Shown here piece after piece: positions 1-64,000 of a stretch of DNA of 64,000 nt (position 1 is its first letter; each line of letters begins with the position of its first letter). Source of the DNA: Fibrobacteria bacterium (GTDB lineage: Bacteria; Fibrobacterota; Fibrobacteria; UBA11236). Location: the NCBI GenBank assembly GCA_025360005.1, contig JANYDA010000052.1, positions 1 through 64,000 on the forward strand. Reading direction: 5' to 3'. Position numbers and translations under genes: made by a program. The notes below the pieces were generated by a model that made no database searches, was not told the origin of the DNA, and worked only from the letters and a program-made list of their open reading frames with translations.

Positions 1-3000
1 GGTGTTGAAGTCGAGGGCGTCGTTGGTGGTGCGGGTTCCGGTGATGGCGGTGATGACGGCGGGGGTCTGGACGTCGCGAAGCAGGCTGTCCGCGGTGGCG
101 GAGTCGGTGAAGTCGCGGGAGATGTCCACCATGAAGTTGAAGGTGACGGGGGCCTTGGCCGCAGTGGTGAGAGCGGGCAGATCGAGGAACTGCAAGCGGT
201 AATAATCATCCACTCCGGTATTGCCGCTGGCGCTGCTCGCTGCCGAGTTCATGGTGGCGCCGGTGGTATAGTTGGACGTGACGTTCTTGATGCTGAGCAT
301 ACAGCCGGCCAGGGAATGGTACGATATGTCGCCCCCCAGCACCGCCATGCGCGCCTGGGCCTGCGAGGTGGCGGCCGACCATGCCGTGGCGGCTTGGGAA
401 TCGTAGCGGTTTGTCAGGTAGACGGCGGGCGCGTCCATGTCGATGGTGGGGCTGGAAAGGGTGTAGCTGGCGAAGATGCGCCCGGTGGGATAGACGGTGT
501 AGCGCCTTACCAGGGATGCCGTCCCGTCTCCGGAAAGGGCGGTGGCCGTGAGGACCAGGGACAGCCGGGTCGCCGAGCTGTCCACCAGGGTATAGGTGAG
601 GTTGACGGGAGTGGAGGAACCGGTGCCGCCGGAGAAGATGCGGTTGCTGGAATTGGTTTCATCGAACTTCATGGACAGAAGCCCGCGTCCGCTGGAGGTT
701 TCGCGGCCCACCTGGTTGGTGGCGGAGGAGATGGCGACGTTGGGATGGGTGGCGGCGGCCTTCCATACATTGAAGCTGCCGAAACCGATGTCCGTGGCGG
801 TGGCGGTGCCGGGCGTGCTCCACCCGTTCAGATCCAACTCCGTGTACCATTGGCCGCTGGTGGCCGCGCCGAACACGGTGTCGGCGAAATTCTTGATGAC
901 GATTTTGTCGCTGGCGGTGGCGGCAATGGTAAGGGTCTTCATCTTCGCCGCATCCCCCATGTACCCGCTGGAATCGTCATCGTCGATGAACAGGGTCTGA
1001 TCCGCGCCCGTCAGGATCTTGTTGAGCTGCAAAATCAGGTTGGCGCCCAGTGCGGTGTTGGGGCTCACCGAGTCCGCCACAAAATCCGTGTTGGGAATAA
1101 GGCGCGCGCCGTTGAGGTAAACATACTTGGGCGTCTTGGCGCCGTACCAGTTGGTTATCAGAAAGGCGGGCTGCACGCGCGTCTGCGCCGCGCCCTCGTT
1201 GATGAGCGCCACCAGGCGGTTGTTGTTGTCCGCGTGCAATCCGTAATGGCCCGCTTTGGGGGAGAAGCCGCGGTTGCAGATGGACTGGATTTCCTGATTG
1301 GCCATCTCCATCCCGTAGATGCGGATATCGTCCAAAGTGCCTTGGAACTTGTCCGCCGCGGCGCCGCCGGCGCTGTAGCCGAAGATGAGATTGGAAGCGT
1401 TGGCGGTGGCGGTGGCGGCCACGGTGGAAGCGGCCACCAGCACGCCGTTGATATACATCTCCAGGGCCCTGTTCCCGGCCAGTTCGCTCACCACCGCCAC
1501 GTGCGTCCACACCGCATCGGTCAAGACGGGGCTGGTGACCGTGGCGGCGCCCATGGTAAAAGCGATCTGGTTCTGCCCCGAGACCTTGCGGCAGAACCAT
1601 CCATCCGAGGTGGTGATGCCCTTGCTCAGGATATACTCCGTGGTGCCCCCACCGGAAAAGTCCGGCTTAAACCAGAACATGTAGGTGGCCCCCGGCGCCG
1701 CTTCCGCCAGATCATTGTCCGTAACGGTAGCCGCCGATGACGCGGTCAAGTAGATGCCGCCTCCCACCTTGCCGGTAACGAACCTGTATCCGCTCCCCGA
1801 CAGCGTGGCGTTGTTCTGGTTTTGCACGGCCTTGTCGCGCAGGGTGGTCCCGGCGCCGTCGTCGGCGGTCCAATGGCTGTTCAAAGCGTCCTGCCAACTG
1901 CGCTCCATAATCAGGGAACCGGACGATACCGAGAGCGGGCTGGGGTTGAGGGCGTCGGCCTGCAGGGTGGCGGACTTGGAGTAGTCCAGGCTTTTGTCGC
2001 CCACGTACAGTAGGAAGAGATGGCGGCGCTTCATGTTGACGGGAAGATCCACCAGGTCCGCCGTGCTCCAGTTGACGCTGTTGGCGGCCGTGGCCTGGCT
2101 CCAGGTCTCGCTGGCGGAGGCGCCCGCGTCCAGGTCCTGCGTCACGGCCAGCAAGGCGTCGCGCGTGGCCGTGGTCAGGTAGCCGAATCCGTTCTTGGTG
2201 CCCGTGCCGCCGGTGATGGCGGCGGTGGAGGAGGCTTCCTTGAGGGTGTATTGCACCGTGCCCACCGTGAGCGTGCCGGCGGAGAGATTGGCGATTTCGC
2301 TCTGGACATAAACCTGGCCGGAAGGATAGACGGAGTAATAGACGTTGAGATCCGCGGATGCGGAGACGGCCAGGCGCTGGCGGACGATGGCGCGGGCGCG
2401 GCTGCGCTCCACGAAGGTGGGCGCCAGGGAATTTCCGGTCTGGGCCGAAGCCGCATAAGAATCGAGGGTAACGTCGAAGAGCAGGGAGGCGGCCGGCACC
2501 AGATTGGCGGTGGTGTCGCCCGTCATATCGTAGAACCCGTTGATGCCGGAGCCGCGGGCCATGTCCCAGACCAGTTTCCATTTGGAATTCTTGACGATGA
2601 GGGTGTTGCCGGAAACCGCCGTGGTCAGGGAGTCGAACTCGCCCGCCGGATTGGGGGTATAGCCGGAGCCCTCGTAGATGCCTATGTCCGGAGCGGTTCC
2701 CTGGGGGCGCGTGTTGCCGAATAAATCCGTGTAGGAGCGATAGGGAACCTGTTGCGCACCCGCGGCGAAGGAGGCGGTGCCCGCGTCGATGGCGGGGGAG
2801 CCGGGGAGCAGCTTGAAGGCATTGCGATCGGTCAGGGTGGTGCTGTAGAAGAGCGGGTCTTTGAGGATGCTGCCGGAAGAGCTGGGGCCGACTATCTCGC
2901 GGCCGGAGGTGACCTTGTAGAACAGGTTGTTGGAAACGAGACCCACGTTGGCGCTGGCGGTGTTGATGCCGTAGTCCCAATTGTAAAAGATGTTGTTGGT

Positions 3001-6000
3001 CAAATTCATGTCGGTGAACCCGCCGCCGTTGGTGGCATAGATGCCGTAGGTACCTGCGTTCCCATTGCCGATGAAGGTGTTGTTGACCACGTTGAAGGAA
3101 TTGTCGGAGGAGATATAGACGCCATAGGTGGCGGGCTGGTAGATGAGGTTGCTGTTGATGTCCCTCTGGTTGACGGTTCCCGGGAGGTAGATGCCGACAT
3201 CGTGCACGGCGCCGGCGCCGTTATAGATACGGCATCCGGTGATGCGCTCGTTATGCTGACTGGACTGGATATGGATGCCCTGGGCGGCGTTCACGGAGCA
3301 CTTCACGTCCAGGTTCCGCATGGTGCATTCGTTGCGGAGGACCACGGTGGCGGTGGTCGAGGATACATCCGTATAGGTGGTGGACCCGGTGAGAACGGCG
3401 CGGGAGTTATTATCGAAAGAGGCCACCACAATGGGCATCACGCTCGAAACGATATCCGCGTTGGTATAGGTGCCGGGCATAGCGCGGATGACCAAGGTAT
3501 CGGTGACGGAATTGGACTCGCAGCTGGTGCCGCTGGAAGCTCCCGTGAGGGTCAGCTTGGGCGTGGCCGGGTTGCGCGCGGCCGTGCAGGAGTTGGAATT
3601 GTTGCCGAGGGCGGAGTCCACATAGATGGTATCCGTCAGAAAGGCATTGCCGGTCTGGTTGGCGGTATCGCTGGAACTTTGGGTGAAGGGGCTCCACGCC
3701 CCGGAAGTATTGCGGACGGCCAATCCGAAATAGTAGGTGTTGGGATAGATGCCCGGGTAGGTATAGGTTGAATCGGTTTTGGGCAGGACCACGACCCGGG
3801 TTTGCGACGCGGCGCCCACGCTGTCCAGGGAGCCGGAATACCGGACCCACAATCCCACCGAGTCCGCATTGGAAGAATCGGAAACCGGCGTGGACCAGGA
3901 AAGGGAAATGCCGCTACCGGGGGTGGCCGTGGCCGTAAGGGTGGCATTGTTATTGGGGCCCGGACGGGCATTCCAAAAGACATTGCCTGCCATGCGCTGG
4001 CTTTCATAGGCGAGCTTGATCCAGTTGGAGTCCCGCACCACGGTGGACATTTCGATTTCATCCAGATTGCCGGTATAATAATTCGACCCGCTTCGAATTC
4101 GGCCGAATGCCAGGTTTGCGGGCCCGGTCAAGGAATTAGTATTGGTGGAACCGCTGGCTTTAAGCACGCCGTCTAGATACAGGTATTTGGTGCCTGCAGT
4201 CTTGTTGCGCGTGGCTACCACGTATTTCCACGTACCGCTCTGAACCGTATCCGGGCTGGAGGTGAATATGGTATTGTCGGCATTTCCCGTGCCGAAGGCG
4301 GCGGTCTTGCCCACTATGGTCACGCCGAAGTCGTTGGCGCTGCCGGCTACTTCCCCGTCGACCAGGCCGTTTCCGTTCCACCATTGCGCGCCGGCTCCTC
4401 CTGCGGTTCCCGTGTTCATCCAGAAGGCTATGGTGAAATCGTCCTGGACCGGCCTGGAGATGCTGATGTACTGCGAGGATCCATTGAAGCTCCGGCCCCG
4501 GCCGATGATGCCTCCCACGTCCCCGGTGGAATTATCCGTTCCGTTATAGGAGCCGGTCGCATCGGTGACCGTAGTGGCCAGGTGCCAGGCCCCGGCGATG
4601 CCGTTGGTGGATGAGAAGACGCAGGTGGCGCATTGCCCGTCGGCCACGGACCCGTTGGTAACGTCATCGTAATACAGGGTGATGAAATCATGATCGCTGT
4701 TGCCGTCCACCCGGGGGACCATCACCCATACCTCGGCCGAATCCAGCGTCTTGTCCCAGCGTTCGATCTGGTAATTGAGCCAGGTCTTGCCGTCCCCATC
4801 CAGAAAGCGGATGTCGGGAGCGTTGTTCTGCACCGCGTCCACTATGGCGGAGCCGGTGATGCGTACCAGGAGCGGGAAATTGGCGACGTTGTTCATTACG
4901 TTGGCGCCGGTCTTGGTGGTATTGAAAATGTATTTGCGCGAGCTTGCGAAATCGCCGGGGGAAACGTTGAATAGCGGAGACGCATCGGCCCGCTGGTTCT
5001 GGTAGGCCAGTTTCACCCAATTGGAATCGCGCACCACGTTGGAGAGGACGGGCTCATCGATTTTGCCCATATAGTAGGCATCGGCGCCCCAATTGGACTT
5101 GCCGATATAGGCGTTGGCGCGGGTTATGGCACGAGTCCATTGCGAGCTCGTGGAGGTTTGCAGCAGGCTGCCGTTCTTGTAGAATTTCACGCTCTTGTTC
5201 TGATCCAAAGTCACCGTGAACTGCTGCCAGGCATTGTTGGTGAGGGCTCCGGCGGCGGTCAGCGTACCGCCGGAAGTGGTATTGTTATAGGCTGTGAAAG
5301 CCAAGTCGGAAGTGGTGCCATTACGCCCGACCAACAGATTATCCGAGGATTGCCCATTGCCGATATCCAGGAACCGCGCGAAGGAACCGCTCGAGGTGGG
5401 ATAAGCCCAGAACGTATAGGAGAATCCCCGGCTGAAATCGGAATATCCGGATCCCAAGTCCAGGTAATCGCCCGTGGCCGTGCCGTCCAGCGAGTCCGCC
5501 CCCGCGATCACGCCCCCGACGAACTCGTCATTATCGTAATTGTTGGGCGTGGCCGCGTTGCCTCCCGAAACCGCATTGGGGCGCGCGCCCGTTCCGGAAG
5601 TATTCAAATGCCAGGCCCCTACGAATCCGTCCGCCGCCGCAAAGACGCAGGAAGCGCATTGCCCGTCGGGAACCGTTGCTCCCGAGGCTTGACCATAATA
5701 CATGGTGATGAAATCGCCGGCGCTGTTGCCATCCACCTTGGGCACCTTGACCCAGATTTCCGCCGAATCCAAGCTCTGGTTCCACCGTTCGATGGAATAG
5801 TCCAGCCAGGTGACCCCGTCCGCGTCCAGAAAGCGGATATCGGGAGCGCCGGCTTGCACCGCATCGCAGATGGCCGAGCCGGAAACCCGGATCAGCATGG
5901 GGAAATTGGCCACGTCTCCCGCGACATTGGCGCCGCTGGCGGTGGTGTTGAACCGGAACACTTTGGAATTCTGGAAAGATGCCGTGTTGAAAGTGGTGGC

Positions 6001-9000
6001 GGAGAACAGGGTGCCGCTCTCCCGCTGGTTTTCGTAGGAAAGTTTGATGAAGTCGGACGAAAGCACGCCGGAATTGCCGGAGACGCGCACCTCGGAGAGG
6101 TAGCCGGTCCATCTGCGACCCGTCGTCTCCAAGTCCTCGCCGATGGAAAGATCGTAGGCCACGTTGGTCACGGCCCCCGAAGCGGCGACCGCCGCGCCGT
6201 CCGCGGCGCCGTCCACGTACAGATGGGTGAAGCTGCCGTCGTATGTGCCCGCCACATAATGCCAATTGCCATCGTTGATGTTAACGCTGCCGGCCACCGG
6301 TTTGGAAACGCCTCCGGGATTGGCGGAAAAATAGGCGGCATTGGTCGCATTGTTCCGGCTCAGTCGAAAGGAACTGGTGCCTTTGGCGGCGATAGTGGAG
6401 TAGGCGTTGCTCAAGGATCCGGCCTTGACCCAAGCCGACAAGGAAATGTTCGTGGTCAAGTCGTAATTGGATTCATTGGGCACGTCGATATAGCTGCTTG
6501 CGCTGCCATCGAAATAAGGGGCGTTCTTGCTGGTCACCGCCGCCCCATTGGCCATGCTCTTGACATAGGTTCCGTGGTTGGCGAGGGTGGACGCATCCAT
6601 GGCCTGGTTTTCCGGGGCGTTGAGATGGAAAACCCCCGAGTACCCGCTCCAAACCGAATCCTTGACCGCATAAGGACTTGACGTGCAGGTTGAGCAACCA
6701 TAATAAAGGGTGATGTAGTCGGTGGTGGAATTCCCATCCACCTGCGGAACCTTCACCCATACCTTGCCCACATTGTTGGCCTTATCCCATTCCACCACCT
6801 CGTGATAGAGATAGGTGCCGTCCTTGTCCACGAATTGGAGATCGGCGCCCGAGGCCGTGGTGGCGGAGAAATCGAGGTTGGCCGGGGAGAGGCGCAGCAG
6901 GATGGGGATGTTGGCGACATTCCCGGAAACGTTGGCCCCGGTGGAAGTGGTATTGAAATTGAAACGGGCGGACTTGGCGAAATCCGCGGGATGGGCCCCC
7001 ACGGTAACCACGGTGCTACCCGCCTTTTGCGATTCGTATCCCAGCTTGATCCAATCCGCCGATCGGGCCGCATTGGAAACCCGGATTTCATCGAGGACGC
7101 CGTTGAAGGCTTGGGAAGCATCGGGTTCGTATGAACCTATTCGCAGCGAACGCGCATAGTCATTGATGGTGCCGGTCTTGGCCGTGCTCGCTTCCAGCAC
7201 GCCATTCACGTAGGTCTTTATGTTGGCGCCGTCGTAAACGGCCACCACATGGTACCAGGATCCGTTGGAAAAATTCGTGGTCGCGTCGCAATTGGTAAAT
7301 GTTCCGCCGGTGGTCGCCGTCCCCTGCCATACCGTGGCTCCTGAGGTCATACCCAAACCGTATTCGTCGTAAGGCGTGACATCCGATGCGGAATAGGCCT
7401 TGCTGAGGATTTTGTCATTCCCGGATTTGGCGGCCGTCTTGGCCCAGCCCTCCAAGGTAAAGGCGGTGGTGGGATGCAATGAGGATCCGGTGCTTCCCCC
7501 TCCCACGTCAATCCAGGTGGTGGCGCCGTCAAAGGTTTGTCCCGTCCCGATATTTCCGGTCACGTCGGAGGCGTTGGTCATGGCCGTGCCCGTACCGTCA
7601 TTGCCATAGCCGGATGCGTCCTTGTAGGCCCCGCTGGTGGTGGACCCGTCCTCTTCCAAATGCCACACGCCCACGTAATTGCCGCTGGATTTGAAAACCG
7701 ACTGGGCCGAGGAAAGGGAGACGGCGGTGGATTTGCCCCAATACATGCGGAACCATTGCGTATTGTTGTTCCCGTATATCGTCGGCACGGAAACCCAGAT
7801 TTCCGCGGCCTTGTTGGCGGCGTCGAAGCGTTCGATCTCATATGGAAGCAGGGTTCCCGAACTGTCGGCGAAGCGCATGTCCCCGCCATCGCTCCGGGCC
7901 TGGGTGAAATCGAAATTTCCCCGGTTGAGGCGGACAAGCATGGGAAAGTTGCTGACCGTGGAAGTGATATTGGCGCCGGAAGCGGCGGTGTTCACGTACA
8001 ACTTGGCGGAGCGGGACCAGGTGGAAAGCCGGGTGTTGGGAAAGGCCAGCAGTTTGCCGTCGGAGCGCCCATTCTCGTATTCCAGCTTGAGCCAATCCGC
8101 GGAACGCTGGACGGAGGAGATGCGCACCTCGTCGATGTAGCCGTCGAAATACTCGCTGCCCCCGGAACTGCCGGAACGGCCTATATAGAGGGTGTTCCCG
8201 CTGGGAATCAGGGTGGGCGTGCCGGAAAAAGAGCCGCTCGAGGCCAGGGCCCCGTCCAGGTAGATGTTATAGGCGTTGGTGGTGACCTGGTAGACCACGT
8301 AGTACCAGCGTCCCAATCCGGGCGTCATGGTATAGTCGGCGGTATGCGTCAACCAGGCTCCCGAGCTCCCGATATTTCCGTTCAACTTGGCGGACTGGAA
8401 CTTGAAATCGAAGGAATAGTTCGAGTTCATTTGGCTGCTGATCAGGCCGTTATAGGTTTGCTGGCTGTTCAGCTGGGCCCAGAGGGACACGGTGAAGTTG
8501 CTTTGCGCCAGGCTGGCGGCATACGGAATGGTGATGGCCTGGCTGCCTGCTGCCGTGAACCGCCGCGCCTCGCCTATGGCGCCGGTGGCATTGGCGGTGC
8601 TGACATTGGTGCCGTTATTGGCGTGGTAGGTGGCGTCCGTGAAACTGCTTCCGGAAAGATGCCATACTCCCCGGAAATTGTTGGTGGTGTCGAAGACGGC
8701 GCGGGAGTTGGAGAGCGAGGTAGCCGAGGCGTTGCCCCAGAAGAAGTTGATGAAATCCCGATCGCTATTGCCGTCCACCCGCGGAACCAGCACCCAGATC
8801 TCCGCCTTCTTCAACGTGGAACTCCACCGTTCAATCTCGTACCCCAGGGCGCTGCCGTCCGGATCCGCGAAGCGTATGTCCCGGCCGTCCGGCTGGGCTT
8901 GGTCAAAAATGAAATTATTGGAGTCCAGCCGCACCAGGAGGGGGAAATTATCCACGTTGCCGCTCACGTTCGCGCCGGCGGAGGTGGTGTTGAAGTTGAT

Positions 9001-12000
9001 GGTGGAGACGTAATTCCATCCGGAATAATTCACGAGACTCAGGGTCACCACGCCGCCGCCGGCGGTAATGGTCCCATAATACCCGGCCGGCAACGTCCCG
9101 ATGTCGAGGGTGTTGTTGGTCAGGGTCCCGGTATAGGTCATCAAGGTGTACGTTCCGAAGCCGAATCCCGCGCCGGCCGTAACATTCAGGGTACCATCCA
9201 GGGTCAGGTTCCCGCTGATGGCCGTGAGGTCGGAACCAAGGGCGGAGGGACTCACGGTATATGTAAGCACGGAAGTGGAATTGAGGGCATGCGCCCCGGT
9301 GGTCAAGGTTCCCTGGTTGGCATTGCCGGGGGACAGGATGCCTCCGTTCTGGATCGTGACCGTACCCGCTACGGTACCCGTCCCGGCCAAGGTACCTCCG
9401 CTGGAAACCGTCACGGCGCTGCTGGCCGATAGGGAACCCGTCACGGTCAGTACTCCGGCGCTCACGCTGGTGGCCCCGGTATAGGTGTTCACCCCGGCCA
9501 GTATCCAGGTACCCGCATCCTGCTTGGTGAGCGCGCCGCTGGTAGTGCCCAGAATCCCGGTCAAGGTGCCGCCCTGGGCGCCGCCAAGGGTCAGCCCGAA
9601 AGTCGCTCCCGTTATCGTTCCAACATTGCTGACGGCGATAGAGCCGGTGCCTCCCAGAATGCTGCTGGCGCTGCCCAGGGTAATCAAGCCCGCGTAAGTG
9701 GCCCCGGTGGCGCTGCTATTCATCAGGGCGCCCCCGCCGGAAACGCCGGTTCCGTTCAGGGTCAGCGCCTCGGCGGAAGAATAGTTGAATCCGTTCATAT
9801 CGATCGCGGCGCCGGCGGCTACGGTGGTTCCCGCCGCCGTAGTTCCCAGCGCGGAGGCGTTGTTGAGCACCACGATTCCCCCGTTAATCGCCGTGGCTCC
9901 CGTATAGGTATTGGTTCCGGAAAGCGTCAGGGTACCCGCCCCGGATTTGGTAAGCGCACCGCTCCCCAACCCCAACACGCCGGTAAGGGTGGTATTACCG
10001 GTTCCGGAAACGGCCAGATCCATGTTGGCGCCGGTAAGGTTGCCCGTGAAGGTCGCCAGAATATCCGGGGTTCCCGGATCGGTAACGTCGATGCCGGAAT
10101 TCCCGTTCAGGGTGGTCGTGTTCCGGAAAGTCACGCCCGCCGTGCCGCTGGTGACATTGCCGCCTGCGGAGATGTTCAGGGTGTAGGCTCCGTTGGAGAT
10201 ATAGTTGTACAGGCTATGGGTCACTCCCGCCCCGGCGGTAAGGCGGTTGGTGATCAGATTGACCCCGGTGCCCTGAATTTGAAGCGAGCCCGTTACTGTC
10301 AGTCCCGCATCGCTGGAGAGAATCACCGTAGTGCCGGCGGCGGCGTACACAAAATCGTTGGCCTGGGTGTCCCCGAAGCAGGTGGCGTCCCGGCATTCCA
10401 CGGTACCGGCAGAAAGGGTGATGTCATTATCGAGCTGTCCGTTGTTGGTTCCCAGCACCAAGGTGCCCGCGCTGGTCTTGACCACGGCCCCGGCTCCTCC
10501 GTAGGCGCGGACACTTCCGTTGGCGGTCAAGGTCTGGCCGGCGGCGATGTCGAAGGTGATGCTGCGGGACCCTCCGTTGGCGAAAAATTCCTTGGTCGTC
10601 GTGAATGAGCCGGTGACCGCCACCGTTCCGTTTCCCGTGAACGTGATCAAGGTGGCCGCGGAAGGGACCCCCAGGTTATTCTCAGCGGCTATGCTCACCC
10701 CTCCCGCCGAAATCGTTGTGCCTCCCGTATAACCGCTGGCGCCGGAAAGGGTCATGGTGCCGGAACCGGATTTGGACAGGGCGACCACCTGGGAGGTGTT
10801 GTTGATGACGCCGGAAAAAGTGGTGCTGGTATTGTCCCCGCCGGTGGTCAGGGTGAAGGTGCCCGCCCCGGCATTGTTGTCCACCGTGCCCGACCCCGCC
10901 AGGGAACCGATGGTCTCGCTGAACCCGTTCATCTCCAGGGTTCCCGTCACCGTCACGGCGCTGGCGTTGGGTATCACTCCCGCGACCCCCAGTTTAAGGG
11001 TGCCCGCCGATATCGTGGTGGCGCCCGTATAGGTATTGGCGCCGGATATGGTCCAGGTTCCCGCGTCCTGTTTGGTGAGGGCGCCGGTAGTGGTACCAAG
11101 AATACTGGTCAAAGTGCCGCCTTGCGCTCCCCCCAAGGTCAGGCCGAAGGTGGCGCCCGTGATGGTGCCCGCGTTACTCACGGCAATCGTACCCGTGCCG
11201 CCGATGATGCTGCCGGCGCTGCCCAAGGTGATCAATCCCGCATAGGTGGCCCCGGTGCCGCTGCTGTTGATCAAGGCGCCGCCGCCGGATATTCCGGTTC
11301 CGTTCAGGGTAAGGGCTTCCGTGGTGGAATAATTCAGTCCGTTCAAATCGATAACGGCGCCGGAGGTGATCGTGGTCCCGGCCGCCGTTGTGCCTAGCGC
11401 CGCGGTATTGTTCAGCTTCAGCGTACCTGCCGAAACCGTGGTGGCGCCCGTATAGGTGTTGGCCCCCGACAAGGTCCAGGTCCCCGCGTCCTGTTTGGTG
11501 AGCGTACCGCTGGTGGTACCAAGAATACTGGTCAAGGTACCGCCCTGCGCCCCGCCCAAGGTTAACCCGAAGGTGGCTCCCGTGATGGTGCCCGCGTTGC
11601 TCACGGAAATGGTCCCCGTGCCGCCCAGGATGCTGGCGGCCGCGCCGAGGGTAATCAAGCCCGCGTAAGTGGCCCCGGTGGCGCTGCTGTTCATCAAAGC
11701 TCCGGCGCTGGAAACGCCCGTGCCGCTCAATGTCAAAGCTTCGGCGGCGGAATAATTCAACCCGTTCAAATCCACAGCCCCTCCGCTGCCGACCGTGGTA
11801 GCGCCTGCCACGTCGCCCAGGGCCGCCGTGTTCGCCAACTTGAGGGTTCCCGTGTTTACCGTCACGGTACTGGTGAACGTATTGGTTCCCGACACGGTCC
11901 AGGTTCCGCTTCCATTCTTCTGGATGCCGCCCGGATTGGCGCCGCCGTTATCGGCCAGCACGCCGCTGAATGTTCCGTTGCCCGAACCATCCAGGATGAT

Positions 12001-14811
12001 TTCCCTGAATCCGGCGCTGTTCGTCGGCGCGATGTTCCCGCTTACGGTCAGGGTGCCCGCGTTCACCTTGAACCTGGTGCCGCCGCCGCCTGTGGTCAAC
12101 GTGAATGCGCCGGCGATGGTGTTGTTGCCGGCCTCGTTGATGATGCCGCCGTAAGTACCGTCCTTGGAACTGGTGAGGAAAGAAATGGTCGAGGGCAGGG
12201 AGATGTCCCCGCCGCTGCCGTCCAGCCGCAAACTGCACTGTCCGGAAGTGCCGTTGCTCGCGGTGATGGTCTTGGTCCCGCTTCCCAATCCGCTGGCCGT
12301 GGTGATGATGAGCCCGCCCACGGAGATGCTCACCGCTCCCGTAAAGGTGTTGGCGCCGGAAAGGGTCATGAATCCGGCCCCGGACTTTGACAAGGCCACG
12401 GTCTGACTCGTGTTCTTGATGATGCCCGAAAAGGTAGTGCTGGTTCCATCCCCGCCGGCGGTCAGGGTGAATGTGCCTGCTCCGGCATTATTGTCCACGA
12501 ACCCGGCCCCGGCCAGGGATCCGATGGTCTCGCTGAAACCGTTCATTTCCAGGGTCCCGGTGGCCGTCACCGCGCTACCGTCCGGAATAACTCCCGCCGC
12601 CCCCAACTTCAAGGTCCCGGCGCTGATGGTCGTCACCCCCGTGTAGGTGTTTACGCCCGAAATGGTCCAGGTGCCGGCGTCCTGTTTGATGAGCGCGCCG
12701 CTGGTGGTACCAAGAATACTGGTCAAGGTGCCGCCCTGCGCCCCGCCCAAAGTCAAATCGAATGTCGCGCCGGTAATGGTGCCCACGTTGCTGAGCGCAA
12801 TGGTGCCGGTCCCGCCCAGAATGCTGCTGGCGCTGCCCAAAGTGACCAGGCCTGCGAAGGTACCGGCCGCGCCGCTGTTGAACAAGGCGCCGCCGCCGGA
12901 GACGCCGGTGCCGTTCAAAGTCAATGCTTCCGCGGTGGAATAATTCATAGCGTTCAAATCGATGGCGGCACCTGCGGAAACCGTGGTCCCGGCCGCCGTG
13001 GTGCCTAGCGCTGCGGTGTTGTTCAGCTTAAGGACGCCGCCCGAAACCGTGGTGGCGCCCGTATAGGTATTGGTTCCCGACAAGGTCCAGGTGCCCGCAT
13101 CCGCCTTGGTCAGGGTGCCGCTGGTGGTACCAAGAATACTGGTCAAGGTGCCGCCCTGCGCCCCGCCCAAGGTCAATCCGAAAGTGGCCCCGGTAATGGT
13201 ACCCGCGTTGCTCACCGCGATGGTGCCCGTACCGCCCACGATACTGCTGGCTCCCGTCAAAGTGATCAAGCCCGCGAAGGTGGCGCCGGTACTGCTGCCG
13301 TTAATCAGGGCGCCCGCGCCCGAGGTACCGGTGCCGTTCAACGTCAGCGGCTCGGCGGTGGAATAATTGAGGCCGCTCAAATCGAGCGCGCCCGTGGATG
13401 ACACCGTGGTAGCCCCCGCCACGTCCCCTAGCGCCGTTGTGCTCCCGGTAACCAAGGTTCCGCCGGTAATCGAGGTCGCGCCCGTGTAGGTATTGACGCC
13501 GGACAGCGTTTGAGATCCCGTGCCCGTTTTGGTCAGGGCCAGATTGCCCGCCACCACGCCGGAAAAAGCCTGGGTCGTAGTCATGTTCAGGGTCAAGGTG
13601 GCGGCAGTTCCGCTCGAATTCGTGACGGTGGCGGCGTTCGCGTTGGCGCGCGTCAAGCCGGCCAAGGTTTGCGAGAACCCGTTCAAATCCAGGGTGGCGG
13701 TTCCCTTTTCCGCCACATCGACTATGGCGGAAGTGCAAATACCATTGGCGGCTCCCAATACGATGGCGCCTGCATAGGCGTAGAAATCGGTATAGGTCCC
13801 CCCGCCGGAAACCGTGACCCGTTCGTTGCGGAAGGTGACAGGTACGGAAGAAGTGATGGCGCCGGTCAGGAATAAGCCTTCTCCCACCGTGTTGGAACCT
13901 CCCCGGAAATGCCCCCCATTGGCCGCGGTATTATTGATAGTGATGGATCCGCTCCAGGTCCCGGTGCCCGATCCCGGACCGCGCAGGACTCCGTTTCCGG
14001 TGCCGGCGTCGCTGGCATTCATGGTCAGGGAATTGGATATCGTAAATCCTCCCGTGCCGATGTAAATCGTCCCGGCGCCGTTCATCACCGCGGCGCCGGT
14101 TCCCAGGGCTCCGTTATTGGCCAGATACATATCTCCGGCCGTATGCAGGTAACCTCCGGAAAAGGTGTTGTTGGCGGTGAGCCTCCAGTTATGATCGGCG
14201 TTCATGATGATGCTGCCCGTGCCGCTGACTACGCCGCTCAAGGTATCGTACCCGCCTCCGGCCAAGGTCAAGGCGAAGCCCCCGGTCGCGACGGTGCCTC
14301 CGATGGTCAGGTGGACGGAATTGCTCGTCGACCCCGCGACTCCGCTGATGGTGGGGGCGGCCGTGGAGAATATGATGGGCGTGTTCAGTTTAATGTCCCC
14401 GACTGTGCTGCTGGCAACCGCGGTGGCTCCCCCGGTAAGGGTGACGGAGTTTCCTCCCACTACGAAATCACCCGCGCCGGCGGAGAAAGAGATGGATTTG
14501 AAACTGGTCGCGGCGGCGAAGTCGTTGTTGGGAGCAAGGCGCGTGCTGCCCGCGAACACGATATCGTCGCCGGCCACGGGCGCCACGTTGGTGCCCCAGT
14601 TGTTGGCAGTGGTCCAATTGTTGTCGCCGCCGCCGCCGTCCCAGGTCTTGGTTCCGGGGAAAGCCGAAGCAATGCAAATCAGGATCGCGAACAGGAGACG
14701 ATGCAAGCGGAAAGTAACGGAAACCCCGGATTGGATTCCTGCCATTCCGGCAGGTCGCGAGAGGCGCCGATTACGTGAAAAGATCCGTATCCATTTCGGC
14801 GCAGTATTCAT
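1..14811 (-). CDS. Giant exported repeat protein (autotransporter-type repeats, DUF2341-LamG modules, beta-helix), partial
   Basis: The frame read from ATG at 14811 has no stop codon down to base 1, so at least 4,937 codons are present and the C-terminus lies beyond the left edge. I checked the frame line by line from 1 to about 10,740 and by translating stretches of the rest. Order from the N-terminus: a basic stretch and hydrophobic signal (LLFAILICIASAF, about residues 38-50); autotransporter-associated beta-strand repeats (about 55-1930) rich in Gly, Thr, Ser and Asn; five DUF2341 plus LamG modules (about 1934-3604); a fibronectin-III-like stretch (about 3620-3710); a right-handed beta-helix with repeated Asn-Asn turns (about 3724-4054); another LamG (about 4307-4504); then an unassigned region. 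It is probably a surface adhesin or glycan-binding protein. Family members are large secreted proteins; the role here is inferred. An alternative ATG lies at 14745. AGGGA precedes 14811. Confidence 0.9.
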   Translation of the reverse strand, partial: MNTAPKWIRIFSRNRRLSRPAGMAGIQSGVSVTFRLHRLLFAILICIASAFPGTKTWDGGGGDNNWTTANNWGTNVAPVAGDDIVFAGSTRLAPNNDFAAATSFKSISFSAGAGDFVVGGNSVTLTGGATAVASSTVGDIKLNTPIIFSTAAPTISGVAGSTSNSVHLTIGGTVATGGFALTLAGGGYDTLSGVVSGTGSIIMNADHNWRLTANNTFSGGYLHTAGDMYLANNGALGTGAAVMNGAGTIYIGTGGFTISNSLTMNASDAGTGNGVLRGPGSGTGTWSGSITINNTAANGGHFRGGSNTVGEGLFLTGAITSSVPVTFRNERVTVSGGGTYTDFYAYAGAIVLGAANGICTSAIVDVAEKGTATLDLNGFSQTLAGLTRANANAATVTNSSGTAATLTLNMTTTQAFSGVVAGNLALTKTGTGSQTLSGVNTYTGATSITGGTLVTGSTTALGDVAGATTVSSTGALDLSGLNYSTAEPLTLNGTGTSGAGALINGSSTGATFAGLITLTGASSIVGGTGTIAVSNAGTITGATFGLTLGGAQGGTLTSILGTTSGTLTKADAGTWTLSGTNTYTGATTVSGGVLKLNNTAALGTTAAGTTVSAGAAIDLNAMNYSTAEALTLNGTGVSGGGALFNSGAAGTFAGLVTLGSASSILGGTGTIALSNVGTITGATFDLTLGGAQGGTLTSILGTTSGALIKQDAGTWTISGVNTYTGVTTISAGTLKLGAAGVIPDGSAVTATGTLEMNGFSETIGSLAGAGFVDNNAGAGTFTLTAGGDGTSTTFSGIIKNTSQTVALSKSGAGFMTLSGANTFTGAVSISVGGLIITTASGLGSGTKTITASNGTSGQCSLRLDGSGGDISLPSTISFLTSSKDGTYGGIINEAGNNTIAGAFTLTTGGGGTRFKVNAGTLTVSGNIAPTNSAGFREIILDGSGNGTFSGVLADNGGANPGGIQKNGSGTWTVSGTNTFTSTVTVNTGTLKLANTAALGDVAGATTVGSGGAVDLNGLNYSAAEALTLSGTGVSSAGALMNSSATGATYAGLITLGAAASILGGTGTISVSNAGTITGATFGLTLGGAQGGTLTSILGTTSGTLTKQDAGTWTLSGANTYTGATTVSAGTLKLNNTAALGTTAAGTTITSGAVIDLNGLNYSTTEALTLNGTGISGGGALINSSGTGATYAGLITLGSAGSIIGGTGTIAVSNAGTITGATFGLTLGGAQGGTLTSILGTTTGALTKQDAGTWTISGANTYTGATTISAGTLKLGVAGVIPNASAVTVTGTLEMNGFSETIGSLAGSGTVDNNAGAGTFTLTTGGDNTSTTFSGVINNTSQVVALSKSGSGTMTLSGASGYTGGTTISAGGVSIAAENNLGVPSAATLITFTGNGTVAVTGSFTTTKEFFANGGSRSITFDIAAGQTLTANGSVRAYGGAGAVVKTSAGTLVLGTNNGQLDNDITLSAGTVECRDATCFGDTQANDFVYAAAGTTVILSSDAGLTVTGSLQIQGTGVNLITNRLTAGAGVTHSLYNYISNGAYTLNISAGGNVTSGTAGVTFRNTTTLNGNSGIDVTDPGTPDILATFTGNLTGANMDLAVSGTGNTTLTGVLGLGSGALTKSGAGTLTLSGTNTYTGATAINGGIVVLNNASALGTTAAGTTVAAGAAIDMNGFNYSSAEALTLNGTGVSGGGALMNSSATGATYAGLITLGSASSILGGTGSIAVSNVGTITGATFGLTLGGAQGGTLTGILGTTSGALTKQDAGTWILAGVNTYTGATSVSAGVLTVTGSLSASSAVTVSSGGTLAGTGTVAGTVTIQNGGILSPGNANQGTLTTGAHALNSTSVLTYTVSPSALGSDLTAISGNLTLDGTLNVTAGAGFGFGTYTLMTYTGTLTNNTLDIGTLPAGYYGTITAGGGVVTLSLVNYSGWNYVSTINFNTTSAGANVSGNVDNFPLLVRLDSNNFIFDQAQPDGRDIRFADPDGSALGYEIERWSSTLKKAEIWVLVPRVDGNSDRDFINFFWGNASATSLSNSRAVFDTTNNFRGVWHLSGSSFTDATYHANNGTNVSTANATGAIGEARRFTAAGSQAITIPYAASLAQSNFTVSLWAQLNSQQTYNGLISSQMNSNYSFDFKFQSAKLNGNIGSSGAWLTHTADYTMTPGLGRWYYVVYQVTTNAYNIYLDGALASSGSFSGTPTLIPSGNTLYIGRSGSSGGSEYFDGYIDEVRISSVQRSADWLKLEYENGRSDGKLLAFPNTRLSTWSRSAKLYVNTAASGANITSTVSNFPMLVRLNRGNFDFTQARSDGGDMRFADSSGTLLPYEIERFDAANKAAEIWVSVPTIYGNNNTQWFRMYWGKSTAVSLSSAQSVFKSSGNYVGVWHLEEDGSTTSGAYKDASGYGNDGTGTAMTNASDVTGNIGTGQTFDGATTWIDVGGGSTGSSLHPTTAFTLEGWAKTAAKSGNDKILSKAYSASDVTPYDEYGLGMTSGATVWQGTATTGGTFTNCDATTNFSNGSWYHVVAVYDGANIKTYVNGVLEASTAKTGTINDYARSLRIGSYEPDASQAFNGVLDEIRVSNAARSADWIKLGYESQKAGSTVVTVGAHPADFAKSARFNFNTTSTGANVSGNVANIPILLRLSPANLDFSATTASGADLQFVDKDGTYLYHEVVEWDKANNVGKVWVKVPQVDGNSTTDYITLYYGCSTCTSSPYAVKDSVWSGYSGVFHLNAPENQAMDASTLANHGTYVKSMANGAAVTSKNAPYFDGSASSYIDVPNESNYDLTTNISLSAWVKAGSLSNAYSTIAAKGTSSFRLSRNNATNAAYFSANPGGVSKPVAGSVNINDGNWHYVAGTYDGSFTHLYVDGAADGAAVAASGAVTNVAYDLSIGEDLETTGRRWTGYLSEVRVSGNSGVLSSDFIKLSYENQRESGTLFSATTFNTASFQNSKVFRFNTTASGANVAGDVANFPMLIRVSGSAICDAVQAGAPDIRFLDADGVTWLDYSIERWNQSLDSAEIWVKVPKVDGNSAGDFITMYYGQASGATVPDGQCASCVFAAADGFVGAWHLNTSGTGARPNAVSGGNAATPNNYDNDEFVGGVIAGADSLDGTATGDYLDLGSGYSDFSRGFSYTFWAYPTSSGSFARFLDIGNGQSSDNLLVGRNGTTSDLAFTAYNNTTSGGTLTAAGALTNNAWQQFTVTLDQNKSVKFYKNGSLLQTSTSSQWTRAITRANAYIGKSNWGADAYYMGKIDEPVLSNVVRDSNWVKLAYQNQRADASPLFNVSPGDFASSRKYIFNTTKTGANVMNNVANFPLLVRITGSAIVDAVQNNAPDIRFLDGDGKTWLNYQIERWDKTLDSAEVWVMVPRVDGNSDHDFITLYYDDVTNGSVADGQCATCVFSSTNGIAGAWHLATTVTDATGSYNGTDNSTGDVGGIIGRGRSFNGSSQYISISRPVQDDFTIAFWMNTGTAGGAGAQWWNGNGLVDGEVAGSANDFGVTIVGKTAAFGTGNADNTIFTSSPDTVQSGTWKYVVATRNKTAGTKYLYLDGVLKASGSTNTNSLTGPANLAFGRIRSGSNYYTGNLDEIEMSTVVRDSNWIKLAYESQRMAGNVFWNARPGPNNNATLTATATPGSGISLSWSTPVSDSSNADSVGLWVRYSGSLDSVGAASQTRVVVLPKTDSTYTYPGIYPNTYYFGLAVRNTSGAWSPFTQSSSDTANQTGNAFLTDTIYVDSALGNNSNSCTAARNPATPKLTLTGASSGTSCESNSVTDTLVIRAMPGTYTNADIVSSVMPIVVASFDNNSRAVLTGSTTYTDVSSTTATVVLRNECTMRNLDVKCSVNAAQGIHIQSSQHNERITGCRIYNGAGAVHDVGIYLPGTVNQRDINSNLIYQPATYGVYISSDNSFNVVNNTFIGNGNAGTYGIYATNGGGFTDMNLTNNIFYNWDYGINTASANVGLVSNNLFYKVTSGREIVGPSSSGSILKDPLFYSTTLTDRNAFKLLPGSPAIDAGTASFAAGAQQVPYRSYTDLFGNTRPQGTAPDIGIYEGSGYTPNPAGEFDSLTTAVSGNTLIVKNSKWKLVWDMARGSGINGFYDMTGDTTANLVPAASLLFDVTLDSYAASAQTGNSLAPTFVERSRARAIVRQRLAVSASADLNVYYSVYPSGQVYVQSEIANLSAGTLTVGTVQYTLKEASSTAAITGGTGTKNGFGYLTTATRDALLAVTQDLDAGASASETWSQATAANSVNWSTADLVDLPVNMKRRHLFLLYVGDKSLDYSKSATLQADALNPSPLSVSSGSLIMERSWQDALNSHWTADDGAGTTLRDKAVQNQNNATLSGSGYRFVTGKVGGGIYLTASSAATVTDNDLAEAAPGATYMFWFKPDFSGGGTTEYILSKGITTSDGWFCRKVSGQNQIAFTMGAATVTSPVLTDAVWTHVAVVSELAGNRALEMYINGVLVAASTVAATATANASNLIFGYSAGGAAADKFQGTLDDIRIYGMEMANQEIQSICNRGFSPKAGHYGLHADNNNRLVALINEGAAQTRVQPAFLITNWYGAKTPKYVYLNGARLIPNTDFVADSVSPNTALGANLILQLNKILTGADQTLFIDDDDSSGYMGDAAKMKTLTIAATASDKIVIKNFADTVFGAATSGQWYTELDLNGWSTPGTATATDIGFGSFNVWKAAATHPNVAISSATNQVGRETSSGRGLLSMKFDETNSSNRIFSGGTGSSTPVNLTYTLVDSSATRLSLVLTATALSGDGTASLVRRYTVYPTGRIFASYTLSSPTIDMDAPAVYLTNRYDSQAATAWSAATSQAQARMAVLGGDISYHSLAGCMLSIKNVTSNYTTGATMNSAASSASGNTGVDDYYRLQFLDLPALTTAAKAPVTFNFMVDISRDFTDSATADSLLRDVQTPAVITAITGTRTTNDALDFNT
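4000..9010 (-). repeat. Five tandem DUF2341-LamG protein modules in the giant gene
   Basis: Five consecutive modules of about 340 residues start near 9010, 7995, 6970, 5965 and 4935. Each opens with a Phe-Asn-Thr-Thr-like strand followed by Gly-Ala-Asn-Val and a pattern resembling FPLLVRL. It then shows an IRF-D-DG and Y-IERW block with a 'VDGNS' turn and a YYG or FWG motif (DUF2341). Each closes with a concanavalin-like LamG half containing a 'W-H' strand, a 'YVDG' or 'YLDG' strand and 'DEVRIS'. Every module ends with a W-KL-YE-Q or similar linker. The protein pattern is clear, but the DNA has diverged more than in the autotransporter-repeat part. Confidence 0.85.
9485..13480 (-). repeat. 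Autotransporter-repeat cassettes with a higher-order duplication of about 1.61 kb
   Basis: Inside the giant gene a cassette of about 400 bp occurs five times, with equivalent points near 9485, 11036, 11456, 12647 and 13070. A second cassette precedes two of them (near 10754 and 12365). The order second cassette, first, first is therefore present twice. Equivalent points are offset by 1,611 and 1,614 bp, both multiples of three, so a unit of about 537 residues was duplicated in frame. The copies differ by scattered substitutions, mostly silent or conservative by eye. Confidence 0.8.
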
Positions 14812-15001
14812 CAATCCCTGTCGGGTTTCGGAAAGAAACGCTTAGGGCAATTGTACGGCAGGGAATTCGCCGGCGTCACCTACAGATGTGATCCGGAACC
14901 TTCTCTTAAAAACCTTTAGGGAAGGGATCTTGGGAAAGGAAACTTTAAAAAGCCAAAGCCGGCCGCAAAAAAACCAAACTGCCGAAAGGGAAGGGAGCGC
15001 T
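14812..15001. other. Intergenic spacer between the giant gene and rpe
   Basis: About 190 bp separates the start of the giant gene from the end of rpe; both are on the minus strand. It contains A- and T-rich stretches (14905-14980), where an rpe terminator and the giant gene's promoter would be expected. I see no convincing intrinsic terminator: the T run at 14967-14973 (minus-strand sense) lacks a good stem. No open reading frame here looks coding. Confidence 0.4.
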
Positions 15002-15682
15002 TCAGCCCATCAGGGTTTTCATCTGTCGGCAGGTTCCGGCCACGTCTCCGGACGCGAAAATGGCGGTGCCGGCCACGATGACGTTGACGCCCGCGGCGAT
15101 CACTTCCGCCGCGTTCTTTAGGCTTATGCCGCCGTCCATCTGGATGTCCAACGCCATGCCCAGCGCGTCCGCTTTGGCGCGCAGCTTGCGGGCCTTGTCC
15201 AGCGCGTAGGGAATGAACTTCTGGCCTCCGAAGCCCGGGTTCACGGACATGATGAGCACCAAATCGAGTTCGGATAGCACCAGGTCCAAGGTTTCGATGG
15301 GCGTGGCGGGATTGAGGCTTACGCCCACCCGCACCGGGTTGCCGGCCCTGTTTTTCAAGCCTTTCACCACGCGCACCAGGGAATCCAGATGGACCGTGGA
15401 CTCCTGGTGCACGGTGATGGAGTCGGCCCCGGCCCGGACGAAATCGGCCACGTATTTTTCCGGATTGGAAATCATCAGGTGGCAGTCCAACGGCAGTTGA
15501 GTATGCTTGCGGACCGCCTCCACCAATACCGGGCCGAAGCTGAGGTTGGGTACGAAATGGCCATCCATGATGTCCAGGTGCACCCAGTCTGCGCCGCCCT
15601 GTTCCAACGCGGCCAATTGATCCTTCAAGGCGGCCAGGTCCGCGTTGAGGATGCTGGGGGCCAATTTGTTCGTCATTGCCAT
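15002..15682 (-). CDS. rpe: Ribulose-phosphate 3-epimerase
   Basis: Interconverts ribulose 5-phosphate and xylulose 5-phosphate in the pentose phosphate pathway; a cytoplasmic TIM barrel. Family hallmarks are visible: SILNADLAALKDQL near the N-terminus, HLDIMDGHFVPNLSFGP with the metal-binding His and Asp, the phosphate-contacting MSVNPGFGGQKF loop, and QMDGGI near the C-terminal strands. The 226 residues match the usual 215-230. Several ATGs cluster at the start (15694, 15688, 15682, 15676). I chose 15682 because GGAG sits six bases upstream. The open frame continues upstream to 16078 only as a shadow of the neighbouring gene. It is the last gene of the minus-strand run that starts at the MazG-like gene. 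Confidence 0.95.
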   Translation of the reverse strand: MAMTNKLAPSILNADLAALKDQLAALEQGGADWVHLDIMDGHFVPNLSFGPVLVEAVRKHTQLPLDCHLMISNPEKYVADFVRAGADSITVHQESTVHLDSLVRVVKGLKNRAGNPVRVGVSLNPATPIETLDLVLSELDLVLIMSVNPGFGGQKFIPYALDKARKLRAKADALGMALDIQMDGGISLKNAAEVIAAGVNVIVAGTAIFASGDVAGTCRQMKTLMG

Positions 15683-15741
15683 TTTCATCTCCATCCCCCG
15701 GCTCCATGCCGATACCGCCGCTGCGGAAAAATAGTTAAAAA

Positions 15742-16497
15742 CTATTTCTCGAAGAATTTCCCGTCCGCGCGGACCACCACGTCCAGGGCCGCCAGGGCCA
15801 GCGCCTCCGGTATCCCGAACGTTACCTGCATCGCGTCCAGCAATTCCGGCCGCGAGAGCTTGGCCATGGTCCCGCCTTCCGGGGTCCGCACCAGCAGGCT
15901 CCGCTTCTGCAGGTAATATTGCGCTCCCCCCTGGATTCGGTTCAGGACCGGATAACGCATCATCGGCAACGCGTACGACGCCTCCCAATGGGCCAGGAAC
16001 TCTTCCTCGCCCACGGCAGCGCGGCGGAAATCGAAGCGTTGTTTCAACGCCCCCCGCGGTCCGCTCCACAGGCGCCATACGCCGGCCCCGGGCACATCTT
16101 CCAGACGCACTTGGTTAGGAGAAACCCACGCCGCCGCGGAAAGCCCGGCCTCCGGCAAAAGCAGGGGATCGAAAATCATATAGCCGGGATCCAGCAGGTA
16201 GCTCCTGCCCTCCCAGTCGAAGCGCAACCCGCAATGGATGTTCACGGCCCTGCCCTTGTCCCCCATCAGGAAAGCGCATTCCATCCCATTCGCCCGCAAG
16301 CGGTCGCGCAGCCACCAGGTAAGGGAAAAGCAGGTGCCGCCCGCGCCCGTGTCCCGGGATTTCTCCAGCCAATCGGAGGCCAGGCCCAGGGTACTTTCCA
16401 TGTTACCCCCGCGGCTGAAGGCGACGATTTTGCTCAGGTTCTCGTAGGGGAGGGCGGAGAGTTCGCGCAGGGCGGAAAGGAGGGGAGCCGGGAACAT
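15742..16497 (-). CDS. Arylamine N-acetyltransferase-like protein
   Basis: This 251-residue protein has the cysteine-protease-like triad of the arylamine N-acetyltransferase family: Cys56 in GGTCFSLTWWL, His88 in VNIHCGL and Asp103 in LLDPGY. The N-terminal ALPYENLSKI resembles the conserved PFENL segment of the family. Family members transfer an acyl group from CoA to amines or hydroxylamines, though many bacterial homologues have unknown physiological substrates. The length is a little below the typical 260-280. It lies 16 bp after aroC and about 60 bp before rpe on the same strand, so it is probably cotranscribed. The exact substrate cannot be told from sequence. Confidence 0.75.
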   Translation of the reverse strand: MFPAPLLSALRELSALPYENLSKIVAFSRGGNMESTLGLASDWLEKSRDTGAGGTCFSLTWWLRDRLRANGMECAFLMGDKGRAVNIHCGLRFDWEGRSYLLDPGYMIFDPLLLPEAGLSAAAWVSPNQVRLEDVPGAGVWRLWSGPRGALKQRFDFRRAAVGEEEFLAHWEASYALPMMRYPVLNRIQGGAQYYLQKRSLLVRTPEGGTMAKLSRPELLDAMQVTFGIPEALALAALDVVVRADGKFFEK

Positions 16498-16513
16498 CGG
16501 GCGGGAATGGGGC

Positions 16514-17689
16514 TTATTTAAACAAGCCTACGCGGGCCCGTTGCTCCAGGAACAGATCCACCAGGGTCAGCGCCGCCATCGCCTCCACTATCACCACCGC
16601 GCGCGGCAGCACGCAGGGATCATGACGGCCCTTGGCCGCAAGGACGCGTTCCCGGCCTTGCCTGTCCACGGTTTTCTGGGGCAGGGAAATGGTGGCCGTG
16701 GGCTTGAAGGCGATGCGGCAAAGGATGGGCTCGCCGTTGGTGATGCCGCCCTGGACCCCGCCGGACCGATTGGTGGCGGTGCCGATGGACTCGAAGCCGG
16801 AAACGGCCTTTTTCGATCCGGCTTTCCCGCCCTTCGCGCCTTTTCCATCTTTGCCGTCTTTGCCCGTCTCACCCGCGTTACCCTTGTTCACAAAGGCATC
16901 GTTGTGCTGGCTGCCGCGCAGGCGCGTACCCGCGAAGCCGCTGCCTATCTCGAAGCCCTTGGTGGCAGGTAGGGACAGGAAGGCGCGCGCCAATTCCGCC
17001 TCGGCGCGGTGGAACACCGGTTCGCCCACGCCCTTCGGCGCGTCCTTGATCACCAATTGGATGACTCCCCCCAGGGAGTCCTGCGCCTTGCGCGCATCAT
17101 CGATGGCCTTGGCCATCTTTTCCGCCGCCAGCGGATCCGCGCAGCGCACCGGGTTGGACTCGATGATCTTGAACCTGGCCTCGAGGGGGTCGATGTCCGC
17201 GTCGATGTTCCCCACCTGGGATACATAGGCGAGGATCTCGGTGCCGCAAACCTCTTTCAGAATCTTGCGGGCGATGGCGCCGGCGGCCACGCGCCCGATG
17301 GTCTCGCGGGCGGAAGCGCGGCCCCCTCCGCGATAATCGCGGAAGCCGTACTTGAGATCGTAGGTGAAGTCCGCATGGGAGGGGCGGTACAGCTCCACCA
17401 TGTCGCCGTAGTCGTGGGAGCGCTGATCGGTATTCGGCACCAGCATGCCGATGGGGGTTCCCGTGGTCCGGCCTGCGAACAGGCCGGAGAGGATTTCCAC
17501 CGTATCCGCCTCCTTGCGGGGCGTGGTCAATTTGCTTTGGCCGGGGCGGCGGCGATCCAGCTCGGCCTGGATATCGGATTCCGTGAGCCTGAGGCCGGCG
17601 GGGCAGCCGTCCACCACCACGCCCACGCCTTTGCCGTGGCTTTCGCCGAAAGTGGAAATGCGGAAAAGGGACCCGTATTGGCTGGACAT
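16514..17689 (-). CDS. aroC: Chorismate synthase
   Basis: Converts 5-enolpyruvylshikimate 3-phosphate to chorismate, the last shikimate-pathway step, using reduced FMN. Signatures seen: [21 protein letters not shown] at residues 13-32, [20 protein letters not shown] near 115-134, [12 protein letters not shown] near 241 and [10 protein letters not shown] near 306. The protein has 391 residues, longer than the usual 350-370. The excess is a Gly/Lys/Asp-rich insertion at about residues 270-295, in the loop between the QHNDAF strand and the SGG motif. Its ATG shares one base with the stop of the MazG-like gene (TGATG), which implies translational coupling. Confidence 0.95.
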
Positions 17690-18021
17690 CAGTTGGGTCT
17701 CAGTTTGGGATTGTTCTTATGGCGGTCCGCGTCGCGGAGGGTCTTTTTCTCCAGGTTCTGCTCCAGCGCCTGCGTCAGGTCGATGCCGGTCTGGTTGGCC
17801 AGGCAGATGAGGACGAACAGCACGTCCGCCATTTCGTCGCCCAGATCTTTGGCCAAATCCGCCTTCTTGAAGCTCTGATCCCCGTAGGTGCGGGACATGA
17901 TGCGGGCCACTTCGCCCACCTCTTCCATGAGGATGGCGGTGTTGGTAAGCTCGGAGAAATACCGGACCCCTATGGTTTTGATCCACGTATCGACGCGGGC
18001 TTGGGCTTCTTTGAGCGTCAT
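17689..18021 (-). CDS. MazG-like nucleotide pyrophosphohydrolase
   Basis: A 110-residue all-alpha NTP pyrophosphohydrolase-type protein. The divalent-metal motif is present: E33, E34 and E37 in [10 protein letters not shown], then E63 and D66 in LGDEMADVL. Family members hydrolyse nucleoside triphosphates to monophosphates and pyrophosphate, often to remove aberrant nucleotides. I chose the ATG at 18021 (MTLKEAQ), because the frame upstream reads as low-complexity Arg/Gly/Pro sequence. It is the first gene of the minus-strand run and overlaps aroC by one base. Whether it is housecleaning or linked to shikimate metabolism cannot be told. Confidence 0.85.
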
Positions 18022-18378
18022 GAAAGGTTCCCCGGGAACAGGCCGCCGCGACGTCCGTTTGCCGCGGATACCATCCGCAACGGCGCGCACGTCTAAAACT
18101 TAGTTCACATTCCGGGGCCTGCAAAGCCGCGGCGCAAGCGGGCCGGCCGCCGCCAACCTCCCATCGCCCCTTCCCGGGGCCGGGAGCCGGAACCGGCGGC
18201 GTTTGTTTTTTATCTTAGGGGCCCCTGTCGGGGCAGCCAAAAGTCAAAATGCAAAGTGCAAAATTTAAAATGGAAGAAAAGATGCGGCGCCGCCCGGACC
18301 TAGCAATCAACCATACTCGCGAAGCCTCGGTAAATTTCGCGCTTTGCGTTTTGCACTTGGCACTTTGAAATCTCCCCC
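18022..18378. other. Divergent intergenic region with inverted CAAAGTGCAAA-type repeats
   Basis: A 357-bp gap between divergent genes; no coding frame looks real. It contains a GC-rich block (about 18120-18205), then an A-rich stretch at 18238-18275 with TCAAAATGCAAAGTGCAAAA. Near 18343-18368 the plus strand carries the near-complement of that stretch: 18 of 20 bases match when inverted. A similar motif recurs on the far side of the cluster at about 24405-24432. GCCGG-AA-CCGGC followed by a T-rich run at about 18188-18216 could be a weak plus-strand terminator with no gene before it. Confidence 0.5.
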
Positions 18379-19491
18379 ATGGATATCCTCCTCGTCACCC
18401 AGGACTTTCCGCCGGAAAGCGGCGGCATCCAGACCTATGTGCTGGAATTGGCGCGGAGGTTCCTGGCCAAGGGACATACGGTACGGGTCCTCTGCCCCGG
18501 TTCCCGCGCGGATGCCAACCCGTTGCCCGGTTTAAGGGAGTTGCGGCGCCTGGCCGTGCCCAGCTCACTGCTGTTCTTCCCCCTGCTAGGGTATCTTCCC
18601 GGTTACCTAAGGCGCAATCCCGGAATCACCCACGTGCTTTACGCCCAGTGGCAGGCCGCGGCGGCGGAAGCCTTCCCATGGCGCCGCAAACGGCATAAGA
18701 GTTTTTGCCTCGTCCACGGCCGCGAACTGCTCACCTCCGTGTTCGGGCCCTTCTCGCCCGCGCTGATGCGCCGCACCTTCGCGCGCCTGGACGCGGCCTT
18801 CCCCAACAGCCGGGAAGTGATGCGGCTTACGCGCGAAAGGGCCCATCCCCGCTGCGACCTGCGCTTGGCTCATCCCGGCGTGGATCCCGATCTGTTCCGC
18901 CCGCAGGACGCCGGTTTCCTGCGCCGGCGCTACGCCCTGGGCGAGGCCCCCGTCATCGTCAGCATCACCCGCATGGTGGCGCGCAAGAACCTGCGCCGCC
19001 TCATCGAAGCCCTGCCCGCCATCCGCGCCTCCGTGCCCGGCGCCGTGCTTATCCTATGCGGCACCGGCCCGGAACGGGACGCGTTGATGAAGCTGGCGCA
19101 GGCTGGCGGCCTGGCGCAAGCGGTGATTTTTCCCGGGCGTATCCCGGACGCGGAAATGGCGGCCCATTACAGCCTCGCGGACGTGTTCGCGCTGGCCAGC
19201 CTTTCCTCGCGGAAAGACGTCGAAGGCTTCGGGATCGTGTACCTGGAGGCGGGCGCCTGCGAGGTGCCGGTGGTGGGCGGTCTGGCGGGAGGCGTACCGG
19301 ATGCGGTGGCCCACGGGGAAACGGGACTGCTGGTGGATCCGGAAGACACGGCAAAGATTGGGGAAGCCATCGTGGACCTCCTGCGCGATCGCCCCAAGGC
19401 GCGGGCCATGGGCCTGCGCGCGCGCGCGCGCATTCTGGCGGAGTTCACTTGGAAGGCCGCCGCGGACCGGGTCCTGGAGCTGATGGCATGA
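18379..19491 (+). CDS. Glycosyltransferase family 4 protein
   Basis: A 370-residue GT-B enzyme of the GT4 type, probably cytoplasmic or membrane-associated, that would move a sugar from a nucleotide-sugar to a lipid-linked or glycan acceptor. The N-terminal domain opens with LLVTQDFPPESGGIQTYV, the Gly-rich acceptor-side loop. The C-terminal domain has SITRMVARKNLRRLIEAL, the typical sugar-nucleotide strand, and the E-x7-E type motif EGFGIVYLEAGACEVPVVGG. Donor and acceptor are unknown. It starts the plus-strand envelope cluster and its stop overlaps the next ATG (ATGA), so the two are coupled. A start near 18344 is open but lacks a ribosome binding site. Confidence 0.9.
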   Translation: MDILLVTQDFPPESGGIQTYVLELARRFLAKGHTVRVLCPGSRADANPLPGLRELRRLAVPSSLLFFPLLGYLPGYLRRNPGITHVLYAQWQAAAAEAFPWRRKRHKSFCLVHGRELLTSVFGPFSPALMRRTFARLDAAFPNSREVMRLTRERAHPRCDLRLAHPGVDPDLFRPQDAGFLRRRYALGEAPVIVSITRMVARKNLRRLIEALPAIRASVPGAVLILCGTGPERDALMKLAQAGGLAQAVIFPGRIPDAEMAAHYSLADVFALASLSSRKDVEGFGIVYLEAGACEVPVVGGLAGGVPDAVAHGETGLLVDPEDTAKIGEAIVDLLRDRPKARAMGLRARARILAEFTWKAAADRVLELMA

Positions 19492-20045
19492 AATCGAACG
19501 CCATCACCGGCTTGGCGGCCAAGGTGCATGCTTTGGACGAGAGGCACTTCGCATGGCTTGCCTCCCTGGCTTTGCCCAAATGGATTTCCCTGCCCCTGGT
19601 AGTGCTGGTGCGCATAGGGGACGGGTACCTGTGGGGCTTGATCGCGTTGTGGTTGTGGTTGGCGTTCCCGTTCGCGGAAGTCCGGGCGATAGTCCTGCAT
19701 TGCCTGGTCGCCATCACCGTAAGCCTGGGCATTTATTTTCCCATCAAATTCTCGCTCAAGCGTCCGCGGCCATTCGATAGCGGCATGGGCGCGAAGCCCC
19801 TTGTCCCGCCGTTGGATAAATACAGTTTCCCTTCCGGCCATACCATGAACAACCTGGCGGTGGCGCTCACCCTGGCGCACCATCTTCCCGGCCTCATCCT
19901 CCCGGCGGTACTGCTGCCTATCTCCCTGGGGCTGCTGCGCATCCTTTTCGGCGTGCATTACCTCAGCGATATCCTGGGCGGCGCTTTGCTGGGCGCAACG
20001 GCCTTTTTCCTGGCCAACGGCTTTTTCCCTTTCCCCGGTCCCTGA
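19488..20045 (+). CDS. PAP2-family membrane phosphatase
   Basis: A 185-residue integral-membrane phosphatase of the PAP2/lipid phosphatase family. All three motifs are seen: K87 to P94 (KFSLKRPRP), PSGH at 115-118, and R151, H157 and D161 in the third motif (RILFGVHYLSD). Several hydrophobic segments flank them. Such enzymes dephosphorylate undecaprenyl pyrophosphate or phosphatidyl lipids on the periplasmic face. Placed after a glycosyltransferase and before a flippase, recycling of a polyprenyl carrier is a reasonable inference. It overlaps the upstream gene by four bases. Confidence 0.9.
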   Translation: MKSNAITGLAAKVHALDERHFAWLASLALPKWISLPLVVLVRIGDGYLWGLIALWLWLAFPFAEVRAIVLHCLVAITVSLGIYFPIKFSLKRPRPFDSGMGAKPLVPPLDKYSFPSGHTMNNLAVALTLAHHLPGLILPAVLLPISLGLLRILFGVHYLSDILGGALLGATAFFLANGFFPFPGP

Positions 20046-20181
20046 AAATCAGTATTTCCTTCATGATTCCTACTACCTCCTTTGCTTGCGGGATGCTAAA
20101 ATATCCTGCGGCGGAACCAAGTGCGGGCGTGGCCTTAGGGCGGATAAAGAGGTATCTTAAGCTGGGTCGTCCATCCCGCGC

Positions 20182-21666
20182 ATGGCCGGAAAAACAACCG
20201 CAGAAAGTATCGAGTTGCACCTAACGGTCCTACCCGCCCTAGGTTTGCTGGCCTGCATGGCCGCCCTTCCGGCCCTTGCCGCCAATGTTCGCGATAGCGC
20301 CGCTGCGCCGGATTCAACCGTCGTCCCCAATTCCGCCGCCGCCAACGACAGCATGCAGCCCCGCAAGTTTTACGAATACATTTCCTACCCCTTGCTGCAA
20401 GTGGTCACGTGGCCTTTGGAAACGGTGGTGGCCCCGGTGGTAAAGGGGATCATCTATCCCGTCAAACCGCCTTTGCGTTACTTCCTCAACGAAAACGTGA
20501 TTGATAGGACCATCCAATTGATCAGCTTCGGGGATCACGATCGCATCATGCTCTATCCCACCATGAACCTGGCGCCGGGGACGGGATCCTCGGTGGGGCT
20601 CACCCTTCACTACAATTCCGTATTCGGCCGACCCACGGAGCGGCTGGTTTCCCAAGGAAACCTCTTTGTGAATGGGGATTCCAAATTCCGGGCCTATCTC
20701 AATGCTTCGGATCTGGCCGGCACGGGCGTGAGCGCAAAAGCCTCCCTGTCCCTGGTGCGGGTCAAGAATACCAACGTCAACCAACCGGGCACCAATTCCT
20801 TCTGGTATTATGCGGATACCTCCAACGTCTATTCGCTGGCGCTCAGCCATCTGGTTTTCGAAAAAGTGGGCCTAAGGGCATCCTACCAATTCCACGATAA
20901 CAATTACGGGATATCGCCCGTCCGGCCGGACACATTGGCGGGTAACTTTTTCAAAAATGCCGCCGGCGTCCTGGATTCCACTACCCGCGGCCTCATGAGC
21001 TCCTGGACGGATCAGGTGCTGGTCGCGCAAATCTACCGGGACACGCGCATCAACGAGAACATCCCGTTGGCGGGTAGCCAATTCTACGCCACCTACCATT
21101 ACCATCTTACCAACGCCCATCACGATTATCACGGCTGGGAGACCGGTATTACCAATTACTACAAGCTGGGCAAGGAAAAATACGAGATCTCGCCCGCGGA
21201 AGAGAAGCAGGCGGGGGGCTTGAGCGTGCGCAAGGTTCTGGAGAAGGTGGAAATGCAAAACCTGCGGAAGGGGTTGTTCAACCGCAAGGTGCTGGCCCTG
21301 CATGCCTACGCGGCGCAGGTGTACGAAATCAAGGGCAACACCATGCCCGTATACGGCCTGCAAACCCTTGGCAACGATACGCCCATGCGCGGCTATGGCG
21401 GCAGCCGCTTCCGCGATTATTCCGTGCTTTCGGTGAGCGCGGAGTACCGCTTTCCCGTGCTGCGCCTGGTGGATGGGGTGGTTTTCGATGAATACGGGAT
21501 CTATGGGCGTTCCTGGGACAGGATCGATGTGCTGGATAACCTGAAGAACTCATGGGGCTTCGGCATCCGCGTGCGGCGTCCCGATATCTACCTGTTCCGG
21601 CTGCAGCTGGGTTTCCACGGTATGCAAGGGATCCAGCTGAACATGTCCGTGGACGAACCCTTTTGA
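20182..21666 (+). CDS. BamA/TamA-like outer-membrane beta-barrel protein
   Basis: A 494-residue protein with an N-terminal export signal (hydrophobic stretch about residues 13-33, ending ALAAN). A short periplasmic segment follows, then alternating beta-strand sequence to the end. The C-terminal part resembles the surface-antigen barrel of the Omp85 superfamily: TPMRGYGGSRFRDYSVLSVS, like the conserved R-G-Y/F loop, followed by AEYRFPVLRLVDGVVFDEYG. No POTRA repeats are evident, so it is not BamA itself. It may be a patatin-barrel-like or TamA-related transporter. It lies between a PAP2 phosphatase and a flippase; a link to glycan export is only inferred from position. Confidence 0.7.
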   Translation: MAGKTTAESIELHLTVLPALGLLACMAALPALAANVRDSAAAPDSTVVPNSAAANDSMQPRKFYEYISYPLLQVVTWPLETVVAPVVKGIIYPVKPPLRYFLNENVIDRTIQLISFGDHDRIMLYPTMNLAPGTGSSVGLTLHYNSVFGRPTERLVSQGNLFVNGDSKFRAYLNASDLAGTGVSAKASLSLVRVKNTNVNQPGTNSFWYYADTSNVYSLALSHLVFEKVGLRASYQFHDNNYGISPVRPDTLAGNFFKNAAGVLDSTTRGLMSSWTDQVLVAQIYRDTRINENIPLAGSQFYATYHYHLTNAHHDYHGWETGITNYYKLGKEKYEISPAEEKQAGGLSVRKVLEKVEMQNLRKGLFNRKVLALHAYAAQVYEIKGNTMPVYGLQTLGNDTPMRGYGGSRFRDYSVLSVSAEYRFPVLRLVDGVVFDEYGIYGRSWDRIDVLDNLKNSWGFGIRVRRPDIYLFRLQLGFHGMQGIQLNMSVDEPF

Positions 21667-21764
21667 GGCCGGGGCCGCGCCCGTGAACCCAATCGTTCCG
21701 GCCCGGATCCCGCCGGCGCATTCAGGACCGTCCAAGCGCATTTTCTACCTTTCGATTTTCCATC

Positions 21765-23312
21765 ATGCCGGCACCCCAGGATCATAAACCGGACCGGCCG
21801 GAACCGGATCCTACCGCTGTTCCGGCCTCCGCCACGGCGGATGATCCCATCGAAACCCATCGCGATTTCATCAACAAGGGATCGCGCTTCATGTTCCTGG
21901 ACAACCTGTCCAAGGTGGCCGAGCCTCTGTTGGTCCTGTTCTGCGCCAAGGCCTATGCAGGCGGCGATTGGGGCGTTTTCAAATACTATGAATCCCTGAT
22001 CCTGCTGCTCACCAGGCTAGGATCGCTGGGGCTCGATCGCGGCATCGTCTGGATCTACTCCCGCTGCGCCGATGACGGCGTATTCGTGCGCCGCTTTTCG
22101 CGCGCGGTGAACCTGGTCTTCCTGCTCTCCATGGCCATATTCCTGTTCGTGCTCCTGCAACATCTGGGTTACCTCCCCGCCATAGGTTCCTGGACGGCCA
22201 AGTTGCCCAAGGCGCCGCCGGTGCAATTGACGCTGTTCCTGGCCAGCGTGCCGGTACAGGCCTGCACGCTCATCTTCCTGCAATCACTGCTTAACAAGCG
22301 CGTGCTTTATTTCACCTTGCTCACCCGCAATCTGCTGGTGCCCGTAGCCATCTATGCGCCCGCCTTGTTGCTGGCCTTCACGCCCTGGAAAACCGTGGGG
22401 CTGGCGTTGCCGTACCTGTTGGGCAACCTGCTGGGCCTGGCATTCGCCCTCTACGGCTTCCTCAAGTATTACCGCGTCTCCTGGAAGGACTGGGCGCTTT
22501 CCGCTTTCCCTTCCAAGGATCTGCTGCGTTTCTCCCTGCCGCTGGCCAGCACGGATTTTTTCATGAGCTTCGCCTACCGGTTCGACATGCTGCTGCTGGG
22601 CCGCTATTCAGGCATCAAAGAGGTGGAGATCTACTCCGTCATCGTAATGGTTTCCAATACCCTGCGCGGGCTGCGGCAATCCTTCGACGGCATCATGCTC
22701 TCCGTGTTCTCCTCCGGCGGAGCCAGCCGGGAAATCGGCGCGCCCCAGGCCCGCAATTTCAACTACGCTTCCTGGCTGGTGACTTCGGTGCAGATCCCGT
22801 TCTTCTTCCTGGCCCTGTTCTTCGGGCGGCAATTGCTCTCCCTGATAGCGCCCGTCTACGGCGAAGGCTACCGGGTGCTCGCCATCGCCACCTTCTTCAA
22901 CCTGCTCACTACCGTGGGCGCATTCTCCGGCCAGCTTTTGGTGGGCATGGGCAAGACCTTCATGATCCCGGTTTCCCAGATCCTCTTCTTCATCGTCAGC
23001 ATCATCCTCAACTTCCTGATGGTGCCGCGCTACGGCGCGGAAGGCGCGGCCTTCGCCACCGGGCTTTCCGTCGTCATCGGCGGCCTGGTATGTTTCGTGG
23101 GCATCTGGTATTATGCCGGCTCGCCCGTCCTCACCGCCGCTTACGTTCTGCCCATGCTCGCCGGCGCCGCCATCTATGCCGCCGCCACCGTCACGCACTT
23201 CTTCTTCCCGTTGCCCTTGCCCCTGGACATGGCGCTGTTCGCCGCGGCCAGTGGCCTGTTCGCCTGGCATGCCCGCCATTATTGGAGGAAATTCAATGGC
23301 CGCGCGGACTGA
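21765..23312 (+). CDS. Polysaccharide flippase (Wzx-like, MOP superfamily)
   Basis: A 515-residue polytopic membrane protein with about 12-14 hydrophobic segments and a short charged N-terminus before the first helix. The pattern fits polysaccharide-biosynthesis/MATE-type flippases, which move lipid-linked oligosaccharides across the inner membrane. The family-like stretch is RFSLPLASTDFFMSFAYRFD, with an Arg/Asp pair, followed by the paired-helix architecture. It overlaps the next glycosyltransferase by 17 bp. Together with the PAP2 phosphatase and two glycosyltransferases it forms a compact export cluster. The transported glycan is unknown. Confidence 0.85.
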   Translation: MPAPQDHKPDRPEPDPTAVPASATADDPIETHRDFINKGSRFMFLDNLSKVAEPLLVLFCAKAYAGGDWGVFKYYESLILLLTRLGSLGLDRGIVWIYSRCADDGVFVRRFSRAVNLVFLLSMAIFLFVLLQHLGYLPAIGSWTAKLPKAPPVQLTLFLASVPVQACTLIFLQSLLNKRVLYFTLLTRNLLVPVAIYAPALLLAFTPWKTVGLALPYLLGNLLGLAFALYGFLKYYRVSWKDWALSAFPSKDLLRFSLPLASTDFFMSFAYRFDMLLLGRYSGIKEVEIYSVIVMVSNTLRGLRQSFDGIMLSVFSSGGASREIGAPQARNFNYASWLVTSVQIPFFFLALFFGRQLLSLIAPVYGEGYRVLAIATFFNLLTTVGAFSGQLLVGMGKTFMIPVSQILFFIVSIILNFLMVPRYGAEGAAFATGLSVVIGGLVCFVGIWYYAGSPVLTAAYVLPMLAGAAIYAAATVTHFFFPLPLPLDMALFAAASGLFAWHARHYWRKFNGRAD

Positions 23313-24396
23313 GGCGCCGGTCGTCTGCCTTCTGGGCAGCCATGAGCCCGACTATCCGCGCAATCGCAGCGTCAAGGAAGCGTTGCAAGCCGCTGGCTTC
23401 CGCGTCCTTTCCGCGCATTCGCGCGCGCCTTTCCCGTGGCGCCATTTCATCCTGGCCCTGCGCGCCTGGAGATGCCTGCGCGGCGAGCCGTCGCTTAAAT
23501 GGATCTGGGTGACCGAGGGCGGGCATCGCCTGGTGCCTTGGGTCCGGTGGCTGGCCCGCGCATCCGGCCGCAAGGTGGCATTCGATCCCTTTCTCTCCCG
23601 CTACAACACGCGCGTGGAGGATCGCAAGCTCTATCGGCCCGGCAGTTTGCAGGCCCGCATCGCCCATTGGCAGGATTGGTCCTCCACCCGCGCCGCCCAT
23701 CTGCTGGCATTCGATACGCAAGAGCATAAGGACTATTTCTACCGCAACTACGGCCTGGAGCAACCCTATCTAATCCTGCCGGTTGGCGTTCCGGAGGCGG
23801 TGTTCCATCCCCGCGCTAGGGCTTCGCTGCCCAATCCTTATCCCGTTAGGCCGGCGCCTGTCTTTCGCGTGCTCTTCTACGGTTCTTATATCCCTTTGCA
23901 AGGCGTGGAATGGATCGTGGAGGCCGCTGCGCTCCTCAAGGAACGGGACATCCGCTTTACCTTGGTAGGCGAAGGCCAGACCTATGCGGACACGGAGGCG
24001 CGCGCGCGCGCATTAGCCCTGGTCAACGTGGATTTCGTGGCGCCGGTGCCGGAAACGGATCTGCCGGCCTACCTGGCCCATGCGGATCTGTGCCTGGGGG
24101 TTTTCGGGGATACCGCCAAAGCGGCCAACGTGGTTCCCAATAAGGTAGTGCAGGCCGCCGCCATGGGACGGCCCATCCTCACGCGGGATTCCCCCGCGGT
24201 ACGCCGTTATTTCCGCGCCGGGGAAAGCGTGGCCTTAACGCTCCCGGCCCATCCGCGGGCCCTGGCAGATGCCATTCTGGACCTCCGCAACCAACCGGCC
24301 GTAAGGGAAAGCCTGGGCCGGGAAGCCCGTAAGGTGTTCGAGGAAAACTTTTCCATCCATGCGTTGGCGGCAGTGTTAAAGCGGGCGTTGGGATAA
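23296..24396 (+). CDS. Glycosyltransferase (GT4-like, GT-B fold)
   Basis: A 366-residue GT-B protein. The C-terminal half has a nucleotide-sugar domain pattern: RVLFYGSYIPLQGVEWIVEA, FTLVGEGQTY, then NVVPNKVVQAAAMGRPILTR, where GT4 enzymes carry their E-x7-E region. The motif glutamates are not clear here, so it belongs to a divergent group. I set the start at ATG 23296 because GGAGG lies seven bases upstream, within the end of the flippase gene; the longer frame from 23113 would overlap that gene by 200 bp. Last gene of the plus-strand envelope cluster. Substrates unknown. Confidence 0.8.
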   Translation: MAARTEAPVVCLLGSHEPDYPRNRSVKEALQAAGFRVLSAHSRAPFPWRHFILALRAWRCLRGEPSLKWIWVTEGGHRLVPWVRWLARASGRKVAFDPFLSRYNTRVEDRKLYRPGSLQARIAHWQDWSSTRAAHLLAFDTQEHKDYFYRNYGLEQPYLILPVGVPEAVFHPRARASLPNPYPVRPAPVFRVLFYGSYIPLQGVEWIVEAAALLKERDIRFTLVGEGQTYADTEARARALALVNVDFVAPVPETDLPAYLAHADLCLGVFGDTAKAANVVPNKVVQAAAMGRPILTRDSPAVRRYFRAGESVALTLPAHPRALADAILDLRNQPAVRESLGREARKVFEENFSIHALAAVLKRALG

Positions 24397-24443
24397 AGTA
24401 AATTCTGCCGTTTGCGCTTGCACTTTGCGCTTTACCTCCTACC

Positions 24444-25100
24444 CTACGGCTTCAACAGCCTATGGATGTATTGGAAAGTCACAAACGATCGCATGGGCGG
24501 AAAATCCATCAGCTTGGCCAAACCATCGATCGGGCTCCCGCTTTCCCACAGGCGCAGGTTGCGCTTCTCCGCCGCTACCCGCAATCCCGCCTGACCGTAG
24601 AGCTGCATCAGGTTCCGCCGCGTGAAGAAACGCAGATGGGTGCGATCGTGGATGCCACGCCTGCGATAGGGCCATTCGCGCAGGAATGCCAAATGCAGCA
24701 AAGTAGTGAAATGCCCGATATTGGGCAGGCTGGCGATGATATGGCCTCCCGGCCGCAATAGGCCCGCAGCGTCGCGCAATACTTGCCAGGGATCCACCAG
24801 GTGCTCCAGCACGTCCCCGCAGATGATCAGGTCATAGCTTCCGGAGTGCGGGAAATCGCCCAGGCCGTCCTTGTTGAGATCCGCCTGCCAAACCTCCTTG
24901 AGCTTGCCCCTGGCTACTTCCGCCATGGCGCCGTCGTACTCCACGCCCCACACCTGTGCGCCGTACTTATCGGTCAGGTAACGTCCCATCTCGCCGGTGG
25001 CGCAGCCCAGGTCCAGCACGCGACCGGGTTTATCCGCAACCAATGCGAGCAGGTCCGTGCGGAGGCCCGTGTAAGATCGGTTGAAAATGGTATCCTGCAT
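24444..25100 (-). CDS. Class I SAM-dependent methyltransferase
   Basis: A 218-residue methyltransferase. Motif I is RVLDLGCATGEMGRYL at about 27-42. The acidic residue after beta-2 is in VWGVEYD, and motif IV-like ICGDVLEHLVDP and post-motif LRPGGHIIASLPN follow. This is the type-11/23 pattern common in polysaccharide clusters, where such enzymes methylate sugars or modify cell-surface lipids. It is transcribed opposite to the preceding cluster, converging with the glycosyltransferase that ends at 24396. The substrate cannot be read from sequence. Confidence 0.85.
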   Translation of the reverse strand: MQDTIFNRSYTGLRTDLLALVADKPGRVLDLGCATGEMGRYLTDKYGAQVWGVEYDGAMAEVARGKLKEVWQADLNKDGLGDFPHSGSYDLIICGDVLEHLVDPWQVLRDAAGLLRPGGHIIASLPNIGHFTTLLHLAFLREWPYRRRGIHDRTHLRFFTRRNLMQLYGQAGLRVAAEKRNLRLWESGSPIDGLAKLMDFPPMRSFVTFQYIHRLLKP

Positions 25101-25203
25101 GGAACATCGCTCCCGGCGCGCGCGGATTAGGGAGGCGCGCAGGCAGGTAAAGCTAAATAATTACCGCCTCCCGCCTCCAAGCGGGCCGGATCTGAAACTT
25201 CTC

Positions 25204-25226
25204 AAAAAACCCGGGATAATCCCGGT
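25204..25226 (-). terminator. Terminator-like hairpin, minus-strand sense
   Basis: Read on the minus strand, CCGGG and CCCGG arms around a five-base loop are followed by a run of six T (25209 to 25204). The stem is short (5 bp), so it may be weak. It lies about 100 bp upstream of the minus-strand methyltransferase start. It would stop antisense transcription from the right rather than end a known gene. Confidence 0.4.
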
Positions 25227-25313
25227 TCCGCAGCGGGCATTCCCTTGCTTCCGCCGATCCCCAAGCCCTATACTTTTTAAAGAGCCTGCACCTCTTCATC
25301 CCGGAGTCGCATC

Positions 25314-26078
25314 GTGCAAAAACTCGTGCTCTGCTTGGGACTTTTGGGCTTCGCCCCCATCGCCGGCCATGGCTATGCCACCATGCCGGACAATCCCATC
25401 GCCTTCAGCAATTGCACGGCCAAGGTCAAGGTGGATGCGGCCCGGCTCCGGTCGGGGCCTTCCCTGGACGCCAAGATTCTGGGCATGCGCGTGCAGGACG
25501 AATCCCTATTCGTGACCAAGGTTTATGGTAAGTGGGTGCAAGTGCTACTGCCTCAAGGCGACACCGCCTATATGGCGGCCTACCTGTTGTCCTTCCCCGC
25601 CAATGAAATCCTGGAACAATGGAAGCGCGAAAGCCCGCCGCCCACCGTGGGCAAGAAGGCCAAGGTGAAATGGGCGCAGGTCAATTTCCGCAAGTACCCT
25701 TCCCTGCATGCGCCTCGCATCGGCCATTTCACCTCTCATGACGAGGTGGGCGTGCTTACGGATCTGGGCAATGGCTGGAGCCTGGTGGAAAGCCGCCAGG
25801 CGGATGGCAAGGGAACCTGCTTCGGTTTCATCGCCAACCGGGCCTTGGCCGCGCCGGATGTGCCCGACCCTCCGGAATGGTCGACGCCATTGGCGCAGGT
25901 TAAGCTCAATCCGGGTGAAAGAATGGAAAAAGAAAAGCGGACGGAAACGCCTTCCGATTATTGCCGCCGCACCGCCTGGACCCCGGAGCTGTTCGTAATG
26001 GAACTGAAAGCCAAGACGCGCCAACCTCATCGGGATCCGCTCTCCGCTTCGCCAGACCAACTCGTCGCCTTGCAGTAG
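25314..26078 (+). CDS. Secreted SH3-domain protein
   Basis: A 254-residue protein with an N-terminal signal (LVLCLGLLGFAPIAGHGYA). Two bacterial SH3-like (SH3b) repeats follow, at about residues 35-95 (VDAARLRSGPSLDAKILGM) and 120-190 (AQVNFRKYPSLHAPRIGHF). SH3b domains often bind peptidoglycan or mediate periplasmic contacts; no catalytic domain is visible. The start is GTG at 25314 with GGAG eight bases upstream. The C-terminal 60 residues look charged and unstructured. Its end lies 8 bp from the convergent gene. Function unknown beyond the domain call. Confidence 0.75.
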   Translation: MQKLVLCLGLLGFAPIAGHGYATMPDNPIAFSNCTAKVKVDAARLRSGPSLDAKILGMRVQDESLFVTKVYGKWVQVLLPQGDTAYMAAYLLSFPANEILEQWKRESPPPTVGKKAKVKWAQVNFRKYPSLHAPRIGHFTSHDEVGVLTDLGNGWSLVESRQADGKGTCFGFIANRALAAPDVPDPPEWSTPLAQVKLNPGERMEKEKRTETPSDYCRRTAWTPELFVMELKAKTRQPHRDPLSASPDQLVALQ

Positions 26079-26086
26079 CCCTTCCG

Positions 26087-27838
26087 CTAGTAAATCGTCC
26101 CTTCCAAGCCCGCCATTACCCGGAAGCGCAGCGGATTTCCATTCGGCTGTTCCCGCAAATCGGATCCGAACGCGTGCAATGCGGCCAGGATCAGTTTCAA
26201 CCGATCGGAAAACAAAGGCTGTTCCAGGGAGATATGGTTCTCAAAATGGGACGCCACCTTGAAAACCGGCCCCCAAGCGCGCACTTCCTTAGGTCCCAGA
26301 TAAGCGATCTGGGCATCCACGCGGGTTTTGACGGGAAAGATCCAACCCGCCCCGGCAATGGCCCACCAAGGGCTGGGCAGGAACTCGATGGCGTCCGCAT
26401 CGTGCCCGAAGAATTGCCGGACTCCCGCCTGTAAGCGCCAGTCGGCGCGCGCGGCGAAACCTCCGGAGGCGAACACCTTGGCGCCGGCATTCTCCAAGAG
26501 ATAATCGCTGCCCGCATACTCGCCCCGCCGCCGTATCATCCCCGCTACGGTATCCAATCCGCCCAAGGCGAAGATGGGCAACTCCCATTCCATGGCATAA
26601 TCCGCGCCGATGCCTATCAAAAAGAATTTGCGGACTTCGCGGTATTCGGCGCCGCCCGCCCAGCCACGGCTTTGCAACCCGGGGTGGGATTCCGCGGTGG
26701 AATCGGGATCTTGGGTCAATTGTTCGGTGGGGATCGCGTACCCTTTGAAAGGATGATGGTAGTAGCCCTTCAGGAATTGCATGGGTTGATGCGTACCCAC
26801 GGCTTCCCGCAACTCGGAACCGTGGACGGCGTTGAACATGCCGTCCCGATAGCCGAAGGACCCTTGCGATAGCAATCTGAAAGGCAGCGAGTCCGGCGCG
26901 GCCCAATCCTGGCGGTAGCGGAAACGGAAGGGATAGGTCTTCTCCTCAAAGTCCGCAAAGGCGCCTTGCGAGGATAAGGCCCGGCGTTGATAGCCGATAT
27001 CGAAACGCCAAAGCCACGCCCCCTCCGAGGAACCCAAAAAACTCATGTTGATTTCGGATCGGCGCCAATGCGTTTTGTAGAACTGGTAGGGACTGGGCGA
27101 ATCCCATTGCTGCTCAACCAGGCTCAGATCGAAATCATCCCCCACCTTATAATCGAAGTCCGCGTTGAAACCTTCCCAAGGGTAAGCGACGCCGGAAACC
27201 GGCGAGGTGGTCCACCACCATCCCCGGTTGTATTGCGCGGCAATGGTGGCGCCCCGCCTCTCGAAGGATCCGCCCAGGTTCGCCAGGCTTTTGAATGGGA
27301 GATCGGATCCGATCCAGGCTAGCTCGCCTTCCCCTTTGTTATCAGAGCGTACTTGCGCGCGGCGGCCGGCCAGGCTGCGTTGGGAATAAAGCCCGTTCTG
27401 ATCCAGCCCCGCATGCAGGCGCAGGCCATCCAAGGCTTGCCAACCCACCTCCCCATCCGCATAAGGCGAAGACGGCTCGGCGCTTATCTCGTTCGATCCC
27501 CGCGCCCGGAGGGTAAGCGTAGTGGTATCGCTTTGCCAAAGGCGATCGGTACCGTAATGGAGGAATGGATGCGAAGACCACAGGAAGGGCATGGTTTCGC
27601 CTGTGGCCTGGTAAAATTCCCGCCCGGAGACGAAGCCTTCCACGCCATCGAGAAGAAAATGGTTTTGCGGTTCCTCCACCCGGTCCCGGAAAAAATCGGA
27701 TTCCACAGGCAGGGCGGGCGCTTTTTCCCAGACCGGAGGCGCATCCGCCGCGCGGGAAGGCGTGGTCAGGCGGGAGGAAACCAGGAGGACCAATAGGTTC
27801 AACCAAACCGCCCTTGGTTTCGGGTTCATTGCTCGCAC
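26087..27838 (-). CDS. Predicted outer-membrane beta-barrel protein, function unknown
   Basis: A 583-residue protein with a signal-like N-terminus (LNLLVLLVSSRLTTPSRAAD). The rest is dense amphipathic beta-strand sequence rich in Trp, Tyr, Gly and Asp, ending LRFRVMAGLEGTIY, a C-terminal aromatic pattern typical of barrels. I do not recognise a named family. The start could be GTG 27838 (GGGAG seven bases upstream) or ATG 27829; I kept the GTG. It is separated by about 47 bp from the RsmB-like gene upstream on the same strand and may be cotranscribed. Porin, adhesin or usher-like roles are all possible. Confidence 0.7.
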   Translation of the reverse strand: MRAMNPKPRAVWLNLLVLLVSSRLTTPSRAADAPPVWEKAPALPVESDFFRDRVEEPQNHFLLDGVEGFVSGREFYQATGETMPFLWSSHPFLHYGTDRLWQSDTTTLTLRARGSNEISAEPSSPYADGEVGWQALDGLRLHAGLDQNGLYSQRSLAGRRAQVRSDNKGEGELAWIGSDLPFKSLANLGGSFERRGATIAAQYNRGWWWTTSPVSGVAYPWEGFNADFDYKVGDDFDLSLVEQQWDSPSPYQFYKTHWRRSEINMSFLGSSEGAWLWRFDIGYQRRALSSQGAFADFEEKTYPFRFRYRQDWAAPDSLPFRLLSQGSFGYRDGMFNAVHGSELREAVGTHQPMQFLKGYYHHPFKGYAIPTEQLTQDPDSTAESHPGLQSRGWAGGAEYREVRKFFLIGIGADYAMEWELPIFALGGLDTVAGMIRRRGEYAGSDYLLENAGAKVFASGGFAARADWRLQAGVRQFFGHDADAIEFLPSPWWAIAGAGWIFPVKTRVDAQIAYLGPKEVRAWGPVFKVASHFENHISLEQPLFSDRLKLILAALHAFGSDLREQPNGNPLRFRVMAGLEGTIY

Positions 27839-27885
27839 GGCCTTACTCCCATTTTTTTACCCCCAAAAGGATAGGATTCCCGGGG

Positions 27886-29409
27886 TTATTTTTCATCTCG
27901 GATACGGCTTGATGGAGTTATGGCCGGCTGCGCGCCGGACGGCTTACCCCGCCCTTGCACAAGGCGCGCGGCGAAGAATCCATCGTATTCGGATTCGCCG
28001 GGATGCAACCAAAGGTATTTCCGCTTGACCGCCCAGGCAGGCAGCAAGGCCGCCGCATCTTCCACCCGCCAATCCTCATGCCGGGAAAGGAACCCGTCCA
28101 CCACTTGCGAGGTTTCCTCCTCTTCCGGGCTGCAGGTAGCATAGAGGATACACCCCCCGGGTTTGGCCAGACCGGAAGCCGCATCCAGCAAACCGCCTTG
28201 CAGGAGCGCCAAGCGCGCCAGGTCCTCCGGACCCCGGTTCCAACGCGCTTCCGGACGGCGGCGCAATACCCCCAGGTTGCTGCATGGAGCGTCCACCACC
28301 ACCAGATCGAAGCGGCGCCGCAAAGCGGGAAAGGCAGGATCCATGACCACGGGAGCCAAGCGCTTATGCCCCAGCCGGTCTTGGGCATCGCGGATGCGGG
28401 TGAGGCGACGATGGGAAATGTCGTTGCAGACGATAACGGCCGTATCGCTATCCGGTTGGCCCAGAAAGGCGGCGCGTTCCGCCAGACAGGCGGCCTTTCC
28501 ACCGGGCGCGGAACAGAGATCGAGCAGGGAAAGGTGCGGACGCCAAGCCGCCAACGCGGCGATGAGCCAGGCGGCCGGATCCTGGAAGGCGATTTTCCCT
28601 TGCCGGAAAAGATCGGAATGCAGGACCGTTTCCCCGCCTCCCTTGCTGGCGATCCGCAGGTAAGGGGGAGCATCCGCGTCGGAGGCGGTCTCCACGCCCA
28701 ACGCCGTCAATGCTTCCGTTACTTCCGTAACGGTTGCCCGCGAAGCATTCACCCGCAGCCAAAGCGGTGCCTCCTGGTTGTTGCGATCGAGGGCCTTGAA
28801 CAGGCCCTTGGGGCCCAGTCGCTTATGCCAGCGGCGCACCAGCCACTCCGGATGGGAATGGTTCACGGCCAGCGCCTTGAGGGTTTCTCCCGGCGCTTTT
28901 TGCAGGCCATGGGCGATCATTTTTTTCAGAACCGCGTTGGCAAAGCCGCCCTGGTGCGCGTCCGCGCGGCGCTTGGCCAATTCCACGCCCACGTTCACGG
29001 CGGCGAAATCGGCCGTGGCCAGGAAGAAAACCTGGTACGCGGTCAGGCGCAGAATGGTACGCATGGTCCCGCGCCCGGGCTTCCGCGCCGCGTACAAATC
29101 GATATTGTAATCCAAAAGGGAAAGGTTCCGGATCACGCCCAGGCAGATTTCCCGCACTAGGCCGCGATCGGTCTTGGGCAGGGAATGCGTATGCCGCGCG
29201 AAGAGATCCTTGAGGAATGCCCCGGTGGACTCCTGTTCCAAAAGGATAGTGAGCGCGGCTTCCCGCGAGGCATAGCCTTGCAAAGATTTTCCCGGGGATG
29301 GAGAGTGTCCGGGAAAATTAACTAATTGGCGGGCCGCCCCACCCGGCGGCAAGCCTGGAAGGCCATCCGGAAGCGCCATCCAGGCATCCGCTCCGCTGAC
29401 CGCACGCAT
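27886..29409 (-). CDS. rsmB: RNA m5C methyltransferase, RsmB-type (NusB domain plus NOL1/NOP2/Sun)
   Basis: Likely 16S rRNA (cytosine-C5) methyltransferase. The N-terminal third is NusB-like helical (SREAALTILLEQE...TDRGLVREICLGVIRNLSLLDY). The catalytic part has SAM motif LLDLCSAPGGKAACLAE and both cysteines of the family: DAPCSNLGVLRRRPEARW (PCS) and ILYATCSPEEEE (TCS). At 507 residues it is longer than the 430-450 of E. coli RsmB because of an extended N-terminus. The frame opens with TTG at 29421, directly abutting AAGGAG. I preferred ATG 29409 (12 bases from AAGGAG); ATG 29379 is another option. Confidence 0.85.
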   Translation of the reverse strand: MRAVSGADAWMALPDGLPGLPPGGAARQLVNFPGHSPSPGKSLQGYASREAALTILLEQESTGAFLKDLFARHTHSLPKTDRGLVREICLGVIRNLSLLDYNIDLYAARKPGRGTMRTILRLTAYQVFFLATADFAAVNVGVELAKRRADAHQGGFANAVLKKMIAHGLQKAPGETLKALAVNHSHPEWLVRRWHKRLGPKGLFKALDRNNQEAPLWLRVNASRATVTEVTEALTALGVETASDADAPPYLRIASKGGGETVLHSDLFRQGKIAFQDPAAWLIAALAAWRPHLSLLDLCSAPGGKAACLAERAAFLGQPDSDTAVIVCNDISHRRLTRIRDAQDRLGHKRLAPVVMDPAFPALRRRFDLVVVDAPCSNLGVLRRRPEARWNRGPEDLARLALLQGGLLDAASGLAKPGGCILYATCSPEEEETSQVVDGFLSRHEDWRVEDAAALLPAWAVKRKYLWLHPGESEYDGFFAARLVQGRGKPSGAQPAITPSSRIRDEK

Positions 29410-29520
29410 CTTGTGGGACAACTCCTTGGGAGAGGAAGAAGCCGGGAAAATGGGAGGGAGCCGGTTGACCCCATCCGCATATCCTGTACTCTAAAGGAGA
29501 CGAATTGCGACGTCCGTCTT

Positions 29521-29551
29521 TTGACTTTGCTCCCCAAATAACCTTTATATT
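29521..29551 (+). promoter_or_regulatory. Candidate sigma-70 promoter for the TIGR02147/lipoprotein pair
   Basis: TTGACT at 29521-29526 is followed, in an unusually AT-rich stretch, by TTTATA (17-bp spacing) or the overlapping TATATT at 29546 (19-bp spacing). The start codon of the regulator is about 82 bp further. The surrounding sequence to 29620 stays AT-rich in an otherwise GC-rich region. Confidence 0.5.
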
Positions 29552-29632
29552 TCCATTTTTTTGGAATATATCCAACCGATAAGTATTTTTTTCCGTACTC
29601 TGTTAAGTGGATTTCCCTATATTTTGGAAGTC

Positions 29633-30484
29633 ATGAAGGCCCTATTTGAATACGACAATTACCGGCATTACCTGCTCGACTATATGGCGTGGAACCGCTC
29701 CTTCAACAAAAAGTTCTCGCTGCGTTATCTCGCCCTCAAAGCCGGGTTCAGCTCCCACAGTTTCCTGGACAGCGTGGTCAAAGGATCCCGGAACCTCACT
29801 TTGGAGTCGGTGGGCAAGGTGGCCAAGGCTCTGCGCCTGGGACGGCGGGAGAAGCTTTTCTTTGAAGCTTTGGTAGCGTACAATCAGGCCAAAACCTTTC
29901 CGGAGCGCGAAGAGGCCTTCCGGGAAATGAAGAAAATCCGCAAGACGGTGCAGTTTTACCGGTTGCAGGAAAGTCAGTATGCCTATTACAGCCATTGGTA
30001 CCTTCCCGTGCTACGGGAATTGGCGGTATATTCCGATTGGAATGGCGATTACCGCCGCTTGGCAAAGCTGGTTCGGCCCGTCATTGCGCCCGATCAGGCG
30101 GAGGGGGGAATCAAGACCTTGATAGAGATAGGCATGCTCTCACGTAACACCGATGGTACCCTGTCTCAGACCGAGCAAGTGGTCTCCGCGGAAGAAGTGC
30201 CCGGCTATATTTTCCGGGAAGCGCGCACCCAATACATGCTGCGCGCCATCGAGGCCGCGGAAACCCTGCCCGCTTCCGAACGCCATGTATCCTGGGCCGT
30301 GATGGCCATGAGCCGCAAGACCTGGGGGGAAATCACGCGCCTCCTCGACGAAGAGCGCAAGAAGGCATTGGTGATGGCGAGCGAGGATGAGGAAGTGGAC
30401 GCCGTTTACGCGGTGAACATCCAGGTTTTCCCGTTGACCGATACGCTGAACCGTCCCGCCAAGGGGATTCCGGACAAAACATGA
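29633..30484 (+). CDS. TIGR02147-family protein, putative regulator
   Basis: A 283-residue protein of the TIGR02147 family, known mainly from Fibrobacter and relatives, often in many copies per genome, with no firmly established function. The N-terminus FEYDNYRHYLLDYMAWNRSFNKKFSLRYLALKAGFSSHSF is the family signature and includes a helix-turn-helix-like segment (about residues 30-65: FSLRYLALKAGFSSHSFLDS, then NLTLESVGKVAKAL). The C-terminal part is helical with no enzyme motifs. The ATG at 29633 was chosen over TTG 29561 because it begins at the family's start. It overlaps the next gene by four bases (ATGA), so the pair is coupled. A DNA-binding role is inferred. Confidence 0.85.
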   Translation: MKALFEYDNYRHYLLDYMAWNRSFNKKFSLRYLALKAGFSSHSFLDSVVKGSRNLTLESVGKVAKALRLGRREKLFFEALVAYNQAKTFPEREEAFREMKKIRKTVQFYRLQESQYAYYSHWYLPVLRELAVYSDWNGDYRRLAKLVRPVIAPDQAEGGIKTLIEIGMLSRNTDGTLSQTEQVVSAEEVPGYIFREARTQYMLRAIEAAETLPASERHVSWAVMAMSRKTWGEITRLLDEERKKALVMASEDEEVDAVYAVNIQVFPLTDTLNRPAKGIPDKT

Positions 30485-31728
30485 AGCAGCCAGGATTCCG
30501 CTTTTACCTACGTCCGTCCCGGAAGGCGCCGGCCGCTTTGCTGATGGCCGCTTTTCTTTCGTTGTCCGGCTGCCTGATGGGCGGCGGCAGCGATCAGCCC
30601 AACAAGGTTCCGGAGTGGAGCGGCACCGTGCGCGGCTTGGATGGCCAGGAAATGTCCGGCGCGCGAGTTTCCCTGTACAAGGGGACGTATCATCCCGGTT
30701 ACGATGCGACCATAGCGCCGTCCCAGGCCGTCGCCATCGCGGATGCCGGCACAGACGCCAAGGGCGCCTTCAGCCTGGCCAAGCCGGGCGTCGGGGACTA
30801 CTTCCTGCAGGGCCTTTCCGCGGACTCGGCCGCCATCGCCGTTTCCGGACCCCTGGATACCTTTTATCTGCACCGCACCTTGCTGCCCGATGTAAAACTG
30901 GCCGAAGCGGCCAGCCTGGAAGGTTCGATCACTTCGTCCAGTCCCGTCCTTTCCTTGCATTTGGCCGGCACCCATTTCCTCGCTATTCCGGATTCGACGG
31001 GGCATTTCGCTTTCGGTCCGTTGCCCGCCGGGGAGTTCTGGCTTATAGCCCGCCTGGGCGGGAATGCCGCGGACGCCGGCGAACGTTTCGCCGCCGTGCG
31101 CACTGTTGGCCTTTCGGCGGGGACCGCTTTGAGCATGCCGGGCCTGAGGGCGGAAAAGGATCTCCTATTGCTGTTCGACTTCGAGTCCGGGGACGGCTTT
31201 AGCAATTTGCGCGGATTGACCTACCCCTACGCGCAACCGGCCGGCAGCCGCGTGGGTGCCTGGAAGCCGCTGCCGCAGGCGACGGATACGGTGGGAGCCT
31301 ATCGAGGCAGAAGTTACCATGTCCTGCTGAAACAAGGCCAGACCTACGGCTTCGCATTGGGGAACGGGTACTACAATCTTTCCAAGCTCACGGCCTTTAC
31401 CTTCCAGGCGCGCGGCAAGGGACACATGGACGTAACCTTCCACACCGGCCTCATTTCCCCCCCGGATCCGTCTTTGCATACTTCCGTCACCCTCGACTCG
31501 GTTTGGAGGAAGGTTTCCATCCTCCCCGCGGACATCATCGTTGCGGCGGGATCCACTTCCGAACAGAAGGGATACACCTGGGATAAGGCCAAGGATCAAG
31601 TCGCCAAGATCACCTTCGTAGCCAAGGAGGCGAACGTGGAGCTATGGCTCGACGACGTGGCTATCGAAGGCATGGACTTCCGCGACCTGGGTCCGGCGCT
31701 GCCCGCGGGCCTGGACGCCTTCCCTTAG
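30481..31728 (+). CDS. Lipoprotein with carboxypeptidase-regulatory-like and CBM-like domains
   Basis: A 415-residue lipoprotein: basic N-terminus, hydrophobic stretch, then lipobox LSGC with the lipidated Cys at residue 30. A beta-sandwich similar to carboxypeptidase regulatory domains follows (about 45-130: GTVRGLDGQEMSGARVSLYK, FSLAKPGVGDYFLQG). A second such segment appears at about 140-200. The C-terminal 200 residues, from LLLLFDFESGDGFSN to the terminal VELWLDDVAIEG, resemble carbohydrate-binding jelly-roll folds. No catalytic residues seen. It is translationally coupled to the TIGR02147 gene, suggesting that regulator and lipoprotein act as a pair. Likely exposed on the outer membrane; ligand unknown. 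Confidence 0.75.
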   Translation: MKQPGFRFYLRPSRKAPAALLMAAFLSLSGCLMGGGSDQPNKVPEWSGTVRGLDGQEMSGARVSLYKGTYHPGYDATIAPSQAVAIADAGTDAKGAFSLAKPGVGDYFLQGLSADSAAIAVSGPLDTFYLHRTLLPDVKLAEAASLEGSITSSSPVLSLHLAGTHFLAIPDSTGHFAFGPLPAGEFWLIARLGGNAADAGERFAAVRTVGLSAGTALSMPGLRAEKDLLLLFDFESGDGFSNLRGLTYPYAQPAGSRVGAWKPLPQATDTVGAYRGRSYHVLLKQGQTYGFALGNGYYNLSKLTAFTFQARGKGHMDVTFHTGLISPPDPSLHTSVTLDSVWRKVSILPADIIVAAGSTSEQKGYTWDKAKDQVAKITFVAKEANVELWLDDVAIEGMDFRDLGPALPAGLDAFP

Positions 31729-31746
31729 CGGGATGTTAAGCCCGGC

Positions 31747-32745
31747 TTAAGACAGGCGCAGGCCTTCCCGTTCTAAGGGTTGCAGGCCGTTCACGAAATC
31801 CGGGCCGCTCACGCGCGGCTTCCCTTCCCACTGCACCTCCAAAAGCCTTAGCCAGCCGTTGCCGGTGGCCACGATGGGGAAACGATCGGGCGAATAGCGC
31901 ACCGTGCCTGCGGGTACGATTTCCACGTCCGGCGAAATCGTGATGCCGATTTTCACCGCATCGTAAACGGCCATCGATCCGGATGGGGCCGGTTCGATGC
32001 GCGCAGCGTGGATGCGCAGCACGCGGCCCGATCCCGCCGCCGTTGCGTAACCGATAGGATACGGGTTGAAGGCGCGGATGCGGTTGTGCAGCACATGCGC
32101 GGGCTGGTTCCAGTCCAGCTTGCCGTCCTCTTTTTTCAGCTTGGGCGCGGGCGAACTTTTACCGTGATCCTGCGGCTCCGGTTGGGCGCGGCCGGCCTCC
32201 AAATCGTCCAGCGCCTTCATCAGCACTTCCTTGCCCAGGGCGCTCAGGCGCAGGAACAGATCGCCGGAAGTCTCTTCCCCTCCGATGGGCGTCGCGGCGC
32301 GGGCGAGAACGCCGCCGTGATCGATCTCCCTGTCCAACTGGAACACGGTCACGCCGGTCTCGGCCTCGCCGGCGGCAACGGCCCATTGCACCGGCGCGGC
32401 GCCGCGGAACTTGGGCAACAGGGAGCCGTGCACGTTGACGGCGCCGAAGCGGGCCAGAGGGAAAAGGGTATCGGGCAGGATACGGTAGGCCACCACCACC
32501 AGCAGATCCGCGTGTTGGGCGCGGATGAGATCATGGAAGGCCGGGTCTTTCAAGGAAACGGGTTGCGCTACGGGGTAGCCCAGTTCCTGGGCTTTTTCCT
32601 TGACCGGCGGCGCGGCCAGCTTTTGGCCGCGGCCCTTGGGTTTATCCGGTTGGGTGACGACCAGGGCCACTTGATGGCGGCTGACATGCAAGGTTTCCAG
32701 GAAACCCACGGCGAATTCGGGCGTGCCCATGAAGACTAGTTTCAT
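31747..32745 (-). CDS. fmt: Methionyl-tRNA formyltransferase
   Basis: Formylates initiator Met-tRNA using 10-formyltetrahydrofolate. Seen: N-terminal KLVFMGTPEFAVGFLETL, SLLPKFRGAAPVQWAV with the active-site region, TGVTVFQLDREIDHGGVL, and the C-terminal OB-like domain after HVLHNRIRAFNPYPIGYA. The 332 residues are slightly over the usual 310-320. No def gene is adjacent, unlike the common def-fmt pair. It is convergent with the lipoprotein gene and divergent from the HAD gene. Confidence 0.95.
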   Translation of the reverse strand: MKLVFMGTPEFAVGFLETLHVSRHQVALVVTQPDKPKGRGQKLAAPPVKEKAQELGYPVAQPVSLKDPAFHDLIRAQHADLLVVVAYRILPDTLFPLARFGAVNVHGSLLPKFRGAAPVQWAVAAGEAETGVTVFQLDREIDHGGVLARAATPIGGEETSGDLFLRLSALGKEVLMKALDDLEAGRAQPEPQDHGKSSPAPKLKKEDGKLDWNQPAHVLHNRIRAFNPYPIGYATAAGSGRVLRIHAARIEPAPSGSMAVYDAVKIGITISPDVEIVPAGTVRYSPDRFPIVATGNGWLRLLEVQWEGKPRVSGPDFVNGLQPLEREGLRLS

Positions 32746-32829
32746 GGCTTCAAATCAATATAAATAAGGCTCCTCTCTCAAGCTCGCGCGGGAATGGTCC
32801 GGCACCGCCCCGGAAAGTATCTTTGCGGG

Positions 32830-33480
32830 ATGAAATCATTCCGCGCCCTTATCTTCGATTTGGACGGCGTCATCATCGACACCGAGCCCAAGCACAAAGA
32901 AGCCAAACGCACTGCCTTCGAGAAGTACGGGCTGGCCGTTCCCGAGCCGCTCTACGACGATTTCCGCGGGCGATCCGATGAGGATATGGCCCAGCATGTG
33001 GTCAAGGAGTTCGGCCCGCAAGGGCTCGCCTGGAGCGAGGTGGTGGACTTGAAGCATCAGGTCTTTTCCACCTTGGAACAGGAGATAGAACCGGTCCCAG
33101 GCGCGCTGGAGTTCATCCGGAACGCGCGCGCCAAGTTCGAGAAGCTGGCCGTGGCCACTTCAGCTACGGAAAAAAACCAGATCTTCGCCTTCCAGCGTTT
33201 TTCTCTCTCCGCGTTTTTCGACGTGGTGGTGAACGCGAAGGATCTCACCCGCACCAAGCCGCATCCGGAAGCCTATTCCGTGGCGGTGGGGAAGCTGGGC
33301 GTCCCCGCGCAGGAATGCCTGGTGATTGAGGACTCCAAGAACGGCATCGTATCGGCAAAGGGGGCGGGCTGCGCCGTGGCGGCCCTCGCCACTTCCTTCT
33401 CGCGGCTGGAGCTGATGGATGCGGAAGCCGATTACCTGGTGGAAGGGTTCGCGGAATTGGCGGAGCTGTTGGGGCTGTAG
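32830..33480 (+). CDS. HAD-superfamily hydrolase, beta-phosphoglucomutase-like
   Basis: A 216-residue HAD enzyme. Motif I is FDLDGVIIDTE with nucleophile Asp10 and acid/base Asp12. Motif II is the Thr/Ser of VATSATEKN, motif III the Lys of TKPHPEAY, and motif IV VIEDSKNGIVSAKGAG. A helical cap lies between motifs I and II. This is the subfamily containing beta-phosphoglucomutase, phosphoglycolate and sugar phosphatases; the substrate is not determinable. The ATG at 32830 was preferred over 32794 because the family begins just before the DxD motif. Monocistronic by position. Confidence 0.85.
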   Translation: MKSFRALIFDLDGVIIDTEPKHKEAKRTAFEKYGLAVPEPLYDDFRGRSDEDMAQHVVKEFGPQGLAWSEVVDLKHQVFSTLEQEIEPVPGALEFIRNARAKFEKLAVATSATEKNQIFAFQRFSLSAFFDVVVNAKDLTRTKPHPEAYSVAVGKLGVPAQECLVIEDSKNGIVSAKGAGCAVAALATSFSRLELMDAEADYLVEGFAELAELLGL

Positions 33481-33515
33481 CGAAAAGACTGAAAGCGGCG
33501 GCTCCCCACAAGCGG

Positions 33516-34484
33516 CTAACCCTTCTTAAGCGGCCGCCACCATTTTTCGTTCGCCCGGTACCATTCCACGGTCGCCTTGATCCCGGATTCGAAATCGTGC
33601 TTGGGCTCCCAGCCCAGTTCCCGGCGGATCTTGGAAGCATCGATGGCGTATCGCCTGTCATGGCCCAGGCGATCTTCCACGTACTTGATCGAAGATGCGT
33701 CCTTGCCAAGCAGGGACAGGAGTTTCATGGCTATCTCGATGTTGGGCCGCTCGTTGTTGCCGCCGATGTTATAGGCTTCCCCGGCCTTGCCCTTTTCCAG
33801 CGCCAGCAATATGCCCGAGCAATGGTCGTCCACGTGCAGCCAATCGCGCACGTTCTTCCCATCCCCGTAGATGGGGATCTGCTTGCCGTCCATGAGATTG
33901 GTGACGAGCAGGGGGATGAGCTTTTCCGGGAACTGGTAAGGACCGTAATTGTTGGAACAGCGCGTGATCAGCGTATCCATTCCGAAAGTATGATGGTAGG
34001 CGGAGACCAGCATATCCGAACCGGCCTTGCTGGCGGAATAGGGCGAGTTGGGCGCCAGGGGCGTGGCCTCCGTGAACAGGCCGGTGGGACCCAGGGAACC
34101 GTAGACCTCGTCCGTGGAGACATGCAGAAAGCGTCCGGTTTTGGCATCGCGCGCCACTTCCAGGAGAACCTGGGTGCCCAGCACGTTGGTCTGAACAAAG
34201 ATCTCGGGCCCCAGAATGCTGCGGTCCACGTGGGACTCGGCTGCGAAATGGACTATCGCGTCCGGCCCCGTGGCGAAGATTTCCGTCATCAGGGCGCGAT
34301 CGCAGATGTCTCCCTTGAAGAACTTGTAGGCGGAGTTGCCGGCCAGGTCCGAAAGGCTGGCCTGGTTCCCGGCATAAGTCAGCTTGTCCACATTGGTGAT
34401 GCGCCAACCCGGGCGGGAGGCCAGCACCTGGCGGATGAAGTTGGATCCGATGAAACCGCAACCACCGGTTACGACTAGATGCAT
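33516..34484 (-). CDS. rfbB: dTDP-glucose 4,6-dehydratase
   Basis: An extended short-chain dehydrogenase of 322 residues that makes dTDP-4-keto-6-deoxyglucose, a precursor of rhamnose and other deoxysugars. Seen: NAD-binding TGGCGFIGSNF at 6-16, VDKLTYAG, HFAAESHVDRSI, STDEVYGSLG with the catalytic Asp-Glu pair and YSASKAGSD with the Tyr-x3-Lys pair. Near the C-terminus, HVDDHC and the EDRLGHDRRYAID segment are typical of RfbB. No rfbA, C or D neighbours are in the window, so it stands alone. It fits the surface-glycan theme of the clusters on both sides. Confidence 0.95.
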   Translation of the reverse strand: MHLVVTGGCGFIGSNFIRQVLASRPGWRITNVDKLTYAGNQASLSDLAGNSAYKFFKGDICDRALMTEIFATGPDAIVHFAAESHVDRSILGPEIFVQTNVLGTQVLLEVARDAKTGRFLHVSTDEVYGSLGPTGLFTEATPLAPNSPYSASKAGSDMLVSAYHHTFGMDTLITRCSNNYGPYQFPEKLIPLLVTNLMDGKQIPIYGDGKNVRDWLHVDDHCSGILLALEKGKAGEAYNIGGNNERPNIEIAMKLLSLLGKDASSIKYVEDRLGHDRRYAIDASKIRRELGWEPKHDFESGIKATVEWYRANEKWWRPLKKG

Positions 34485-34536
34485 GCGAATGCTCCTGTAT
34501 GAATATCCGGTAATTTAGAAAAGTGCGGAGGGAATC

Positions 34537-35565
34537 CTACTTGGAGAATTCCTTGGCGACCCGGATCAGGTCGTTCTCGATGCGCAGAAAAGCCTGCACC
34601 AGATCCGGATCGAAATGCTTGCCGGATTCCCCCACGATCATTTCCCGGGCGCGATTATGGGGAATGGGATCCTTGTAGCAGCGGCGCGAAACCAGAGCGT
34701 CGTAGACATCGGCCATGGCCACGATGCGGGCCGAGAGCGGAATGTCCCTGCCCTTAAGAGGCTTGCCGATGCCCGGTTCCACGAACATGGCCCTGGTGGC
34801 GCCGAGCACGTTGGGATAGCCCGAGCCATCGTAGCGCTGGTGGTGATGGTAGGCAATCTCCTTGCTCAGGGAATAGAAGGTGCGCCATCCCAGTTTCAGT
34901 TCCAACTCGTGCAGAAGATCGCCGCCGATGATGGTATGCATCTTCATGATTTCGAATTCGTCCGCGGTGAGGCCACCGCGCTTCTTGAGGATGTCGTCCC
35001 GGATTCCCACCTTGCCGATATCATGCAAGGGCGCCGCGATGAAGATTTCATCGCAATAGGTGCGGGTGATGTAGTCCGAGTACTCCGGGAACTTGGCCAT
35101 CTCCTGCGCCAGCATGCGCGAGTAATGGCTCATGCGGATAATATGATCGCCCGTGTCCGGATCGCGCACTTCGGAAATTTTCGCGAAGCCGAGGATGGAT
35201 ACCTTCTGGATTTCGTTCCCGCGTTCCAAGCCTTCCAGGATACGCTCGTGCATGCTTTCGCTGGTCTTGCGGTAGGCGGAGGAGATCAACGCCAAAGCCG
35301 CGTACGGCACCAGGAACTCCGGCAGCCAGGCCAGGTAATGCAACGGCAGATGGGGTAGGAAACCCGCCGGACTCCCGTTGAGGAGGAGATGGACGCAGAA
35401 ACGGATCAGGTGGAAGACGCATCCGAAAGCGAGGGCGGGCAGGAGAGGGTTGTCGAGGACGGTTTCGAATAATGCCAGGAAGCCGGGAGCCGGCGCACGA
35501 ACGGCGACGCGTGCGGAGGGACGCTCAAAACGCTTTTGTGGGCTGTGTATGTCCAATAACGTCAT
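34537..35565 (-). CDS. HD-GYP domain membrane protein
   Basis: A 342-residue protein with two hydrophobic segments near the N-terminus (LLPALAFGCVFHLIRFCVHL and a LVPYAALALISSA stretch) and a C-terminal HD-GYP domain. The domain shows the phosphohydrolase metal motif PLHDIGKVGIRDDIL and HHHQRYDGSGYP, the GYP-defining region. Such domains hydrolyse cyclic di-GMP to GMP or pGpG. No sensory domain is recognisable between the membrane part and the HD domain. GGAGG lies about 11 bases before the ATG. Likely a membrane-tethered c-di-GMP phosphodiesterase, not proven. Confidence 0.9.
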   Translation of the reverse strand: MTLLDIHSPQKRFERPSARVAVRAPAPGFLALFETVLDNPLLPALAFGCVFHLIRFCVHLLLNGSPAGFLPHLPLHYLAWLPEFLVPYAALALISSAYRKTSESMHERILEGLERGNEIQKVSILGFAKISEVRDPDTGDHIIRMSHYSRMLAQEMAKFPEYSDYITRTYCDEIFIAAPLHDIGKVGIRDDILKKRGGLTADEFEIMKMHTIIGGDLLHELELKLGWRTFYSLSKEIAYHHHQRYDGSGYPNVLGATRAMFVEPGIGKPLKGRDIPLSARIVAMADVYDALVSRRCYKDPIPHNRAREMIVGESGKHFDPDLVQAFLRIENDLIRVAKEFSK

Positions 35566-35798
35566 GCCGCCGTGATCCTCCGGAGTACCTAGTTATAGTA
35601 AGTCTCAAGCTTGGCACGCACATAGGGTTTTTCTCAAGCATCCGGACGTCATGGACCCGTTACCCGCCCCGGTTGTATGAAAATCCGACGTTCTTCAAAT
35701 TATTGAATGGGGAAAAAGCGATTTTACTATGATTTCCACCGCTCGGAACGCTGCGCCCCTAGTCTACAGGCCCTCAAACCCATGTCCCTATCCAGCTA
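35566..35798. other. Divergent intergenic region
   Basis: A 233-bp gap between the minus-strand HD-GYP gene and plus-strand larB, where both promoters must lie. TATAAC (minus-strand sense, near 35592) could be a -10 element for the HD-GYP gene, but no good -35 is apparent. AT-rich sequence at 35690-35730 may serve larB. Nothing else is supported. Confidence 0.35.
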
Positions 35799-36668
35799 AT
35801 GCAACCCGATTTACCCAAGCGGCCCAAGCCCGGGGAGCGGCGCGAACAAGCCCGGGCGTTGCGGCGCGCGCGCGCCGCCTTGAAGAAAACCGGCGCATTC
35901 GAGAATCTCGGTTTCGCCCGCGTTGATCATGGCCGGGAAGCCCGCACGGGTTTTCCGGAAGTGGTTTTAGGCGAGGGCAAAAGCAGAGAGCAGATTGCCG
36001 CCATCACCCGGCGCATCCTGGCGCATTCCGGACGCATCCTCATCACGCGCATTCCGCAAGAGGTGCATGATTTCCTGCGGGCGGATTTCCCCCGTCTCAA
36101 ATACCACGCCGCCGCGCGCGCGGCCTGGCAGGAGGAAACCCCGGTGTTACGGCCGGCCCGGCCGGGAAAGGCTCTCCCCCGCGGCCATGTGCTGGTGGTA
36201 TGCGCGGGCACCGGCGACATTCCCGTGGCGGAGGAAGCCGCCCTCACCGCGCGTCTGCTCGGTTGCCGGGTGCGCAGCTTGCACGACGTGGGCGTAGCCG
36301 GCCTCAATCGGCTCCTCTCGCAATTGCCCGCCCTCCAACGGGCTTCCGTCATCATCGCCGTGGCCGGAATGGAAGGCGCCTTGCCCAGCGTGGTGGCCGG
36401 CCTGGTGGGCAAGCCCGTGATCGGCGTTCCAACCAGCATCGGGTACGGCGCCTCCATGCTAGGGATGGCGGCCTTGCTGGCCATGCTCAACTCCTGCGCG
36501 GCCGGCCTTACCGTGGTCAACATCGACAACGGTTTCGGCGCCGGGTTCGCGGCGGCCCAGATGCTGCGCCTGGCGCAAGGCGAACGGCAAACCCGGCGGA
36601 AATCCAAGGAACCATCCGGAGGGAAACCGGCAAATGGAAATCCCCGGCGCATCCTGAAACGCCCCTAA
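35799..36668 (+). CDS. larB: Nickel-pincer cofactor biosynthesis protein LarB
   Basis: LarB carboxylates and hydrolyses nicotinic acid adenine dinucleotide in the first step of nickel-pincer nucleotide synthesis (lactate racemase cofactor). It resembles AIR carboxylase PurE. Seen: RAALKKTGAFENLGFARVDHGREARTGFPEVV-like N-terminus, and VVCAGTGDIPVAEEAALTA, matching the family AGTSD block with Gly in place of Ser. VAGMEGALPSVVAGLVGKPVIGVPTS, LAMLNSCAAGLTVVNIDNGFGAGF follow, all typical. The 289 residues include a basic tail. larA, larC and larE are not in the window, so the partners must be elsewhere or the gene is an orphan. Confidence 0.9.
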   Translation: MQPDLPKRPKPGERREQARALRRARAALKKTGAFENLGFARVDHGREARTGFPEVVLGEGKSREQIAAITRRILAHSGRILITRIPQEVHDFLRADFPRLKYHAAARAAWQEETPVLRPARPGKALPRGHVLVVCAGTGDIPVAEEAALTARLLGCRVRSLHDVGVAGLNRLLSQLPALQRASVIIAVAGMEGALPSVVAGLVGKPVIGVPTSIGYGASMLGMAALLAMLNSCAAGLTVVNIDNGFGAGFAAAQMLRLAQGERQTRRKSKEPSGGKPANGNPRRILKRP

Positions 36669-36814
36669 GCCGGTTTCCCCTGTCGGAACCGGCATTTGGC
36701 CTTCCCGGGTTGCGGCCCTTCTCTGCTAATTCGTAGAATAGCGCAGGAATGGGCGCGGTCCGCCCGTCCCCGGGGGCCGGATTTTCGGTCCCCAGGCGCA
36801 GGATTTCCCCCCAC

Positions 36815-37963
36815 ATGGCCAGGATAAACCCATCCCTCCCTTTCCTCATAGCCGTCGCGTTGATGGCCCTCGCCGCCCCAGGTAGCCTGGCCGTTACCGA
36901 GGCATGCGGCACTTTCACCTTGGCCACGGAATGGACCGCTAAGGAATCGCCTTACCTGGTCACCGGCGATATCTTCATCCCCGCCTCCTCGCGATTGCGG
37001 ATAGGTCCCGGCGTCATCGTCCACTTCGCCAAGCCGCGCCCGTGCGCGGCCGAAAAGAACGGCAAGAAATCGCCGGAAATCGAACAGGCCGATTGGGCCG
37101 ACTCGGCCTATTCCGGCATCAAGGCCGAAGGCACTTTCTATGTGCTGGGCACGGAAGATCAACCGGTGCTGTTCGAACCGGAGCAACCCAAGCCCGGCGC
37201 AGTGGGCTGGGACGGCATCCGCCTTACCGGGCAGCAGGCCGGAGCCGCCGAGATCAGTTTCGCGGTTTTCCGCGGCGCCAACCAGGCCGTCACCGTGGAC
37301 CGGGCCGGCTTCGCCATCCACCATTGCCTGTTCGAGGGCAACAACACGGGCCTGTTCACCGGCCTGCGCGGCGACGTGGCCGTGGTCAATTGCGATTTCA
37401 TCGGCAACTTCAGCGCCGGCATCGTCATCCGCAAGGGCGGGCCGCGCATGGCCAACAACATCTTCGCGGGCAACCGCTCCTACGGCATCTGGGCGGACGG
37501 CCGCCCCGCCGTCCAGGCTTGGAACAACGCCTTCTGGGACAACCGCGAGGAAGCCTGCTACAAATGCCCATATGCCTTGCTGGAACCTTCCCGGGTGAAC
37601 GCGGACAAAGACTCCTGCGACCGCTTCGGCAATCTGATCGCGGACCCCGTGTTCATCGGCTCCGCCAGCTACGACGCGGCCAGGGAAGCGGACGTGCATA
37701 CCGATACGCCGGCGCATCTGATCAAGGACGAGAAGATGGCGCAGTTGGAAGCGGACGCGAGAGAGAAAGCGGAGAAAGAGGCCAAGGGAAAGAAGAAAAA
37801 GGAATATACGCCCGTGGGCAAAGGCCCATACCTGCTTTCGCAATATTCCAAGCTGGTTAACGCGGGGAAATCCGGCCGCGAATTCCGGGACAGGGACGGC
37901 ACCGCGAACGATATCGGCATGCATGGCGGACCCATGGGACGCATCACCTCCGACCCCTTCTGA
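36815..37963 (+). CDS. Secreted parallel beta-helix protein
   Basis: A 382-residue exported protein: signal peptide about 1-25 (LPFLIAVALMALAAPGSLA). Repeated beta-helix coils follow, such as DIFIPASSRLRIGPGVIVHF, GDVAVVNCDFIGNFSAGIVI and RMANNIFAGNRSYGIW. This is the right-handed helix pattern of pectate-lyase-like and NosD-like proteins. Near the C-terminus a strongly charged Lys/Glu/Ala stretch (about 310-345) interrupts the fold. No catalytic residues can be assigned, so it may bind or modify a polysaccharide. The ATG at 36815 starts the signal peptide; the frame from 36749 adds an unlikely N-terminus. Confidence 0.7.
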   Translation: MARINPSLPFLIAVALMALAAPGSLAVTEACGTFTLATEWTAKESPYLVTGDIFIPASSRLRIGPGVIVHFAKPRPCAAEKNGKKSPEIEQADWADSAYSGIKAEGTFYVLGTEDQPVLFEPEQPKPGAVGWDGIRLTGQQAGAAEISFAVFRGANQAVTVDRAGFAIHHCLFEGNNTGLFTGLRGDVAVVNCDFIGNFSAGIVIRKGGPRMANNIFAGNRSYGIWADGRPAVQAWNNAFWDNREEACYKCPYALLEPSRVNADKDSCDRFGNLIADPVFIGSASYDAAREADVHTDTPAHLIKDEKMAQLEADAREKAEKEAKGKKKKEYTPVGKGPYLLSQYSKLVNAGKSGREFRDRDGTANDIGMHGGPMGRITSDPF

Positions 37964-38140
37964 GCGCCGCCACGAGTATGATGTGGCGCCGATCACGGCC
38001 CTCGGCCGAATCTTCCCAAGCGGGCCTCGAAATCCTCCAATCCGCGCCGGGACGGGCCTTGCCGGTTCGGCCCGCTCCCGCTACAATGGAAGCGGGACAT
38101 CCGGCTTCCGGCCCCGGAAGCCGCGTCTTATCGGAGGCGT

Positions 38141-38359
38141 ATGGAAATCGGCAGCTCTACATCGTCCGTGCAAGGAATCCAGAACGCCTTCGCCGCCAAC
38201 GAGGCGCGCGCCAAACGCATCGCCCAGCCCGATGGCGGCCCCCAATTCGAGAAGGACATGGCCGAGCTTCCTTCCGACAAGGACAATGTGGGTTTCAACG
38301 TGAAAGCCTTGAAGACCAAGGATCAGATGTTGGGGACTTTGCTCGATATGGTGGGCTGA
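38141..38359 (+). CDS. Small protein resembling a flagellar rod C-terminal domain
   Basis: A 72-residue protein. The N-terminus SSTSSVQGIQNAFAANEARAKRIA resembles the start of flagellar rod and hook proteins. The last 20 residues (VGFNVKALKTKDQMLGTLLD) closely match the pattern of the FlgC/FlgG C-terminal coiled coil (N-V-K-x-I-x-T-A-D-E-M-x-G-T-L-L-D). The whole middle of a rod protein is missing. It could be a miniature rod-like protein or a remnant. No other flagellar gene is present. The family similarity is from memory of motifs, not a database search. Confidence 0.6.
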   Translation: MEIGSSTSSVQGIQNAFAANEARAKRIAQPDGGPQFEKDMAELPSDKDNVGFNVKALKTKDQMLGTLLDMVG

Positions 38360-38451
38360 GAAACAAGTAGCTGAACTTCACGTTCCTGTTTCTATTAATA
38401 CTTTGCAATGAGATGACGGCAATCAAAACCTCTTCATCATCGTAGTTTTGA
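38360..38451. other. Left edge of the AT-richer CRISPR island
   Basis: Base composition falls sharply from the GC-rich left side (up to about 38360) to AT-richer sequence here. No gene. GTTTC at 38388 followed by TGAGATGACGGC near 38410 weakly recalls the array repeat but could be chance. Confidence 0.35.
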
Positions 38452-38482
38452 ATTTCAACCTAGACCTCAAGGAAGGGACGAG
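38452..38482 (-). repeat. Possible decayed ancestral CRISPR repeat
   Basis: Exactly 62 bp before the degenerate terminal repeat (31 for a repeat plus 31 for a spacer), this 31-bp stretch matches the consensus at 18 of 31 positions ungapped. Matches include TTTCAAC near the start and CGA near the end. It shares three of the substitutions (positions 23, 25 and 27) with the degenerate repeat at 38514. The match is modest and this is an inference. Confidence 0.35.
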
Positions 38483-38513
38483 GATGTTCATCCAAACCTT
38501 CAAGGTCAAAACA

Positions 38514-39309
38514 GTTTCGATTCACGCTCCCGCGAAGGAACGACCTGGGAATAAAACTCTTCTACTTCCCCATCGTTTCAACTCACGCCCCCGTGAGGAG
38601 GCGACCCATCCGCGCCCAGGACCAGGCGTTTTCAAGTGCGTTTCAACTCACGCCCCCGTGAGGAGGCGACCACCGATTATATTTTGCAGCTCTTGGCAGT
38701 AGGAAGTTTCAACTCACGCCCCCGTGAGGAGGCGACCCGGCCTGTGCGACAAAGCAAGGCGTGATCGAGGTTTCAACTCACGCCCCCGTGAGGAGGCGAC
38801 GCCTTCTTAGCCAGGTGGATTCCGTTTGGACTGTTTCAACTCACGCCCCCGTGAGGAGGCGACGCATATGGCTCGCTGGAGTACGATCTGACCTGGTTTC
38901 AACTCACGCCCCCGTGAGGAGGCGACACAGGCTGATCTCTCCGATGACCTGAAGCCGTATGTTTCAACTCACGCCCCCGTGAGGAGGCGACCCATGATTG
39001 TGCGGCAAGGAGTAGGATATAAAGTTTCAACTCACGCCCCCGTGAGGAGGCGACGCGTGTTGGCGGGGGCTTACCTCTGCTACACCGGTTTCAACTCACG
39101 CCCCCGTGAGGAGGCGACGTTGCGGCTGGGGAAATCATCCAGCAGGACGACGTTTCAACTCACGCCCCCGTGAGGAGGCGACCGCCACGCCATGCGCTTC
39201 GTGCCCGAGGAGAAGTTTCAACTCACGCCCCCGTGAGGAGGCGACTTTGGGCCGCTCGGAGGCCACAATTTTGGCCATGTTTCAACTCACGCCCCCGTGA
39301 GGAGGCGAC
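38514..39309 (-). CRISPR. Type I-C CRISPR array, 13 repeats and 12 spacers
   Basis: Repeats of 31 bp begin at 38514, 38575, 38640, 38706, 38770, 38833, 38896, 38961, 39024, 39088, 39152, 39215 and 39279. On the plus strand they begin GTTTCAACTCACG and end GAGGAGGCGAC. The crRNA sense is the minus strand, so that the repeat reads GTCGC...GAAAC, as in I-C systems. Twelve copies are identical. The leader-distal copy at 38514 has eight substitutions, all transitions. The stem CTCACG/CGTGAG around CCCC is preserved in it by one compensatory pair and one G-U wobble in RNA. Spacers are 32-35 bp, except the first (38545-38574), which is 30 bp. The leader-proximal end is at 39309. Confidence 0.97.
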
Positions 39310-39490
39310 CGCGTAGCATTATAATAACGGCAGAATAGAGGCATCCGAATAGTTAATCGCTACACGTCTTCAATTTTAAAAGAAGAGGATGGTTTTTGGA
39401 AGATAATATTATCAAAGAACGCGAATTTTCTTTGAAAATCGCATCGCTAGCCCCGGGTACAATCAATGGAGTTATAGGTTAGCGATAAGG
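39310..39490 (-). promoter_or_regulatory. CRISPR leader
   Basis: An AT-rich gene-free stretch between cas2 and the newest repeat, the normal position of an I-C leader. TATAAT in crRNA sense lies at 39323-39318, about eight bases from the first repeat, without a clear -35. A perfect 12-bp palindrome GATAATATTATC sits at 39402-39413, and CAAAGAA/TTCTTTG inverted arms follow at about 39413-39435. These could be sites for leader recognition by host factors, which is inference. Confidence 0.6.
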
Positions 39491-39781
39491 CTAGACCATG
39501 ATCAATGCACCCAGATCCGGTGGCACTTTCGCACCATGATGCTCCACTTTACGTTCCCAATTTGATCCCAAAAAATAGAATCGCAGACTATCCTCTTCCT
39601 TTTTCACAATATCGAAAAGGCGGGTTTTCAAAACTTCCCAACGTGCCGGATCAACATTGCATTCGAATACGGAATTCTGTACCCGAATCCCGAAATCCTC
39701 GCATGCTTTGGCCGTTTTCCTGAGACGCTTGCGGCCGGCTCGGCTTGTGGTCGAAACATCATAGCTGACCAATACCATCAT
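39491..39781 (-). CDS. cas2: CRISPR-associated endonuclease Cas2
   Basis: A 96-residue ferredoxin-like protein that forms the adaptation complex with Cas1. It opens MMVLVSYDVS, with the conserved Asp at position 8. FGIRVQNSVFECNVD and LRFYFLGSNWERKVEHHG are the typical Cas2 strands of I-C systems. The frame opens with TTG at 39793, but the GGAGG embedded there precedes ATG 39781 by five bases, so I used 39781 (39778 is possible). Two bases separate it from the cas1 stop. It is the last gene before the leader. Confidence 0.95.
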   Translation of the reverse strand: MMVLVSYDVSTTSRAGRKRLRKTAKACEDFGIRVQNSVFECNVDPARWEVLKTRLFDIVKKEEDSLRFYFLGSNWERKVEHHGAKVPPDLGALIMV

Positions 39782-39783
39782 CC

Positions 39784-40818
39784 TTACCTCCAAAGAAATG
39801 CAGGATAGAATTCGAGATCACCGCGAATGTGGCGTGCCAATAACCGGGCTTGGGCCAGAAAGCAAAGTCCGATCTCCAGCTCTTCCTCCAAAAACGGATG
39901 ATGTATGACTTCTCGTTTCCTTTTCTGGAGGGCCGCCAGAACTGTCTTTCTGGTTTCCACCGTCATCTCGACTTCCGAGGAAGGCTGAACGGTAAAGCCC
40001 TTAACATCCACCTGACGAAGGTTGACCAAACTCAAAACCAGCCGATCCGCAAACGAAGCGCGGAACTCCTCCATCATGTCCAAAGCCAAGGAAGGTCTCC
40101 CCGGTCGGTCCACGTGAAGGCATCCGACATAAGGATCCAGTCCCACGGACTCCAAAGCGGAACGCATATCCATTGCCAGGATGGAATAAACGAAAGACAG
40201 CAACGCATTTATCCGATCCAAAGGCGGCCGACGACTACGATTATGAAAGCGGAATTCAGCGCCAGAAACCAAAATCATTGCATCAAAAACGGAAAAATAC
40301 GCCTCAGCTGCATCTCCTTCAATTCCGCGAAGGGAATCTATGGCATCCGTTTTACGGGCCATGATTAGGCAATTTTCCATCCTAAGCAAAATGGATTCGA
40401 TTTCAGCAAGGCGAGATGACTCCTGGTGGTTGCGCGAGAAGCGCAGTAAGGTTGCCCGTTGGTTTTGGATCTTGGCCGCAACAAAACATCGGGCGATCTC
40501 CAAAGACCTCGGCTGCGAGTCCGCAATGCGGTATTGCTCGCGGCGCAGAAGTACATTTCCATGCACCGGTCCCGTCAAACGAGCCATAAAACGCCCATTC
40601 CCGTTGAGATACGAAACGGTCACTCCTTCGCGCGCGCAATGCTCGGTCAACTGAGGCGATACACCTATGTCAAACCCGAAACAGACGATTTCACCAATCG
40701 CATGCAATGGAAACTGCGCCACCTTTTCGCGATCTTTTCGAACCGTGATCGCTTCTCCATCTTTATGGAGATAGGCGCCTTCCAAAGTCATGTAGAGGGT
40801 ATTTCTCACATGTTTCAT
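39784..40818 (-). CDS. cas1: CRISPR-associated endonuclease Cas1
   Basis: The integrase of spacer acquisition; 344 residues, normal for type I-C. It starts MKHVRNTLYM, has GIEGDAAEAYF with the catalytic Glu of the E-G-x-A-A motif, and GCLHVDRPGRPSLALDMMEEFR carrying the conserved His and Asp. The start is ATG 40818, overlapping the cas4 stop (ATGA), which fits coupled translation. The longer frame to 40896 would lie inside cas4. Confidence 0.97.
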   Translation of the reverse strand: MKHVRNTLYMTLEGAYLHKDGEAITVRKDREKVAQFPLHAIGEIVCFGFDIGVSPQLTEHCAREGVTVSYLNGNGRFMARLTGPVHGNVLLRREQYRIADSQPRSLEIARCFVAAKIQNQRATLLRFSRNHQESSRLAEIESILLRMENCLIMARKTDAIDSLRGIEGDAAEAYFSVFDAMILVSGAEFRFHNRSRRPPLDRINALLSFVYSILAMDMRSALESVGLDPYVGCLHVDRPGRPSLALDMMEEFRASFADRLVLSLVNLRQVDVKGFTVQPSSEVEMTVETRKTVLAALQKRKREVIHHPFLEEELEIGLCFLAQARLLARHIRGDLEFYPAFLWR

Positions 40819-41474
40819 CCCAAAAGCTCCCTTCGATACTCCTTCATCTTGAAATCCGATGGGCTTTTGGGTTGGCAAATTCCAATTAAAGAGCATGATC
40901 TACAGCCGCGCATCCAAACGGCAGGTGGGAGCCGGCGCGAATGTATCATGGCGTCAAAGGCAGTAATCATTTCCAGCGTGCGGTTACGAAGAGCGTCATC
41001 AAATACCACTTCATCGCGACGACGGATCTTGCCATAGAAAATCGATCCCTCGGTTATTGTGGTATTAGTCATCTCTTCAAGGCACATGGCCTGCGCGCAA
41101 AGTTGGATCCTGTCGCAATCGTCCCCTTTCGGCTCCCCGCGCTTAAATTCCACCGGACGGATCACCCAATCACCGCTCAACCCAAGGAATTTCGCCGAGT
41201 CCGGAGCGTCTCCCACTTTTTCGACCTCAACCACGTCCAGGCGTCCATACAATTGCAACCTCAATGATTGGACCCGCACTCCCGAAAACTGCCGGATTCC
41301 CCGTCGGAATTCGCGATATCCTTCATCCACGCGCTCATGAAGCGTCCTGCCTTCGGCAGTGCGTTGATTTTCTTCCCAAGCTTGATCGAGATGAATAAGC
41401 CCAGCTTGGCGAGGGCAAAAGGCCATGTGTTGGAGGGCAGAAATAGGATGCAAGTCCTCGTCGTTAGGTTGCAT
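40815..41474 (-). CDS. cas4: CRISPR-associated exonuclease Cas4
   Basis: A RecB-family nuclease of 219 residues with an iron-sulfur cluster, trimming prespacers and helping select PAM-adjacent ones. Nuclease residues: D80 in GRLD, E109 and K111 in VEFKRG, Q124 after CDRIQ. Cluster cysteines: C20 (AFCPRQ), C191, C194 and C200 (CRSCSLIGIC). GAGG lies about six bases before ATG 41474. It overlaps cas1 by four bases and follows the Bro-N gene after 40 bp, so it is in the same operon. Confidence 0.96.
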   Translation of the reverse strand: MQPNDEDLHPISALQHMAFCPRQAGLIHLDQAWEENQRTAEGRTLHERVDEGYREFRRGIRQFSGVRVQSLRLQLYGRLDVVEVEKVGDAPDSAKFLGLSGDWVIRPVEFKRGEPKGDDCDRIQLCAQAMCLEEMTNTTITEGSIFYGKIRRRDEVVFDDALRNRTLEMITAFDAMIHSRRLPPAVWMRGCRSCSLIGICQPKSPSDFKMKEYRRELLG

Positions 41475-41514
41475 AACAGTCCTCTAAGGTGCGCACCCGG
41501 TTGGCGCACTATTA

Positions 41515-42348
41515 CTACTCCTTCGGCTTTGCCAAACGTCGCTTCGGTTTATCAGGAAGAAAATTCCCGGAGGACACTATTTTTCTTCCCGTCCGCCCCT
41601 CCAGTTCCTTGCGAGCTTTTCCGGCAACCGATCCGCCTTCACGCGCGGCTTCCCGACTTTCCACGAACCCCTTTGTGTCCCGGACTCTTGTAATCTCGGT
41701 CGTTGCAGCTTCACCTAACATGCTGAAAATCAATTCAAGATCGTTCATATGATCCCGAAGGTTTTCCCGCTTGATTCCCTTAACCCGCTTATACTCGGTG
41801 GGCGTAATACCAAAAGCCGCTTTGGAAATTTCCGCCGTCAGGATGGCGTAGTCGCGGTCTTCGCGGATTCCCCGATTCTTCCACTCATCGGTCAACTCCT
41901 CCCGGATGGTGATTGACCGCATGCGTTTTTCGACCCAGTCATCCGGATACCCCTTCGCTTTATATAATGCACGCGTGCGCTTGGTCGCCCTTTCCGGATC
42001 CTCGATTTCCTGAATCCGTTCATACCCAACCTTGGCCAACCATTTCTTGAATGGCTCGGCCTTTGGTGATGGGATACTCTGGATAATCCGAAAAATACCT
42101 TCCGTATTGGCGCATCCTAACATCTGGGGTCCGCCAAAAGTTTGAATAGTAAGGGGAGGTACAAGCTGTACCCACCCTTTATTCAATTCCGGGTCTCGTG
42201 AGCGCATTTTCTTGAGATACTGGCGAGGATCAACGCTATCAGTCAAAGCAGCCGCTACATCCTGAACGACGAAGAACCATTCCCCCTGATGCAGGGTTTT
42301 GCGGATTGATTTGCCTCGGAACAAGGCTATATGAACTGTATCTGTCAT
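41515..42348 (-). CDS. Bro-N / DinD-like protein embedded in the cas operon
   Basis: A 277-residue protein, not a standard I-C component. Residues 1-105 look like the BRO family N-terminal domain found in phage antirepressors: IALFRGKSIRKTLHQGEWFF, DVAAALTDSVDPRQYLKKMR, then MLGCANTEGIFRIIQSIPSP. Residues 160-220 (RDYAILTAEISKAAFGITPTEY, then NLRDHMNDLELIFSMLGEAA) resemble DinD, a DNA-damage-inducible protein. The basic C-terminus ends LAKPKE. It begins two bases after the cas7 stop and lies 40 bp before cas4, so it should be cotranscribed. Possible roles: a regulator of the system, an SOS-linked accessory or a passenger from a phage. Family assignment is from motif memory. Confidence 0.75.
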   Translation of the reverse strand: MTDTVHIALFRGKSIRKTLHQGEWFFVVQDVAAALTDSVDPRQYLKKMRSRDPELNKGWVQLVPPLTIQTFGGPQMLGCANTEGIFRIIQSIPSPKAEPFKKWLAKVGYERIQEIEDPERATKRTRALYKAKGYPDDWVEKRMRSITIREELTDEWKNRGIREDRDYAILTAEISKAAFGITPTEYKRVKGIKRENLRDHMNDLELIFSMLGEAATTEITRVRDTKGFVESREAAREGGSVAGKARKELEGRTGRKIVSSGNFLPDKPKRRLAKPKE

Positions 42349-42350
42349 AT

Positions 42351-43265
42351 TCAGACTTTTCGAATGATTTTTATGCCTTCCGGCAGGTTATTTTCATCGA
42401 CGGAAACCTCATAATCCCTGTAGGAACGGGCAGGGCCTTTGGAATCAGCCTTTCTTTTGATTTGCACCCGTTCAAACAAGGTATGAGCCGCAGCATTACC
42501 TAATGCTGTACCGTGTTCAAAAACGATCAAACCCCGAGTAGACATTAAGCCGCGCGCGGCTGAGCGATCGTGCTCAAACATATTTTGAAGCGCACTCCAG
42601 AAAAGGTTCAAGTCATCATTTGAAAAGCCGGTTTGATTTGCCAAGTGCGCCGAAATGAATCCATGAGAGCAATATAAACCATAGGGGATGGTGAATTTCC
42701 GACCCATAGTACGATTGTCACCACCTTGGGCCTCGGCTTCTTTCTCTGTTGCAACGGCCATACGGGTGATACTGTGTTCCAAAGTAATTACAGGCTCTAC
42801 GGAGCGCGCAAAAGTCATCTGGATTGGTCCTCGAACTTGACCCGCATTGGCACCGGTGCTCATCACTGCCCCAAATGTGCGAATGTCGAAATATGTTTTA
42901 CACATTTGCACACGCCCCTTTTCAACTTCGCTGCCTTGGGCCTTATTTTTTTCATTTCGCTTTTTGCCATCTTTCGTGTCTTGAGGCTCTTTGTCCAGAT
43001 CTACGCCAATCTCGTTATAAGCTCCAGCAATTTTCTGGTTGAGAATAGATTTCTCTTTAACGAAAATATCGTACGGCGATTTACCCTCTTTGGTCAGCAA
43101 TACATAATTTCTGACTTTTCTCTTGATACAAACATCGGTCACCAATCCCATGCCCGTTTCGGCATCCATGCGAGGCAGGTTTCCTGCATCAGGATCGCCG
43201 TTAGGATTTCCATCTTGAACGTCGAACAACAAGATGAAATCGTATCGCTTGGCAAGCTCGCTCAT
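42351..43265 (-). CDS. cas7c: Cascade backbone protein Cas7c (Csd2)
   Basis: Backbone subunit of the type I-C Cascade, wrapping the crRNA; 304 residues, the normal size. It has [27 protein letters not shown], the Csd2 signature, then [14 protein letters not shown]. Further along come [32 protein letters not shown] and [20 protein letters not shown], all typical of RAMP-type Cas7c. AGGAG lies five bases before ATG. A 22-bp gap separates it from cas8c. The Bro-N gene starts two bases after its stop. Confidence 0.97.
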
Positions 43266-43287
43266 AAACGCTCCTGGTAGTTAATGA

Positions 43288-44997
43288 TTATTCAGATTTA
43301 TCGGACTTGATGAAAAAAGCTTGCCGCTGATGATAATAGCCTACGGCAAATCGAGCCTGATCTTCCATGGAAAGATGTGCGGGAAGGTCAGGAAGTAAAC
43401 CATTAAAGATTTCACCTAATCTTTTTTCGTGGTTAGTCCGGAAAGCCGGATTTTCAAGCTTGGCCAAGTGATGGTTCTTCAGCTTCAGGAGTTGAGGAAA
43501 TACGCTTATGGGGTTGGAACTAGCAGCGCCATAGTAACGATCTCGAATGGAGGTATTGATCCCCGGTTGCGCGTCTTCTTGGATTTTTTCCAGTGCAGCA
43601 AACAATCGTCCAAGCCGATAGCCCGCATTTACATTAGCGTAGTCGAGAGCCACAATGAGTTCCTCCTCGGTGGTGGTTTTTTGATAGCGAAGTTGGCGAT
43701 TCAGGTATGCCTTAAGGATGGCCGCTTGAATGCGTCTTACGTCCTGTTTCGCCCGAATACGCCTGATGGTTTGCTGCAGAAGCGTGGCCGGATATGGAGT
43801 GCCCGCAAGAATTGATCGCATCACATTTCCAGCCAAATTTGGTGGGATGTTGTCGATCTTGTCTTCTAAAGCGATTGCGGATAGCAGAAAAAAAAGTGCG
43901 TAGCTACCTTTGTCGTTCTTTGGTTGGACTATTTCCAAATCCTGAAAGTGTTGGCGTATTTTTTCGGAAAGCCCTGCAACGGTTCCCGCATGCCAAAAAC
44001 GCACGGAAATTCTGGCTGCATTCGGGGACAACCCGAGTACGAAAAACGGAGTGGCATCGGCCGAAACTCCGGCGCCGGTGGTGGGACTTTTTAACAAGGC
44101 TTCGACAGCTTTTATCCCTTTGTCAGGGTCATCTTTGTCCACGCTCCAGAACGAAAAAAAATGTTCTTCAAAAGGAGTCTTATTCTGGGCCCAAAATACC
44201 GTGGTCGCATCACCGACTTGGACTTTGTTTTTTGAGTCCCGCCCCAGGAGATTGTTCAAAGCCGTGGTATAGGCAAATGTCGCATAATCACTTACTGGAG
44301 AATTGAAGTTTTGATCTTTACCATAAGAACGAAACGCTGGATGATTAAATGAAAGTAGTGAGGCCCCGAAGGACTGTGCGTCTCGCACGCCTTTTATCGA
44401 AGGATGAATTCGTGTGATGGGCGCCAAATTTCCAGTAACCAGGCAAAGATTTTTTTCAACGGAATCCTCCTGAAGTATGATGGATCCCGAAAGGCTTTCA
44501 CAAATAGATACTGATTCAGAACCGTCGATTCTAAAAACAACGTTTCCATTTGAATCGGAGATTTCCTTCCATAGATAGGCATCCTTAGAACTGTCTTCGA
44601 TTTGCTTGACTGGATTGGAATTGAGGAAATGCAAAAGAGCACTTCGATCCGGATGATCGGAAAGATTTTCTTTCACTCTGTCCCGAAATTTGGCATGTCG
44701 CTCGGACACATCATTTCTTGCGCGAGGGTTTGCACCCAATGCGTATTCAATGTTATCCCATAGAAGATTTGATTTAATGCCACTTGCTTTTTTCTCACCC
44801 GCAGGCACAAGGAAAGTACGTGGCCTCCTATCCTTTCCTTCTCCTTCCCTTGTATCCTCCAGCGCCTTAAAATGACCCTCGAGGTCTATTACCACAACAT
44901 AAGGAATTCCCTTCCACTCAAATCCTTCGGGTGCAGTGCCGCTTTCAGGATCTGCTGATTTTCTTTGGTAGTAGTCATATAGAGATTGCAAAATCAT
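43288..44997 (-). CDS. cas8c: Cascade large subunit Cas8c (Csd1)
   Basis: The large subunit of I-C Cascade, which recognises the PAM and recruits Cas3; 569 residues, as expected. It starts MILQSLYDYYQRK, has GFEWKGIPYVVVIDLEG, and later FVLGLSPNAARISVRFWHAG, the most conserved Csd1 block. The C-terminus has YRLGRLFAALEKIQEDAQPG. Internal translation in I-C systems can yield Cas11 from the 3' part of this gene; I did not identify a convincing internal start. ATG 44997 overlaps the cas5c stop (ATGA). Confidence 0.96.
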   Translation of the reverse strand: MILQSLYDYYQRKSADPESGTAPEGFEWKGIPYVVVIDLEGHFKALEDTREGEGKDRRPRTFLVPAGEKKASGIKSNLLWDNIEYALGANPRARNDVSERHAKFRDRVKENLSDHPDRSALLHFLNSNPVKQIEDSSKDAYLWKEISDSNGNVVFRIDGSESVSICESLSGSIILQEDSVEKNLCLVTGNLAPITRIHPSIKGVRDAQSFGASLLSFNHPAFRSYGKDQNFNSPVSDYATFAYTTALNNLLGRDSKNKVQVGDATTVFWAQNKTPFEEHFFSFWSVDKDDPDKGIKAVEALLKSPTTGAGVSADATPFFVLGLSPNAARISVRFWHAGTVAGLSEKIRQHFQDLEIVQPKNDKGSYALFFLLSAIALEDKIDNIPPNLAGNVMRSILAGTPYPATLLQQTIRRIRAKQDVRRIQAAILKAYLNRQLRYQKTTTEEELIVALDYANVNAGYRLGRLFAALEKIQEDAQPGINTSIRDRYYGAASSNPISVFPQLLKLKNHHLAKLENPAFRTNHEKRLGEIFNGLLPDLPAHLSMEDQARFAVGYYHQRQAFFIKSDKSE

Positions 44998-45728
44998 TTT
45001 CGCACCTCTTCGCTTTCCCAAGCAGGAACCTGGATCATTCCTCTACGCATAGTCGGCCTGAAAAAAGCCGGTTTGGGAAATTTTCCGTCCGTAAAATCCA
45101 AATCGTATAGCATAAATCCCAGATCTCGATCCTCCTGGAGAGCCGGGGCCTTCACTTGCTCGACCGCGATTTCATTTTCAGGAATGAATTTGAATGCGCA
45201 GCTGAATTCCCGACAGCCCAGATAAGGTTGATTGAAGCACTGTCCTTTAGATACCCGTCGCTCAAACATCGAATAATATTTTCCAGGATTTTCATCCTTG
45301 GCCCAATCAATGCGCTCAGCCGAATCCAATAAGGAATCAGAAACGGAATGAGTGGTTCGGGGTCTCTTGGGTGGAGGGATGAATTCAAGTTCGGCATGAA
45401 GCCTATAAGCCACGTCGCGTAGAAATAGCCCGGCCCTTTGCTGGCGCTCATCCTCAATAAAAATACCACCGCTTCCGGGTGAGGCCACTTTGCCCACTTC
45501 GTTTCGACGTACCGAAATCCAGCGAATCGGATTCAGCACTTCGACTTTTCGTATCTGCCACTTTATGGCTGGCTTCCAAAAAATCGCCGTGAAAATGGCC
45601 CGAGCCGCCGAAGGTGTAATGATATCGTAGCTGACACGCTCCACCTTCATTTCAGGCCGTGTAAAGCAAGCATAGTCACCCTTGACTTCTAGGCAAAAGA
45701 CTTTGTTAGTGTAGGTCAAAGAGAACAT
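44994..45728 (-). CDS. cas5c: CRISPR pre-crRNA endonuclease Cas5c
   Basis: In type I-C systems Cas5c replaces Cas6 and cuts the repeat RNA. The protein has 244 residues: KVFCLEVKGDYACFTRPEMKVERVSYDIITPSAARAI is the family N-terminus. NPIRWISVRRNEV and RDVAYRLHAELEF follow, and near the C-terminus YLGCREFSCAFKFI and DFTDGKFPKPAFFRPTMRRGMIQV. The ATG at 45728 directly abuts GGAG, an unusual zero spacing. TTG at 45719 is nine bases away and could be the true start. The gap to cas3 is 12 bp. Confidence 0.95.
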   Translation of the reverse strand: MFSLTYTNKVFCLEVKGDYACFTRPEMKVERVSYDIITPSAARAIFTAIFWKPAIKWQIRKVEVLNPIRWISVRRNEVGKVASPGSGGIFIEDERQQRAGLFLRDVAYRLHAELEFIPPPKRPRTTHSVSDSLLDSAERIDWAKDENPGKYYSMFERRVSKGQCFNQPYLGCREFSCAFKFIPENEIAVEQVKAPALQEDRDLGFMLYDLDFTDGKFPKPAFFRPTMRRGMIQVPAWESEEVRK

Positions 45729-45740
45729 CTCCTTTCAAAA

Positions 45741-48053
45741 TCAGCATATGAATTCGGTTCCCGTGTAGACGGGGCCATCAAGGCGTAGACCGAAGGTATC
45801 ATCATAAAGATTCGGCACGCATTGCGCCCATACTCCCAACAACCCTTCAGGCCCTTTTATTTCCTGGATCGCTCCCTGATCTCGCAAACTTTTCCAGATA
45901 CGATCAGGAACGTTAACGGTGTACCGTTGTAATCGACGCATTCTAGGTCTCGACGGACCGAGGCGGCGAATCTCTTCCAGAATACCCTTGCTGGAATACT
46001 TGCCGGACTCGAACCAGATGACTATGCCCCGACTTCCCTGCTGATCAATGAGTTTGTACCACACAGCGGCCGAACGGAATTGAAACTGCCCGGCTCCTGC
46101 ATTCGTCAGGAAATAGTCTTTGAATTTCCTCCACCCGAAGTCATTGACCCGTCCATAGAAAAATTTGAAATATCGCTGAAAAGATTCCGGTGCCAGCATG
46201 CTGGCCCAATCCGGCGATGACCGCAATACTTCGGCGCCGGCATCTTCCCCTTTACGCAACAGCCCAGCGGGAGCCGGTTTCGGTGGGTGGAATATCACTA
46301 CTTTACCTAGCCTGCCTTCAACATTTCGCCCTTCACGGTTGCAGCGACCAGCCGCCTGAGCAATACTGTCAAGACCCGCCATGGCCCTATAAACCACCGG
46401 AAAGTCAATGTCGACGCCGGCTTCCACAAGCTGTGTGCTTATAACCCTTAAGGGCTTATTTGTCCGCAACCCTGATTTTATTTCGGCAACCACGCGGGAA
46501 CGGTGTTCCCCACACATCAAAGCTGACAAATGCACAGGAGTTTCCACCGTATTTTTCCGAAGCGCTTCCCAAAGGTCCCGGCAGTCCTGACGTCTATTAA
46601 CGATGCACAATACTTGCATATGCTTGGCAAGCTCCAGGCTTAAACTGAGCCAATCCACTCTTTCCGGGCCCTGCATCTGTAAGGAGACCCTTTGAAGGCT
46701 ACGCGATAGTCCATCTCGATCTCGCACAATCTCACGCACATTTTGCAATCCCTGAAATTTCGCTTCACCGGATCCTATCCCTCCCTCAAGCGCAGGTTGG
46801 GTTGCGGTGCATAACACCACCGTGCAGCCGAAATGCGAAGTTAATCCCTTAAGAACCGAAAGAGTTGGTGCAAGCAATTCCGGAGGAAGCATCTGAGCCT
46901 CGTCCAAAATGATAACGGAATTGACGAGGCTATGAAGCTTCCTTGATTGGCTGGTACGAGAGGCGAAAATCGACTCGAACAACTGCACATTGGTGGTGAC
47001 CACAATAGGTGCGTCCCAATTCTCGGAGGCGAGGCGTCCTCTTGGAGTTTCCCTATCCGGATCAAGGTTACTATGATGTTCCAATATGTTGTCTGCTCCA
47101 AAGATTTCCGAAAATGTTTGTGCCGTTTGCTCAATGATGCTTGTATACGGAATGGCTACCACTATCCTGCGTTTTTTGTTTTTTAAAGCGTGGTCAAGAG
47201 CGAACGCCATGGAGGAAAGGGTTTTTCCGCCACCAGTTGGGACGGTAAGAGAGAAGAACCCGGGCTCTAACAAAGCGGCCTTTCGGCAATCTTCCAAAAC
47301 ATCCCGACGGATCTTATTAATTGGGAAATCGAAATTGCCTTCACGTTGGAGCCTGGTATCGCGCGCAATCAGACTTACGCTGAAAAGGGATTGTAAGGTC
47401 TCCAAATTTGTCAGGGGTTTCCGTAACTGGGGCTTCGTGGAATCCATAAATGCTTCCGTATCCAAAAAATCCGCGTCCACCAAACACGAAAAAAGCATAC
47501 GAATCCATAAGTGGGCATGCTCCTGGCTAAATGGCGGATTGGAGGTGGGAAGCGGAGCTTCTAAAATTTCACCCGGAATATTCGCACGTTTCGCCTCAAC
47601 AAGATGGGCGGGCTCCTTTAGCCGCTCCTCTAATCCTCTGCCTTCCGCTTCCTCCTTGATCCAGTCCGGCAATCCGGAGTGGTGTCCCGCAATGAGATAA
47701 GCCAATATCCTGCCGATGCCGGGATGGCGTTGAATGGCATGGATCGCACCCGCGGTGCTATGATCGACTTTCCCGGGAATGTTTTCCAAATGCGCATCGG
47801 CATTATAGCCACTGACAGAACGGATGTAGGATTGGAAATCGGATTTGTACTTCCCCAGGTCATGCCACAGACCCGCCAAACTGGCCCAGTCTCCGGACCC
47901 GAAGTGGGAAGCGGAAGCCCCTGATCGGCGAGCTACTTCTTGAAGGTGTTGAACGAGGCTATGTTCATCCCATTTTCCGTCGGTCATTTGGCGGACATGG
48001 GCAAGGTATTCTTCTGGCATCTCTCCCAAAACATAGCTCCTACCCTCTATCAT
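45741..48053 (-). CDS. cas3: CRISPR-associated nuclease-helicase Cas3
   Basis: The effector nuclease-helicase of type I systems, 770 residues. The N-terminal HD domain carries GLWHDLGKYKSDFQ and VDHSTAGA, then IAGHHSGLPDW. The helicase part has Walker A PTGGGKTLSS, DEAQ box ILDEAQMLP (DExH variant), TTNVQLFESIF, and motif VI AGRCNREGR. All active-site motifs look intact. A perfect inverted repeat spans the start codon. The gap to the WYL gene is 24 bp, with no terminator between, so they are probably cotranscribed. Confidence 0.97.
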   Translation of the reverse strand: MIEGRSYVLGEMPEEYLAHVRQMTDGKWDEHSLVQHLQEVARRSGASASHFGSGDWASLAGLWHDLGKYKSDFQSYIRSVSGYNADAHLENIPGKVDHSTAGAIHAIQRHPGIGRILAYLIAGHHSGLPDWIKEEAEGRGLEERLKEPAHLVEAKRANIPGEILEAPLPTSNPPFSQEHAHLWIRMLFSCLVDADFLDTEAFMDSTKPQLRKPLTNLETLQSLFSVSLIARDTRLQREGNFDFPINKIRRDVLEDCRKAALLEPGFFSLTVPTGGGKTLSSMAFALDHALKNKKRRIVVAIPYTSIIEQTAQTFSEIFGADNILEHHSNLDPDRETPRGRLASENWDAPIVVTTNVQLFESIFASRTSQSRKLHSLVNSVIILDEAQMLPPELLAPTLSVLKGLTSHFGCTVVLCTATQPALEGGIGSGEAKFQGLQNVREIVRDRDGLSRSLQRVSLQMQGPERVDWLSLSLELAKHMQVLCIVNRRQDCRDLWEALRKNTVETPVHLSALMCGEHRSRVVAEIKSGLRTNKPLRVISTQLVEAGVDIDFPVVYRAMAGLDSIAQAAGRCNREGRNVEGRLGKVVIFHPPKPAPAGLLRKGEDAGAEVLRSSPDWASMLAPESFQRYFKFFYGRVNDFGWRKFKDYFLTNAGAGQFQFRSAAVWYKLIDQQGSRGIVIWFESGKYSSKGILEEIRRLGPSRPRMRRLQRYTVNVPDRIWKSLRDQGAIQEIKGPEGLLGVWAQCVPNLYDDTFGLRLDGPVYTGTEFIC

Positions 48054-48066
48054 TCCGTGATAGAGG
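48044..48066 (-). promoter_or_regulatory. Perfect inverted repeat over the cas3 start codon
   Basis: CCTCTATCA and TGATAGAGG form perfect 9-bp arms around a 5-bp centre in the 24-bp gap between the WYL gene and cas3. The cas3 ATG (48053-48051) begins at the centre and runs into the second arm; the GGA preceding it is in the loop. In RNA this would be a 9-bp hairpin that could hide the start codon. As DNA it is a dyad suitable for a dimeric regulator. The dyad is plain in the sequence; the role is inference. Confidence 0.6.
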
Positions 48067-48077
48067 TGTCCTCTGTT

Positions 48078-49049
48078 TCAGACCGTTTTAAGCTTGGGTT
48101 CCAATCTCGATCGAGCCCGCAGTAGCATTCCCGCTACTTCCTGCCGCAACTCATCCGGTCTCTCTATAGACACCTCATCGGCAAAGCGCATTACATCACG
48201 CGCCAGCTCATGGATGCTGCCGCAGGGGAATTCTAATCGTACCCGCCCCCCGTGCATAAGCCTTGTTCGCTGCTTAGGATGCCAGCACTCCTCACCTGCC
48301 AACCTTGCGGCCAAGCCGTCGAAAATAAGAACGGCCCTGCGCTTTGCCCGCCCCGCAAAAATCCCATAAGCATCCCCGAAATGGGAATCCAAAACCTCTC
48401 GGACGATGTCTTTCGCCGGAATGGGGATGACCTGGAAGCTCTTCATGCGACTAAGCGCGAACTCCCGAAGCTTTCCCGAATCGTGATCGAAACTGTCCAG
48501 ATACCAGTTGTCACGATAGTGAACAAGGGTTTGGGGGGAAACCGTCCGCTTATGCGGCTTGGAATCTTTGATTCCAGTGTATTGGAAAGTTGCCTGATTC
48601 CGCGTTAGAACCGCGCGCGCTGCGGATAGAAGGATATCGGAATTTATCGGGCGGTGATGCGTCGGCAGCAAACGGATGCGATTTTTCCAATCGATTGTCT
48701 GCAAGTCCTGTTGCAGCAGAAGCTCCTCCATACGGTGATGAATCGGTTTCAACTTCTCTTCAAGAACGCCGCATCCCAAGGTTTCCAGCCAATGAGCGAG
48801 TCCCAGCAATGCGGCCAATTCGTCCGCCTTGAACCAGAATCCGGGAACTTCAAATGCCTTCCCTTCTTCGAGTCGGTAGCTTCCTCCTTCAAATACAATG
48901 GGAACTCCTCTTTCGCGGCTGCGGGACACAATGCGATGAACCGTGGGAGTAGAACAATTCCAACGTGTTTCCAAATATTTCCGCGTCAGCCGTCGGTGTC
49001 CGGATTTCAATAGGGCCGCGAGATCGGAAAGGCGATCGTCGGATATCAA
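48078..49049 (-). CDS. WYL-domain transcriptional regulator
   Basis: A 323-residue regulator heading the cas operon. The N-terminal helix-turn-helix is about residues 5-60 (LSDLAALLKSGHRRLTRKYL, then CSTPTVHRIVSRSRERG). The WYL domain is around 140-205, with the motif W182-Y183-L184 in RDNWYLDSFDHD. The WCX-like C-terminus is about 220-320. WYL regulators are common in CRISPR and other defence loci, where they bind nucleic-acid-like ligands and usually repress. The start in the open frame is TTG 49049, preceded only by a weak AGAAG. No better in-frame start is seen. Confidence 0.9.
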   Translation of the reverse strand: MISDDRLSDLAALLKSGHRRLTRKYLETRWNCSTPTVHRIVSRSRERGVPIVFEGGSYRLEEGKAFEVPGFWFKADELAALLGLAHWLETLGCGVLEEKLKPIHHRMEELLLQQDLQTIDWKNRIRLLPTHHRPINSDILLSAARAVLTRNQATFQYTGIKDSKPHKRTVSPQTLVHYRDNWYLDSFDHDSGKLREFALSRMKSFQVIPIPAKDIVREVLDSHFGDAYGIFAGRAKRRAVLIFDGLAARLAGEECWHPKQRTRLMHGGRVRLEFPCGSIHELARDVMRFADEVSIERPDELRQEVAGMLLRARSRLEPKLKTV

Positions 49050-49103
49050 AAAATTCTTCTCGTAAGAGGTTGTGGATTCAAGTTGCGTCTCGTGAAATTG
49101 AAG

Positions 49104-49131
49104 CCTATACTACTTATCAGTTGTGGGTCAA
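49104..49131 (-). promoter_or_regulatory. Candidate promoter of the WYL-cas operon
   Basis: On the minus strand TTGACC (49131-49126) is followed after 16 bp by TATAGG (49109-49104), about 55 bp before the WYL start codon. The position is right for the operon promoter. It is a reasonable but imperfect sigma-70 match. Confidence 0.45.
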
Positions 49132-49193
49132 ACTAGTGTAAACTCCGGTATTGGGCATTTGAAAAAAAGGTTTTGGGTAGGGCGAATCCGTAT

Positions 49194-49207
49194 TCTCTGT
49201 ACAGAGA
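49194..49207. promoter_or_regulatory. Palindrome upstream of the cas operon promoter
   Basis: TCTCTGTACAGAGA is a perfect 14-bp palindrome about 60 bp upstream of the candidate -35 element of the WYL-cas operon. It could be a regulator site, perhaps for the WYL protein or an upstream activator. The arms do not match the cas3 inverted repeat. Confidence 0.4.
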
Positions 49208-49246
49208 CAACTGTTCAAACCTCCTGCCGTGATGGATTGGGATCGT

Positions 49247-49276
49247 AAAAAAGGCGGAACCCTTTCGGATCCCGCC
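49247..49276 (-). terminator. Strong intrinsic terminator, minus-strand sense
   Basis: In minus-strand RNA, GGCGGGAUCC pairs with GGGUUCCGCC (10 bp, two G-U pairs). The loop is GAAA and a run of six U follows directly (49252-49247). No annotated gene precedes it on that strand. It would insulate the cas operon from upstream transcription, or end a small transcript from about 49280-49450. Confidence 0.75.
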
Positions 49277-49500
49277 TTCCCTCGTGTGGTCCCGGATCCA
49301 CGCAAAAGTGCGGACCCAAGTACAAGAAATAGGGGTAGGAAGATCCATGCCAGACGCACCGGTTCCCTTTTAGCCGCCATTTTAGGATGATTGTGACATG
49401 ACCCGGTTCAAGAGGTACTTTGCCTCTGTAAAAAATCGCCTGCTTTGTCGGGACGGCTTACACTTCCTTCCGATTTCCTTTTCCGTCCGCTAGGAGTCCC
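49277..49500. other. Gene-free right edge of the CRISPR island
   Basis: About 220 bp between the terminator and the next plus-strand gene. A minus-strand frame (49380 to 49117) has a hydrophobic stretch (LAWIFLPLFLVLGSALL) but no ribosome binding site and runs through the terminator, so I do not call it a gene. Inverted arms AGAGG and CCTCT (minus-strand sense, near 49420) flank a seven-base loop. Base composition returns to GC-rich past 49490. Confidence 0.4.
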
Positions 49501-50487
49501 ATGTTGGAATTGAAATTCTCCCAGCTCTCACCGGTCCTGATCAAGTTCCTGGCGCGTTACGGGTTCGGGGAGGATTGCGCCGTCACCTTGGCGGGCGCGG
49601 CCGGATCGGGGCGCGTGTACTTCCGTCTGCAAATGGGACTGCGCAATTTCATCGTGCTGGTCTCGCCTTCCGACGATGCGGATTTCGGGCGCTTCCTGCG
49701 CATCACGCAATTCTACCGCCTGATGGATTTCCCCGTGCCCATGGTCTACTGCATCGACGATGCCGCGCATCAGGTGATCCTGGAGGACCTGGGCGATCGG
49801 CGCTTGTACGATTGCATCAAGGCGGGGGAACCGGCGCTGGATCTGTACCGCAAAGTGATCCATCAGTTGGTGGATTTGCAGACGCGCTGCTTCCAGCGCC
49901 ATCAGGAAAGCCCGGACATCCGTTCGCGCCTTTTCGACGAGCATGATCTGCGGTGGGAAACCGACTACTATACCGTCCAATACCTGCAAGGCCGGCGCGG
50001 CATCGTTTTCAGCGCGGCGGATAAGGCGCGCCTGGAGGCGCTCTTCAAGGATTTGGCGCACCGGGTGGACCTGCAACCCAAATCCATCATGCACCGGGAC
50101 TTCCAATCCCAAAACCTGATGATCCAATTCGACGGCAGCGTGCGCGTCATCGACTACCAGGGCAGCCGCCTGGGATCGGTCTACTATGATCTGGCGTCCC
50201 TGCTGCTCGATCCCTACACCATGCTGGCGGACGCGGACATCGACGAGTTGCTGCGTTACTACCACGCGCATTCGCTCAACCCGCTCCCCTTCCCGGACAT
50301 GTTCCACCAATTCCTGCTGGCGGCCGCGCAACGCGTGATGCAGGCGCTGGGGGCCTATTGCTTCCTCAGCCGCCACAAGGGGCTGCCGCAATTCCTGGCC
50401 TACATCGGACCGGGCGAGCAGCGCCTCAAATGGATCCTGGATCGATTGGCGTGGCCGGAGATGAAAACCGTGTTGCCCAAGCTTTAG
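49501..50487 (+). CDS. AmgK-like sugar kinase (aminoglycoside phosphotransferase family)
   Basis: A 328-residue protein with the APH kinase fold. Catalytic loop MHRDFQSQNLM (about 199-208) contains the catalytic Asp, and the metal-binding Asp is in VIDYQGSRLGSVYYDLASLL. This YQG..G..YYDLASLL segment is close to AmgK, the anomeric MurNAc/GlcNAc kinase of peptidoglycan recycling. The usual partner MurU is not in the window. It opens the right-hand glycan cluster. AGGAGT lies six bases before the ATG. Substrate is inferred from the family. Confidence 0.8.
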   Translation: MLELKFSQLSPVLIKFLARYGFGEDCAVTLAGAAGSGRVYFRLQMGLRNFIVLVSPSDDADFGRFLRITQFYRLMDFPVPMVYCIDDAAHQVILEDLGDRRLYDCIKAGEPALDLYRKVIHQLVDLQTRCFQRHQESPDIRSRLFDEHDLRWETDYYTVQYLQGRRGIVFSAADKARLEALFKDLAHRVDLQPKSIMHRDFQSQNLMIQFDGSVRVIDYQGSRLGSVYYDLASLLLDPYTMLADADIDELLRYYHAHSLNPLPFPDMFHQFLLAAAQRVMQALGAYCFLSRHKGLPQFLAYIGPGEQRLKWILDRLAWPEMKTVLPKL

Positions 50488-50592
50488 CAAACCGCTCCCG
50501 GCCGGGCCCGCAGGAGAGCTTCCGGCATCGCCCGGTCCACGGTTTTTTCCTACCTTGACACCCTTTGCATGGCACCGATCGGAAGGATGATC

Positions 50593-53034
50593 ATGGCGGG
50601 GTTCTTCGTGGAAAAACGGCGCTGGCTGGCGGATAATTGGAAGGCCCTGCTCGCCATCTGCGTGATCGGATTGCTGCCTTTCCTCTCCTTCCTCACTGCT
50701 TCCGGCCAAGCCCTGTATGCGTCCGATCAATTGGGGGCTCCCGCCTGGAAATTCTATTTCGACGCGTTGCGCACCGGTTCCATCCCCATGTGGCACCCTT
50801 ACGGCCTGGGAGGCATGCCCAGCTTCGACGCCGGCTTCGGCGACGGCGCCTATCTCCCCTTCCTCCTTGTCGGCTGGCTCGTGGGGCATGGCCTTCTGCC
50901 CATAGCCACCTTCATCTCCTGGATCTTCATCCTCCACGTGCTCATCGCCGGTTGCACCGCCTACTACCTGGTGAACCGCTTCTTCTCCCTGCATCGCATG
51001 CTGTCCGTGGCGCTGGCCGTGGCCTACATGCTGAACACCAATTTCATTTCCCATATCCATGCCGGGCATACGGGCAAGTTCTACATCATGGCGTGGTTGC
51101 CGCTATCCCTCTACCTGCTGCTCCGCAGCCTGAAAACGGGCGCGAAATGGTACCACAGCTTTTTCTTCGCGCTTTCCATCGCCTGGCTGCTTTCCACCTT
51201 CCATCCCCAGTTCATGTATTTCGTGCTGATGGGCTTCTTCCTGGTATGGGCTTTCAAGTTCTTCTGGCTGGCCAAGGAAAAGCGCCCGGCCCAGGCGCTG
51301 CTGTTGTCGGTGAAATTCTGGATCCCGGTGTTCTGCGGCATCGGCATGGTTTTCTTCCTCTTCTATCCGCCCATGCAATGGACCAAGCTGTACGGCGTCC
51401 GCGGCAGCGGAGAGAAGACCACCTACGAGCACGCCACTTCCTGGTCCATGCACCCGGAGGAAACGGCGTCGCTGGTGGTGCCGGAGTTCACCGGGCTCAA
51501 CGAGAAGTATTGGGGACGGAATCCTTTCAAGCTGAACTCCGAATATCCGGGCCTCTCCGTATTGTTCCTGGGCATTTTGGGCTTCGCCTTTTTCCATCGC
51601 GAGAAGCGGAGATGGTTCTGGCTCTGGGGATCGGTGGGGCTATTGGCCGTCATTTTCGGATTGGGCGCGCATACCCCGCTGTTCCGGCTCTTCTACGCCT
51701 TTGTCCCCGGCATCAAAACCTTCCGCGCGCCCAGCATGATGCTGTTCTGGCTGGCTACGGCCTTGCTTATCATGAGCGCGGACGCCTTGTCGCGCCTTAC
51801 CGGTCCCAAGTCCATTCCCGCGGACAAGAAAAAGAAATGGGGCAAGCGCCTTTGGCAGGCGGGCTTCGGCGCCGCCGGGCTCCTGACGGTAATCGGCTTG
51901 GCCCCGGACTTCTTCTTGAATATCTGGGACGGCCTCTTCGCGGCCGAAGGCGGCGGCAATATCGCCAATCGAGCGGCGGATCATTCCGCCCTGGCGCTGG
52001 GCTTCCTGCGCGGGGGCGTGCTGTTGGCCGTGCTGGTCTACTCCACGCGCAAATGGCTGCTGGATTCGGTGGAGCCCATGCGCTTCGGTCTGGTGCTGCT
52101 GGCCGTTACCTGCGTGGACCTGATGTGGGTCGATGCCAACTTCATCAAGGTCTATGATCCTTCTCCGGCATTGTCCCGGGAGCCCGCCGTCGCATTCCTG
52201 AAAGCGGACACCTCCGCTTTCCGCGTCTTTGGCCTGCCCGGCGCCTATGAACGCTGGAACATGCAATACCAGCTTATCGAAACCGCCGACGGCTGGACGG
52301 ACAACGAGTACCGGTTGTACCGGGAATACCGCGGGGAAGATTACCAGAACAACCCCAACTTCATGGCCGGCCTCAAGCAGAACCCGGACGGTTCCGTCTC
52401 CGGCAGCCCGTTCCTGGACATGCTCAACGTGAAGTACCTGGCCTACCGCCTGCAGGGCGAGGGAGGCATTCACCTGGCGCCGAATACCAGCGCGCTGCCC
52501 CGGGCCTGGTTCGTTTCCCATTGGGACACACTCCCTGAGACCGCGACCCTGGATCGCATGAAGCAGACGGGATTCGATCCGCGTAAACTGGCCCTTCTAT
52601 CCGGATCCGGCGTCGCTCCCAACCCTCTTCCCGCCGACGCAGGTAACCCCGGAGATACGGGGGCAGCGGCGGATTCCGCGCGCGCCGCCGCAAAACCCGC
52701 GGCGGGCGTCCGCATGGACTCCAAGGACTATGATCATTCGCAATGGACCGTGTCCGCTCCGGCCGAAGGCGTGTTGGTGCTTTCCGAACTCTGGTTTCCC
52801 CATTGGCGCGTTGAGGTGGACGGTAAACCCGCCGATCTGTTGCGCGCTGACTTCGCCTTCCGGGGTGTGCGGTTGGCCGCGGGCACGCATACGGTGGCCT
52901 TCTCGTACCATTCCCCCTGGATAGCGCTGGGCCTCAAGGTCTGCCTCGTTTCCATACTCGGGCTCGTCGTCTTTTTGATCGGGCTCCGCGTCCTGGCCCC
53001 CAGGCTGGAACGTCCCGCGCCGAACCTTCCGTGA
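50593..53034 (+). CDS. YfhO-family membrane protein
   Basis: A large polytopic membrane protein of 813 residues resembling the YfhO family, whose members are glycosyltransferase-like (GT-C) proteins. It has about 12-13 hydrophobic segments in the first 500 residues, and QALYASDQLGAPAWKFYFDALRTGSIPMWHP near the N-terminus, where GT-C enzymes place their acidic catalytic loop. A soluble C-terminal beta domain follows, with VLSELWFPHWRVEVDGKPA typical of the family. A helix near the end closes it. Three ATGs exist (50569, 50587, 50593); I used 50593, six bases after GGAAGG. It may modify a lipid-linked glycan. Its stop overlaps the next GTG. Confidence 0.8.
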   Translation: MAGFFVEKRRWLADNWKALLAICVIGLLPFLSFLTASGQALYASDQLGAPAWKFYFDALRTGSIPMWHPYGLGGMPSFDAGFGDGAYLPFLLVGWLVGHGLLPIATFISWIFILHVLIAGCTAYYLVNRFFSLHRMLSVALAVAYMLNTNFISHIHAGHTGKFYIMAWLPLSLYLLLRSLKTGAKWYHSFFFALSIAWLLSTFHPQFMYFVLMGFFLVWAFKFFWLAKEKRPAQALLLSVKFWIPVFCGIGMVFFLFYPPMQWTKLYGVRGSGEKTTYEHATSWSMHPEETASLVVPEFTGLNEKYWGRNPFKLNSEYPGLSVLFLGILGFAFFHREKRRWFWLWGSVGLLAVIFGLGAHTPLFRLFYAFVPGIKTFRAPSMMLFWLATALLIMSADALSRLTGPKSIPADKKKKWGKRLWQAGFGAAGLLTVIGLAPDFFLNIWDGLFAAEGGGNIANRAADHSALALGFLRGGVLLAVLVYSTRKWLLDSVEPMRFGLVLLAVTCVDLMWVDANFIKVYDPSPALSREPAVAFLKADTSAFRVFGLPGAYERWNMQYQLIETADGWTDNEYRLYREYRGEDYQNNPNFMAGLKQNPDGSVSGSPFLDMLNVKYLAYRLQGEGGIHLAPNTSALPRAWFVSHWDTLPETATLDRMKQTGFDPRKLALLSGSGVAPNPLPADAGNPGDTGAAADSARAAAKPAAGVRMDSKDYDHSQWTVSAPAEGVLVLSELWFPHWRVEVDGKPADLLRADFAFRGVRLAAGTHTVAFSYHSPWIALGLKVCLVSILGLVVFLIGLRVLAPRLERPAPNLP

Positions 53035-53963
53035 GCGAAAACCGGCGCCGCTTGCCCAAGCCCCTGGCTTGGGTCTTGAAGGGTTCAATCGCCATCGCTT
53101 GCGTCTTCCTGGTTATCCACAAGGTTCCCTGGGGTTCGGTCGGGCCCACCTTGCGTCAATGCAACTTCGCTTTGATAGCCCTTTCCGTGCTCTTGCAATT
53201 CGGGGTGGCGACGGCCAACGCCATGCGCTGGAAGCTCCTCTTACGACAGCCGGAACTGCCTCTGCCCAAATACCTTTATTTCGTCCTGCTCGGCCAATTC
53301 TTCAACCTCTTCCTGCCCACCTATGTGGCCGCCGAGGCCCTGAAGGTGATCGCCTTCGGGAGAAAATACGGCGGCACGCAGGCCAATATCGGCATCGCTC
53401 TCATCACCAAGCTCACGGGCATGGTCATCCAAATCCTGATGGGCGCGATAGGCTTGGCCCTCTACGCAGGCGAACTGGGCGAGCGCGGCCTTTTCAGCCG
53501 CATCCGTCCCGGCGCCGCGTCCTCGGCCATCGCCGCCGGTGTGGCCGGAGCCGCGGTCGCGGCCGTGTGGTGGTTCCGGCATAGCCTCAAAGCGCAAACC
53601 TGGTTCCGCACCATCCTGGAAATAGGAAGCGATCGCAAGCTGGTGGCCGGGACCGTGTTCTGGACCGCCTTGATCCAATTGCTGGCGGCGGGCAGCAGCT
53701 ATTGCCTGTTCCTGAGCCTATGGCCGGACACGCATTTCTGGGAAGTGGTCCTCTTCACCACCATCATTCTGGCCGTATTGTCCTTGCCGTTCGGATTCGG
53801 AGGGGTGGGTGTGCGCGAATACCTCAACCTGCTGCTCTTTACCGACGTGGGCGGCATACCGGCCCATATCACCTTCGCGGTAAACATCGTGGGATATATC
53901 CCGGTCCTGAGCGTGGCCCTGACAGGCGGCCTTTGGATGGCATTCCGGAAACTCAAAGAGTGA
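53031..53963 (+). CDS. LPG-synthase-like integral membrane protein (UPF0104)
   Basis: A 310-residue protein with about eight hydrophobic segments, of the lysylphosphatidylglycerol-synthase transmembrane superfamily. Seen: LGQFFNLFLPTYVAAEALKVIAFGR, a hallmark G-x-F/L-N-x-F-L-P motif, LITKLTGMVIQILMGAIGL, and SLPFGFGGVGVREYLNLLLF near the end. Members flip lipids or transport lipid-linked intermediates; the soluble aminoacyl-transferase domain is absent. The start is GTG 53031, overlapping the previous stop (GTGA). It likely acts with the YfhO-like protein in moving or building a surface lipid. Confidence 0.8.
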   Translation: MSENRRRLPKPLAWVLKGSIAIACVFLVIHKVPWGSVGPTLRQCNFALIALSVLLQFGVATANAMRWKLLLRQPELPLPKYLYFVLLGQFFNLFLPTYVAAEALKVIAFGRKYGGTQANIGIALITKLTGMVIQILMGAIGLALYAGELGERGLFSRIRPGAASSAIAAGVAGAAVAAVWWFRHSLKAQTWFRTILEIGSDRKLVAGTVFWTALIQLLAAGSSYCLFLSLWPDTHFWEVVLFTTIILAVLSLPFGFGGVGVREYLNLLLFTDVGGIPAHITFAVNIVGYIPVLSVALTGGLWMAFRKLKE

Positions 53964-54095
53964 AGGCGTCCGCCATAGGAACCGGGATGGCGTACCTTTC
54001 GGAACGGTCCTGAAAACCCCGTTGCGAATTCGTATTATTCCTGGTCCCGCCGCCGATTCCGGTGCGGTACGATGGAATCGGGAAGGAACCAAGCA

Positions 54096-54719
54096 ATGCT
54101 GCATCCCTTATTGCGAATAGCCCGGAAATACACGCAGTTCCTGCCGCGCAAAATGGGAGCGTTCCATTTCAACGGACGTTCCTTCCGCTATTATTGCGAC
54201 TTCTACAACCAAACCTGGATGAATGAGCGCTGCATCGAAGTGCCGCTGGCCATGGACTACGTGAAGCCGGGATCCAAGGTGCTCGAAGTGGGCCGCGTAC
54301 TCGATCATTACTACTCCTTTCCGCACGACTGCGTGGACAAGTTCGAGAAGGGCGCGCAAAACATAGACGTGGTGGATATCCGGACGGACGTCCGCTACGA
54401 CGCTATCCTCACCATCAGCACCCTGGAGCATGTAGGCTGGGATGAGGATCGCAACCCGGAAAAGATCCACCAGGCCATCGATGTCCTCAAGCGGCATCTC
54501 AAGCCGGGCGGCAAGTTGGTGGCCACCTTGCCCTCGGGTTATAACCAAAACCTGGACGCCGATCTCGCCAAGGGACGCAAGCTGTTCGACGAGCAATATT
54601 ATTTCCGGCAGACCGGCTTTGGAAATTGGGTGCAAACCCCTGCCTTCGTGCCCAGGCCTTACCTGTTCCGCGACGGGATCGCCCAATCCCTGGTCCTGGG
54701 CATCACCACGGGCCCCTGA
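54096..54719 (+). CDS. Methyltransferase-like protein with altered SAM motif
   Basis: A 207-residue protein with a class I methyltransferase layout: KVLEVGRVLDHYYSFPHD where motif I should be, then DVVDIRT (after beta-2), ILTISTLEHVGWDED (beta-4 region) and LKPGGKLVATLPSGYNQ. The glycine-rich motif lacks the second and third glycines (G-R-V-L instead of G-x-G-x-G), so SAM binding may differ or be lost. GGAAGG nine bases upstream supports ATG 54096. It lies directly before a second methyltransferase, so the two may cooperate. Confidence 0.7.
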   Translation: MLHPLLRIARKYTQFLPRKMGAFHFNGRSFRYYCDFYNQTWMNERCIEVPLAMDYVKPGSKVLEVGRVLDHYYSFPHDCVDKFEKGAQNIDVVDIRTDVRYDAILTISTLEHVGWDEDRNPEKIHQAIDVLKRHLKPGGKLVATLPSGYNQNLDADLAKGRKLFDEQYYFRQTGFGNWVQTPAFVPRPYLFRDGIAQSLVLGITTGP

Positions 54720-54747
54720 GCGGGCGCATAGGTTAAGGAGCAAGGCA

Positions 54748-55512
54748 ATGGCGGATGGAAAAGATTCGGGAAAAAGCGGACGTGGCGGCGTGGCGCTGGG
54801 CCATGACTTCAACGAGCAGCGTTACGGCCAGGTGCGCCCCAATGCGGCGGAGTCCAGCGACGATCGCGTGACCTTGATGATGAAACTGGTGGAGCGCCTG
54901 AAAAAGCAGGGAGCCGGGAGCATTCTGGACGTAGGGTGCACGGACGGGTTCCTCTCCCAGAAATTCCGTGACATGGGATTGTATACCATCGGCATCGATG
55001 CGTCCGCCTCCGCCGTGGAAACGGCGCGCGCCCGCACGGACGAAGCTTACGTGGCGGACACGGGCAAGGAAGCCCTGCCGCTGCCGAACGACAAGGTGGA
55101 ATTGATTTGGGCGGGTGAGATCATCGAGCATATATTCGATACCGAATTCTTCGTGGAAGAGCTGCTGCGCGTCACCAAGCCCGGCGGCCGGCTGGTCCTC
55201 TCCACTCCCAATCTGGGCGCCTGGATCAACCGCATCGCCCTGCTGTTGGGAACCCAGCCCTTCTTCACCGAAGTCGGCGTGCGCCAGTCCAACCAGGGAA
55301 GCTTCCTGCGCAAGGTCACCACTCCCGCGGGGCATATCCGCAATTTTACCCAGTCGTCGCTCAAAGAACTTTTGCAACGTTGCGGCTGGAAGGTCGAGTC
55401 CATGCACGGCGCCGCGCTGCTGACGGGGAAATCCGTATTATGGCTGGATAAGATCGTCAGCCATGCCTTTCCGGGCCTGGCCACGGATCTGGTTTTCGTC
55501 TGCAGGAAATAA
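54748..55512 (+). CDS. Class I SAM-dependent methyltransferase
   Basis: A 254-residue methyltransferase with motif I SILDVGCTDGFLSQKF, TIGIDASASAVETAR, IWAGEIIEHIFDTEF and VTKPGGRLVLSTPN, the standard order. AAGGAG precedes ATG 54748 by seven bases; the frame continuing upstream to 54442 is a shadow. It follows the altered methyltransferase after 28 bp. Probably modifies a sugar or lipid of the surface glycan; substrate unknown. It converges with the minus-strand GT4 gene. Confidence 0.85.
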   Translation: MADGKDSGKSGRGGVALGHDFNEQRYGQVRPNAAESSDDRVTLMMKLVERLKKQGAGSILDVGCTDGFLSQKFRDMGLYTIGIDASASAVETARARTDEAYVADTGKEALPLPNDKVELIWAGEIIEHIFDTEFFVEELLRVTKPGGRLVLSTPNLGAWINRIALLLGTQPFFTEVGVRQSNQGSFLRKVTTPAGHIRNFTQSSLKELLQRCGWKVESMHGAALLTGKSVLWLDKIVSHAFPGLATDLVFVCRK

Positions 55513-55538
55513 TGTCGCGGAAATGAGAGGGGCGGGGC

Positions 55539-56642
55539 TCAGTCCGTAAGCCATTCCGCCACCGCCGTCCGTGCCGGCGCATAGCTGAAGCGCTTGAGAA
55601 AGGCTTGGGTAACGTCGAAGTTACGCCTCCGGAATCCCGGATCCCTAAGAATGGCGTCCATGGCTCCGGCGATCGCCTCGTCGTCCTTCGGGTCCACCGC
55701 CAGGCTCAATGGTCCGGCGATTTCCCGCAATGAGGTGGTATTGGCGGTCACCACCGGGCAGCCGCAGGCCTGCGCCTCCAGCACGGGAATCCCGAAGCCC
55801 TCCGCCAGCGATGGGAATACAAACGCGTCCGCTACGTTGTAAAGAGTGGCCAAGTCCCCGTCCTTCAGTCCCTCCAGGAAGAATACCTTGTTCTTGAGCC
55901 CCATGGATGCGATGGAGGCCAGCAACGCCCGATGGTTGGAGCCGTGCAGGACCTTGCCCGCTTTCACGAAGACGGCATCGGGATGCTTTTCCAGCACCAA
56001 CCGGAAGGCCCGTAGGATGCCCGGTAGATTCTTACGCTTATCCCCCGAGCTTACATGGGCCAATACCTTTACGTCCGCGGGCAGGCCGTAGCTTGCCAGC
56101 CAGGCGGCCTTATCCACACGACGCGGCGCGAAGAGGACGCGATCACAGTCGAGCGGAACGGTCCGGATCCTTTCCGGAGCAATGCGAAAGCGCTCGCTGA
56201 TTTCCCCGCGGGAATATTCCGAGCAGGTGAGGATGAGCGGGTAATCCGCCAGACCCCGGTACAAGGTGCGCGCCAAAAGGCTGTCCGCCCAGGAATCAGG
56301 ATGCGTGAGATAGAAGATATCGAATGCGAAGATGCCCGCCCGCGGCACGCGCAGGCAAGCCAGGTTCTGGGTTTCCAAAAAGCTTTTCCGGAAAGGCGGG
56401 ATCCGGCCCCGAAAACTCAGAGTGAAAACGCTTTTCCCCGCCGCACGGAAGCCCTTGGCCAAGCGCTCCGGTTCCGCGCCGGGCCGCCGCAATTCCAGGC
56501 AACCGTTCTGGCGGTTGAGTACCGCCTGGACCACGTCGGGGCGATCGGCCAGATGGGCCTGCAGGATATGGCTTACCCGGCCGGCGCCGGTTGCGGCCGA
56601 CATACCCACGCCTATGAAAGCCGACTTGCCGGCGGGATCCAC
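55539..56642 (-). CDS. Glycosyltransferase family 4 protein
   Basis: A GT-B enzyme of about 367 residues. N-terminal strand FIGVGMSAATGAGRVSHIL; C-terminal sugar-nucleotide half with HVSSGDKRKNLPGILRAFRL, then NVADAFVFPSLAEGFGIPVL with the E-x7-E motif and EAQACGCPVVTANTTSLREI. I set the start at GTG 56642, four bases after the methyltransferase stop, because the frame to 56732 runs into that gene and the first strand begins just after. ATG 56603 would cut the first strand. Donor and acceptor unknown. Third gene of a minus-strand trio. Confidence 0.8.
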   Translation of the reverse strand: MDPAGKSAFIGVGMSAATGAGRVSHILQAHLADRPDVVQAVLNRQNGCLELRRPGAEPERLAKGFRAAGKSVFTLSFRGRIPPFRKSFLETQNLACLRVPRAGIFAFDIFYLTHPDSWADSLLARTLYRGLADYPLILTCSEYSRGEISERFRIAPERIRTVPLDCDRVLFAPRRVDKAAWLASYGLPADVKVLAHVSSGDKRKNLPGILRAFRLVLEKHPDAVFVKAGKVLHGSNHRALLASIASMGLKNKVFFLEGLKDGDLATLYNVADAFVFPSLAEGFGIPVLEAQACGCPVVTANTTSLREIAGPLSLAVDPKDDEAIAGAMDAILRDPGFRRRNFDVTQAFLKRFSYAPARTAVAEWLTD

Positions 56643-56646
56643 CGGC

Positions 56647-57237
56647 TCAAACCTTTTCGAGGAGGAAACGGAGTTCGCCGAATCCGCCCACGTAGCGGGC
56701 CCACAAACGCTCGCAAAGCCTGATATGGGCATTGGCCGCCGTATCCAGCAACCAGCGGATGGAGTTGGTAAGCCAGGGAAGGATCTTGTAAGAGTTTACG
56801 TCCGCATTGCCCAGGAAATTGATCCGTTTGCTCAGGATCCGGAAATGGCTGGTAAAGCCGTAGTTCTGATGGTAGCCGGGGATCCAGTAATCGAAAGTCA
56901 CTGAAGTGAAGGGGCGGATATGGGTGGGATCGTCCCAGAAGCTGAAGGAAGACGCGTGGGGAACGCGGATATGCAGGAGGCCTCCGGGCTTAAGCACGCG
57001 GTGGAACTCGTCCATCAATCGCACGAAGTCCACGTGCTCGAGGACATGGTATACGTGGATGGCCGCCACCGTCCCGGCACGGAAGGGAAGCGCGGGGGCT
57101 TCCAGGTCCGCGATCACCTCGGTAACACCCACGTTAACCTGATCCACGCCTATGGTCCCGGGAATGCGCATCCCCCCGCAGCCGAGATTGATCTTGAGGC
57201 CGCCCACGGCATGCTTGTTTTCCACGTTCACGGCCAT
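56647..57237 (-). CDS. Type-11-like SAM methyltransferase
   Basis: A 196-residue methyltransferase. Motif I region KINLGCGGMRIPGTIGVDQ, then EVIADLEAPALPF, IHVYHVLEHVDFVRLMDEFH and LKPGGLLHIRVPH. This is the short form seen in glycan clusters. The C-terminus is rich in aromatic residues. It lies 4 bp before the GT4 gene and 9 bp after the other GT4 gene, so the three are one operon. Likely adds a methyl group to a sugar in the same glycan. Confidence 0.8.
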   Translation of the reverse strand: MAVNVENKHAVGGLKINLGCGGMRIPGTIGVDQVNVGVTEVIADLEAPALPFRAGTVAAIHVYHVLEHVDFVRLMDEFHRVLKPGGLLHIRVPHASSFSFWDDPTHIRPFTSVTFDYWIPGYHQNYGFTSHFRILSKRINFLGNADVNSYKILPWLTNSIRWLLDTAANAHIRLCERLWARYVGGFGELRFLLEKV

Positions 57238-57246
57238 GCCCTTAGT

Positions 57247-58395
57247 TTATAAAAGCGGCGCCGGTTGCGTAAAGCCATCCGCTATCCACCGCTTTTCCTT
57301 TTCCGCAATCGCGTCCCAGTTGAAACCTTTGGCCCATTCCCGCCCCCCCTGGCCCAACCGGCGCCGCAGAACCGCATCCCCCATCAGTATCCGCAAACCG
57401 GCCCGCAGCGCATCCGCATCGCCTACCGGCACCACCAGCGCGGAAATATCTTTCTTAACGCTGGCGCGGAATCCGTCCGTGTCCGTGACCAACACGGGCT
57501 TGCCGGCCGCGTTCGCTTCCAGCGCGGCGATGCCGAAACCCTCGAAGCGGGAGGGGCTGACCAGGAACTGGCAGCCGGAAAGGAGTTCGCGTTTTGCGGA
57601 CTCGGAGACATTGGGCCTCAGATCCACGCGCCCGGCGCATTCCGGCGGGATCAACCGGCGCACTTTCTCCAGTTCCTCCTGGGTGGCCTTGCCCGCCAAC
57701 ACCAGACGGGGAATGCGTTCCGGATCCCCGGCTTCGGCCGCGGTCGCGTCCCGATATCCGGCAAGCAGCAGGTCCAGGCCCTTCATATGGATATCGAAGC
57801 GCCCCAGGAAAAGAAGGTAGGATGGCCGGGTTTCCAGGGAAGGAAGGTCCAACAGGGCGGAGTCGATGCTGTTGGAGGTGATCAGCACCCGCGCCTTGGG
57901 ATTGAGCTTGAGGATGCGCTCGGCCACGCTGCCGTTGGACACGATGAAGTTCCGGCCCAGACGGAGCATCAGGGACTCCAGTCCCAGCGGGATCATTCCC
58001 AGCAGGCCGAACTTCTTCACGGAGTCGCCGGCTACTATGTGGTGCAGCACTCCAAAGTAACGCCTGGGACGCAAAGCTCCGGAAAGGACGGGGGCGAAAG
58101 CGGAAAGACTGTTCCCGATGCGATCGGCCGAGTCGAAAAGGATGCGGAGGTTTGCCATCAGGCCGAAACTGATCCGGCAGGCCAGGTTGCTTTTGCCCCA
58201 GCCCAATCCGCGGATGCGGACGCCCGACGCCGACTCGGCAACGAATCCGGGAAACCGGCCCACGTAAAGGGTGGTATCCCAGTTCGAGGCATAGCGTTTC
58301 AATGCCTCCAAGTCCCGCAATGCGCCGCCGCCGGCGCACCACGGATTCCTCAGGCTGTCATAGGAGTAATAGGAAAGCGTGGGTTTGTCCGGCAT
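57247..58395 (-). CDS. Glycosyltransferase family 4 protein
   Basis: A GT-B enzyme of 382 residues, with SYYSYDSLRNPWCAGGGALRDLEAL near the N-terminus and LLFLGRFDIHMKGLDLLLAGYRD plus VSPSRFEGFGIAALEANAAGKPVLVTD (E-x7-E region) in the C-terminal half. I used ATG 58395; the preceding codon at 58398 is GTG. It heads the minus-strand GT4-methyltransferase-GT4 trio. Specificity unknown. Confidence 0.85.
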   Translation of the reverse strand: MPDKPTLSYYSYDSLRNPWCAGGGALRDLEALKRYASNWDTTLYVGRFPGFVAESASGVRIRGLGWGKSNLACRISFGLMANLRILFDSADRIGNSLSAFAPVLSGALRPRRYFGVLHHIVAGDSVKKFGLLGMIPLGLESLMLRLGRNFIVSNGSVAERILKLNPKARVLITSNSIDSALLDLPSLETRPSYLLFLGRFDIHMKGLDLLLAGYRDATAAEAGDPERIPRLVLAGKATQEELEKVRRLIPPECAGRVDLRPNVSESAKRELLSGCQFLVSPSRFEGFGIAALEANAAGKPVLVTDTDGFRASVKKDISALVVPVGDADALRAGLRILMGDAVLRRRLGQGGREWAKGFNWDAIAEKEKRWIADGFTQPAPLL

Positions 58396-58440
58396 CACCT
58401 GGCTGGCAAGGTAAAAAACCGCCGCGCCCCGACCAATCTC

Positions 58441-61257
58441 TTAGCGCGATTCCAGGTTAACCGTTTCCGCGGCCGCGGGGGCTCCGTCGATCCAGGCTCG
58501 GAGCCAGAGCAGTCCCTGGGGCAAATCCCTGGAGGGAACGGAGGCCTTGGCGGGCGCAGCCGCCCAAGATCGCGAAAATACCCGGCGGCCTTGCGCGTCG
58601 AACACGTCCAGACGCAAGGGTCTTCCGGCCTTGGCCGCCACCACCAAATCCGCTCCGGCATAGGAGAGGAAGGCATGTCGTGCCCCCGTTTTCCCATCTG
58701 CCGGACTTGAGCCCAGAGGCTTACTGGTGATTCCCGCCCCCGAAAAACGGCCTTCGTCCAGATAGGCGGAAACCAGGGTCAACCCAGATCCGGAAACGCC
58801 CTGCTTATGGACCGCCTCGATGTCCAGGAAATCCACCTGGTCTTCGTCGACATCGTCGCTTGTGGAAAGCACGACGGAGAGCCTCCCCTTTGCGGGATCA
58901 TACACCGATGTTATGCGCGCGCCTTGCACCCCAGAGGTGATGCTCGGAATATCCGTGATGCCATCGGCCACCTGGAAAGCCAGCTCCCCGGACAACAATC
59001 CCATGAGGGACTTGCCGGCAAGACGATATCGGTAGCGCGATCCACTGATAAGCTCGGGGGCTTGCAGGAATAACGATGAACCGCCGGCTGCGCCCGCTTT
59101 CGCCAATCCCCGCTTAAGGGCGGGCATTCCCGCGGCCTTGGCCTCTTCCACGGGGAACCTTCCTATCCACCCCATGCCGTACTGGAACACCAAAGCCGCA
59201 TCGTAGCTGGTGATTTCCCCGTTGCCGCTTACATCGGCCACGGCCTTGGTGAAGTCCGGATAATCGGGATCCGGCAAAGCCATCTTGCCCACCACGTAGT
59301 CGATTATCTTCTGCGCGTCGAAAAGATCCACCTCGCCGTTTCCGGTGACGTCCCCATAGCGGACGGAAGGCTTGGAAACCGTGATCCGACCAGGAACATT
59401 GGTCGCGTGAATGATCCCGCCGTCATCGAATTTTACGTCGGCCAGATCCAAGGATGATGACGCGCCCGTAGCCGCATCCGAGTTGATCCGGAACCCAAAT
59501 CGGACCAGCTCTCCCTCCCCATACCCCAGCGGCTTGACGCCGCCGCCCATGGCCACCGTCGCCTCATCAGGCCGGGTCTGCTTCCAATCCAGCAGGGGCC
59601 AACCCTTAGCCAAGCCGCTATCCGCTTTTACCGCCAAGAGGGTTACCACGGCGGGATCGTATTCGAGATAAAACTGCGCGGCGGAAATGGAATCCGCTTC
59701 GAAATTGGACAGGTAAAGCGGCACCCATACGGTATCCCCCGCGGTTCCAAAATGCGATTTCATGCCCAGGTTCACTTCATGGACCTTAGGCCGTAACTCG
59801 GCCGCCATGGCGGCGATGGTATCCGCATCCAAGGCATAATTCCAGATGCTGACTTCGTCCATGTCGCCCCGGAATTTGAAGTCAATGGGCACGAACGCGC
59901 AGTCCCCCAGTAACAGATCCTGAGTCGTTGAAGTCACGGCGTCTATGCTCACGGCACGGATGGCATCCAAGACGCCGTCCACGTAGATGCGGAAAACCCT
60001 GTCCTTGAAGGTTGCGGCGATATGACGCCATTTGCCCAAGGTGACTTGGGTCTTGCCCAGGGCTATGTAGTCCCAGCGGCTGGTGAAATTATCCCTTACG
60101 TCCGATTGGACCACTCCAGGGGGTACGGGATGGCCTTCGATTTCGTGGATGCGACTGGGGATCATCAGACGGTAATTCCATTGATCCCCACCCGGCGCGA
60201 CCCTGTCTATTATCGCCTGATCATGGGTTTTTTCATCGGTGCGAACCCAGGCCTGCAAGGTGAACTCCGGCGTGTTCATATCCGGCGAAAAAGGCACCCG
60301 CACGAGGTTGTCAATTCCGTTGAAGTGCAGCGCATTGCCCTTGACTCCCGCGGTCCATGCCGCTCCCGTGATGGTTCCATTATGGCCATTGCCGCTCTTA
60401 TCGTAAAGCACCGCTCCAGAGGTTTGATCGAAATCGTAATGGACGATCAAGGATTTGCGCGGCACCGAGGGTCTTTGATATCGACCGAAATCGGCGACCA
60501 CGGCGCTGTCGGACCACGCGTGATCATAAATGCGCACCTCGTCGAGACTGCCCCTCAGGAAATAACTTCCTTGCCCGTAGTCAGACGCGCCCAGGGTGAG
60601 CGGCTCACTGTCTCCGGCCAGCGGGGAGGCGGGGGCGATGCGGGATCCGTCCGGTTTCCCGTCTACATATACGAGCAGCTTGCCGGGCTTATAGATGCCG
60701 ACCACTTGATGCCACGCTCCGTCGCATACATCGGTATGCCCCACAGCAAAGGTCGATTCCGGAACCGATGAATTCCAATATCCGGGAACCACGCGCCCCG
60801 CAGGCGTCCCCCAACCATCGCCTACGGATCCGGAAAGATGCATGCGGAGGTCGATAGGCGAGCCTTCGGGGGGTTGCCGGCTGATCAGAGCTTGATGATC
60901 AGAGTTATACAGCGTCTTGACCCAGCAGTTCAGGGTCCACTCCTTCAGGGCAAGCCTGGGATTGAACGGGATAGTAACACGCGAGCTACCATCGAAAACC
61001 ATGGCTTGGCCGGATACGCCCGTCTCCCAACCGGCATTGCCGGAAACGGTTCCGTTCAAGCCATGGCCCGAGGCGTCCATCACCGAATCCGAGGGCCCGC
61101 CATCGAACCCCCAGTAGCCCACCAGGCCGGCGGTATCCAGCGGCGCTGCCGCCCCAGCGTTTCCCGGGCAAAAGGCAATGACCAATAATAACACGGCCGA
61201 TAATCCGGCATAACGCGTCATGGCAGGCCGTATAGCGGCGTTTAATTTAGAGCCCAT
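58441..61257 (-). CDS. LamG-cohesin-dockerin protein with type IX-like C-terminal tail
   Basis: A 938-residue secreted protein. Signal peptide about 1-36 (GLSAVLLLVIAFCPGNAGA). Two LamG domains follow (about 45-255 and 270-475). A cohesin-like domain runs about 493-630 (FGTAGDTVWVPLYLSNFEA, then AAQFYLEYDPAVVTLLAVKA). A type I dockerin at about 634-699 has two calcium-loop repeats, DVTGNGEVDLFDA and DVSGNGEITSYDA. About 727-838 looks like a second cohesin-type sandwich. Residues 860-938 resemble a type IX secretion sorting tail (LRLDVFDAQGRRVF, then DLPQGLLWLR). I started at ATG 61257 with GGGAG four bases upstream. Likely exported and possibly surface-anchored, binding glycans or partners through cohesin-dockerin contacts; these roles are inferred. 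Confidence 0.85.
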   Translation of the reverse strand: MGSKLNAAIRPAMTRYAGLSAVLLLVIAFCPGNAGAAAPLDTAGLVGYWGFDGGPSDSVMDASGHGLNGTVSGNAGWETGVSGQAMVFDGSSRVTIPFNPRLALKEWTLNCWVKTLYNSDHQALISRQPPEGSPIDLRMHLSGSVGDGWGTPAGRVVPGYWNSSVPESTFAVGHTDVCDGAWHQVVGIYKPGKLLVYVDGKPDGSRIAPASPLAGDSEPLTLGASDYGQGSYFLRGSLDEVRIYDHAWSDSAVVADFGRYQRPSVPRKSLIVHYDFDQTSGAVLYDKSGNGHNGTITGAAWTAGVKGNALHFNGIDNLVRVPFSPDMNTPEFTLQAWVRTDEKTHDQAIIDRVAPGGDQWNYRLMIPSRIHEIEGHPVPPGVVQSDVRDNFTSRWDYIALGKTQVTLGKWRHIAATFKDRVFRIYVDGVLDAIRAVSIDAVTSTTQDLLLGDCAFVPIDFKFRGDMDEVSIWNYALDADTIAAMAAELRPKVHEVNLGMKSHFGTAGDTVWVPLYLSNFEADSISAAQFYLEYDPAVVTLLAVKADSGLAKGWPLLDWKQTRPDEATVAMGGGVKPLGYGEGELVRFGFRINSDAATGASSSLDLADVKFDDGGIIHATNVPGRITVSKPSVRYGDVTGNGEVDLFDAQKIIDYVVGKMALPDPDYPDFTKAVADVSGNGEITSYDAALVFQYGMGWIGRFPVEEAKAAGMPALKRGLAKAGAAGGSSLFLQAPELISGSRYRYRLAGKSLMGLLSGELAFQVADGITDIPSITSGVQGARITSVYDPAKGRLSVVLSTSDDVDEDQVDFLDIEAVHKQGVSGSGLTLVSAYLDEGRFSGAGITSKPLGSSPADGKTGARHAFLSYAGADLVVAAKAGRPLRLDVFDAQGRRVFSRSWAAAPAKASVPSRDLPQGLLWLRAWIDGAPAAAETVNLESR

Positions 61258-61577
61258 AGAACTCCCTATTTCAAGTGCAAGCGCGCCCCTAAATAATAAC
61301 CCACTTACAGATGCCTGCAAATGGTTTTCCGGGACGCTTCCCGAAACCATTGCCGTCTCCAGCCCCCATCCACGCAAAGAGAACTAGAGACGCGCTGGAC
61401 AATCGCAATTGCCGTGCCGGGGCCACAAGCGCAAGAAAGGAATGGGAAAGCGTATGGTACCGCGCCTGGTGGTCAAAAGCGCATCAGCATCCCATCCCGG
61501 CATTCTGAGGTCCCGAAAGCGGGACTCTCGATGTCAAAAGGGAGAGTAAAGATTTTTGGGTTCTCCAACGAGTTCCA
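61258..61577. other. Intergenic region with a long hairpin
   Basis: A 320-bp gap between two minus-strand LamG genes. It contains a stem-loop at 61320-61351 and a smaller GTCCCG/CGGGAC stem near 61512-61527 with an AAAG loop. Neither is followed by a T run, so they do not look like plain intrinsic terminators. No frame here looks coding. Confidence 0.4.
61320..61351. repeat. Stem-loop (8 bp plus 5 bp) between LamG genes
   Basis: AATGGTTT at 61320 pairs with AAACCATT at 61344-61351, and inside it CGGGA pairs with TCCCG past a two-base bulge. Function unknown; it may influence mRNA stability between the two genes or be a small dispersed repeat. Confidence 0.5.
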
Positions 61578-63233
61578 TTATGGGCCGATGATCGGAGGAA
61601 TAGCGGCGATCGCTTTGAAATGGGCGCGCACTTCCGTGGAATCGAGATCGTAGGAATAGATGCGCACTTCATCCATGGCGCCTTGGAATTTGAAATCCAC
61701 CTGCGGAAACTCGCAATCGCCCAGAAGCAAGTCCTGGCTGGTTGAATCCGAAATCGCTGGATCCGATCCCGCTATCCGCGCGGTGTCCAATTTTCCATCG
61801 ACGTAGATGGAAATCCGCCGGGATCGGTTCGTCACCACCACATGATGCCAGCGGCCGTCGGCTACAAAGACCTTCCCGAAGGCGATTTCCTCAAAGGAAG
61901 TGGCGAAGTTCGATCTTACATCGGCTTGGACCACGCCCTTTGGAAAGGGCTGGCCATTTACTGATACATCGCGGCCCGGTATCAGCATTCGATAATTCCA
62001 TATATTGCCGCTTGGCACCACTCGATCGATGATAGACTGGTCACCCTTGGTTTTTATAGTGCGGATCCAGGCCTCCAAGCTATATACCCCCAGATTGAAA
62101 TCCTTTTTGAAGGGAATGGTCACTCTCGAATTCGCGCCATTGAACCACAGCCCTTTGCCGGAAACACCGTTGGTCCATTCCCCGTTGCTGATAATTCCAT
62201 CATGACCGTTTCCGGATCTGTCGGAAAGAATCGATCCCGTACCTTCTTCAAAGTCCCAATGGGCAACAAGCCCGCGCTCCACCTCTTCGGTTGAGTCCAC
62301 TTTAATAACAACCCGTGCCTGGCATGTATCAGAACCATTTTCAGCGGTGATGGTATAGACCAATGCAGAACCTGGATTAGGAACTGATCCATTGATCAAT
62401 CTCAAGGAGTCGGGGATAAAATAGGTCGAAATATCCCCTAAGGAATCCAGCGAAAAGCCTGGCGGCAGGGCAGGTGAGGATGAGAAGGAGGCTTTGCCGC
62501 CGCGGTAAGTCTTGGGGGCAATTACCTTAGCTCGACCTAAAACAAAATGGACGCCGTCCGCAGGGTATTCCAAAAAGCGCGGTGGTTCGACTCTCGTGCT
62601 GAATACCCGGATCGGCCCGAAAGCCACTGAAAGTCCGGAGACGCGATCCACTCTCCATTTGTAGATGCTTCCGTACTTCAACGAAGATACGGACAGTCGC
62701 GGTGAGGTCAAACCTGATTTTAGAACCGGAAGGGGTTCGCCCCCCAATGAAACCCTCCATGTCTCGTTTTCCAAAAGGCTATCCGTATCTGACCAGCTAA
62801 GCAGCAGGGTAGTATCCAGGTTTGAAGCGGAGTCCAATGGAGCCTGTAGCGAAAGCGAATGGATGCCATGGCCGCCTGCCGGGCTCGCTTCGGTTTGCCC
62901 CGGACCGATTTGCACTTCCAGTTCCTCCCGCAAAGCTCCAGGCCCGAAACCTCGTAAGACCATCGAGGCGCGATCGCCTTTATAGTTGCTTACCCGCAAC
63001 TTTAGGATAGAGTCTCCAGGAGCCGGCCCATTCCAAAGGGTGTCCAGACGGAACCCAAGGTTATCCTCAATGAATATGAATAGGGAATCGGCGTTTCGTA
63101 GTGACTTGGGCAGAAAAACTTGCAATGAATGCCCTCGCGCTTCGGTTTCCTTTTCCATTACACAGGACAAAGCGATACCTGCCAAGCATGTAAGAATGAA
63201 TACCTTTAGTCGATATATACCGTTCCGTTTCAC
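61578..63233 (-). CDS. LamG lipoprotein, paralogue of the cohesin-dockerin protein
   Basis: A 551-residue lipoprotein with lipobox LAGIALSC and the lipidated Cys at residue 24. A fibronectin-III-like domain lies at about 120-215 and an Ig-like segment (PPRFLEYPADG..., ENGSDTCQARVVI) at about 217-312. A LamG domain at about 320-540 follows (GLVAHWDFEEGTGSILSDRSGNGHDG). The LamG part strongly resembles the second LamG of the neighbouring cohesin-dockerin gene. I chose GTG 63233 as start, with GGAGG 11 bases upstream; TTG 63263 and GTG 63242 are alternatives. Likely surface-exposed and sugar-binding. Confidence 0.8.
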   Translation of the reverse strand: MKRNGIYRLKVFILTCLAGIALSCVMEKETEARGHSLQVFLPKSLRNADSLFIFIEDNLGFRLDTLWNGPAPGDSILKLRVSNYKGDRASMVLRGFGPGALREELEVQIGPGQTEASPAGGHGIHSLSLQAPLDSASNLDTTLLLSWSDTDSLLENETWRVSLGGEPLPVLKSGLTSPRLSVSSLKYGSIYKWRVDRVSGLSVAFGPIRVFSTRVEPPRFLEYPADGVHFVLGRAKVIAPKTYRGGKASFSSSPALPPGFSLDSLGDISTYFIPDSLRLINGSVPNPGSALVYTITAENGSDTCQARVVIKVDSTEEVERGLVAHWDFEEGTGSILSDRSGNGHDGIISNGEWTNGVSGKGLWFNGANSRVTIPFKKDFNLGVYSLEAWIRTIKTKGDQSIIDRVVPSGNIWNYRMLIPGRDVSVNGQPFPKGVVQADVRSNFATSFEEIAFGKVFVADGRWHHVVVTNRSRRISIYVDGKLDTARIAGSDPAISDSTSQDLLLGDCEFPQVDFKFQGAMDEVRIYSYDLDSTEVRAHFKAIAAIPPIIGP

Positions 63234-63276
63234 GGTGACCACGCCCTCCTCGCATCCGGCCAATGCGCAACTCGGA

Positions 63277-63780
63277 TCATTGCCGGGTCGCTATCAATAA
63301 GGCCGCAGCCACGGAAAGGCTTGCGGTCGCCACTGCTATCCATCGCAGCCTATATCCCATGGGCCTGATTTTGGATCCCAAAAGCGGATCCGGAGTTATG
63401 CTCTGCGGCGCCGCCATGAATTCCCGGCGGATGCGTCCGAACAGAGCTTCCGTTTCCGGCTTGATCGGCAAATCCAGCGATGATCGCTCGGGTTGCAACC
63501 GGAGTAATTGGTACATACAGCTCGAGGCTTTCGATTCCCCACCTTTTTCTTCCGCATAGATGGCGCTCAAATACCTGAGGCATTGTCCACGAATAGCTGG
63601 CGGCATCGACGGGGACGAAAGCATTAACGTCTCCAGGGATTTCTTGGCATCCTCGCGTTTTCCGGCGGCGAATGATTGCCGGAGGCGATTTGTATCCAAG
63701 GATTGAGCGGAAGGCTTCTCGGATTGCGCATGGAGGGAAAGCGATGCGGCGAGGATGCAGCCTGACAAACGCGCGATCAT
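63277..63780 (-). CDS. Small membrane-anchored protein, unknown function
   Basis: A 167-residue protein with a signal-like N-terminus (MIARLSGCILAASLSLHAQ) and a C-terminal hydrophobic helix (WIAVATASLSVAAALLIATR). The middle is helical (QSFAAGKREDAKKSLETLML, then LSAIYAEEKGGESKASSCMY), with TPR-like character. I recognise no family. Its ATG overlaps the stop of the gene upstream (ATGA), so it is coupled to it, and it lies 43 bp before the lipoprotein gene. Confidence 0.65.
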   Translation of the reverse strand: MIARLSGCILAASLSLHAQSEKPSAQSLDTNRLRQSFAAGKREDAKKSLETLMLSSPSMPPAIRGQCLRYLSAIYAEEKGGESKASSCMYQLLRLQPERSSLDLPIKPETEALFGRIRREFMAAPQSITPDPLLGSKIRPMGYRLRWIAVATASLSVAAALLIATRQ

Positions 63781-64000
63781 GGGCGGAGCATCCCTTTATC
63801 AATAACTAGGCCATAGAAATCCCCATAAACATGGGTTCTTCCACCCAATACCGCAAACCGGAAGTGCGGATGCAGAGTTTGCCGGATTGCCTGGGCGTTG
63901 GAATTATCTATCGCCAACAGGGTGTCCCATTCGCCCTTTTCCGCTGCGGCTGAGTCCGCGCCCAGGACACGATACCATGTCCCGATCCGTTCAATTTCGG
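63777..64000 (-). CDS. C-terminal end of an unknown gene leaving the window
   Basis: The minus strand is open from the right edge to a TGA at 63777-63779. The last about 74 codons read EIERIGTWYRVLG, DTLLAIDNSNAQAIRQTLHP, and HFRFAVLGGRTHVYGDFYGL, ending VIDKGMLRP. Codon use is like that of the neighbours. The TGA overlaps the next ATG. The family cannot be told from this piece. It probably belongs to the same operon as the small membrane protein and the LamG lipoprotein. Confidence 0.6.
   Translation of the reverse strand, partial: EIERIGTWYRVLGADSAAAEKGEWDTLLAIDNSNAQAIRQTLHPHFRFAVLGGRTHVYGDFYGLVIDKGMLRP

What the first reader, a model, noticed from the sequence alone, without database searches (positions are those of the whole stretch)
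41515..42348. Bro-N/DinD-like gene placed inside a type I-C cas operon
Between cas7c and cas4 lies a 277-residue protein with a phage-antirepressor-type Bro-N domain and a DinD-like C-terminal part. Its start is two bases after the cas7 stop and cas4 follows after 40 bp, so it is cotranscribed with the system. This is not part of the described I-C set. It may couple CRISPR activity to DNA damage, regulate the operon, or counter phage regulators. Alternatively it may be a passenger acquired from a phage.
Basis: partly seen in the sequence, partly recalled or inferred. Interest (0 to 1): 0.7.

Follow-up and report, generated by a model that had tools for sequence, protein, structure and literature searches.

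The report
DinD-type gene embedded in cas operon
A DNA-binding protein of the DinD family, already listed as an untested phage-defence candidate, sits in this CRISPR operon just before the spacer-acquisition genes, and close relatives have landed at the same junction repeatedly and independently in other bacteria, so it is a recurring accessory rather than a one-off passenger.

Summary
On the minus strand the operon reads WYL-cas3-cas5-cas8c-cas7-[277-aa gene]-cas4-cas1-cas2-array, with gaps of 2 and 40 bp around the gene. The protein has a Bro-N N-terminus and a DinD-like C-terminus. It matches the PADLOC candidate family PDC-S13 over its full length; E. coli DinD is in the same family. They sit mostly at the effector/adaptation boundary (cas7|cas4, cas4|cas1, or cas6e|cas1e in type I-E) or at the operon start. 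A single origin is rejected (AU p=1.4e-4). However, the gene is not CRISPR-specific: most copies are elsewhere, in restriction-modification operons and even housekeeping operons (guaB-guaA). The same junction also receives RhuM, Fic, DUF1016, four-helix-bundle and HEAT genes. It is therefore an embedding hotspot holding a nomadic, strongly conserved gene (dN/dS about 0.05). The predicted structure is closest to DdrC, a DNA-binding damage-response protein. Most likely function: an autonomous DNA-end or ssDNA-binding defence accessory driven by the cas promoter. A direct role in CRISPR is possible but unproven. A phage antirepressor passenger is disfavoured, since relatives are almost absent from viral collections.

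The parts
41515..42348 (-). 277-aa Bro-N + DinD-type protein (PADLOC PDC-S13), embedded between cas7c and cas4
   Evidence: AlphaFold model mean pLDDT 89.6
42351..43265 (-). cas7c (Csd2); stop codon 2 bp before the embedded gene
   Evidence: NCBIfam TIGR02589 1.7e-126
43288..45021 (-). cas8c (Csd1)
   Evidence: NCBIfam TIGR01863 6.9e-169
44994..45728 (-). cas5c
   Evidence: NCBIfam TIGR01876 8.3e-75
45741..48053 (-). cas3 (HD nuclease + helicase)
   Evidence: NCBIfam TIGR01587/TIGR01596
48078..49049 (-). WYL-domain regulator at the head of the operon
   Evidence: Pfam WYL 2.9e-16, WCX 1.2e-9
40815..41474 (-). cas4, 40 bp after the embedded gene
   Evidence: NCBIfam TIGR00372 9e-30
39784..40896 (-). 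cas1c (the listed ORF probably includes an upstream extension; the likely start overlaps the cas4 stop)
   Evidence: NCBIfam TIGR03640 1.6e-139
39491..39793 (-). cas2
   Evidence: NCBIfam TIGR01573 6.9e-18
38575..39310 (.). CRISPR array, 12 identical repeats GTTTCAACTCACGCCCCCGTGAGGAGGCGAC, spacing 63-66; one degenerate repeat near 38515

Best explanation
The gene is a member of the DinD / PDC-S13 family that was acquired at an embedding hotspot, the boundary between the effector module (cas7) and the adaptation module (cas4-cas1-cas2). It is expressed from the cas operon's promoter. The protein is a non-enzymatic DNA-binding protein, probably a dimer, with a Bro-N winged-helix-like head and a helical DinD body whose whole chain resembles DdrC. 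Most likely it works on its own as a defence or DNA-break-handling accessory: it binds single-stranded DNA or broken DNA ends (such as those made by Cas3 on an invader), holds or compacts them, and limits their RecA-dependent repair. Riding in a cas or RM operon gives it expression together with DNA-cutting defence. Shown: family membership, position, recurrence, independent insertions, purifying selection, fold similarity. Inferred: co-transcription, DNA-end binding, RecA antagonism, benefit against phage or plasmid.
For: Full-length PDC-S13 match 9e-109, with E. coli DinD in the same PADLOC family. PDC families come from a 'guilt-by-embedding' screen and most are experimentally untested (PMC12988326; PMC12255303). 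Recurrence in cas operons in I-C, I-C variants and I-E: 15 of 78 distinct loci in the similarity set, and 11 of the 30 copies fetched from 58 places in 296 Nitrospirota genomes. Chance expectation is about 0.3-0.5 of 58. A single CRISPR clade is rejected, p-AU 1.4e-4. The window's nearest relative is a same-genus copy, 81% identical, not in a cas operon. Hotspot: 40 of 64 surveyed I-C loci keep a tight cas7-cas4 junction and 18 carry an insert of over 400 bp. The inserts include other PADLOC candidate families: RhuM = PDC-S05, Fic = SoFic, HEAT_CxxC_PDDEXK, plus a 23S-IVP-like four-helix bundle. Fold: best PDB match by far is DdrC (7udi, E 7e-7, aligned over 241 columns). DdrC binds ss/dsDNA, protects it from nucleases, condenses it and circularises linear DNA (PMC5436757). 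DinD is listed among regulators of the RecA filament (PMC4457935, citing Uranga 2011). dN/dS 0.04-0.08 in and out of cas operons.
Against: The structural match to DdrC is moderate (TM 0.3-0.5, large rmsd, which I attribute to domain placement). Sequence similarity to DinD is confined to the C-terminal half and is weak in direct comparison (hhalign E 0.0013, probability 18%). Copies in housekeeping operons (guaB-guaA, frr-rseP, clpB, gyrA, der) show that expression with a defence system is not required. No anti-phage activity has been demonstrated for this family in any paper I could read.
Confidence: 0.5

Rival explanations
1. CRISPR-coupled factor: the protein holds Cas3-generated or RecBCD-generated DNA ends and hands them to Cas4-Cas1-Cas2, or otherwise modulates spacer acquisition or self-damage.
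For: It recurs directly upstream of the adaptation genes in two subtypes with unrelated effectors. Stop/start overlaps couple it to cas1c in L015, L032, L134 and to cas1e in L051, L067, L070, L129, L139. A largely CRISPR-linked part of the tree mixes I-C and I-E positions. The DdrC-like fold suggests DNA-end binding.
Against: Most family members are not in cas operons. The same junction also accepts unrelated genes, so position alone may reflect a permissive site. Most surveyed I-C loci lack it (40 of 64 have the tight junction). Some copies sit before cas3 rather than before the adaptation genes.
Confidence: 0.2
2. Neutral or selfish nomadic gene that spreads by inserting, with only its ribosome-binding site, into operon junctions and has no defence role.
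For: Sequence identity drops at the ORF ends between close copies in different contexts. Copies occur in housekeeping operons, are co-oriented with neighbours within 60 bp in 53 of 63 cases, and spread across phyla.
Against: Strong purifying selection; a large excess in cas operons over chance; no transposase, integrase or terminal repeat was seen travelling with it in the flanks compared.
Confidence: 0.17
3. Guard or abortive-infection module (as proposed for embedded toxin-antitoxin genes): it harms the cell when the host system is inhibited or when DNA damage is extensive.
For: Embedded beside known or suspected toxin families: Fic, PIN-like and BrnA-like genes occupy the same junctions.
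Against: No toxin-like catalytic motif recognisable among the invariant residues; it is a single gene with no partner antitoxin.
Confidence: 0.07
4. Regulator of the cas operon, acting as an antirepressor, for instance on the WYL protein.
For: Bro-N occurs in phage antirepressors; phage repressor/antirepressor proteins are hit in structure search (E about 1e-5); a WYL gene heads the operon.
Against: Most copies are not in cas operons; among the 64 surveyed I-C loci most lack it; the family is almost absent from phages.
Confidence: 0.06

Closest known systems
DinD (E. coli, DNA-damage-inducible; PADLOC PDC-S13)
   Same: Same PADLOC family; Bro-N N-terminus (Pfam 1.5e-7 for DinD) and matching C-terminal half with the KGxK..DHM..EL core; about 275 aa
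   Different: Different sub-profile (PDLC04919 versus PDLC04920); low direct identity; in K-12 dinD is a single gene between yicC and yicG, not embedded in a defence operon
PADLOC PDC-S13 'guilt-by-embedding' candidate
   Same: Full-length profile match 9e-109; embedded in a defence operon
   Different: Here the host operon is CRISPR-Cas type I-C. Whether the original preprint (10.1101/2024.01.29.577857) reported CRISPR operons could not be checked because it is not held
DdrC of Deinococcus radiodurans
   Same: Closest solved fold over the whole chain (7udi/8u0g/7qvb, E about 1e-6)
   Different: No sequence similarity detected; TM 0.3-0.5; DdrC is a radiation-response gene of Deinococcus (PMC5436757)
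Phage Bro-N / Ant antirepressors
   Same: Bro-N domain; phrog anti-repressor families match the N-terminal part (2e-7)
   Different: DinD-type C-terminus; family almost absent from viral collections
hsdS-hsdR embedding site of type I RM (e.g. DarTG2 in EPEC, PMC12255303)
   Same: Defence-type genes recur between two modules of a defence operon
   Different: Here the site lies between the CRISPR effector and adaptation modules

Membership tests
PADLOC PDC-S13 / DinD family | Full-length match to the family profile | tested here: met
   PDLC04920 residues 1-269 of 277, 9e-109
PADLOC PDC-S13 / DinD family | Bro-N N-terminal domain | tested here: met
   PF02498 9.4e-10 here, 1.5e-7 in E. coli DinD
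DinD proper (NCBIfam equivalog) | Score above the curated NCBI cut-off | tested here: not met
   15.7 bits against a cut-off of 242: a relative, not DinD itself
PADLOC PDC-S13 / DinD family | Anti-phage activity or RecA-filament inhibition | not testable with these tools
   Needs experiment
Type I-C CRISPR-Cas operon | cas3-cas5c-cas8c-cas7c-cas4-cas1c-cas2 plus array | tested here: met
Type I-C CRISPR-Cas operon | Embedded gene is a conserved component of the subtype | tested here: not met
   40 of 64 surveyed I-C loci have a tight cas7-cas4 junction; intact family members at that junction in 3
Phage Bro-N antirepressor | Found in phages / prophages | tested here: not met
   1 of 2.9 million viral contigs; 4 of 50,697 phage records, unannotated 5-7 kb contigs
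DdrC | Same fold over the whole chain | tested here: inconclusive
   Foldseek E 7e-7, prob 1.00, TM 0.42/0.50 for the best chain
DdrC | Binds ssDNA and dsDNA, circularises linear DNA | not testable with these tools
   Needs purified protein

The most novel reading that the evidence does not exclude
A DdrC-like DNA-break-binding protein, recruited independently several times to the effector/adaptation boundary of type I-C and I-E operons, physically couples Cas3 cleavage to Cas4-Cas1-Cas2 spacer capture (or restrains RecA repair of cut targets), i.e. an unrecognised accessory of CRISPR adaptation.
Probability: 0.15. Interest if true: 0.8.

Novelty: new variant of a known kind. Interest (0 to 1): 0.52.

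Why it matters
It moves a candidate defence family (DinD / PDC-S13, of which E. coli DinD is a member) from 'near restriction systems' to a recurrent resident of CRISPR operons. It also identifies the cas effector/adaptation junction as an embedding hotspot with the same cargo families. The DdrC-like fold gives a concrete, testable idea of what the family does with DNA. If a CRISPR coupling were shown, it would add a new accessory to spacer acquisition in two common subtypes.

Tried and rejected
phmmer against PDB with the single protein: nothing at E up to 10. Profile search against PDB gave only flavivirus NS5 matches at E 0.02-0.05 over 65 residues; read as chance. Looked for a mobile element carrying the gene by comparing flanks of close copies: identity falls at the ORF ends wherever the contexts differ, and no shared repeat or transposase was seen; a dedicated terminal-repeat search was not run. 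'Chance insertion' rejected by independent recurrence. 'Phage passenger' rejected by rarity in viral collections. Plasmid spread: only 9 plasmid records. Paper searches for Bro-N or DinD with CRISPR found no report of this arrangement; the key preprint and most subscription papers are not held.

Full report
OBSERVATION. The gene is real but lies on the minus strand. The operon runs from 49049 down to 39491: WYL regulator, cas3, cas5c, cas8c, cas7c, the 277-aa gene (42348-41515), cas4, cas1c, cas2, then a 12-repeat array. The gene starts 2 bp after the cas7 stop and ends 40 bp before cas4, leaving no intergenic room for a promoter of its own. Co-transcription is inferred from this.

WHAT THE PROTEIN IS. 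Pfam sees only Bro-N (residues 16-106, 9.4e-10). PADLOC places the whole protein in candidate defence family PDC-S13 (9e-109), and PHROG 15286 also covers it (1.4e-84). E. coli DinD belongs to the same PADLOC family through a sister profile (2.4e-121) and matches the window's own profile over the C-terminal half (2.2e-16). Invariant residues are mostly aromatic, basic and structural, with no recognisable nuclease or other catalytic signature (inference). An AlphaFold model from 103 relatives has mean pLDDT 89.6. Its only significant PDB matches are crystal forms of DdrC from Deinococcus radiodurans (E 7e-7 to 5e-5, whole chain, TM 0.3-0.5). DdrC binds single- and double-stranded DNA, protects it from nucleases, condenses it and circularises linear DNA (PMC5436757). 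DinD is listed among proteins that regulate the RecA filament (PMC4457935). In the viral structure library, Bro-N/KilA-N/repressor proteins match at about 1e-5.

WHERE THE FAMILY OCCURS. Viral contigs gave one hit, phage records four small unannotated gut contigs, plasmids nine records. It is a cellular, horizontally spread family, not a phage family.

RECURRENCE IN CAS OPERONS. Among the 78 distinct loci with neighbours, 15 lie in type I cas operons: L005, L009, L015, L026, L032, L042, L044, L051, L054 (identical in L057), L056, L059, L061, L067, L070, L076. L051 is confirmed as I-E (Cas1e 2.4e-111, Cas6e 7.8e-34), as is the Cas6e of L070; L067 clusters with these Cas1e proteins, and L076 is read as I-E from the DNA after its stop codon, which encodes a Cas1e-like start. 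The divergent Cas8 of L009 is a Cas8c variant (PADLOC 1.8e-157). Among the window's own relatives, G128 (another family of the phylum) has cas7-gene-cas4, and G055 has a decayed copy beside cas4. To reduce the bias of a similarity-ranked list, 296 Nitrospirota genomes were sampled: 38 carry the family at 58 places. Of the 30 places fetched (one per genome, ranked by score), 11 are in cas operons, including three I-E loci with cas6e-gene-cas1e. With about 45 cas1 matches in those genomes, chance predicts 0.3-0.5 of 58; even if related copies reduce 11 to about 6 events, P is about 1e-5 or lower.

INDEPENDENT ORIGINS. In a tree of 139 members, 27 are cas-linked. The label needs at least 9 changes and a single cas clade is rejected (p-AU 1.4e-4; the group was defined by context, the tree is a quick one). 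The window's copy pairs with an 81%-identical copy from the same genus that is not in a cas operon, so its insertion is separate from those in Nitrospirota, in G128 and in the L054/L056/L059 group. Close pairs have dN/dS of 0.04-0.08 in all contexts where dS could be estimated, so copies are maintained as functional protein.

A HOTSPOT, NOT A PRIVATE SITE. In 64 I-C loci from three phyla, 40 have cas7 and cas4 within 150 bp, 2 have 150-400 bp, 18 carry an insert over 400 bp, and 4 have no cas4 in reach. The inserts include: this family (L086, L176, L190 intact; a fragment in L202), a four-helix-bundle 23S-IVP-like protein (8 loci), RhuM (PDC-S05; L193, L203, and a RhuM-Fic fusion in L186), Fic (L195), HEAT_CxxC_PDDEXK (L200 by profile; L202 and L204 by resemblance), and an IS200-like transposase (L084). 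In 19 I-E loci of Nitrospirota the cas6e-cas1e junction holds this family in 3, DUF1016-type nucleases in 3, and small toxin-antitoxin-like genes in a few more (the last named by eye). Elsewhere the family sits in RM operons (hsdM in L004, hsdS in L010, SNF2-helicase and/or type IIG-like enzyme in L030, L031, L048, L050, L068) and even between or beside housekeeping genes: between guaB and guaA, between frr and rseP, or next to clpB, gyrA and der. When contexts differ, DNA identity ends at the ORF boundaries. The nomadic unit is essentially the ORF with its ribosome-binding site; how it moves is unknown.

INTERPRETATION. The most economical reading is a nomadic DinD/PDC-S13 gene repeatedly embedded at the effector/adaptation junction of type I operons, kept by selection, probably encoding a DNA-end or ssDNA-binding protein. 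Two levels should be kept apart. That it belongs to the DinD/PDC-S13 family is tested and met. That it works like DdrC (holding broken DNA) is an inference from fold similarity of moderate strength. That it is an integral CRISPR component is not supported as a general statement, because most I-C loci lack it and most copies are elsewhere. A CRISPR-coupled role in the loci that carry it remains open, and the repeated placement next to cas4/cas1 in two subtypes is the best argument for it.

NOVELTY AND LIMITS. Embedding of candidate defence genes in defence operons is a published idea, and PDC-S13 is a named candidate. I found no paper in the held library that reports this family in cas operons or the cas7-cas4 hotspot, but the originating preprint is not held, so priority cannot be claimed. 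The 80-locus list and the cas7 surveys are ranked by similarity to the window's proteins, so those percentages are not population frequencies. Gene calls in fetched loci are simple longest-ORF picks, and several neighbour names rest on reading the sequence rather than on a profile.

Noticed in passing
L155, L162, L168, L172, L177, L178, L197, L199 (cas7-cas4 junction): A four-helix-bundle protein related to 23S rRNA intervening-sequence proteins is the commonest insert at the I-C cas7-cas4 junction (8 of 64 loci), also seen in L044, L061 and L132; the one tested matches no PADLOC model.
   Followed up: partly
L200:566-1435 (-); similar ORFs in L202, L204: A HEAT_CxxC_PD-DEXK protein (PADLOC PDLC01150, 9.8e-181) sits between cas7 and cas4; in L202 it follows a truncated copy of the Bro-N/DinD gene.
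   Followed up: partly
L186:367-1344 (-): A RhuM N-terminus fused to a Fic domain lies at the same cas7-cas4 junction.
   Followed up: no
L005:2579-4804, L009:4819-6852, L015:1249-3354: An I-C-like operon with a long divergent Cas8 (677-741 aa); the L005 and L009 proteins match no NCBIfam model at 1e-5, and L009's matches only PADLOC Cas8c PDLC01562 strongly.
   Followed up: partly
L030, L031, L048, L050, L068: The same gene lies between a PLD/SNF2 helicase and a type IIG-like methyltransferase, a two-gene defence-like pair with the family embedded in it.
   Followed up: partly
L029 and L052: The gene follows guaB (IMP dehydrogenase) in two Planctomycetota genomes; in L029 it lies between guaB and guaA.
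   Followed up: partly
L100 (genome G055): A decayed copy (one internal TGA, residues 18-170 only) abuts cas4 in the window's own class, showing loss as well as gain at this site.
   Followed up: no
window 38515-38545: One degenerate CRISPR repeat precedes the 12 identical ones, at the end of the array away from the cas genes.
   Followed up: no
window 41515-42348 (model mc9cb9de9d949): The DinD family and Deinococcus DdrC may share a fold; no held paper was found that mentions a link.
   Followed up: partly
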